Of a DNA stretch of 33,125 bases, positions 1 to 33,125 are shown piece by piece. The position numbers and the translations under genes were made by a program. Numbering within the stretch: the stretch's first letter is position 1; every line of letters begins with the position of its first letter. Source of the stretch: Desulfurococcales archaeon (GTDB lineage Archaea; Thermoproteota; Thermoprotei_A; Sulfolobales; NBVN01); NCBI GenBank assembly GCA_027002995.1, contig JALWZB010000151.1, positions 1 through 33,125 of the forward strand. The letters are read 5' to 3'. A model generated the notes under the pieces. It was given only the letters and a program-made list of their open reading frames with translations, was not told where the DNA came from and ran no database searches.

Positions 1-972
1 GAGTTCCGGAGGCGTTATGTCGAAGGCAGGGTTGAGGACAGGAACGTCTGGGACGGTTATCAGTAGCTTGCCTAGGACCCTACGCACCTCGTCAGGGTTC
101 CTCTCCTCTATCACGACTTCCTCGACGGGGGTTTCGAGGTCTATGGTTGATATGGGTGCTGCTGAGTAGAAGGGTACGCCGTGCCTGTTGGCCAGCACGG
201 CTATGGTGTAGGTCCCGATCTTATTGATTACGTGCCCCGTCCTCAGTACCCTGTCCGCGCCGACAATGACCTTATTGACTAGCCCTTTACTCATGACGTA
301 CCCGACCATGTTATCCGTTATTAAGGTGACCGGTATCCCATCCCTAACCAACTCCCAGATGGTTAGGCGGGCGCCCTGCAGGACGGGCCGTGTTTCCGTG
401 GCTATTACCTTGATCCTCTTCCCTGATTCCCACGCAGCCCTTATTACGCCTAGCGCGGTTCCGTAACCTGCGGTAGCTAATGCCCCCGCGTTGCAGTGTG
501 TTAGGATTGTGTCGCCGTCCTCTATGACCTCATTACCTACCCTCCCTATGGCTTTATTGACCTCCACGTCCTCCTCGAAGATCCGCACCGCCTCCTCAAC
601 TATGGCTCTCCTTAACTCCTCCGTGTCGCCGTAATTCCCTTCAAGCACCCTCCCCATACGCCTCAACGCCCAGAACAGGTTCACCGCGGTGGGCCTCGTC
701 CTGCTGAGCCTCTCTATGGCTTTGCGGACGTCCGCCTTAAGACCCTCAACGTCCCTAGCACCGGAGTAGAGGGCGGCTAGCGCGACTCCGAAGGCGGCGG
801 CAACACCTATGGCTGGCGCGCCCCGGATCTCCATCCGCTCAATAGCTACCGCAACGCGCTCGTAATCCCTAGCCTCAACCCACTCCTCCTCCCAAGGGAT
901 CTTCAAAGTATTTATCCACCTTACCCTATCACCTAACCACTCAACAGGGTGTAACTCGGTCAAAACTAGCAC
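1..972 (-). CDS. mtnA: S-methyl-5-thioribose-1-phosphate isomerase (partial, C-terminus outside window)
   Basis: Converts methylthioribose 1-phosphate to methylthioribulose 1-phosphate in methionine salvage; related to the eIF2B alpha/beta/delta fold. The reverse strand reads open for 324 codons from a GTG at 972 to the window edge. Family marks are RGAPAIG near the N-terminus, the catalytic-Cys segment THCNAGALAT, the acidic GADRV, and the near-terminal NPAFDITPP, so roughly 30 residues are missing past the edge. The start is supported by an AT-rich box on the minus strand (993-1000) about 25 bp upstream, suggesting a leaderless message; a TTG three codons later (963) is an alternative. A related archaeal enzyme, ribose-1,5-bisphosphate isomerase, shares the fold, but RGAPAIG and the long N-terminal region favour MtnA. 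Confidence 0.9.
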   Translation of the reverse strand, partial: MLVLTELHPVEWLGDRVRWINTLKIPWEEEWVEARDYERVAVAIERMEIRGAPAIGVAAAFGVALAALYSGARDVEGLKADVRKAIERLSRTRPTAVNLFWALRRMGRVLEGNYGDTEELRRAIVEEAVRIFEEDVEVNKAIGRVGNEVIEDGDTILTHCNAGALATAGYGTALGVIRAAWESGKRIKVIATETRPVLQGARLTIWELVRDGIPVTLITDNMVGYVMSKGLVNKVIVGADRVLRTGHVINKIGTYTIAVLANRHGVPFYSAAPISTIDLETPVEEVVIEERNPDEVRRVLGKLLITVPDVPVLNPAFDITPPEL

Positions 973-1027
973 CTTGGAGTAAACGTTGATTTAGAATAAA
1001 TTACTTTATGTGTAGGGTTCGAGGCTA
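973..1027. promoter_or_regulatory. Divergent promoter region for mtnA and the endonuclease subunit gene
   Basis: This 55-bp gap separates divergent genes. AGAATAAA at 993-1000 lies about 25 bp from the mtnA GTG, reading as a minus-strand TATA box. ACTTTATG at 1003-1010 lies about 22 bp before the ATG at 1028. Both spacings suit leaderless archaeal transcripts. The boxes are degenerate and no transcription data were used. Confidence 0.4.
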
Positions 1028-1558
1028 ATGATTAAGCGAGTAGTGAAGGTGAGGCGAGGCGAGGAAGGAAAACTACTGGTAAGTGAGGGTGAGGCCTTAC
1101 TAAGCAAGCTGGATTTAGGGCATAAGTCAGTTCTGAAGGGTGTGTGGGTGCTTGACGTTGCTGAGGCAGCCTACCTAATATTTACCGAGGCTGCTCAACT
1201 AGAGGATGAGGGGGGCCCGCTCGACCTAGCTAGGCTATTCGCTAAGTACTCGAGGAGCAAGTACGACTGGATACGCTTCGTGGTACTACTAAACCTTAGG
1301 GAGCGGGGGAGGAGGGCCAAGGTAGGTTTCGGTGTTAACGATATCATCTACGGTAAAGGTAGTGACAAGACAATGGTCTTCGTAATTGAGGAGAACTCAC
1401 CGCTCAGGGCCGGGGCACTCATAGAGTGGACTAGGGACGCGATAATGAAGGGGTACGAACCGGTAATAGCGGTGGTTGACGCACACGGCGACGTAACTTA
1501 TTACTCCACACGAGTCCTTAAGGTAAGCGACCTGAGGGAGGTGGTTAAGAGTGCCTAA
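1028..1558 (+). CDS. tRNA-splicing endonuclease, probable structural (beta) subunit
   Basis: Resembles the C-terminal nuclease-fold domain of archaeal EndA, which cuts intron-containing pre-tRNA. The segment RRAKVGFGVNDIIYG (about 96-109) aligns with the family strand carrying the catalytic tyrosine, and VIAVVDAHGDVTYYS (146-160) with the typical C-terminal strands. The expected histidine after the tyrosine is absent (region DKTMVFVI), and the position where the catalytic lysine usually sits reads GYEPV, with Glu144. Crenarchaeal enzymes are commonly alpha2-beta2 with a non-catalytic beta subunit, so this is most likely that partner. It should need a catalytic subunit encoded outside this window. 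It overlaps hisS by 8 bases, suggesting translational coupling. Length is 176 residues, normal for a single-repeat subunit. Confidence 0.72.
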   Translation: MIKRVVKVRRGEEGKLLVSEGEALLSKLDLGHKSVLKGVWVLDVAEAAYLIFTEAAQLEDEGGPLDLARLFAKYSRSKYDWIRFVVLLNLRERGRRAKVGFGVNDIIYGKGSDKTMVFVIEENSPLRAGALIEWTRDAIMKGYEPVIAVVDAHGDVTYYSTRVLKVSDLREVVKSA

Positions 1559-2837
1559 AATAAGGCTCGAACCTGTTCGAGGAATGCGCGACATAATACC
1601 CGAGGAGTCAACGGAGATACTCTGGCTTGAGAGGAAGTTCGCTGAGGTGGCGGAGCTCTACGGGTACGAGCCAGTAATAGCGCCCACGGTCGAACTCTTC
1701 AGCCTGTTCGAGGTGAAGTCAGGCCCGGAAATCAGGAGGAGCATGTACGTGTTCCAGGATAAGGCAGGGAGGACGGTGTGCTTAAGGCCGGAACTCACGG
1801 CGAGCATGGCCCGCATATACCTCAGGAGGCTTCAAACACTGCCCAAGCCCGTGAAAATATTCTACATAGGGTCGGCATTCAGGTACGAGGAACCTCAGCG
1901 AGGCAGGTACAGGGAGTTCATCCAAGCAGGGGTAGAGTACTTGGGCGAGGAGGGCGTTGCGGCGGACATAGAGCTGCTATTGCTGATAAGGGACTACCTG
2001 CGCGAGATAAGGTTCGTGGACTACAGCATTAAGCTCGGCCACATGGGCCTCTTCAGAGACCTATTCAGCATGTGGGGCATCCCGGAAGACGTGCAGGACG
2101 AGATAATACACTATATTGATAAGAAGGAGTTAGAGAAGGCAACCACGTTATTGAGCGAGTACCCTAAGGCGAAGCCGGAAGTGATTAACGAACTATCAAA
2201 ATGTAAGGGTAGTGACCCCCAGAAACTCACCTCATGCGCGGAGAGCGCGGGTCTCCCGGAGGAAGTGATGAAGCACGTGGAGCTATTAGCACACGTTACC
2301 AAAGTAACTCAAGCACTCGGTATCCCAGAGGTTTACGCTGATCTGGGTTTCGCTAGGGGGCTGGCTTACTATACCGGCTTAATCTTTGAGATCGTGCCCA
2401 AGAAGGCGCTTAGCCTAAGTGTTGGAGGTGGTGGCAGGTACGATACGCTTGTATCGCTTTACGGAGGACCCGCAACCCCGGCGACAGGTTTCGCGTTAGG
2501 TGTAGACAGGATTCACCTAACGCTCAAGGAATCCGGGTGGTCCTTGCCCGAGCGGAAAATTAAGGTGATGCTAGTGTCCTTAGAGAGCAACATATACGGC
2601 TACGTGGACCGCGTGGCCACCGCCCTAAGGTCGGCCGGGGTCATCGTTAATGTGTTCCCAAGGCCTAAACTATCCTCCGCCCTGAGGGTAGCGTCCGAGA
2701 AGGGGTACGACTACGCAGTAATAATCGGGCGTAAGGAAGTGGAGGGAGGTTACGTGACGCTGAAGGACCTCCGCGAGAGGAAGCAGAAAATAGTTACCGT
2801 GGAGGAACTCAGGAAGGAGGTGGTTAAGGCTGAGTAA
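1551..2837 (+). CDS. hisS: Histidyl-tRNA synthetase
   Basis: Charges tRNA-His with histidine. The class II core is complete: N-terminal RGMRDIIP (10-17), LRPELTASMAR (78-88), motif 2 around FRYEEPQRGRYREF (110-123), the histidine-binding RGLAYYTG (269-276), GGGGRYD (292-298), and motif 3 GFALGVDRI (313-321). An anticodon-binding domain follows from about 335 to 428. The length of 428 residues is usual. The GTG start at 1551 overlaps the upstream stop and is preceded by GAGGGAGGTGG, a strong ribosome-binding sequence ending close to the start. Co-transcribed with the endonuclease subunit upstream and deoxyhypusine synthase downstream. Confidence 0.96.
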   Translation: MPKIRLEPVRGMRDIIPEESTEILWLERKFAEVAELYGYEPVIAPTVELFSLFEVKSGPEIRRSMYVFQDKAGRTVCLRPELTASMARIYLRRLQTLPKPVKIFYIGSAFRYEEPQRGRYREFIQAGVEYLGEEGVAADIELLLLIRDYLREIRFVDYSIKLGHMGLFRDLFSMWGIPEDVQDEIIHYIDKKELEKATTLLSEYPKAKPEVINELSKCKGSDPQKLTSCAESAGLPEEVMKHVELLAHVTKVTQALGIPEVYADLGFARGLAYYTGLIFEIVPKKALSLSVGGGGRYDTLVSLYGGPATPATGFALGVDRIHLTLKESGWSLPERKIKVMLVSLESNIYGYVDRVATALRSAGVIVNVFPRPKLSSALRVASEKGYDYAVIIGRKEVEGGYVTLKDLRERKQKIVTVEELRKEVVKAE

Positions 2838-2847
2838 GCTACCCCCC

Positions 2848-3756
2848 GTGAAGGACGCGTTCGTGAGGCCCGACATGACGGTGAGGGAGCTCGTGGAGTA
2901 CTACGGGGAAATCCACGGCTTCACAGCGGGGGACGTCTACCGCGCGGTACAGATACTTAAGGAGGGGGTGGAGGAGGCCGACCTACGCTTCCTATCATTC
3001 ACAGGCAATATAGTCGCGACAGGTCTCAGGGGTGTCTTAGCCCAGTTAATAGACGCGAAGCTCTTCGACATCGTCATAACTACCTGCGGGACGCTGGACC
3101 ACGACATAGCTAAGTCGATGGGCGGGAAGTACCTTAAGGGGTTCTTCGAGGCGGACGACGCTGAACTCAGGAAGGAGGGGTACCACAGGCTAGGGAACAT
3201 ATTCATACCGTTCGAGTCCTACGGGTTGACCGTGGAGCAATTTGTTAGTAAGTTAGTGCCGGAACTCACTAAGGTGAAGCTAGAGTGGGGCGTTAGGGAA
3301 CTCATGGAGGAGGTCGGTAAGAGACTAGCTAACGATAAGCACTCAATACTTGGGGCAGCGTACCGTTCCGGCACTAAGGTATACGTGCCAGGCATAGTTG
3401 ATGGGGCGTTCGGAACAAACCTTTTCATTCAGTCGCAATTCACGGGACTTAAGATAAACCTCTTCAAGGACATGCAGGAACTTTCCGACGCCGTATTCTC
3501 AGCGAAGAAGAGCATGGCCCTCTGCTTAGGCGGCGGGATAAGCAAGCACCACACGATATGGTGGAACCAATTCAAGGAAGGTTTAGACTATTCCGTCTAC
3601 ATAACGACGGCGGTGGAGTGGGACGGGAGCCTAAGCGGGGCTAAGACTAGGGAAGCGATAACGTGGGGGAAGCTGAAGCCTGAAGGGAAGCACGTGACCC
3701 TCTACGGGGACGTCACGGTGCTCCTGCCGATAATTGCGGCGTGCCTGATAAGGTAA
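2848..3756 (+). CDS. dys: Deoxyhypusine synthase
   Basis: Transfers the aminobutyl group of spermidine to a lysine of initiation factor aIF5A, the first step of hypusine formation. Family features are VITTCGTLDHDIAK (76-89), PGIVDGAFG (181-189), EWDGSLSGAKTREA (257-270), and the active-site lysine in TWGK (Lys275, counting from the GTG). The GTG at 2848 has no Shine-Dalgarno sequence. A CTG in the same frame at 2830 lies 7 nt after GGAGGTG (2816-2822) and would restore a PPVKD segment like that seen near the N-terminus of archaeal homologues. The true start may therefore be 2830. It follows hisS by 10 bases. Confidence 0.95.
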   Translation: MKDAFVRPDMTVRELVEYYGEIHGFTAGDVYRAVQILKEGVEEADLRFLSFTGNIVATGLRGVLAQLIDAKLFDIVITTCGTLDHDIAKSMGGKYLKGFFEADDAELRKEGYHRLGNIFIPFESYGLTVEQFVSKLVPELTKVKLEWGVRELMEEVGKRLANDKHSILGAAYRSGTKVYVPGIVDGAFGTNLFIQSQFTGLKINLFKDMQELSDAVFSAKKSMALCLGGGISKHHTIWWNQFKEGLDYSVYITTAVEWDGSLSGAKTREAITWGKLKPEGKHVTLYGDVTVLLPIIAACLIR

Positions 3757-3786
3757 TCGAAAAGATAATCCTTACCTTGCTGATGG

Positions 3787-3794
3787 CTTAAAAG
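3787..3794 (+). promoter_or_regulatory. TATA-like box before top6B
   Basis: CTTAAAAG in a 66-bp gap. Its centre is about 32 bp from the GTG at 3823, predicting a transcript start near 3815-3818 and a leader only a few nucleotides long. This would make top6B-top6A-deoC a separate transcription unit from hisS-dys. Confidence 0.45.
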
Positions 3795-3822
3795 CATTTT
3801 TGCTCTTAACATTTCAGGTGGT

Positions 3823-5403
3823 GTGAGGGTGGCATCTGAAGCTACTGCTGAGAAGTTCAGGGCGCTGACTCCCTCCGAGTTTTTCTACAGGAATAGGGAG
3901 TTAGCTGGCTTCAGCAACCCCGCGAGGGCCCTATACCAGGCGGTAAGAGAGTTAGTCGAGAACGCGTTGGACGCCACGGACCCCCACGGCATTCACCCAA
4001 CGATAAAGGTGATCCTACAGAAAGTCAGTGCCGAGAGGGACAACATATTCAGCATAAGCGTCGAGGACAACGGCATAGGGATACCCTCCGCCCAAGTGCC
4101 TAGGGCGTTCGGCCAGCTCCTCTACAGCTCGAAGTACGTTCTCAGACAGACTCGAGGAATGTTCGGGCTCGGCGCTAAGATGGCCGTACTCTATGGGCAG
4201 ATGACTACGGGCAAATCCGTTGAGGTGTTAACTTCCACAATCACTGCTAAGAACATATACTACTTCAACATAGCAATAGACGTCAAAACAAACACCCCGA
4301 TAATTCACGAGAAGGGCGTCTACAGGAAGAACAACGGATGGCACGGAACGGTAGTTAAGCTTTACCTGGAGGGTGACTGGACCCGATCAAAATCTAAGAT
4401 CTACGAGTACCTGAAGCGAACCGCGATAATCGCACCATACGCGGAGATAGTCTTCGAGGATCCGGACGGAACAATAACTTACTTCGAGCGAAGCACCCGT
4501 AAAATGCCTCCCCCACCAAGGGAAGTGAAGCCCCATCCAAAGGGCGTGGACATAGAAATGATGAAGATGATGCTGAAAGCAACGAAGGCCAAGACACTCC
4601 TAGAATTCCTCATAAAGGAGTTCCAAAGCATTGGCGAGGTAACCGCGAGGAGGTTAATAAAGAACGCCGGGCTACTCCCCGATATGAAGCCGCATGAGCT
4701 AAGCACGGAAGATGTTGAGAGGTTAGTCCGGGTAATCAAGAGTGACACCAAGATAAAGCCACCGAGCGCTAATCACCTTTCCTACGTGGGGGAGGAGATA
4801 ATTAAGGTGGGTCTAAAGGCGATCCTAAAGCCAGAATTCGTGACCGCAGTCACCCGCAAACCCTCAGTGTATGAGGGCCACGCATTCATAGTTGAGGCCG
4901 GGCTAGCCTACGGCGGTGAAATACAGCCCGAGGACCGCCCCGTCCTCTACAGGTACGCCAATAAGATACCGTTACTCTACGACGAAGGCGCCGACGTAGC
5001 TAGGAAGGTCGTGGATAGGATTGACTGGAGCCACTACGGCGTGACGTTCCCAGCACCACTCGTTATACTAGTACACATATGCAGTACTAAGGTGCCCTAC
5101 AAGGGCGTGGGTAAGGAGTCAGTGGCTGACGTGCCGGAGGTCGAGCATGAGATGGAGTTAGCCATAAGGGAAGTCGCTCGCAGGCTGAAGCGCTACCTCT
5201 CAAAGAAGAAGCGCGAAAGGGAGGAGGCTGAGAGGGCGGTGGCGATCGCTAAGTACATACCTGACGTCGCGAGAGGCTTAGCGAAGATCGTCAATAACGT
5301 GAAGGAGGAGATGATTGAGAAGGAACTCCTGAAGATGCTCAATATGAAGCTAAAGTCATTCAAGATTAATTCGGTGTCGGACGTAGTGGTAAGCATTGAG
5401 TGA
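3823..5403 (+). CDS. top6B: DNA topoisomerase VI subunit B
   Basis: ATPase subunit of the type IIB topoisomerase that relaxes and decatenates DNA in archaea. The Bergerat (GHKL) fold is clear: ELVENALDATD (43-53) with the Mg-binding Asn, EDNGIG (81-86), and the glycine-rich lid FGLGAKM (114-120). A helix-two-turn-helix region follows (around 265-300), then a transducer domain and a long charged helix near 445-475 with the KKKREREEAERA segment. The length of 526 residues is typical. GTG at 3823 is used here; GTG at 3829 has better spacing from AGGTGGTG (3816-3823) and could be the real start. The stop overlaps the extreme upstream end of the top6A frame. Confidence 0.97.
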   Translation: MRVASEATAEKFRALTPSEFFYRNRELAGFSNPARALYQAVRELVENALDATDPHGIHPTIKVILQKVSAERDNIFSISVEDNGIGIPSAQVPRAFGQLLYSSKYVLRQTRGMFGLGAKMAVLYGQMTTGKSVEVLTSTITAKNIYYFNIAIDVKTNTPIIHEKGVYRKNNGWHGTVVKLYLEGDWTRSKSKIYEYLKRTAIIAPYAEIVFEDPDGTITYFERSTRKMPPPPREVKPHPKGVDIEMMKMMLKATKAKTLLEFLIKEFQSIGEVTARRLIKNAGLLPDMKPHELSTEDVERLVRVIKSDTKIKPPSANHLSYVGEEIIKVGLKAILKPEFVTAVTRKPSVYEGHAFIVEAGLAYGGEIQPEDRPVLYRYANKIPLLYDEGADVARKVVDRIDWSHYGVTFPAPLVILVHICSTKVPYKGVGKESVADVPEVEHEMELAIREVARRLKRYLSKKKREREEAERAVAIAKYIPDVARGLAKIVNNVKEEMIEKELLKMLNMKLKSFKINSVSDVVVSIE

Positions 5404-5417
5404 GGAGGGTGAGCGCA

Positions 5418-6584
5418 GTGTCCTACATGTCAGCAGTAGATGTTAAGGCCCGGAAGAAAGCCCTTAAGAAAATAGAGAGGGCATTCTCGAAGCTAGTTAA
5501 GGACATACTCTCCGGGAAAGCACCGACGTTAGTAATAAGGAAGAGGACGCTGGCCAACACGGTTTTCGACGCTGAGAGGGGGCTACTTCGAATCGGTAAC
5601 GCCACACTAAGGAGGTCATTCCTAAACGCTGGTGAAGCCAAGAAGTTCATGCAAACAGTACTGATCGCGAGCATAATACATGAGGCCTTGAAGAACGATG
5701 AGTACCCAACGATCAGGGACCTCTACTACAGAGGTAAGCACACCATAAGGTTCAGGGACTTAGTCACCAGCAGGATAAGAGAGGAGAACACGTGGGACGA
5801 GCAGAAGGAATCCGACTCAGTGATACGGGATCTCGAAGTACTCATAGACATGTTGCGTGAGGAGATGTTGATACTAAGCAAAGAGAAAGGTAAGGTAGTA
5901 GGTGACATGAGGATAAAGTCCGGCGACGACATAATAGACTTAAGCAAGATGGGTCACGGCGCGTACTCCATAGAACCCACACCGGACTTCATAGAGTTTA
6001 AGGACGTCAACGCGGAGTTCGTACTAGTTATAGAGAAGGACGCCGTATTCCAGCAGCTCCACAGGGCAGGTTTCTGGAAGAAGTATAAGGCGTTACTGAT
6101 AACGAGCGCTGGTCAGCCAGACCGCGCCACACGAAGATTCGTTAGGAGACTTAGTGACGAGTTAGGCCTACCTATCTACATACTCACCGACGCCGACCCA
6201 TACGGGTGGTACATATACAGCGTGTTCAAGGTCGGCTCAATAACCCTATCATACGAAAGTGAGCGGTTAGCTACACCATCAGCACGGTTCCTAGGGGTTT
6301 CGATGATCGACATATTCGGGAGTGACAAGTTAAAGAAGAAACCCTACCTTACGGAGGCTGAACGCAAGAACTATATAATCAAGGCAACCGACACCGACAT
6401 AAAGAGGGCTAAGGAGCTGAAATCCTACGAGTGGTTCAGGACAAAGCGTTGGCTAGAGGAGATAAACATATTCCTTAAGAAGAAAGCTAAGCTCGAAATC
6501 GAAGCCTTAACAAGTAAAGGATTAAGGTTCCTCATGGACACATACATACCGGAGAAAATAGAGACGGGTGATTGGATTGCGTAA
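5418..6584 (+). CDS. top6A: DNA topoisomerase VI subunit A (Spo11-like)
   Basis: Cleavage subunit that forms the covalent tyrosyl-DNA link. The winged-helix catalytic motif is YPTIRDLYYRGKH, containing the active tyrosine. The Toprim domain shows FVLVIEKDAVF (Mg-binding Glu) and the acidic pair in YILTDADPYGWYIY. The frame is open from a GTG at 5400 that overlaps the top6B stop. The GTG at 5418 is preferred because GAGGAGG (5402-5408) lies 9 nt upstream; ATG at 5427 is also possible. From 5418 the protein is 388 residues, normal for the family. Adjacent B and A genes are the usual archaeal arrangement and allow coupled translation of the A2B2 complex. Confidence 0.96.
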   Translation: MSYMSAVDVKARKKALKKIERAFSKLVKDILSGKAPTLVIRKRTLANTVFDAERGLLRIGNATLRRSFLNAGEAKKFMQTVLIASIIHEALKNDEYPTIRDLYYRGKHTIRFRDLVTSRIREENTWDEQKESDSVIRDLEVLIDMLREEMLILSKEKGKVVGDMRIKSGDDIIDLSKMGHGAYSIEPTPDFIEFKDVNAEFVLVIEKDAVFQQLHRAGFWKKYKALLITSAGQPDRATRRFVRRLSDELGLPIYILTDADPYGWYIYSVFKVGSITLSYESERLATPSARFLGVSMIDIFGSDKLKKKPYLTEAERKNYIIKATDTDIKRAKELKSYEWFRTKRWLEEINIFLKKKAKLEIEALTSKGLRFLMDTYIPEKIETGDWIA

Positions 6585-6585
6585 C

Positions 6586-7287
6586 ATGCCAGCAGAAGTT
6601 ACTCGGGAATTGAAGGTAATATTATCAGGTATTAACGCACGCATAGATCAAACACTCCTTAAGTACGATAGGTCCTGGAAGGACTACGAGAAATTCGTTG
6701 AGGAATCCGACCCGTACGGGTTCAGAAGCCTAGTAGTACCTCCAGCAATGGTGCGGTTCGTAGCCAGCATCGCTAAAACACCCGTAGCTGGTGTCGCGGG
6801 CTTCCCCCACGGTTACGTGCCCGTCGAGTCTAAGTTAAAGGAAATAGATGTGATAGCGGAGGGCGGTGGAAAGGAGGTTGACGTGGTCATTAACGTGATA
6901 AACGTTAAGTCCGGTAAGTTCGATGCCCTAGAGGACGAATTGCGGAAGGTCGTGGATCACGCCCACGAACTTGGGCTAGGCATAAAAGTAATAGTTGAGA
7001 CAAGCGCGTTGAACGACGAAGAACTAAGAAAGGTCTCACTAGCTGTCGCGGAGTCTGGAGCGGACTTCATAAAGACGAACACGGGGTACGGTGCGCGAGG
7101 AGCGTCATTAAGGGACGTGGTTCTAATACGAAGATTCGTCGGAGATAGAATCAAGGTTAAGGCATCCGGAGGGATAAGGAACGCCGTGGACGCAGCGATG
7201 TTCATCCTTGTTGGCGCGGACGTGATAGGTACGTCATCAGGAATAAAGATTGCAGAGGACGCGAAAAGAATCCTAGAGTTGCTTTAG
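6586..7287 (+). CDS. deoC: Deoxyribose-phosphate aldolase
   Basis: Cleaves 2-deoxyribose 5-phosphate to glyceraldehyde 3-phosphate and acetaldehyde, feeding deoxynucleoside breakdown products into central metabolism. Marks are the TIM-barrel segment EVDVVINV (acidic active-site residue), DFIKTNTGYG with the Schiff-base lysine (about Lys163), and VKASGGI with the second catalytic lysine (about Lys192). The length of 233 residues is usual. The frame is open upstream to GTG 6568 and TTG 6577, inside the end of top6A. ATG 6586, two bases after the top6A stop, gives a normal N-terminus and was chosen without strong evidence. Probably the last gene of the top6 transcript, since the next gene is convergent. 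Confidence 0.95.
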   Translation: MPAEVTRELKVILSGINARIDQTLLKYDRSWKDYEKFVEESDPYGFRSLVVPPAMVRFVASIAKTPVAGVAGFPHGYVPVESKLKEIDVIAEGGGKEVDVVINVINVKSGKFDALEDELRKVVDHAHELGLGIKVIVETSALNDEELRKVSLAVAESGADFIKTNTGYGARGASLRDVVLIRRFVGDRIKVKASGGIRNAVDAAMFILVGADVIGTSSGIKIAEDAKRILELL

Positions 7288-7304
7288 GTGGGGATTAGAG
7301 CAAT

Positions 7305-8129
7305 TCACAGCGCAACTAGCTTTAGGGTCACGTAACGGGTCAGGTCCGTTAACGTCACGATACCCTTAATCGTGTTTTCCTCCATGATTAGCACGCCACG
7401 TATGTTCTTCTCCACCATTAACTCGGCCGCCTTACCGACGCCCTCAGAGGGACTCACCGCTGGGACAAGCGGGCGCATTATGTCGCCAACCCTAACGCGC
7501 TTCAGGAAGTCCTTATCGCCGCTGTCAGCGAACTCATTAATGATGTCTACGAGAGTGTTCACGAGCTCCGTCAGCGTGACTATCCCCACGACCTCACCGC
7601 TGGACGGGTTGACTACCGGTAAGGTTGAGAAGCCGTTATCTATCATGAGCCTCCTCACCATAATGAGTGAGTCGGTCTCCGAAACCCTAGTGACGGAGGA
7701 CGTCATTATCTCCGTTACTGGGGTGCTGTCCCCGCGAAGTAACTTAGCTATGTCCCACTTGCTGAAGAGCGCCACCACCTCCCCCTCCCTCTCTGCAGGG
7801 ACGCTGCTGATGTTGTTCTCAAGCATCACGCGGGCCGCCTTCGCCACGCTCGTGTCGTGCGGCAACTTAATCAACGGGTAACTCATGACCGACGAGACAT
7901 GCAGTGTCGATATAGGCATCCTCGCGCTCCTTGAGGAGCCGACCTTAGACACAATATCTTTTAGAGTAACCATGCCTTCAGCGCCGTGCTCACCGTAAAC
8001 CACTGCCCTATCAGCATCGTTTTTCCTCAGTACCTTAACTAGGTTGTAGAGGGAGTCATTCTTGTGCACACGCAGGAAGTCCTTAGCCCCGGCCTCCGAG
8101 ATCGTTATTAGGTCTACCTCCATGATCAC
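7305..8129 (-). CDS. Four-CBS-domain protein 1
   Basis: A 274-residue protein made almost entirely of CBS domains, small modules that pair into Bateman units and often bind adenine nucleotides or other ligands. Four repeats can be traced, at about 8-58, 72-122, 133-190 and 213-268. Recurring signs are DIM/VMSYP-type entries, NNISSVPA, GFSTLPVV and RGVLIMEE cores, and terminal GIVTLTDLT helices. There is no catalytic, membrane or DNA-binding domain. The GTG start overlaps the stop of the upstream CBS gene by 4 bases (GTGA), so translation is likely coupled. It is the last gene of the minus-strand series and converges on deoC. Ligand and partner are unknown. Confidence 0.85.
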   Translation of the reverse strand: MIMEVDLITISEAGAKDFLRVHKNDSLYNLVKVLRKNDADRAVVYGEHGAEGMVTLKDIVSKVGSSRSARMPISTLHVSSVMSYPLIKLPHDTSVAKAARVMLENNISSVPAEREGEVVALFSKWDIAKLLRGDSTPVTEIMTSSVTRVSETDSLIMVRRLMIDNGFSTLPVVNPSSGEVVGIVTLTELVNTLVDIINEFADSGDKDFLKRVRVGDIMRPLVPAVSPSEGVGKAAELMVEKNIRGVLIMEENTIKGIVTLTDLTRYVTLKLVAL

Positions 8130-8974
8130 ATCCTCCTGATGGCCTGAATGATGTGCTTCTTCGTGAGTATACCCACTAAGTAATCGTGCTCGTCAACAAC
8201 CGGCAGCGTCCCTATGCCGTTCTTCACCATGACGTCAGCAGCGCGCGCTAAGTCCTCATTCGGCCTGATCGTGATTGGGTCAGGGGTCATGATGTCCCCA
8301 GCTAACGGTAACGTGTATATGCGTATGACCCCCTCAAAACCCCTTCCAGTGATTCCGGAGCGCTTGTAATACTTGACCCTCTTGCGCGTCACGCTTTCCA
8401 TGTTAAGGAACATTATATCAGACTTCGTTATGACTCCCACAGGCTTATTGCCCTCAGTAACCACTACCTTGCCTAATCGCGTCTCGTTCATAAGGTCTAT
8501 GACGTAGTAAAGGTTATGCGTTTTCTGAACCGTCGGGACCTTCGGTTCCATGAAGTCATTCACCTTTGCCTTCCCATGATACCTCTCGGCGTAAGCCCTG
8601 ATCAGGTCGGCCTTAGTTATTATGCCTACGGGTTTCCGCGACTTCTCTATAACAAGTAATGACCCTATATTCCTCCGTAGCATTGCTTGGGCTGCTGCCT
8701 TAATGGTTCTGCCGGGCTGTATTGCGTATACTGGGTAAGACATGATTTCGTACGCCATGATGTTAGATAATGGCTTAATGTAGCGCTTCCTATTGTAGAC
8801 TATCCTGATGAAGTCGCTCTTGCTTATTATTCCGGAGACGTTCCCGTTGTTATCTGTAATTACTATCTTACCTATGCGGTGACGCATCATTAGGTTCCTT
8901 ATGTGGGCTAGGTTGTCGTTCTTATACGCAGTTATTACGGGGCTACTCATGTACGTAACTACGCGGGGCGGCAC
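8126..8974 (-). CDS. Four-CBS-domain protein 2
   Basis: A 282-residue protein with four CBS repeats, at about 8-56, 74-131, 142-192 and 228-281. Examples of the pattern are VSGIISKSD, SYPVYAIQPGRTIKAAA, IGSLLVIE, PVGIITKADL, VTEGNKPVGVITKSD and MTPDPITIRPNEDLARAADV. A basic linker between repeats 3 and 4 (TRKRVKYYKRSGITGRGFEG) is the only segment outside the repeats. There is no enzyme domain. It lies 14 bases after the next upstream CBS gene and overlaps the following one. The paralogues look related but diverged, so this is an old tandem expansion, not a recent duplication. Confidence 0.85.
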   Translation of the reverse strand: MPPRVVTYMSSPVITAYKNDNLAHIRNLMMRHRIGKIVITDNNGNVSGIISKSDFIRIVYNRKRYIKPLSNIMAYEIMSYPVYAIQPGRTIKAAAQAMLRRNIGSLLVIEKSRKPVGIITKADLIRAYAERYHGKAKVNDFMEPKVPTVQKTHNLYYVIDLMNETRLGKVVVTEGNKPVGVITKSDIMFLNMESVTRKRVKYYKRSGITGRGFEGVIRIYTLPLAGDIMTPDPITIRPNEDLARAADVMVKNGIGTLPVVDEHDYLVGILTKKHIIQAIRRM

Positions 8975-8988
8975 GATCTACACCCCCA

Positions 8989-9939
8989 TTAACCTGCTAC
9001 TGTGCCGTAGAGGATGTCCCTTGCCGTAATTATTCCTTTTAGCTCACCTCCCTGAATCACCAGCAGTGACCCCACCTTCTTCACGTTCATTATCGACGCA
9101 GCCTCACCTATGTCGGCCTCGGGGCTTATGGTCAGAACGTCCGTACGCATGACGTCAGAGACGGGAAGGTTGAGTAGTTCGTCTATGGTCTTCCGCTTCA
9201 GTATCGTGAATACCTTGTGGCTACCTATGAATCCTGTTACGTCCTTACATGACAGCATACCCGCTACGACGCCGTCCTTAACTACCGGTAATCTCCTCAC
9301 ACCGGTGTTTACCATGGTTTTCATCGCCTTACCGAGGCTCGTGTCCACCGTCACGTATATTACGTTCTCGGTCATCACATCCTTTACCAGGACGCCTGTT
9401 ACCTTGCCTGTTAGGTACTTTATTAGTGACCTCTCCGTTATGAGCCCAACGTACTTTCCGTCCTTGTCGGTTACGGGTACGGCCCCAATACCGTACTTTA
9501 TCATTACCTCGAGTAGTTGGGGTAAGGTCATGTCAGTCGAAACCGTTATTGGGTTATTCCTCATTACGTTGTCTACAGGCACGTCTAGCGCGTCGTAGAC
9601 GGAGTTTAGGTTGCGGCTGAGTATTATGTTGTAGCGAGGTCCGCCGCCCAGGTAGTCGATGATGTCCATCCCCGTAACCACACCACTTACGAGGTCCTTC
9701 GATGATAGTATGGGTATCATCCTGTATCCTGACTCGTACATGAGCTCAGTGACCTTTAGGATAGGTGTCTGCTCGGAGGCGACAGGCACGTCCCGTATTA
9801 TTACTGGTTGAAGTTCGGAGGGTTTCTTATGTATTCTGTCATTGAAGTTCGGGGTCCCGTCACTACGTAACCAGCGGTTTCTTTCACGTATTCTCCTATA
9901 TACGTATACCTTAACCAATTCTCTCAGACCTCCAAACAA
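8989..9939 (-). CDS. Four-CBS-domain protein 3 with basic N-terminal extension
   Basis: A 316-residue protein with four CBS repeats (about 45-97, 118-176, 185-236, 260-313). Characteristic segments are VMRNNPITVSTDMTLPQLLE, YVGLITERSLIKYL, VMTENVIYVTVDTSLGKAM and GELKGIITARDIL. It differs from its neighbours in a 40-residue N-terminal extension rich in arginine and lysine (VYVYRRIRERNRWLR) before the first repeat. That extension could bind nucleic acid or a partner, but no known motif is visible. It begins 2 bases after the upstream CBS gene ends, so the four genes are almost certainly one transcript. Confidence 0.85.
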   Translation of the reverse strand: MFGGLRELVKVYVYRRIRERNRWLRSDGTPNFNDRIHKKPSELQPVIIRDVPVASEQTPILKVTELMYESGYRMIPILSSKDLVSGVVTGMDIIDYLGGGPRYNIILSRNLNSVYDALDVPVDNVMRNNPITVSTDMTLPQLLEVMIKYGIGAVPVTDKDGKYVGLITERSLIKYLTGKVTGVLVKDVMTENVIYVTVDTSLGKAMKTMVNTGVRRLPVVKDGVVAGMLSCKDVTGFIGSHKVFTILKRKTIDELLNLPVSDVMRTDVLTISPEADIGEAASIMNVKKVGSLLVIQGGELKGIITARDILYGTVAG

Positions 9940-9941
9940 AC

Positions 9942-10733
9942 TTATCTAAGATAAGCTGAGCAAGCATCACCTCTATCTATGATCCCTACTAGCTGTCCCT
10001 TGTCATTAACTACTGGCACGCGTCCAATATCATTCCTAACCAGTATCATCGCCACCTCCGCAAGCTTAGTGTAGGGCTTCACAGTTATTGGTGGGGATCT
10101 CATGGCCTCACTGACCCTCGCTCCGTGTCTAGGGCCGGACTCGGACTCCAGCTCTATCCTAGTGTACCCTTTACGAAGCAGGTCGTGCTGCGTTATGATT
10201 CCTACGACGTACATGTCCTTACGCCTGACTACCGGGAACCCGCTGTAGTTAAGTCTAACCATTTTCCTCCAGAGCTTACTTATGAAGTCGTCCGGGTACA
10301 CGTATTCCACATCGGTAGTCATGATGTTCTCGGCCCTTAGGCTGTGCTTGGGGTGATCCCTGTTAAGCACCTCCTTAAGGTAGGACGTTAGTGACAGGAC
10401 ACCGACGTACCTATTTGAGGGTTCCTTAGTGACCGGGACGAACCACTCGTCAAGTTCTATCATCACCTTAAATGCCCTCTCACCGTCCTCGTCTGGTTTA
10501 AACGTGAGTCTAGGGGTGTCCATGACGTCCTTCACCAGGGCATTCGACCTAGTTGAGGAGAGGGCAAGTACCTCTTTCCGCTCAATTACCCCTACAAGTG
10601 TGCCCGACTCGTTCACCACGGGGAGCATGCGGAGGGCGAGGTCACGCATTAGTGCTCGGGCATGCGTGAGTAAGTCATTAGGGGAGATCTTAGGGTAGAA
10701 GCGATCTACAAAGGAGAGTACACGCAATTTCAC
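9942..10733 (-). CDS. Four-CBS-domain protein 4 (first of the CBS run)
   Basis: A 263-residue protein with four CBS repeats (about 10-58, 67-122, 136-190, 206-260). The pattern is shown by RMLPVVNESGTLVGVIERKEVL, VMDTPRLTFKPDE, IMTTDVEYVYPDD, SGFPVVRR and IGRVPVVNDKGQLVGIIDRGD. There are no other domains. It starts at GTG 10733, and a TATA-like sequence at 10759-10765 sits about 29 bp upstream. The CBS run may therefore have its own promoter even though the NFACT gene lies on the same strand 57 bases before. Confidence 0.85.
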   Translation of the reverse strand: MKLRVLSFVDRFYPKISPNDLLTHARALMRDLALRMLPVVNESGTLVGVIERKEVLALSSTRSNALVKDVMDTPRLTFKPDEDGERAFKVMIELDEWFVPVTKEPSNRYVGVLSLTSYLKEVLNRDHPKHSLRAENIMTTDVEYVYPDDFISKLWRKMVRLNYSGFPVVRRKDMYVVGIITQHDLLRKGYTRIELESESGPRHGARVSEAMRSPPITVKPYTKLAEVAMILVRNDIGRVPVVNDKGQLVGIIDRGDACSAYLR

Positions 10734-10758
10734 ACCATTTTATGATCAGTTCCAAAGC

Positions 10759-10765
10759 ATTTATC
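10759..10765 (-). promoter_or_regulatory. TATA-like box before the CBS gene run
   Basis: ATAAATG on the minus strand, within an AT-rich stretch between the NFACT stop and the first CBS gene. The distance of about 29 bp to the GTG at 10733 predicts a nearly leaderless transcript. Confidence 0.4.
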
Positions 10766-10790
10766 GTTTAACACCTAATAATACAATGCC

Positions 10791-12755
10791 CTAATCGATG
10801 GAAACCTTTTTAAGGATCCTTGATGTGCCGGGGATAAACTTAAGGAGGGTTTCGGAATTCAAGCCACTTAACCTGTACTTTAGCTTCTTGAGGAATGCGA
10901 GAAATTCATTAGCTATCTTAGCTGGGTGTTCGTCTCCCGGCACTAATACGAAGTAAGCTATGGATTTCCTACGAACTAAGTTCTCCGGTCCCACTATTAT
11001 GGTGTAGTACTTATTCTCGAGGACCTCCACACCTATTGCTAGTTCAAGCGGTATAGCACGTATGTAGTTACGTTTGCCGTACACCATGAAGGACCCTGTT
11101 GGGAGGTATTGGCCGGGGGGTGGTGACTTGCTGACTTGCCTCCCCCAAACCCAGTAAGCATCAAGGGCGGCAACGCCTTCGTGCCATGCCTTGCTGTAGG
11201 AGACAGCAAGTACCGAAACCTCCCAGAGATCCTCTGGCGGCGGTTGCCTTCCTTCACACTTAATCACGAAGACGGGGGCGCCATGTATGTCTGCGTGAAG
11301 GAAGATGTCGTCATCGTTTAAGTACTTCCTAACGACCTTCTCGTTTTGCTGCGCGTTTCTCCCTCCTATTGCTAGGAACCCGTTTGACGTGATGATCCAG
11401 TGAAAGTGCATGTACCATTCACTTCTCGGAAGCAACGTGACTTTAGATTGCTCCTCCTTGAGGCGAGAGAGTTTTTCACGTAGTTTCTTCTCAAGATCCT
11501 TTATCGCCTGCTCCGACCTCTCCACCTTCTTCATGAGCTTGCCGTACTCTTTACGCATGCTGAAGTATGTGGAGTTAATGTCCTGAGTGACGCTAAGTTC
11601 AACCTCAACGTCATCGATAGTTACTGTGAATACGCCTTTACGGGGGTTGTAGGAATCCACATGACATAAGTCCTTAACGTGTCCCCACCCGCTCCTCCTG
11701 ACAGTATTGTGGACGCATTCCCAAATCTCCTCGAGTTTCGGATAGTTTCTCTCGAACACCGTTAAGATCCTCCTTAACCTCCCACAGCGTTCCTTGAGGG
11801 ACCTTAGCTCGTTGAGGGCGTTTTCAATGGTTCTCTTAATCTTCTCGACCTCCGCGTCAGCTGGTAGGAGTGTTCTTCGCTTCTCGACCTCCGTTTCTAG
11901 CCTAGCGAAGTAATCGTCAATAGCTGAGTTAAAAGACTCGTAACTTAAGATACGGCATGCGGCAGGGATATTGCTTGGCTTGAATGGGTGGAACGCTACG
12001 GGCTTCCCGTCACACTCAATTATCACGGGGCTCGGCTCCTCCAGAACCTTAGTTATGAACTTAACAATCATTTCACGTATCTTCGCGACATCATCGAGGC
12101 TAACGGCACTCGCACTTAATCTACGAAGTTCCTCGCTTAGCACCTCATTAACTACCTCGGGTGGTATACCTAACCCACGTATTAAGGCCGAGCCTAGGGA
12201 GCCCCTCGACGCTACTAACGATTCGTGCCACTTGCTAGGCGGTTCTTTCAGGGGGTTTGGAAGCGATGGCGGGTAAGCATAAGGCTTACCTGGTCTCACA
12301 ACCCGGTCCTTAACCGTTAAGTCGGCAGTTGATACGAGCACTTTCCCTGAATCCTTATCTACTAACGCTGCTATGCCCCTAGGCATTAACTCTATTATCA
12401 ATATCCCGGACTTCACGCCTCCCCCGCTAACCACTAGCTCTATAATGCGCTCGAACTCGTGTTGACGTACCTCTACTATGCGGGAGTTCCTCAGAAATCT
12501 CCTAAAGATTGGTACGCGCCCGCCGAGTCCCTTCTCACCAACGTATTTCGTTATGTTCGCTCTAACCCCAGGATCAGCACGTAGGAACAGCAACTTACCA
12601 TCTCTTGTCCTCACCTTCAGGAAGAGGGCGTCCTTGGAAGAACCTACAGAATAAATGTTATCTATGAAGGAGTTCGTAATCATCTCTGCCAGCTCCTTAG
12701 TTAGGACAGCAACATCTAAAGCCGATAACCTGTTCTTTGGCTTAGCGCTTGTCAC
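10791..12755 (-). CDS. NFACT / Rqc2-type ribosome quality-control protein
   Basis: Archaeal relative of eukaryotic NEMF/Rqc2 and bacterial RqcH, which bind stalled large ribosomal subunits and can recruit tRNA to add C-terminal tails. The NFACT-N domain begins LDVAVLTKELAEMI (13-26) with DNIYSVG (32-38). A helix-hairpin-helix and a long coiled coil occupy about 280-440. The NFACT-R domain carries WYMHFHWIITSNGFLAIGGR and DIFLHADIHGAPVFVIK. The length of 654 residues is typical. Where many homologues have an Asp-Arg pair, this protein reads FERIIEL (Glu102-Arg103); the corresponding Asp and Arg in yeast Rqc2 matter for tailing. The GTG start overlaps the upstream methyltransferase by 14 bases. 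Older databases call this family fibronectin-binding protein. Confidence 0.9.
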   Translation of the reverse strand: MTSAKPKNRLSALDVAVLTKELAEMITNSFIDNIYSVGSSKDALFLKVRTRDGKLLFLRADPGVRANITKYVGEKGLGGRVPIFRRFLRNSRIVEVRQHEFERIIELVVSGGGVKSGILIIELMPRGIAALVDKDSGKVLVSTADLTVKDRVVRPGKPYAYPPSLPNPLKEPPSKWHESLVASRGSLGSALIRGLGIPPEVVNEVLSEELRRLSASAVSLDDVAKIREMIVKFITKVLEEPSPVIIECDGKPVAFHPFKPSNIPAACRILSYESFNSAIDDYFARLETEVEKRRTLLPADAEVEKIKRTIENALNELRSLKERCGRLRRILTVFERNYPKLEEIWECVHNTVRRSGWGHVKDLCHVDSYNPRKGVFTVTIDDVEVELSVTQDINSTYFSMRKEYGKLMKKVERSEQAIKDLEKKLREKLSRLKEEQSKVTLLPRSEWYMHFHWIITSNGFLAIGGRNAQQNEKVVRKYLNDDDIFLHADIHGAPVFVIKCEGRQPPPEDLWEVSVLAVSYSKAWHEGVAALDAYWVWGRQVSKSPPPGQYLPTGSFMVYGKRNYIRAIPLELAIGVEVLENKYYTIIVGPENLVRRKSIAYFVLVPGDEHPAKIANEFLAFLKKLKYRLSGLNSETLLKFIPGTSRILKKVSID

Positions 12756-13374
12756 GGCCCTCCCTCGAACTAGTGTTATTCTTAGGTTGCTGACACTTAA
12801 CTATTCGTATGAGTTCGCGCCCGCTCCTAATGACGCTCTCGTAGAAGGGGTTTGAACTTCCATAGCATGCAGTCCTCTCCACCCCTTCACCACAGACTAC
12901 GGTGAAGGCCATTACCCCAGAACCTCTGCAGAGACGCTTGGCCTCCTGAACAAGGTTATTTACGGGATCCTCACACCTAAAAACGGATATTGAGAATATT
13001 ACGTCAGCTACTTCATCCCGGAAAGGTAGGCTAGCGGCGTCCCCTGCAATTAGGTCTGTAATTACGTCTAATTTGTTCACTCTCTTCTTTGCTATCTCTA
13101 AAATATTTAAGCTAAGGTCAATACCCACGTAGTAATACGTTCTCATAGTAAGCAATCTACTTAATTCCTCAGTTATCAATGACGTACCGCACCCAACGTC
13201 AATCACTACTAAGTCCTCTTTGCAGGGAATGTTCCCGGGTGCCTGAAGAACTGCGAAGATGTGGTCGTACTTGCGTAATTGTTCATCGCCGTATAATTCA
13301 TCGTAAGAGGACGCTATGGTGTCATACCACGTCATAACATCGTCTGCGTCTACCCTATTAGAGGGGGTCTTCAT
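12742..13374 (-). CDS. Class I SAM-dependent methyltransferase, substrate unknown
   Basis: A 210-residue protein with a Rossmann-type SAM-binding fold. Motif I is VVIDVGCGTSLITEEL (about 56-71), the acidic ribose-binding residue is in YYVGIDLS (81-88), LIAGDAASLPF (about 107-117) is motif II-like, and VADVIFSISVFR follows. The N-terminal WYDTIASSYDELYG is typical of the ubiquinone/menaquinone-type methyltransferase superfamily, but the substrate cannot be read from this. The ATG start at 13374 is preceded by GGGAGGGGGG-type purines, a plausible ribosome-binding site. It overlaps the NFACT start by 14 bases, suggesting coupled expression and perhaps a role linked to translation, which is inference. 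Confidence 0.8.
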   Translation of the reverse strand: MKTPSNRVDADDVMTWYDTIASSYDELYGDEQLRKYDHIFAVLQAPGNIPCKEDLVVIDVGCGTSLITEELSRLLTMRTYYYVGIDLSLNILEIAKKRVNKLDVITDLIAGDAASLPFRDEVADVIFSISVFRCEDPVNNLVQEAKRLCRGSGVMAFTVVCGEGVERTACYGSSNPFYESVIRSGRELIRIVKCQQPKNNTSSREGRDKR

Positions 13375-13404
13375 GGAGCTCCCCCCTCCCGTGGGTTTTC
13401 AAGG

Positions 13405-13713
13405 TCATCCTAGGAACCTAACAAGTGCTTCGTAAGCGGCAACCCAAGCTATGAATTCCAAAGAGTAGTACAGCGTTATAGCCTTCTTTAGACATCCCTG
13501 AAGGGTGGCTCGCCGACATAGGATGTAGGTTATCGGGAAGTAACTCACAGCGTAAAGCCCAAGCAGTAATGCATCACCAGCCGGGCTTCCTAAGGTGGCG
13601 TGGATCAGGGGCGTTATGATAGCTAGCGCAACGCCACTCACTACAGCAAGTATGGACTTCTGGATCGCTAGTGTGCGTTCCATGCGTTTCGCATTATTCA
13701 AGGCTTCACTCAT
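13405..13713 (-). CDS. Small three-helix membrane protein (possibly EMC6-like)
   Basis: A 102-residue protein with a short charged N-terminal segment (MSEALNNAKRMERT) and three predicted membrane helices at about 19-42, 45-65 and 79-99. The charged loop CRRATLQGCLKK lies between helices 2 and 3. Size and topology resemble archaeal relatives of the membrane insertase subunit EMC6, but I cannot confirm this by sequence alone. It lies 31 bases before the methyltransferase and upstream of the ribosome quality-control gene. A link to membrane-protein biogenesis would be interesting but is not shown. Confidence 0.6.
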   Translation of the reverse strand: MSEALNNAKRMERTLAIQKSILAVVSGVALAIITPLIHATLGSPAGDALLLGLYAVSYFPITYILCRRATLQGCLKKAITLYYSLEFIAWVAAYEALVRFLG

Positions 13714-13734
13714 CTCAAATCACCGGGTGCTGCT

Positions 13735-14304
13735 TCACTGTGTGAAGTATTGCCGTAGTAGGCTAGCAGCGTCCTTTAATTGTTTTAGTATTCTTTCGAG
13801 CCCTTCCTTATCATCGCAGGCGATGCGTGTTGGTGTTGGCGGAGACGTTAGCGAGTATGTGTCAGCACTTCCTTTGATCGGCAGTATCTGTGTGGTTCGT
13901 CGGCGGCACACAATGAGTGTGGGGACGCCGTTAATTTCAAGTACTCCTCTCCCCTCATGAGTGCTCCTAACGTACCTAGCACATATTTTCTTGAGGTGTT
14001 TCTCAATTTCCCTAGGGCACCCGTGCTCTGGCGTTGTTTCTGAACGCGGTAAATCTTCGTGGGGTATGATAGCGGTAATAAGTGCCTCGCAGTATGAAGA
14101 TACCTGGTTAATTCTCTTTATGAGTTCCTGAACCCTACTTGGGGCGTCCCCACCTAAACTGCTGAAATGTATGCGTGCATGAAACGCGTTGGACGCTGGG
14201 TCAGTATACTTTATAGAGACGTTGTGTTCTTTGCAGACTCTGTAAAGCTTTACGAAGCCTCCTTTGGAAACACCCATTATCTCTATGCGTAGAATTACTC
14301 GCAT
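13735..14304 (-). CDS. Conserved-looking protein of unknown function
   Basis: A 189-residue protein that I do not recognise. The N-terminal half (MRVILRIEIMGVSKGGFVKLYRV) reads like an alpha/beta module with alternating hydrophobic strands and an amphipathic helix around 55-72 (SRVQELIKRINQVSSY). The second half contains a strand-rich segment (GVLEINGVPTLIVCRRRT, about 119-136) and a C-terminal helix (LERILKQLKDAASLLRQYF). Several cysteines are scattered, with no CxxC pair. There is no signal peptide or membrane segment. Its ATG overlaps the last 10 bases of the helicase gene, strong evidence that it is translated and co-transcribed with it. Confidence 0.65.
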   Translation of the reverse strand: MRVILRIEIMGVSKGGFVKLYRVCKEHNVSIKYTDPASNAFHARIHFSSLGGDAPSRVQELIKRINQVSSYCEALITAIIPHEDLPRSETTPEHGCPREIEKHLKKICARYVRSTHEGRGVLEINGVPTLIVCRRRTTQILPIKGSADTYSLTSPPTPTRIACDDKEGLERILKQLKDAASLLRQYFTQ

Positions 14305-17018
14305 CCCCCAACACCCTCTAAGTACGTCACGGCATTTCGTATGAGGAGATGTAATAGCTTCTTAGGCACGTTATAGTAAACTAAAGAGTGGTTTCCGTAG
14401 ACCGTACTTACCTTAAGTTTGAAGATTTCGGGGCTATCTATTTCATCGACTAACCTGTTAATGGAGCTATCGTCAAGCCTGACCAATATTGACTTCCCCG
14501 AGTCGTACCTATCGGTGTACACCGTAACAACGTACGGAGTTCTAGATGAGACGTTAAAGCAGTCCTTAAATAGATCGGACGCTAACTCAGGCAATTCATC
14601 AGCCAGCGCCCACCTCTGCTGCCCATCGAAGGTATCGTAAAAGTAAACAACTCGAAGGTTCCCCCTAAACCTGCGCATAGCCTTCAACTTCCGCTCAACG
14701 TACTTCTCTGGCAGGCCCGTAATTTCCGAGATCTCCGCTACTGTGAGGGCCATGCCACGTAACGCTTCCGCTATAACATGCCATGAGCCACCATACCATG
14801 GCCTAAGTGGTGGTGCGTTAAGTATGAACTTGGCAATCGAGGAGAGCCCGCTCGCGCAAGCAGGTCTAATGTTGATTTCCCCGCGCAGAAATCTCTTCAC
14901 TCTCTCCACGTTACCTGCGCCATTATCAAACTCCCAAAGCACTTGCTTGATCGCCTCCCTCACCACTAATGGGTGCTTTAAAGTGGCAAACGTTGGTAGT
15001 AGCTCCCTCAACTTCATCTGAAAATGCGGGGAAATCTTTATGGCCTCCTTAATCAGGTCGTCCGGCTCTAAGGGCAGGTCCTTCATTGCCTTAAGGATCT
15101 CCTCGAAAGCCTCGACAGCTATGCCTACAGGAGAGACTTTCAGCTTAACCGTGCCCATACCGCCGGAGAGGGCGATGTATGATAGCACGTACCCGAGGAG
15201 TTCAAAGAACTTATGTCCCTGAGGACCGTAAAGTACCGTCATGTCCTCATACTTTTCCAGAAGCATGTGGTTCTCATCCACGCAGAACATCTTCGGATTC
15301 ACATGATTAGCGGTCCTTACGCCATTGAGTATATCATCGCTGCATGCTTGGCAAGCCTCGCAGTTGCAGAGGCATGAGAAGAGGTGCTCAGTTATTAAGT
15401 TACTGTAGCTTAATAGGGATCCGCGCCACGAAGGTATCTCGCCCTCGCCCTTAGCTGGTCTTACGTTCACGACCCTATGAATGACGTCAATGTTAACTAC
15501 GTCCCATGTTTTGCCCCCTATCTTGACCCTATCCCATGGCCTCAGGTACTTCATTACGTAGGCCGTGTCGAGGCTCCCTATCTCCCTGTCGCCGACCTTC
15601 ACCGTGAATTTTTCGTCGTTGTTCGGTATTAGCGAGAAGAACTTCCTTATGTCACCGCCAGCACCTTCTTTACTCCATAGCTTGAAGAAGTAACCGCCCA
15701 GGCTTAATTTGCCATTGACTGTCTTTATAATGCCTTTGTCTTCAAGTAGCTCTATGATACCCTTGACGTCGATGTCCCTGCAGGGCGGAATGGAGTGAAT
15801 TATTGATTGGAACTCACTCACGCTGATCCCTTCCTTACTCAGTGCGCATCCTATGGCTTCCCTAGCGACTACGTCTATGAAGCAAGGCAGTTTAGATGGT
15901 GGCTCAAGTACGCCTCTCTCAGCTAAGGACTTCACCGCTAGCGAGAGTACGTAATCAAGGTCGTTGTCCGTCACGATTATGGCTTCACTAACTTTACCTA
16001 TGGCATGGCCTGCACGCCCAGCGCGCTGAAGTAGTGACGTAACGGATGTTGGGGGCCCGACATGCACTATTCGATCAACGTTACCCACATCTACGCCAAG
16101 TTCCAGGGTTTTCGTCGCGACTACAACGTCTATTCCGCCCTCCTTTAACTTATGCTCTATTTCCTCCTTACTGCGGCCGGAGATTGAGGAATGATGTACC
16201 GCTACTCTCGAGAGGTCGTTTAGGTAGCTATGTATCCTCTCGGCTAGGCTACGTGAGTTAACGAATATTATCACTTTCTCTCCCTTGTATTGCGACATGA
16301 CGCTCCTCAGCGCGGTCTTCAGGTCCTGATCACGTATGACCTTAATGGAGTACCTCTTGCGTCCTCCAATTACGGCCTTGACCTTGCGCTTGGAGGAACC
16401 AAGAAAGGGTTCAAGCATGCTTAATGGATCGGGCATCGTCGCAGATAAAGCAACTACCTGGAAGTCCCCAGATATGCGGCGTAGTCGTTCAAGCAGTATT
16501 GCCAGTTGAAGCCCTCTTTTCGCGGTGGCTATTTCATGTAACTCGTCTATGACGACCCACCGAACGTTCCTCAAGTAATTACGGATTGTTGGTGACATAT
16601 CCAAGTCTATTTCCAGGCTCTCAGGTGTTGTTATCAGGACGTGCGGCACCCTCCTGAGCCTCTCCTTCCGTTCTCTCGCCGAAATATCGCCGTGTTTCCT
16701 AGCAACTACGAAGCCTTGGGGCTCGAAGATCCTCCTCAGCCTCTTCGTGAGGTCATTAATCAATGCTCTGAGGGGCGTGATGTATAGTAGCGCTACGGGC
16801 TTAACCCCCTCTTCCAACATCTTCGCTAGGATCGGCACGACAGCGGCTTCAGTCTTACCGCTACCCGTTGGGGCGGAGATCACCACATTATACCCGCTAA
16901 TTATTGCCTCCGACGCCACCACCTGATGCGGAAATGGAACTACCCCTAACTCACCGAAAAGCTCGAGGCACCTCCCTACGGTATCCGCGCTTACGCTGCT
17001 CTCCTTATCCAACTTCAC
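14295..17018 (-). CDS. Lhr-type superfamily 2 DNA/RNA helicase with cysteine-rich insert
   Basis: ATP-dependent helicase of the archaeal Lhr-like group, implicated in DNA repair and nucleic-acid remodelling. From GTG 17018 it has the Q-motif region FPHQ (29-32), Walker A APTGSGKT (49-56), motif Ia TPLRALIND, DELH (158-161), SAT (192-194), then HHSSISG, LELGVDVGNVDRIVHVGPP and LLQRAGRAGH of the second RecA domain. A long C-terminal region follows with winged-helix-like and Lhr-core segments. The frame is open to 17255, but that extra 79-residue N-terminus lies antisense to the zinc-ribbon gene and looks non-coding. An unusual cluster, CLCNCEACQAC, sits at 15341-15375. The length of 907 residues fits the family. 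Confidence 0.92.
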   Translation of the reverse strand: MKLDKESSVSADTVGRCLELFGELGVVPFPHQVVASEAIISGYNVVISAPTGSGKTEAAVVPILAKMLEEGVKPVALLYITPLRALINDLTKRLRRIFEPQGFVVARKHGDISARERKERLRRVPHVLITTPESLEIDLDMSPTIRNYLRNVRWVVIDELHEIATAKRGLQLAILLERLRRISGDFQVVALSATMPDPLSMLEPFLGSSKRKVKAVIGGRKRYSIKVIRDQDLKTALRSVMSQYKGEKVIIFVNSRSLAERIHSYLNDLSRVAVHHSSISGRSKEEIEHKLKEGGIDVVVATKTLELGVDVGNVDRIVHVGPPTSVTSLLQRAGRAGHAIGKVSEAIIVTDNDLDYVLSLAVKSLAERGVLEPPSKLPCFIDVVAREAIGCALSKEGISVSEFQSIIHSIPPCRDIDVKGIIELLEDKGIIKTVNGKLSLGGYFFKLWSKEGAGGDIRKFFSLIPNNDEKFTVKVGDREIGSLDTAYVMKYLRPWDRVKIGGKTWDVVNIDVIHRVVNVRPAKGEGEIPSWRGSLLSYSNLITEHLFSCLCNCEACQACSDDILNGVRTANHVNPKMFCVDENHMLLEKYEDMTVLYGPQGHKFFELLGYVLSYIALSGGMGTVKLKVSPVGIAVEAFEEILKAMKDLPLEPDDLIKEAIKISPHFQMKLRELLPTFATLKHPLVVREAIKQVLWEFDNGAGNVERVKRFLRGEINIRPACASGLSSIAKFILNAPPLRPWYGGSWHVIAEALRGMALTVAEISEITGLPEKYVERKLKAMRRFRGNLRVVYFYDTFDGQQRWALADELPELASDLFKDCFNVSSRTPYVVTVYTDRYDSGKSILVRLDDSSINRLVDEIDSPEIFKLKVSTVYGNHSLVYYNVPKKLLHLLIRNAVTYLEGVGGCE

Positions 17019-17067
17019 TGAACCCCCCGCTCTGAAGAGATAAAATGTTGTTGGAGCAAATAAGGAT
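17019..17067. promoter_or_regulatory. Divergent promoter with one central AT core
   Basis: The 49-bp gap between the helicase (minus) and the zinc-ribbon gene (plus) contains GATAAAATG at 17039-17047. Its centre, about 17043, is 25 bp from each proposed start codon (GTG 17018 and GTG 17068). One AT-rich element could thus serve both directions. A second minus-strand candidate is TTATTTG near 17055-17061. The helicase start also has GGGGGG four bases upstream, so it may not be leaderless. Confidence 0.4.
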
Positions 17068-17322
17068 GTGGTGCCGTTAATGACTGAGAAGCTGGAGTGT
17101 ATTGTGTGCGGACGTAAGTTTCCTCGAGGACAGGGTGTTACCCTGGTTATTGGTGGGAAGGAATACGCGTTCCATAGTAAGCGCTGCGCCCTCAAGTTCC
17201 TGCGGAGGGTTCTCGAGGAGATTGATGAGGGTATACTCACTAAGGTCTTCAACAATGTCGCTAAGGAGTTCGCGGAAGAGCTGGAGGAACTGAGGGAGAG
17301 GAAGGCAAAGAGGATCGTATAG
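17068..17322 (+). CDS. Small zinc-ribbon protein with L24e/TRASH-like motif
   Basis: An 84-residue protein. ECIVCGRKF followed by GGKEYAFHSKRCALKF matches the layout of L24e/TRASH/YHS-type treble-clef ribbons (CxxC, then FxSxxC), with His in place of the usual third Cys. The C-terminal half is a highly charged helix (AKEFAEELEELRERKAKR) that may form a coiled coil. The function is unknown; such domains bind zinc or other metals and occur in ribosomal proteins and metal sensors. Start options are GTG 17068 (leaderless relative to the AT core), GTG 17071, and ATG 17080, which is preceded by AAGGATG. The gene stands alone and is followed by a candidate sRNA. Confidence 0.7.
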   Translation: MVPLMTEKLECIVCGRKFPRGQGVTLVIGGKEYAFHSKRCALKFLRRVLEEIDEGILTKVFNNVAKEFAEELEELRERKAKRIV

Positions 17323-17379
17323 CTACGGGACCGTGCCGCAGATTAACATTCAAGAACTCTGCAGCTAGATTTATGACGT

Positions 17380-17437
17380 GGCGGATGATGTGTGTGGCGG
17401 TCACGGATTAATGAAGACTTAGGAGCCCCCTGACGCC
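17380..17437 (+). ncRNA. Candidate C/D box guide sRNA
   Basis: Element order: 5' stem GGCG (17380-17383), C box ATGATGT (17385-17391), 12-nt guide (17392-17403), D' box CGGA (17404-17407, one mismatch to CUGA), 3-nt spacer, C' box ATGAAGA (17411-17417), 12-nt guide (17418-17429), D box CTGA (17430-17433), 3' stem CGCC (17434-17437) complementary to the 5' stem. Both guides have the 12-nt length expected in archaea. The element exactly fills the end of the gap before the convergent dcd stop. I could not assign targets from memory: the D guide would pair with GGGGCUCCUAAG and the D' guide with UGACCGCCACAC. Confidence 0.55.
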
Positions 17438-17977
17438 CTAATCACTCGCTAGCCCGAGTAGTTTCGGTAACGTAACTCCACGTTGCCCCTGATAGCGCCC
17501 CCTGTAAGGTTTCTCAACGGGGTTCAGCGTTTTAGCGAATATTACGTGAGCAAATCTCTGACCGGCATAGACCTTAACAGGGAATGAAGATCCTTGAATC
17601 TCTAAGGTTATGTTTCCTTTGAAACCGGCGTCGATTATTGTTGGCGGCATCATTAGGCCTAGCCTGGCGAATGAACTTCGGAGTTCTACGAAGGCCATGA
17701 TGTCTGCCGGTAACTCAACGTACTCAAGCGTAGTGAGTAATACCTTCTCGTGGGGGTTTATGATGAAGGATTCACCTGACTCAATCTTGTAGAACTTTGA
17801 AAGGTCTGCGTCAGGATTAGCTGTGTCAAGCACTTCGTCCGTAGGGACTAGGCGCGCTATTTGGTTCCCAATCCTAAGGTCAACACCATTCTCCCTCACT
17901 ATAGCGTTGTCAAAGGGTTCTATCACTAATCTTTTGCTCTTAATATAGGCGAGTAAGTCGAAGTCCGACAGTATCAT
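17438..17977 (-). CDS. dcd: dCTP deaminase (possibly bifunctional dCTP deaminase/dUTPase)
   Basis: Deaminates dCTP toward dUMP supply for thymidylate synthesis. The trimeric dUTPase-superfamily fold is shown by ENGVDLRIG (29-37), ELRSSFARLGL (98-108), PTIIDAGFKGNITLE (112-126) with the expected catalytic glutamate, and the C-terminal RYQGQRG (161-167). The length of 179 residues is normal. Whether it stops at dUTP or proceeds to dUMP cannot be told from these motifs. Its ATG overlaps the thyX stop by 4 bases (ATGA), so the two consecutive steps of dTMP synthesis are translationally coupled. Confidence 0.93.
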   Translation of the reverse strand: MILSDFDLLAYIKSKRLVIEPFDNAIVRENGVDLRIGNQIARLVPTDEVLDTANPDADLSKFYKIESGESFIINPHEKVLLTTLEYVELPADIMAFVELRSSFARLGLMMPPTIIDAGFKGNITLEIQGSSFPVKVYAGQRFAHVIFAKTLNPVEKPYRGRYQGQRGVTLPKLLGLASD

Positions 17978-18612
17978 TGTAGGGTCTCCCCGCAGACCTC
18001 CTTCACGAGTTCAGGCATTTCCGGTATTACTTTAGAGGCCTCCTCAACCATTCTCTTCACTAGTTCCCTTATTTCCCACTGAGCCTCGCTCCTAAGCCTT
18101 AGACAAGCTATATGTAGGAGTTCCCTAAGGTTAAGCGTCATGAGTATCCTGGTCTTGACGGCTTGAGGTAGAATGTATCTTGCGTCTTCGTACGGGATGC
18201 CTGAAGAGATAAGTTCATCGTAGAGGGCGTATGCCTCACTAATGAAATTCCTCACTCTCTTGGAGAGCGGGGATGACTCTATGGAACTAGGTATGATAGG
18301 TCCGTCACTTACCTTGGCGTATCTCTGGGATTCCTGGGTATATGACGCTATTCTATGCCTCACTAACTGATGCGAGGTTACCCTAGATATGTCCTCTATG
18401 AGGAAAGTGAATACTATGTGTTCCTGAACTGACGGGAACTTAACGGATTGTAGGATCCAGTCCTTCACTTTACTCTCAGGGTACTTCTCAAGATAGTAGT
18501 CGGGATCCCTCTCACTAAGCTTCCCGCTCGAGACCTTGGCTGCCAGAACAATTAATCGCCTAGGGTCCTTCACCTTCCCTCCAGACCAGCTTATTAGCTT
18601 AACCTTAACCAA
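17974..18612 (-). CDS. thyX: Flavin-dependent thymidylate synthase
   Basis: Makes dTMP from dUMP using methylenetetrahydrofolate-type carbon donors, FAD and NADPH. The family signature RHRxxSxxxxSxR is present as RHRIASYTQESQR (85-97), preceded by FPSVQEHIVFTFLI (59-72), typical of the FAD-binding region. The length of 212 residues is typical. The start is TTG at 18612, with GGGGCAGGA immediately upstream. A TATA-like CTTATAAG lies at 18647-18654, predicting a leader of roughly 10 nt. Followed directly by dcd. Confidence 0.95.
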   Translation of the reverse strand: MVKVKLISWSGGKVKDPRRLIVLAAKVSSGKLSERDPDYYLEKYPESKVKDWILQSVKFPSVQEHIVFTFLIEDISRVTSHQLVRHRIASYTQESQRYAKVSDGPIIPSSIESSPLSKRVRNFISEAYALYDELISSGIPYEDARYILPQAVKTRILMTLNLRELLHIACLRLRSEAQWEIRELVKRMVEEASKVIPEMPELVKEVCGETLQ

Positions 18613-18646
18613 TCCTGCCCCTTAGGAGGGTTTCCTCTCCGTAATT

Positions 18647-18654
18647 TCTTATAA
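18647..18654 (-). promoter_or_regulatory. TATA-like box before thyX-dcd
   Basis: CTTATAAG, a near-ideal archaeal box, reads on the minus strand about 38 bp before the TTG start. It lies within the 94-bp gap after the AMMECR1 gene, indicating that thyX-dcd is a separate transcript. Confidence 0.45.
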
Positions 18655-18706
18655 GCAGTAACGGGTATTGAAGGTACGTAATTCACTAAACGAGAATACG
18701 GGTTAG

Positions 18707-19381
18707 TTACTCCCTGAAAAGATGCGCGCACGTAGTTTCGTACTCCTTCCTAAGATCACGCTTAACTACCGATCCACCTGGTTGTTCCTCCCTGAAGGTT
18801 ACGGCGCTGAACCTAAGTAGCTCGGACTCGGCATCCAACCAACAGTCAGGCGGTAATCCAGCCTTAATGCACGTCTCGGAGAGGAAGGTCTCCTCGTCCC
18901 AGCAGTACTCCACGGGAACCTCTGGTAGGAGGAGACCACTGTAGAAGCCTCTCCTTACTATTAACCCGTCCCTACCTATAACAAAGCCCTTAACCCTGTC
19001 CTTGCCTTGAAGTGTCACGACCTCTGGGTTTGAGAGGACGGAGACCTCGAAGACTATGTGCTGAAGCTCATAAGGCCTTACAGGGGGAAAGCGCGGATCC
19101 TCGGTTGCCGCTGCTATCGCGGCGTGAATCACGCTATCAACCAACGGTTCTGCGGCCTTCACGTAACCTATGCATCCACGCAGCTCCCTCTCGCCCGTCG
19201 GCGTTATCTTTAGGAGGGTTACGAATGCAGCTCCCTTCCTTAGGAGGGCTTCCGGTGTTTCAGGGGGCCTTGAGGGTACTTTCCAGCTCTTAAGGTAGCT
19301 CGACACAGCGTCCCTAGCAAGCCTTACGAGGAACGCGCCTTCCTCTAGACTAAGCTCCTCCGGGTTTACGACTCCTTCCAC
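18707..19381 (-). CDS. AMMECR1-domain protein
   Basis: A 224-residue protein with the conserved LRGCIGYV core (about 67-74), ATEDPRFPPV (about 91-100) and the EVSVLSNPEVV strand. This family is widespread in archaea and eukaryotes; its biochemical role is not settled. No membrane segment is present. GTG at 19381 gives a full N-terminus (SLEEGAFLVRLARDAV). It overlaps the end of the upstream Mut7-C gene by 32 bases, a long overlap that still leaves no better downstream start. Probably co-transcribed with Mut7-C. Confidence 0.9.
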   Translation of the reverse strand: MEGVVNPEELSLEEGAFLVRLARDAVSSYLKSWKVPSRPPETPEALLRKGAAFVTLLKITPTGERELRGCIGYVKAAEPLVDSVIHAAIAAATEDPRFPPVRPYELQHIVFEVSVLSNPEVVTLQGKDRVKGFVIGRDGLIVRRGFYSGLLLPEVPVEYCWDEETFLSETCIKAGLPPDCWLDAESELLRFSAVTFREEQPGGSVVKRDLRKEYETTCAHLFRE

Positions 19382-19868
19382 CTTTCCTCACCCTCAGCTC
19401 CAGGAGTTTCCTGTTTGCTTTCTCTAGGACAGCGCTTATTGTTTTCCAGTGGTTCCCCTGCCAGTAAACCCGCCTACATCTGGGACATAGCCAGAACTTA
19501 TCATACTTTACGGCTACTTCCGGCTTCACTAGGGAGAGTGCTTCAGCTTTACTGATACTTACGAGCTTAACGTTACAGTGAGGGCACCTTGTTCTGGAGG
19601 CGCTGAATTCTAGGTCAATGCCTGACCGGAACGCTATCTCGGCAAGTATGTCCTCTATGGGTGCGTGCTCCACAAGTATCGCGTCAAGCTTCTTTCTGCG
19701 CGCTCTCCTGAAGAGACCCACGTCCCTCGTCAGTATCACCCGAGCGTCCTTCTGAGCAATACGCAGGATTTCCCAGTCCTCGTAGTTGCGGGAATAAAGG
19801 GTATCGTACCCAAGTAGTCTAAGCCACCTAGCTACGTCGCCCAGCATTGAGTCACATATGAACCGCAT
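19350..19868 (-). CDS. Mut7-C family PIN-like RNase with zinc ribbon
   Basis: A predicted ribonuclease of the Mut7-C group. The N-terminal PIN-like domain reads FICDSMLGDVARWLRLLGYDT (residues 3-23) with the acidic Asp6 and Asp11, then VILTRDVGLF (44-53). A C-terminal zinc ribbon has CPHC (95-98) and CPRC (128-131). The frame is open to an ATG at 19892. ATG 19868 is chosen because homologues begin at this MRFICD and a TTTAAA box (19895-19900) is about 29 bp upstream. The substrate is unknown. From 19868 it is 172 residues. Confidence 0.88.
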   Translation of the reverse strand: MRFICDSMLGDVARWLRLLGYDTLYSRNYEDWEILRIAQKDARVILTRDVGLFRRARRKKLDAILVEHAPIEDILAEIAFRSGIDLEFSASRTRCPHCNVKLVSISKAEALSLVKPEVAVKYDKFWLCPRCRRVYWQGNHWKTISAVLEKANRKLLELRVRKGGRSRKPGGA

Positions 19869-19894
19869 GCCGCAACATCGTATTGAGTACATGA

Positions 19895-19933
19895 TTTAAA
19901 GGTAAATATTTGTAGCGACAGAAGCTTATAAAG
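19895..19933. promoter_or_regulatory. Divergent promoters for Mut7-C (minus) and L35Ae (plus)
   Basis: TTTAAA at 19895-19900 faces the Mut7-C gene, 27-30 bp from ATG 19868. CTTATAAAG at 19925-19933 is a strong plus-strand box, about 35 bp before the L35Ae ATG, giving a leader of about 9 nt. Confidence 0.5.
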
Positions 19934-19963
19934 GCGCTCCAAATTAGTTGTGGGGTATAGGCG

Positions 19964-20266
19964 ATGAGTCAGGAGGAAACGAAGGTACTGGAACTAGGGG
20001 TAGGTATTGTATTAGGTTACCGTAGAGGTAGCAACACACAGTATCCTAGGCAGGTACTCATTAAGGTTATTGAGAGCATAAAGAAGCGCGTGGACAACCT
20101 GGTAGGCGCCAAGGTCCTAGTTAAGGATAAGTATGGTAACAAGTATATCGGCAAGATAGTTAGGGTGCATGCACGCGGGAAGAACAACGTCGTCATAGCG
20201 GTGTTCAGGAGGAACCTGCCTGGTCAGACTATCGGGGCTGAGGCACTAATATATTATACAAGGTAA
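19964..20266 (+). CDS. rpl35ae: Large ribosomal subunit protein L35Ae (eL33)
   Basis: A 100-residue ribosomal protein found in eukaryotes and a subset of archaea. Family marks are GIVLGYRRGSNTQYPRQVLIKV (about 13-34), VGAKVLVKDKYGNKYIGKIVRVHARGKN and the C-terminal FRRNLPGQTIGAEALIY. The length fits exactly. It is a single-gene unit with a strong TATA box, and it ends facing DNA ligase with a hairpin between them. Its presence supports a TACK-type archaeon. Confidence 0.95.
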   Translation: MSQEETKVLELGVGIVLGYRRGSNTQYPRQVLIKVIESIKKRVDNLVGAKVLVKDKYGNKYIGKIVRVHARGKNNVVIAVFRRNLPGQTIGAEALIYYTR

Positions 20267-20277
20267 AAAGGAAACTT

Positions 20278-20293
20278 GGACGTTACTACGTCC
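20278..20293. terminator. Hairpin between convergent L35Ae and ligase genes
   Basis: GGACGT TACT ACGTCC is a perfect 6-bp inverted repeat with a 4-nt loop, followed on plus by TTCTATT. It lies between two convergent stops (20266 and 20314), so it could help end transcription in either direction. Archaeal termination mainly needs T-runs, so this is suggestive only. Confidence 0.35.
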
Positions 20294-20313
20294 TTCTATT
20301 AAATCTTCCCCGC

Positions 20314-22125
20314 TCAGGCCTTCTCCTCAAGCTTCTTTAACTGACGCTTGTACATTTCAAGAATTTCCTTAGTAGTGGTTGCTTCCTCAGGTCCCTTATC
20401 CGTTCTCCATCTTATGAATCTGGGGAAGCGTATTGAGATACCCACTCCCTTCCTTACAGCATCGCGGCAGCACGTGTGTATTGGTGACAAGGTCAGCTCA
20501 GCGCCTATGATTTCAGCCACGAAGTTAGGTACGAGCCACACATCAGGCTTCATTATTGACTCGACCCGCGGGTGTTTATGGGGTATTATGTAGTCCTTGA
20601 ACATGTTAGTCATTTCCTCTAAGTCAGCATCGGTGAAGCCTGTGCCGACCTTGCATATGGTCACGAACTTGTCGCGGTCAGGATCATATGCGGCCAGCAG
20701 TAATGTGCCGTACCTACCTGCGCGCTTCCCTTTCCCAGCGAAGGCGCCGACCACAACTAGGTCGACGGTATCTGTCATTTCGCTCTTGTAGTCGCGCTTA
20801 TACTTTATCCATAGCCATCCACGCGATCCTGCCTGGTAAATGGCGTTGCCGTGTATTGCCTTAACCATTACGCCCTCCGCGCCGTCCTCTATTGCTTTGA
20901 GGAAGAACTTCTCCAGCTCATCTACGTCATCAGTTACTATGTGTTGAGCGATCCTGAATCGCTCGCCCTCATCAATTATGTTCGCTAACACTTTCCTGCG
21001 CTCCAGTATGGGTTTTAGTGTTAGGTCCTCACCTTCATTGTAGAGGGCGTCGAAGAGATACACAGCTACGGGATACTCACGCACCGCCTCATGAATGTCA
21101 TGCTTTCTCTTTCTGTGCATTAGCTCTTGGAAGGGCCGCATCTCGCCCGTTTCAGGGTCTATGGCGACGATCTCACCCTCAATTATCGCTTCACTGCTCT
21201 TCACTCTCTCCCTAACCATCTCAACCACGTCTGGGTACTGATGTGTTATGTTCTCTAACCTCCTCGAGAATATGATTACCGTGTCTCCCTTCTTGTGGAT
21301 CTGCCCTCTCTCACCATCGTACTTATACTCAACTAGGGCCTTGCCGCCAACCTTACTGAGGATCTCGTACGGGTCGTTCAAGCGTTCAGCTAGCATGGGT
21401 CTTATCGGGATCCCGACCTCGGGCTTGATGTTCTTTAATGCGTCCACGCCCTTTTCCGCCAGTAGCTTCGCTATACCGCCTAAGTCAGCCCTTATGTTAT
21501 AAGCACGCTCTATTACTGGCCTAAGAGCTTGGTTACCGGCGTACGCTATTGCTAAGGCATCCATTACTGTCGCGTCCCCTACACCCAGTCTGAGCCTACC
21601 CTCAATCAACCTAACTAAGTACCTAGCCTCAAGCGGGTCAGCGTCAGCGATCAAGCCAGCGATGAGGTTTATCTTAACATCTCGGCTCCCCTCGCCGGTG
21701 GCTAGGGCTACCCTAGTGAGCGTCTCGTAAACCTTCTCTACGGTTAATTCCTTCTTCGGCTGAGTTACGCCAAGGAACTTTGCTAACCCTACACCGCCTG
21801 CGCTAGCGGCTCTCCTCTTGAGTTCCTCTGCGACCTTACCTAGGTCTCCAAGTCTCTTGTACAGATTCTCTACTTCACTTTCACGCGAATGCGTTGCCTT
21901 AGCTATTGCCTTAATTAAGAACTTCTCACCCACACCTAGTTCTGGGAGCCCCTTCCAGTCGGGCCAGAGCTTACCCTGGATCAGGTAAATGACTTTGTCT
22001 ATTACGTCTGGAGGTGTGTTACGGAATAAATCCACTAAAATCATGGTCATTTGAGTCCGGCTCGTTATTAACTCAAGTTTCCTGAAAGCCTCAACAAGTA
22101 TCTTTAGATTCAATTCCTCACCCAT
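20314..22125 (-). CDS. lig: ATP-dependent DNA ligase
   Basis: Seals nicks in DNA; the replicative ligase of archaea. After an N-terminal DNA-binding domain, the adenylation motif I is [11 protein letters not shown], with the AMP-accepting lysine at about 268. Motif III is in [10 protein letters not shown], motif IV in EGVMVKA, and motif V in [12 protein letters not shown]-terminal OB fold ends with TEIL-type helices. The frame extends to 22194, but ATG 22125 ([14 protein letters not shown]) matches the usual N-terminus and is 26 bp from a minus-strand TTTTAAG box (22148-22155). This gives 603 residues, the normal crenarchaeal length. Confidence 0.95.
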
Positions 22126-22147
22126 TAAGGAGGTATGTTTGAGAGTA

Positions 22148-22155
22148 CTTAAAAC
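22148..22155 (-). promoter_or_regulatory. TATA-like box before DNA ligase
   Basis: GTTTTAAG on the minus strand, centred about 26 bp before ATG 22125. It predicts a leaderless message and argues against the longer 22194 start. Confidence 0.45.
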
Positions 22156-22309
22156 CGGTTTAGGGAATGGGGGTAGGTTTAATTCTCCGGACACGATGTA
22201 CTTAACGCCGATGACGAGAACCCGGCAAGAAGGTTACTGATGCCTGGTCAGTGTTACGCTGAGGTTCAAGGACTGAGTTGAGGGTTAATGCAAATCGTGT
22301 AGTTTCTGT

Positions 22310-22771
22310 TTAGTGCTTACCTCCGTGTAATTCTTCCCACACATACTCTAGTGCGAGTTCCAATTCCCTGTAGAAACTGCGTTTAGGTACGCCCTTGATC
22401 TCTATGCTGGTTATGAAACCCCGCCTTTCATGCACCTCATACGCCCTTATCTCACCTTTCCGCTCTTTATCCTGTAGCAACTTAATCAAGAACGACTTAA
22501 CGACAGGGTTGCTTGAAGGGATGGTCTCTGTAAACACTATCTTTACCCCATCACCCGACTCAACGATATCTGCCACGACGTTACCGCCTACTGAAATAAC
22601 CTTCACGGACGTAGGGCGGCTTCCGCGTGTATGTTTACGCTCCTCCGCCTCACTGCTTCCCTCCTTAACTATGCGGAGAAGGGCTTCAAGTACCGCTAGT
22701 TCCCTACGTAGCTCCTCTATACGTTTAGTTATGTACGATATAATTTCATCTCTTTCAGCTTCCTCAGACAC
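22310..22771 (-). CDS. Uncharacterised protein with N-terminal coiled coil
   Basis: A 153-residue protein that I do not recognise. Residues 1-42 are a strongly heptad-like helix (ISYITKRIEELRRELAVLEALL). A low-complexity charged linker follows (about 43-56). A compact alpha/beta domain (about 57-150) carries VKVISVGGNVVADI, VKIVFTE, FLIKLLQDKERKGEI and RGFITSIEIKG. No cysteines, membrane helices or known catalytic motif are visible. The GTG start is well supported by GGGAGGT 8 nt upstream (22780-22786). It lies between the uracil-DNA glycosylase and ligase genes on the same strand, so a DNA-related role is possible but unproven. Confidence 0.7.
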   Translation of the reverse strand: MSEEAERDEIISYITKRIEELRRELAVLEALLRIVKEGSSEAEERKHTRGSRPTSVKVISVGGNVVADIVESGDGVKIVFTETIPSSNPVVKSFLIKLLQDKERKGEIRAYEVHERRGFITSIEIKGVPKRSFYRELELALEYVWEELHGGKH

Positions 22772-22826
22772 TGCGGTCTACCTCCCTTAATCATTATCAT
22801 AATACTACTAAGTGGTTCATTACTGT

Positions 22827-23483
22827 TTACTTCTTAAGGAAATCCAGCAATGACCTAGGCCTGCCCTTCGCAGTACCTTCTTTAACCCTAGTGAGGTTCT
22901 TCCGCGCTTCCGCTATTAGGCTAAAGTCCTTCTCCAATGCTGGCTTCACCTTCGGGTTGTACAGCGCGGCTGCCGGGTGGTATGTGGGGATAACCAATAC
23001 CTTCCCTATACCCTTTAACTCAAGCTCGTAGATCCTTCCTCGCATTCGTGATATGCCCCGCCACTCGCGGCCCCCTAACATTGAGAACACGTATCTGCCT
23101 GAGTGATTACCGAGGGTGACGATTATCTTAGGTTTAACTAGCTCTATTATTGCTTGAGTATGAACGGAGCACGCCTTAACTTCCTCTTCCTTAGGGTCAC
23201 GGTTATTGGGGGGCCTACATTTAACCACGTTAGTGATGAATACCTCTTCGCGCTTGAGACCTATGCTTTTCAGAAGCGCCTCCAGGAGCTTACCAGCCTG
23301 TCCTACAAAGGGGCGGCCGCTTAAGTCTTCCTGCCGTCCTGGCGCTTCGCCTATGAATAATACGTCGGCGTTTAGGTTCCCTTCACCAGGTACTGGCTTA
23401 GTGCGTGACTTGTGCAGTACGCACTTACTGCAATTCTTTATGGATTCTACAATAGCGCTCCATAAAGTTTCCTTATCCTGCGT
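22827..23483 (-). CDS. Family 4 uracil-DNA glycosylase, no canonical start codon
   Basis: Removes uracil from DNA and carries a 4Fe-4S cluster. The full fold is in one frame: first cluster pair NCSKC, KPVPGEGN, VLFIGEAPGRQEDLSGRPFVG, VVKCRPPNNRDP with the third Cys, ACS with the fourth, and the C-terminal HPAAALY. A start at the GTG 23228 would delete the N-terminal half and two cluster cysteines. Upstream in this frame there is no ATG, GTG or TTG until the TAA at 23547-23549. ACG 23483 (after GGGGGT) is used as a placeholder; ATT 23453 (after GGAG) and ATA codons are alternatives. It follows the S25e gene on the same strand. Confidence 0.85.
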   Translation of the reverse strand, partial: TQDKETLWSAIVESIKNCSKCVLHKSRTKPVPGEGNLNADVLFIGEAPGRQEDLSGRPFVGQAGKLLEALLKSIGLKREEVFITNVVKCRPPNNRDPKEEEVKACSVHTQAIIELVKPKIIVTLGNHSGRYVFSMLGGREWRGISRMRGRIYELELKGIGKVLVIPTYHPAAALYNPKVKPALEKDFSLIAEARKNLTRVKEGTAKGRPRSLLDFLKK

Positions 23484-23539
23484 ACTACCCCCGGTTATCC
23501 TTATCGTTGTGTGGAGTAAAAATAACTGCTGAAACCGCC

Positions 23540-23872
23540 CTAAGCCTTACAGGCCTTGGAGGCCGGAACAGCTATTATCAAGGCTCTACTCTTGTCGATT
23601 ACCTTAACAACACCGTTCTCCGCTAACAACCTTAGGACACGCCTAGCAAGGGATAACTTGATATTTAACGTGGTTGCGAGCGTGTAAGGCGTGATTAGAT
23701 CCATGCTTTCTACGGCCTTACTTGCTCTCCGAATTAATGATTCGCTCAAATCATGGTAGGCTATGTAGCGTTCCTCCTTCTTCTTCTTGGTTGGTTGGGG
23801 TGCTGCCTTTCTCCTTTTGTCTCTTGCTGATATGGGTTTCTTGGGTTTGCCACCACCCACTTCCTTCACCAA
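23540..23872 (-). CDS. rps25e: Small ribosomal subunit protein S25e (eS25)
   Basis: A 110-residue protein with a long basic tail (KPKKPISARDKRRKAAPQPTKKKKEE) followed by the S25e winged-helix core: ESLIRRASKAVESMDLITPYTLA, then LARRVLRLLAENGVVKVI. It occurs in eukaryotes and many TACK archaea. The start is TTG 23872 or GTG 23869. A minus-strand CCTTAATAG (23892-23900) lies about 25 bp upstream, consistent with a leaderless message. It ends in TAG and is followed closely by the glycosylase. Confidence 0.93.
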   Translation of the reverse strand: MVKEVGGGKPKKPISARDKRRKAAPQPTKKKKEERYIAYHDLSESLIRRASKAVESMDLITPYTLATTLNIKLSLARRVLRLLAENGVVKVIDKSRALIIAVPASKACKA

Positions 23873-23966
23873 GGCTTGGGTTATGGTGAAGCTATTAAGG
23901 TTTATTGGTCACGCGTCTCCGTTCTTTTAAGCTTATGCGTCCCGAGTGAATGTACGGTGTGTAACT

Positions 23967-24179
23967 GTGAGGCTGGTTACTGTGAAGATACCCGAACTAT
24001 ATCTTGAGGGTATAGACGAGCTGGTTAGGCATGGGAGATATTCAAGTAGGTCTGAGGTCATAAGGACGGCGATTAGGGACCTTCTACGGCGGGAGCTGTG
24101 GATGCCGGAAAGTGAGGCGTTCTATCGACCGAAGACAGAATATGTGCATGGGGTGAAGCATATTTCCTTAACTCCCTGA
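23967..24179 (+). CDS. Ribbon-helix-helix (CopG/Arc-type) DNA-binding protein
   Basis: A 70-residue protein. [20 protein letters not shown] contains the DNA-contacting beta strand (VTVKIP) and helix A; the turn [20 protein letters not shown] is helix B with the conserved Ser-Arg-Ser-Glu. The C-terminal 20 residues are a non-conserved tail. Such proteins are dimeric transcription regulators or antitoxins. No toxin-like partner is adjacent. The frame is open to GTG 23946, but GTG 23967 is preferred: it gives the normal N-terminus and has GGTGTG upstream, and the TTTTAAG box at 23927-23933 is at a workable distance. Confidence 0.8.
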
Positions 24180-24272
24180 CACCGGCCCTCATTCTTTACT
24201 CCCTCACTCTCGCCGTAATTATTTAACGATTTAAAGGTAAGGTAATAGTGGCTATGAGGAGGGCTGGTATTT

Positions 24273-25088
24273 CTGACCGGTGAGGAGAGGCACCAGAACC
24301 GAGCCATTCGGGAAGGTGATTACGTACTGCTCTATGTGGATGAGAGGCGCTCGAAGATATTTAGAGTAAGGAAGGGAGACACTATAGGGACGGACAAAGG
24401 CATCTTACGTGTTGATGACGTGATAGGGAAGGAATGGGGTAGTGAGGTAAGACTATCGACAGGAGCTAAGGCCTACCTCTTAAAGCCGACGCCCGTGGAC
24501 TTCACCATGAGGGGGTTCAGGAGGGTCACGCAGGTAATCTATCCTAAGGACTCTTCACTCATGGTGACGCTCTCCGGCATAGGGTACGGTAGCCGCGTGC
24601 TAGAGTCAGGTATCGGTACGGGTTTTCTGACAGCCATACTTGCCCACGTTGTAGGTGATGCAGGACATGTTTACGCGTATGAAATTCGCGAGGAGTTCGC
24701 TAGGGTCGCATTAAGGAATCTTAGCATGATGGGGTTAGCCGAGAGAGTTACTGTGAAGGTAAGGGATATTAAGCAAGGTATCGATGAGGAGGGTCTTGAC
24801 GCGGCGTTTCTGGACTTACCGGATCCTTGGGAGGTGTTGAAGTTACTACCTGGTTCCCTTAAGCCGTCCTCACCCGTGCTGGTGTTCGTGCCTTCAGTTA
24901 ATCAAGTAATAAAGACTCTGGCATGGCTGAAGAAAGGGCCGTATGTGGATGTGAGGGTGTACGAGAATATACTTAGGGAGTACCAGCCCGTGCCTGAAGC
25001 GTTGAGACCGCAGACCATTTCAGTTACGCATACGGGTTACATAGTATTTGCTCGCCTCGTCCGTAAGACTGAGGACTTACCTACGTGA
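24273..25088 (+). CDS. trmI: tRNA (adenine-N1)-methyltransferase TrmI, probable CTG start
   Basis: Methylates adenine 57/58 in the T-loop of archaeal tRNAs. Homologous segments are IREGDYVLLY at the N-terminus, RRVTQVIYPKDSSLMV, the SAM-binding VLESGIGTGFLTAILA, YAYEIREEFARVALRN, AAFLDLPDPWE and the C-terminal HTGYIVFAR. The first GTG in frame (24336) would remove the conserved EGDYVLLY strand. Upstream of it the frame has no ATG, GTG or TTG before a TGA. CTG 24273 has GGAGGG (24258-24263) 9 nt before it and yields 271 residues; ATT 24306 is another option. A TTTAAAGG box (24230-24237) fits a transcript start near 24259. Confidence 0.85.
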   Translation: MTGEERHQNRAIREGDYVLLYVDERRSKIFRVRKGDTIGTDKGILRVDDVIGKEWGSEVRLSTGAKAYLLKPTPVDFTMRGFRRVTQVIYPKDSSLMVTLSGIGYGSRVLESGIGTGFLTAILAHVVGDAGHVYAYEIREEFARVALRNLSMMGLAERVTVKVRDIKQGIDEEGLDAAFLDLPDPWEVLKLLPGSLKPSSPVLVFVPSVNQVIKTLAWLKKGPYVDVRVYENILREYQPVPEALRPQTISVTHTGYIVFARLVRKTEDLPT

Positions 25089-25132
25089 AAACGCTTTTAT
25101 GTAGCGCCAGGTAAAGCTTTGCGGGATCTCGT

Positions 25133-26356
25133 GTGGGTAAGGGGGTAAGCGTCAGGACCGTGGGGCTGGACTTACTCTTCATGGGCGCTAACTTCAGTGC
25201 ATTAACGCTGTTCAGCACCTTAAAGGACTTCTTCGCAAGCGAGTACGGCATGACCCCGACCCAGCTTCAGTGGGCTGCGGCCGCCTACTCAATAGGTATC
25301 TTCGCAGCATTCTTCATAGGGCACTCGAAGTACGTGGAGGAGCACCCCAAGGCGACCGTGTTGGCGGCGGCGATTCTAGCGGCTATCCCACAATTCCTAA
25401 TACCGGTTTCCGGTTCCCCAGCAGCGGTTATAGCGTTACGTTTCCTGCAAGGCTTAGTGATGATGGCGGTACCCATATTCTCCTCTCAGGTAGGCACGTT
25501 ATTCTCGCATGCTAGGCCCCTAGCACTCGGCATAATTCTGTCCGGGATATTCATAGGGGGCTTCGTAGGGAGCAACGTTGGCTGGCAACTAGCTGTAGCG
25601 TACGGCTGGAGAACAGCCTACATGGTCTTCGGCCTAGCAATGCTGATCGTCGCTCTAATATGGATAGGTTTAACCTCACCGGAAACGTTGCCTAGGCACG
25701 CACATAAAGCCGAGGTAAGTAGCGTGTCCAAGGGAAGCGTTTGGAGGAAGCCATTCACCATAGTGTGGGGCTTCACGTTCTTCCCCTCAATATGGATAAT
25801 ATTCACGTTAGCCCCACTCATAGCCTTCATAGTTACGACGTCCTTTGGCGCGGAGCTAGCTAGAACCTCATCCGAGGCGCTCGAAGCCTCATACATATTC
25901 TGGTCAATAACCATAGGTGCCGTAGCATACCTAGTGTCTAGGAGAGGAAGCGGGAACCCGCGTCAACTCTTCAAGTCGTTTGCCTACGTGCAGGCAGCGT
26001 GTTTTGTATTCGCGCTAATAGGGGCTCTTAGCGCGTATGCGGCGAGCATGTCCGGTAACGCAACAGCATTGCTTGCCTCCCTTTTCATACTAGCAGTAAT
26101 TCAAGGTACGGCACCGACGTTCTGGTCAATACCCTCGACAGCCTACCCTAGAGAGGAAGTAACTAGGGCAGGTTACGCCTTAGGACTGATATCAAACTCT
26201 GCAGCAATGATAGGCCCCGTAGCGTCGATACTAGTGGCCTCACTATCCACGAGCATGTGGTTGCTGACGTCGTTCCTGTCGCTCATGGGGTTAGTGTTAA
26301 CCCTTGCCGCGTTGAAGCTAAAATTACCTATAGAGGAAGTGGGAGAGAACACTTAA
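25133..26356 (+). CDS. Major facilitator superfamily transporter, substrate unknown
   Basis: A 407-residue polytopic protein with about 12 hydrophobic helices and the two-half MFS layout split near residues 185-205 (charged loop PRHAHKAEVSSVSKG). The loop after helix 2 usually carries GxxxDRxGRR; here it reads GHSKYVEEHPK, so motif A is degenerate. Other MFS-like signs are RFLQGLVMMA and PSTAYPREEVTRAGYALGL in the second half, resembling the sugar-phosphate/organic-anion branches. The substrate cannot be inferred. The GTG start has no clear ribosome-binding site; an AT-rich box (CTTTTATG, 25093-25100) lies about 35 bp upstream. It appears to be a single-gene unit. Confidence 0.88.
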   Translation: MGKGVSVRTVGLDLLFMGANFSALTLFSTLKDFFASEYGMTPTQLQWAAAAYSIGIFAAFFIGHSKYVEEHPKATVLAAAILAAIPQFLIPVSGSPAAVIALRFLQGLVMMAVPIFSSQVGTLFSHARPLALGIILSGIFIGGFVGSNVGWQLAVAYGWRTAYMVFGLAMLIVALIWIGLTSPETLPRHAHKAEVSSVSKGSVWRKPFTIVWGFTFFPSIWIIFTLAPLIAFIVTTSFGAELARTSSEALEASYIFWSITIGAVAYLVSRRGSGNPRQLFKSFAYVQAACFVFALIGALSAYAASMSGNATALLASLFILAVIQGTAPTFWSIPSTAYPREEVTRAGYALGLISNSAAMIGPVASILVASLSTSMWLLTSFLSLMGLVLTLAALKLKLPIEEVGENT

Positions 26357-26369
26357 TCCCTGATTCTCT

Positions 26370-26714
26370 TTATTTTTCCGGTTCCTTAGTGTTCTCCTTA
26401 ACCCACTTAAGGTATTCTGGATTACCTAATGAGACACCCAATGCTAGGATCTCAGGCACGCTGTATGGGTGTATTTCCTTGACGTAATCCATCAGTTCTT
26501 GGAGTAAGTCTTGCCTCGTTTTACATATGAGTAGCGCTTCATTGTCCTCAACTACCTTACCTTCCCACCAATACAGTGACCTTATGTTCCTAACTATATT
26601 GACGCACGCAACTAGTTTGCGCTCAACTAGCTTCCTAGCAATGTCATCCGCACTACTAGGTGGTGCCGTAATGAGTACTACGGCGTACTTACCCTTCTCC
26701 TCTGCATCTCTCAT
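26370..26714 (-). CDS. cutA: CutA1 family protein
   Basis: A 114-residue protein of the trimeric CutA1 family, historically linked to divalent cation tolerance but of uncertain function. Matching features are VVLITAPPSSADDIARKLVERKLVACVNIV, SLYWWEGKVVEDNEALLICKT, and the C-terminal IHPYSVPEILAL. It carries a short charged N-terminal extension (MRDAEEKGK). It converges on the MFS gene with only 13 bases between stops. The promoter lies in the 190-bp gap shared with the PolB gene and a candidate sRNA. Confidence 0.95.
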   Translation of the reverse strand: MRDAEEKGKYAVVLITAPPSSADDIARKLVERKLVACVNIVRNIRSLYWWEGKVVEDNEALLICKTRQDLLQELMDYVKEIHPYSVPEILALGVSLGNPEYLKWVKENTKEPEK

Positions 26715-26778
26715 AATTGTTCCCGGATTTCCTAGTTTCAGGGAGATTCTTTAACTTGATTGAGATATATCTTCCTGT

Positions 26779-26845
26779 TAGTAAAGTGATGAGCCCAGGC
26801 GGTACTGACTGGTACGGATGAAGAGATCAGCCTTGGCTGAGTAGT
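26779..26845 (+). ncRNA. Candidate C/D box guide sRNA targeting 16S rRNA
   Basis: A perfect C box GTGATGA (26786-26792), a 12-nt guide (26793-26804), D' box CTGA (26805-26808), a 9-nt spacer, C' box ATGAAGA (26818-26824), a 12-nt guide (26825-26836) and D box CTGA (26837-26840). The D' guide complements CCGCCUGGG and the D guide complements CAAGGCUGA. As I remember the archaeal 16S sequence, these two strings lie about 11 nt apart, just before the conserved AAACUUAAAGG. Dual guides to adjacent rRNA sites are typical. The outer ends are estimates; no clear terminal stem was seen. An AT-rich TTTAAC (26751-26756) lies about 25 bp upstream. Confidence 0.7.
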
Positions 26846-26878
26846 TGTTGCGGAGTGAAGAACGTAATGATAGTCGTG

Positions 26879-26886
26879 TTTTAAGG
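26879..26886 (+). promoter_or_regulatory. TATA-like box before polB
   Basis: TTTTAAGG is centred about 23 bp before ATG 26905, consistent with a leaderless polymerase mRNA and supporting this ATG as the start. Confidence 0.5.
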
Positions 26887-26904
26887 GTATTACCCCGAAT
26901 ATAG

Positions 26905-29622
26905 ATGTTAGGGGGAGGAGGTATAGGGCAAAGCATAGGATTACTAAGGCAGAGAGATAGAGCAGTACGTAATCGAAGGCACAGAACGCTCTTTGATTAC
27001 GTGAGGAAAGCCAGCACGCTCCAGACCGAGGTTAACGGTGTGAGGTTCCGCATAGTCAAGAAGAACAGCGCTGTTCGTGAGTACTTGCTTGTTCCTAGGA
27101 AATGGAAGATTGTGAGCAAGCTTAGTTCAGCCTACTTGCTGGGTTCCTACTATGACGGGAAGGCCGCTAAGGTATACCTGAAATTCTATAGTGAAGCCGA
27201 TGACATGGTTTACGTGTGGTATGATAGGACAGGCCACCTACCGTACTTCATAACGGACCTCACAGTCGATGAAGTGAGTTCAAACAGGCATGTCGTTGAG
27301 GATGGCTCATTCGTGAGGGTTGAATCGATAAGGAGGTACGATCTCCTCCGCGGTAAGGAAGTCACTATGACTAAGATCGTTGTTAAGGATCCTCAGGCCG
27401 TACCTAGGTTAAGGAAAGTCGTAGGGAGAGCCTGGGAAGCGAAGATAAAGTATCATGATAACTATCTCTTCGATAATGGCTTGATACCGGGTATGGAGTA
27501 TAATGTCGAGAATGGGCGCCCTATCCAAGTAGCGCAGGAAGTGCCTGAAAAGGTATTGAAGCTATACAAAGCCGCGATAAGTGATAACCCAGCATCCATG
27601 GACTTCGCTATGAGGTTAGCTCCCCTCTTCGAATCCAAGCCTCCTAAGATGAGGCGCCTAGCAGTAGACATTGAGGTCTACACTCCCTTTAGGGGGAGGG
27701 TTCCGGACCCGGAAAAGACGCCCTACCCCGTAATAAGCATCGCACTAGCCGGTAATGATGGGTTACGTAAGGTATTGGTTCTGGCTCGAGAAGGTATTCG
27801 GTGGGGTAGGTATGAGGACATACCGCAGGACTTTGAAGTAGAGCTCTTCGATAGTGAACGTGCCTTACTCATTGAAGCTTTCAGGATAATTAATGAATAC
27901 CCATTACTCATATCATTCAATGGTGATGGCTTCGACCTTCCCTACCTCTTCAACCGTGCAGTGATGCTTGGGATAGACCCGGACACTATACCCATAGTCA
28001 GCGTCAGAGACTTCATTTCAATACGCCACGGATTCCACATAGATCTCTACAGATTCTTCAGCATAGAAGCCATCCAGAACTACGCGTTCGGATCCGCATA
28101 CAAGGACAAGACTCTTGACGCGATAGCTAGCGCTCTCCTAGGGGAAGCTAAGGTAGTGATAGAGGAAAGCATAAGCGACCTCATGCTTTCGAAGCTGATA
28201 GAATATAACGCCAAGGACGCGGAGCTGACGCTGAGACTTACGACATTTAACGACGAACTGGTGTGGAAGTTAATGATACTGATAATGCGTTTAGCGAAGA
28301 TGAGTTTAGAGGATGTAACACGACGCAAGGTTTCAGCATGGGTAAAGAACCTAATGTACTGGGAACACAGGCGGAGAGGGTACTTAATACCGAATGAGGA
28401 CGAGTTATTGAGCCTCAAAGGAAACGTGAAGACAGCAGCCAAGATAGGCGGGAAGCGCTACGCCGGCGCAATAGTGATAGACCCCATTCCTGGAGTTTAC
28501 TTCAATGTTACGGTCCTGGACTTCGCTTCACTGTATCCCAGCATAATTAAGGTATGGAACCTTAGTTACGAGACAATAGACCCTCCGGAAGGCTGGTGCT
28601 CGGAGGGAGGCTTGAAGGAAATACGGGATGAGAAGGGTAACGTGTTGCATACGGTGTGTATTAGCAGGCGCGGTATAACATCCGAAATAGTTGGGTTGCT
28701 CCGAGACTTCAGGGTCGGCGTCTACAAGAAGTTGGCTAAGAGTGAGGAGGTGCCGGAAGGACTTAGAGGATGGTATAACGTTGTTCAAGCCGCTATGAAG
28801 GTATACATCAATGCTAGCTACGGTGTCTTCGGTCACGAGAAATTCCCGTTCTACACGCCCTCCTTAGCGGAGTCAGTAACAGCGCTAGGCAGGTACGTCA
28901 TAACCTCAACGCTACGCAAGGCCAAGGAACTTGGTTTGAAGGTGCTCTACGGTGACACTGACTCATTATTCCTTTGGAGCCCAAGCCAGGATAAGCTACA
29001 AGAACTCATAGAGTGGGTTGACAAGCAATTCAGGCTTGACCTAGAAGTGGATAAGGAATACAAGTACGTGGCATTCGCGCTGAAGAAGAACTATATCGGT
29101 GTACGAACCGATGGTAAGGTCGACGTTAAGGGGATGGTCGGGAAGAAAAAGAACGTCCCTAGACTACTCCAAGATACGTTCGTGAAAGTAGTTCAACTAA
29201 TAAGTAATATAGAGCCTGACCCAATAGCGCTGGATAGGGTCAAGCAGGAGCTTAAGAACACTGTTCAAGAACTCTACAATAGGCTAAAAAGCAGGGACTT
29301 CACCCTCGATGAGGTAGCGTTCAAGACAACCCTCAATAAACCCATAGAGGCATACACAAAAACAACACCGATTCACGTTAAGGCAGCGATACAACTGAGT
29401 AGGTATGGTCTAATGGTGGGTAAGGGCGATATAGTACTGTACGTTAAGACCAGAACGAAGGATAAGGTGAAGGCAATACAACTGGCTAAGCTAGACGACG
29501 TTGACGTGGATGAATACATTGATGCAACGAAGTCAGTACTTCAACAACTTCTTCTGCCGTTCAACATACCTTGGGAGGAAATAGCTGGTGGGAGAGGGTT
29601 ATTTAGCTTCGTCACGCGTTGA
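26905..29622 (+). CDS. polB1: Family B DNA polymerase (crenarchaeal PolB1 type)
   Basis: Replicative DNA polymerase with proofreading. The exonuclease domain carries DIE (255-257, Exo I), SFNGDGFD near 338-345 (Exo II) and YNAKD near 434 (Exo III), all with the expected acidic residues. The polymerase domain has motif A DFASLYPSII (from about 539), motif B region KVYINASYGVFG (from about 632), and motif C YGDTDS (682-687). All catalytic residues are intact, so it is not one of the inactivated crenarchaeal paralogues. WNLSYETIDPP after motif A resembles Sulfolobus PolB1. The length of 905 residues is slightly long because of an N-terminal basic segment (residues 1-30). No intein was seen. Confidence 0.96.
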   Translation: MLGGGGIGQSIGLLRQRDRAVRNRRHRTLFDYVRKASTLQTEVNGVRFRIVKKNSAVREYLLVPRKWKIVSKLSSAYLLGSYYDGKAAKVYLKFYSEADDMVYVWYDRTGHLPYFITDLTVDEVSSNRHVVEDGSFVRVESIRRYDLLRGKEVTMTKIVVKDPQAVPRLRKVVGRAWEAKIKYHDNYLFDNGLIPGMEYNVENGRPIQVAQEVPEKVLKLYKAAISDNPASMDFAMRLAPLFESKPPKMRRLAVDIEVYTPFRGRVPDPEKTPYPVISIALAGNDGLRKVLVLAREGIRWGRYEDIPQDFEVELFDSERALLIEAFRIINEYPLLISFNGDGFDLPYLFNRAVMLGIDPDTIPIVSVRDFISIRHGFHIDLYRFFSIEAIQNYAFGSAYKDKTLDAIASALLGEAKVVIEESISDLMLSKLIEYNAKDAELTLRLTTFNDELVWKLMILIMRLAKMSLEDVTRRKVSAWVKNLMYWEHRRRGYLIPNEDELLSLKGNVKTAAKIGGKRYAGAIVIDPIPGVYFNVTVLDFASLYPSIIKVWNLSYETIDPPEGWCSEGGLKEIRDEKGNVLHTVCISRRGITSEIVGLLRDFRVGVYKKLAKSEEVPEGLRGWYNVVQAAMKVYINASYGVFGHEKFPFYTPSLAESVTALGRYVITSTLRKAKELGLKVLYGDTDSLFLWSPSQDKLQELIEWVDKQFRLDLEVDKEYKYVAFALKKNYIGVRTDGKVDVKGMVGKKKNVPRLLQDTFVKVVQLISNIEPDPIALDRVKQELKNTVQELYNRLKSRDFTLDEVAFKTTLNKPIEAYTKTTPIHVKAAIQLSRYGLMVGKGDIVLYVKTRTKDKVKAIQLAKLDDVDVDEYIDATKSVLQQLLLPFNIPWEEIAGGRGLFSFVTR

Positions 29623-30418
29623 TCCCCTCAATACGCCCTCCAAGCCCTTTCAACTCGCTAATCAGTCTTTCCACAGCTTCATCAACCGTTCGCTTAGCTT
29701 CCTCGAGGTTTTCAGAAGCACTCATCACATAAACGTCTAGCACAGGTGCCCTTATCTCATGACCCTTAGGGTGGGTCTTTATGTACACATTACCGTAAGC
29801 CTTCAAGATCTTCTTAACTATCGGTGCGACGGAAGATTCAGGAATACCAATGACCCTAAACATACGCTCTACAATATGAATTTCCGGAAATAGCTTGCGG
29901 AGCCTAGGCTCGACCCAGTTTTCCCACATCGCCTCTAACTCTCGGGGAACCCCCGGCAAAGACACTATTATAGTACCACTAACCTCAAGCCAGCATCCAG
30001 GCGCCGTACCCACGTTATTCGGTATCGGAATACCGCCCTCAGGAAGATAAGCCATCTTAACCCTATCCTCCGTTAGCTCAAGCCCTCTCTCGGAGTACTT
30101 TTCCCGCACCATCATCAGAGCCTCCTCATTCAGTACAAGATTCAGTCCTGTAGCATTCGCTACAGCCTCTAACGTGCGATCGTCGTACGTAGGTCCTAAG
30201 CCACCAGTCGTTACGATTAAGGTCGGCTTCCTACTCATTACGTACTTAAGGAACTCCGTAACAAGTGATACGTCATCAACAAGCGATATGTTCCCCCGCA
30301 CGTCGAAGCCTAACAGCGTTAATCTCCTGCCAAGGTATGATGCGTTAGTATTAACTACCCTCCCTTGAACAACCTCGTTACCTAGCGTGAATAACCATGC
30401 CGAGCGGGACGCTCTCAT
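29612..30418 (-). CDS. CinA-like molybdopterin-binding-fold protein
   Basis: A 268-residue protein of the competence/damage-inducible protein A family (MoaB/MogA-like fold). Segments are LFTLGNEVVQGRVVNTNASYLGRRL (10-34), TLIVTTGGLGPTYDDRTLEAVA (about 65-86), and the conserved PG in APGCWLEVSGTIIVSLPGVPRELEAMW. The C-terminal bacterial-type amidase domain is absent, as in most archaeal members. The activity of such single-domain proteins is uncertain; bacterial relatives hydrolyse ADP-ribose or pyridine nucleotides. It overlaps the end of polB by 11 bases (convergent) and the upstream phosphatidyltransferase by 4. Confidence 0.9.
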   Translation of the reverse strand: MRASRSAWLFTLGNEVVQGRVVNTNASYLGRRLTLLGFDVRGNISLVDDVSLVTEFLKYVMSRKPTLIVTTGGLGPTYDDRTLEAVANATGLNLVLNEEALMMVREKYSERGLELTEDRVKMAYLPEGGIPIPNNVGTAPGCWLEVSGTIIVSLPGVPRELEAMWENWVEPRLRKLFPEIHIVERMFRVIGIPESSVAPIVKKILKAYGNVYIKTHPKGHEIRAPVLDVYVMSASENLEEAKRTVDEAVERLISELKGLGGRIEGINA

Positions 30419-30993
30419 TGTTCGGCTCCCGATACTATATACGCAACCCTATGTATAATGGTTATTATGCACAAAGCTATGGAGACCCAGACAATGATTG
30501 TCGCTATTCTAACGTAACCTATGCATAGCAGGATTAGCGCGGCGCCGATAGCTATTATGCGGTCACCCCTTTCCATGAGTCCCACGCCCTCCATCTTTAG
30601 TCCTAATGCCTCACCTCTAGCCCTAGCATAGCTTATGAGGAACGCCGTAATCACGAAGAGGAATGCCGGGACCCAATCTATGCCTAGGAGCTTAAGCGTC
30701 AATATGTATGCAGCGTCAGCTACGCGGTCGCTAAAGGAATCCAGGAACGCTCCCTTTTTGCTAATGTTTCCCGTCGCCTTCGCTACGGCCCCGTCTAGGA
30801 AATCGAAGGCGGCGGAAAGAATCATTAGAGCTAAGGAGGACCACGGATTAAATAAAATCGCAGCTACTGGGGTGAGTACGGAGAATACTAACCCTGCAAC
30901 AGTTAACGCATTAGGCGATATCCCAATCTTGCTTAGGCTCCTTCCCAAGGCCTCAGCTAACGGCCTTACAGATTCTCTTAAACGAGTCAGCAT
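30415..30993 (-). CDS. CDP-alcohol phosphatidyltransferase, probable archaetidylinositol phosphate synthase
   Basis: An integral membrane enzyme that joins a CDP-activated archaeal lipid to an alcohol head group. The catalytic signature DxxDGxxA...GxxxDxxxD is present as DFLDGAVAKATGN, then GAFLDSFSD (residues about 63-91), with Lys where many members have Arg. About six hydrophobic helices are visible, and the N-terminal GISPNALTVAGL is typical. The size of 192 residues and this motif match archaeal inositol-phosphate-specific members, but substrate specificity is inferred. Its stop overlaps the start of the CinA-like gene, indicating co-translation. Confidence 0.85.
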   Translation of the reverse strand: MLTRLRESVRPLAEALGRSLSKIGISPNALTVAGLVFSVLTPVAAILFNPWSSLALMILSAAFDFLDGAVAKATGNISKKGAFLDSFSDRVADAAYILTLKLLGIDWVPAFLFVITAFLISYARARGEALGLKMEGVGLMERGDRIIAIGAALILLCIGYVRIATIIVWVSIALCIITIIHRVAYIVSGAEQ

Positions 30994-31107
30994 GGATACC
31001 CACCGTACCTCCTGCTCTTACTGATTGCATTCCTCTGGGAAGGGAGACGTAATTACTTTTCTTTTTGCCATGGGACGGAAGATTACCTAAACTCCCATTG
31101 AATCAGA

Positions 31108-31116
31108 ATTTAAAAT
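31108..31116 (+). promoter_or_regulatory. TATA-like box before candidate sRNA
   Basis: AATTTAAAA is centred about 25 bp before the first base of the terminal stem of the C/D box candidate at 31136, a good match to a dedicated promoter. Confidence 0.45.
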
Positions 31117-31135
31117 ACCTTAATGACCCTATAAA

Positions 31136-31200
31136 CAGGGATGTTGAGGAATCCGGGAACTGACTGCATTGAATGATGTCAGCTGCCGGCTGAAAACCTG
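31136..31200 (+). ncRNA. Candidate C/D box guide sRNA with terminal stem
   Basis: 5' stem CAGG (31136-31139), C box ATGTTGA (31141-31147, one mismatch), 12-nt guide (31148-31159), D' box CTGA (31160-31163), 9-nt spacer, C' box ATGATGT (31173-31179), 10-nt guide (31180-31189), D box CTGA (31190-31193), and 3' CCTG (31197-31200) fully complementary to the 5' stem. The D' guide would pair with UUCCCGGAUUCC and the D guide with CCGGCAGCUG; I could not place these from memory. Box order, spacing, stem and upstream TATA box all agree. Confidence 0.62.
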
Positions 31201-31252
31201 AACAAACAACATATTTACTCCCTACGCACTACTTATCCCCGTGTGAACAGGC

Positions 31253-31570
31253 ATGGCTAAGGTAAAGAAACTAGTATTGGTAACGAGTAAATCTCACCCA
31301 CTCAATAAGCACTTCAGCAAGCTGGCTGAGAGGCTATCCAAGGAACTAAAGCTTGAGTTAGAGGTTAGGGAGGAGGACTACGTTTACCTAACCGAGCATG
31401 GTGAGACAGACGAATTAGGGTTAACGTGGCTTCCTCAGCTACTTGCTGAACTTGAGGACGGCACAGTGATAAAGGTACTTACGCAACCTAACTTAACTAG
31501 TCAAGGAAAGTTAGATGAAGAGAAGGACTACAACGTAGCTATGGATTCGCTACGACCCTACCTAGAATGA
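31253..31570 (+). CDS. Small uncharacterised alpha/beta protein
   Basis: A 105-residue protein that I do not recognise. It begins with a strand-helix-strand pattern: KKLVLVTSKSHP (5-16), FSKLAERLSKELKLELEVREEDYV (21-44). It continues with LGLTWLPQLLAELEDGTVIKVLTQP and an acidic C-terminus. The layout resembles thioredoxin-like or small Rossmann-type folds, but there is no CxxC pair and in fact no cysteine at all. Composition and codon use fit the surroundings. ATG 31253 has weak AT-rich boxes upstream (near 31208-31215 and 31226-31233). It is probably a single gene. Confidence 0.65.
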   Translation: MAKVKKLVLVTSKSHPLNKHFSKLAERLSKELKLELEVREEDYVYLTEHGETDELGLTWLPQLLAELEDGTVIKVLTQPNLTSQGKLDEEKDYNVAMDSLRPYLE

Positions 31571-31648
31571 TGAATGATTGTGAGTGAAAGCAGGTCGAGA
31601 ACATAGTTTTACTTTAAAGCGAAATAAAATCCCGGGGAAGTTACCCAC

Positions 31649-31698
31649 TTTTATAAGCAATGTCGTGTGAGCACTATGGTGAGTAGTGGTAAGTAGAC
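31649..31698 (+). promoter_or_regulatory. Strong TATA box and short upstream reading frame
   Basis: TTTTATAAG at 31649-31657 is one of the best TATA boxes in the window, predicting transcription from about 31678. ATG 31676 lies at that point and opens a six-codon frame (MVSSGK) ending in TAG at 31694-31696, two bases before the ATG of the next gene. This could be a leader minicistron with reinitiation, or simply chance. Confidence 0.4.
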
Positions 31699-32031
31699 AT
31701 GGTGGCGAAGATGCCTTCAGTATTCGTAATGGCTTCGGACAACTATGAGATTAAGCGTCGCTATAGCTTTGAGGATGCGGTTCATTTCTGCTTAGACTTC
31801 ATGATTAATTCCACATGTGACGCGCCAGAAATGTTAACAGTAATAAGGTATAGTGCGTTACCTGAGCAGTGTCAGAAAGACAAGTCAAAAGTAAGTTTAA
31901 TCAATAGTGTGGTATTCCTCAAGAAGGATGCTGACGAGCAGAGGTTCTGCGTCGTTGTAGAGACCAATAGAGGGGTTGATTTAAGGGAATTACGGGACGT
32001 GGTAATGTGTGTCATTACGCTTTCCTGCTAG
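31699..32031 (+). CDS. Small uncharacterised cysteine-containing protein
   Basis: A 110-residue protein that I do not recognise. It has seven cysteine-type positions spread through the chain (HFCLDF, STCDAP, EQCQKD, RFCVVV, VMCVITLSC) but no CxxC zinc-knuckle pattern. Strand-like segments (SVFVMASDNYEIKRRYSF, MLTVIRYSAL, SLINSVVFLKK, RFCVVVETN) suggest a small alpha/beta domain. ATG 31699 is the first start in frame; a stop lies three codons upstream. There is no strong ribosome-binding site, but the strong TATA box upstream supports expression. The gene stands alone. Confidence 0.6.
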   Translation: MVAKMPSVFVMASDNYEIKRRYSFEDAVHFCLDFMINSTCDAPEMLTVIRYSALPEQCQKDKSKVSLINSVVFLKKDADEQRFCVVVETNRGVDLRELRDVVMCVITLSC

Positions 32032-32126
32032 TACTAATCCCAGACAGCTGATTAACTGAGAGAATACCATCCTTGAGGTCAGTATTATAGCCTCGATACA
32101 CCTGTAGGTAATGGTAGTGAGCATGT

Positions 32127-32195
32127 GTTAATAATGATGAGTGGTGTCCTAAAGGACCCTAAATGGGGATGAAGAAAGGACCACTAGCTGAAACC
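32127..32195 (+). ncRNA. Candidate C/D box guide sRNA with weak D' box
   Basis: A perfect C box ATGATGA (32134-32140), a 12-nt guide (32141-32152) before a non-consensus D' (AGGA, 32153-32156), a 12-nt spacer, C' box ATGAAGA (32169-32175), a 12-nt guide (32176-32187) and D box CTGA (32188-32191). A 3-bp terminal pairing (GTT 32127-32129 with AAC 32192-32194) is weak. The D guide would pair with CUAGUGGUCCUU. An internal repeat TCCTaaAGGA overlaps the D' region, which might instead mean a different structured RNA. This is the least certain of the four candidates. Confidence 0.42.
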
Positions 32196-32203
32196 TCAGA
32201 TTA

Positions 32204-32698
32204 TCAGCCCCTGAAGTCAAGGAAGTCGGGGAGATCCTCTAAAGTTAATTCAGCTTTCCTAGCCTTCCTACTTCTGGCTCTCCTAGCACTTCGTTGAAGC
32301 TCTAATATGAACGAGTGCTTTCTCCTAGGCCTGCCTTTAGGGTTGTTAAGTAGTTGAGGAATCAGAAGTCTCTCAGTGAATACCTCCGCAATAGGGCATG
32401 CTTCTATGCACGCTTTGCAACCTATGCATCTTCCGGGATCCACTACAGGACGTCCTCCCTTTACTTTGATGGCGCTTGTTGGGCACCAGATTTCGCAACT
32501 ACCGCACGAGCAACATTTACTCCACCTAACTATAATCTTAAGTACATCAAAGGCAGTTTCTCTAGCATCGGGACCCTGAACCTCCACCTCATTAGGACGT
32601 ACTATGATAGTATTGCCTGACTTCCTAAGTGTGAGGGCACAATCATAGTTAGAGTCATTGCTACATACTTTCTCGGGCGGCGTGTCAGCTACGATGCT
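32204..32698 (-). CDS. Two-cluster 4Fe-4S ferredoxin segment, 3' part of an interrupted PAPS-reductase-like gene
   Basis: This is the same reading frame as the upstream PAPS-reductase-like gene, separated from it only by a TAG at 32699-32701. The first start codon after the TAG is GTG 32587. The 37 codons before that GTG are open and protein-like (NYDCALTLRKSGNTIIVRP). The ferredoxin part has CCSCGSCEIWCP and CIGCKACIEACP, enough for two 4Fe-4S clusters, then a basic region (RRKHSFILELQRSARRARSRK). If translated alone from 32587 it is 127 residues with no visible ribosome-binding site. Archaeal PAPS-reductase-like proteins often carry such a C-terminal domain, so the two parts were probably one protein. 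Confidence 0.75.
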   Translation of the reverse strand, partial: SIVADTPPEKVCSNDSNYDCALTLRKSGNTIIVRPNEVEVQGPDARETAFDVLKIIVRWSKCCSCGSCEIWCPTSAIKVKGGRPVVDPGRCIGCKACIEACPIAEVFTERLLIPQLLNNPKGRPRRKHSFILELQRSARRARSRKARKAELTLEDLPDFLDFRG

Positions 32699-33125
32699 CT
32701 ATTGCTCACGTATGCTATCCAGGCTTAGTTGCCCGTTAATTACCCTTATCCTATAATGATCCTCGCTTAGGGAGACAGGAGTTAGTGAGAGCCCGCTAAC
32801 CCTTTCGTAGAGTGATCGCCAGTCGCTGGGTTTCTTTATCCCTAACCAAGACTCTAGCCTTCTCCTTCCCTGAGACAGAGGGTTTAACCACCGCCATAAG
32901 TGATACCTTATCCAGAGGTCGCTCTCGTTGAGCCTCTCCTTCCACTCCAGTAGTACGTGCTCCCATCTCCGCCAGCACTCTGGGTAATTTCTCTTAACCG
33001 TGTAATACTCAGCAATGTTACCTGCCGGACACATGAAGCACCCAAGTCTATCGAATCCTCTAAAGTAGAGTTCGTTTACCGGGAGCCTCCTCCGTAATAT
33101 GTAAAACCACACTGTCAGCTGATCC
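32699..33125 (-). CDS. PAPS-reductase-like (PP-loop family) protein, partial
   Basis: The C-terminal part of a PP-loop ATP-pyrophosphatase-family protein similar to archaeal phosphoadenosine phosphosulfate reductases. The N-terminus, including the PP-loop, lies beyond the right edge. Visible are DQLTVWFYILRRRLPVNELYFRGFDRLGCFMCPAG, shortened here to its key points: LPVNELYFRGF, and the CFMCPA cysteine pair typical of the archaeal group. A tryptophan-rich helical region follows. GTG 33112 is internal, since the frame and its homology continue upstream to 33125. It ends at TAG 32699-32701, after which the same frame continues as a ferredoxin domain. The real substrate is unknown; sulfur transfer or RNA modification are possible. 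Confidence 0.8.
   Translation of the reverse strand, partial: DQLTVWFYILRRRLPVNELYFRGFDRLGCFMCPAGNIAEYYTVKRNYPECWRRWEHVLLEWKERLNESDLWIRYHLWRWLNPLSQGRRRLESWLGIKKPSDWRSLYERVSGLSLTPVSLSEDHYRIRVINGQLSLDSIREQ

Follow-up and report, generated by a model that had tools for sequence, protein, structure and literature searches.

An in-frame TAG in a PAPS-reductase/ferredoxin gene of a Desulfurococcales archaeon is probably a recent nonsense mutation

The window analysed here is the whole of contig C151 (33,125 bases) from the draft genome of a Desulfurococcales archaeon with a completeness of 97.8%. At one end of the window, the minus-strand frame 33124..32204 contains a TAG as its sole internal stop. 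Past this codon the frame is unshifted and stays open up to a terminal TGA (Table 1). With the curated cut-offs of Pfam passed, PAPS_reduct was assigned to the part 5' of the TAG and Fer4-type ferredoxin domains to the part 3' of it. A preliminary description of the window had claimed that the TAG splits a PAPS-reductase/ferredoxin fusion gene and that the frame runs on without a shift for 37 codons into a two-cluster ferredoxin. Both statements were borne out by the frame read-out and the Pfam matches. The earliest possible start after the TAG is a GTG, which is the 38th codon and has 37 codons before it.

The end of the contig cuts the gene, and the 5' part was found at the end of another contig of the same genome, C52. 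PF01507 was matched with its positions 143-174 on the window and with its positions 2-174 on C52. Joined, C52 and C151 yield a composite frame of 663 codons, which has one internal stop and, compared to the orthologues in the related genomes G001 and G004, no indels. PAPS_reduct is also present in another protein of this genome, encoded by an intact frame of 460 aa on contig C155. Elsewhere on the minus strand of the window (7305-10733), four consecutive genes (263-316 aa) apparently encode tandem CBS-domain proteins, as judged from their translations.

Table 1. Features of the interrupted gene; positions refer to the window unless contig C52 is named.
Feature	Position	Strand	Basis
PAPS-reductase part, 3' end (141 codons up to the stop)	32702..33125	-	PF01507 match, composite frame
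PAPS-reductase gene, 5' part	about C52:70700-71935		PF01507 match on contig C52
In-frame TAG; the three closest congeners have TGG (Trp)	32699..32701	-	Codon alignment and sequence
Open frame past the TAG, no shift	32207..32698	-	Sequence; 11 synonymous and 2 non-synonymous branch changes
First possible start after the TAG (GTG)	32585..32587	-	Sequence; GTG in the three congeners too
Two-cluster [4Fe-4S] ferredoxin domain, P0001 residues 203-244	32393..32518	-	Pfam Fer4 families; eight invariant Cys (alignment A1)
Terminal stop (TGA) of the full-length frame	32204..32206	-	Sequence
Exact 126-base overlap of the C151 end with the C52 end	33000..33125	-	Contig comparison

The genomes nearest to this one are MAGs of uncultured Desulfurococcales (records JALVVU01, WAOL01 and JAMOOZ01). 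Their orthologues, with identities of 96, 93 and 84% across the part in the window, are all uninterrupted and encode proteins of 671-677 aa in one whole frame. The preliminary description had suggested looking up the residue that homologues have at the TAG, and had considered that close relatives might encode two separate proteins at this place. In the codon alignment, all three congeners (G001, G004 and G002) were unsplit and carried TGG for Trp; the congener sequence surrounding the codon is LSLDSIREQWSIVADTPPEK. The stop is thus one substitution away from the sense codon common to the near relatives, a single change of G to A (TGG to TAG). A UAG at this site is not conserved among the orthologues, as the more distant ones have Trp, Ala, Arg, Leu and others at the position.

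The gene is present in 116 out of 214 genomes of the order at E <= 1e-40, with about 95 copies near full length according to a count by eye. These near-full-length orthologues are single frames except for the window gene and the one in genome G038, in agreement with the earlier claim that archaeal members have the two parts fused. Where full-length orthologues had been flagged for stops, those read out showed the terminal stop only, again save G038. The flags for internal stops in G117, G119, G113, G112 and a paralogue in G035 each turned out to be the terminal stop, while the flags of distant paralogues in G046, G055, G163 and G176 lie outside the read-out set. An apparent split in G019 is a contig break instead.

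Using G004 to polarise the changes on the branch leading to the window genome, we counted 18 synonymous and 5 non-synonymous ones ahead of the TAG and 11 and 2, respectively, past it, and the ratios were alike (Fisher p = 1). Under neutrality, two or fewer non-synonymous changes out of 13 have a probability of 3e-6 when 77.7% of the sites are taken as non-synonymous and of 7e-5 with 70%. The sequence past the TAG still shows purifying selection. This part therefore remained functional through most, or even all, of the period after the lineage parted from G001, and the stop is recent, or absent from the cells, or read through.

The intact G001 protein as modelled by AlphaFold2 (mean pLDDT 85) was used to place the stop in the structure. 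The equivalent of the TAG, Trp residue 500 of G001 (alignment offset), is found in a predicted helix (493-502). This helix belongs to a confidently modelled domain of residues ~471-541, which follows the reductase domain and precedes the ferredoxin (Cys 562-601). APS/PAPS reductases were matched by Foldseek with the reductase domain of the model. The stop therefore falls in a predicted helix of a modelled domain and not in a linker, and its site offers no obviously useful place for a split.

We consider a real, recent and perhaps segregating nonsense allele to be the best explanation, with a probability of about 0.6. In the orthologue of this population, TGG for Trp would have become TAG by one G-to-A substitution. 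Carriers of the allele would produce a protein of ~500 residues. According to the model, this product would keep the PAPS/APS-reductase-type domain and be left with half of the alpha/beta domain that comes next, but would have nothing of the two-cluster ferredoxin. The ferredoxin half would have no evident start of its own, and the stop would be recent and possibly segregate alongside an intact allele, in line with the difference between C52 and C151 at the contig end, which suggests two alleles of the gene in the sample. We infer that the base is real, that it is not an error of assembly or base calling, and that the product is truncated.

It is less likely, but should be taken seriously, that the TAG is wrong, introduced by base calling or assembly of the MAG close to a contig end at which the assembler met two strain variants, and that the cells carry TGG. 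The contig ends within the gene, 424 bases upstream of the TAG, where C52 and C151 differ. After the 126 identical bases, the first difference is at 32999 (G in the window, when read on the minus strand, and T in C52) and the second at 32982, which is the last base of C52. An overlap followed by divergence, similar to a branch in an assembly graph, is what an assembler would leave where two strain variants part. It suggests that two alleles of the reductase-ferredoxin gene were present in the source sample, and the gene was therefore probably polymorphic in the sampled population. An error is further in line with a lone substitution, a single transition, close to an apparent collapse of strain variants at the contig end, and with the remainder of the gene, which looks fully functional. 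The absence of decay past the TAG is predicted by an error and equally by readthrough. However, several supporting reads normally stand behind an assembled base, and the general error rate appears to be low. A comparison of this genome to G004 over 335 shared frames, with about 100,000 codons aligned, gave hardly any further internal stops; the other stop differences listed were located towards the ends of frames or within short frames, which looked spurious by eye. Given these few differences, the assembly is therefore not generally faulty, and a general fault as cause of the TAG was unsupported.

Readthrough of the UAG by a near-cognate or suppressor tRNA or in a programmed way, with some full-length protein being made, is very unlikely. 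The frame past the TAG is open and constrained, as would be expected, but at this site the three congeners all have Trp instead of a stop. The best match to PylS (TIGR02367) in the genome reached 34 bits against a cut-off of 178, the top match being the HisRS of the window and the weak matches being other class II synthetases, and PylB (TIGR03910) gave no match. No CUA anticodon was present among the 43 tRNAs found with RF00005, a set that misses tRNA-Trp, tRNA-Met and a few others and may also lack a rare suppressor. Across 629 kb of the genome, 98 out of 505 long frames are terminated by TAG. This upholds the earlier view that TAG is not generally recoded, for which six genes of the window (deoC, the NFACT gene, dcd, S25e, the Mut7-C gene and the zinc-ribbon gene) had been named, and all six end in TAG in the sequence. 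General recoding is rejected on the same count. Pyrrolysine is rejected on the sub-threshold PylS, the missing PylB and the TGG in relatives. Moreover, Sec and Pyl are the only cases of stop-codon readthrough demonstrated in archaea according to a review (PMC8211752). It is even more improbable that insertion of Trp or another residue without pyrrolysine yields two products from this one gene, a truncated reductase and a reductase-ferredoxin fusion. The preliminary description had listed readthrough or pyrrolysine, a recent nonsense mutation and a sequencing error without a choice among them. A recent nonsense mutation or an error is favoured here, while pyrrolysine is disfavoured on account of the Trp in near homologues, the lack of PylS above the cut-off and of PylB in the genome search and the use of TAG as an ordinary stop.

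A fission of the gene into two working subunits, with the ferredoxin half translated separately after the stop, is mechanistically plausible for a reductase and a ferredoxin and resembles the distant orthologue in G038, but it is hardly credible for the window gene, where the earliest start comes as late as 38 codons on, its GTG is old (it occurs as Val in three congeners), no Shine-Dalgarno sequence was seen ahead of it, the break lies within a predicted folded domain and no congener is split. A start codon with a ribosome-binding site close behind the TAG was not found in the window sequence. As a precedent for such a split, the PAPS reductase of Methanothermococcus thermolithotrophicus (8a8o), which has two subunits, was considered and rejected. 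The match of its beta chain goes no further than a ferredoxin, and the alpha subunit, which belongs to the flavoproteins of the fumarate reductase family, is not homologous.

The orthologue in G038, a genome from another family of the order, is interrupted in a different way. In this gene (L173, contig C8, about 45090), a TAA stands in frame between the reductase and ferredoxin parts. At this site its siblings L176, L199 and L200 have Ala (GCN), a codon from which TAA is reached by no fewer than two substitutions. In eighth place behind the TAA comes a derived GTG (Arg or Lys in the siblings), preceded by a GAGG at a spacing of 6 bases. The part past the TAA is about as conserved as in the intact sisters, with 67% amino acid identity between G038 and G108 compared to 70% between G057 and G108. 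From its sequence, the G038 gene is a plausible candidate for gene fission and looks more like one than the window gene. In L173, L176, L199 and L200 (G038, G057, G108 and G131), the C-terminal ferredoxin is without several of the eight cluster-binding Cys, and the frame is retained in the three intact members (G057, G108 and G131) despite this loss. The ferredoxin part is therefore changeable in this family.

A lone interrupted gene in a draft genome carries little weight by itself and should not be reported as recoding. The present gene can serve as a worked example of how such cases are settled, namely by the codon in relatives, selection past the stop, a survey of PylS and tRNAs and a check of the contig end. 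The same gene family holds a better case in G038 with its plausible fission into two subunits. The stop in the window, in an uncultured heat-loving archaeon, appears ordinary, and both readthrough and fission are unlikely for it.

Concerning known systems, the congener proteins and the composite read past the stop have PAPS_reduct followed by a two-cluster ferredoxin in one chain. The congeners, at about 660 residues, resemble the archaeal PAPS-reductase-like proteins of the PRK13795 type (NCBIfam NF010366-NF010369), in which an N-terminal region, PAPS_reduct and then a ferredoxin follow each other. The window gene differs from these by its interruption, and its partial pieces score under the full-length family cut-offs. 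Assimilatory APS and PAPS reductases of M. jannaschii are cited as characterised in PMC10322725, and the window gene is probably of the same general type, judged from the PF01507 and NCBIfam matches. Like the pyrrolysine UAG codons of methylamine methyltransferases, the UAG of the window gene stands in frame in an archaeal gene and is followed by an open frame. The window gene differs from those genes in the protein family, in the Trp of its relatives and in a genome with no PylS over the cut-off and no PylB. Compared to ordinary nonsense alleles and recent pseudogenes of prokaryotic genomes and MAGs, the window gene has no distinctive feature, although its base may be an error; it shares with them the single transition, the intact near relatives and a downstream sequence that shows no decay yet.
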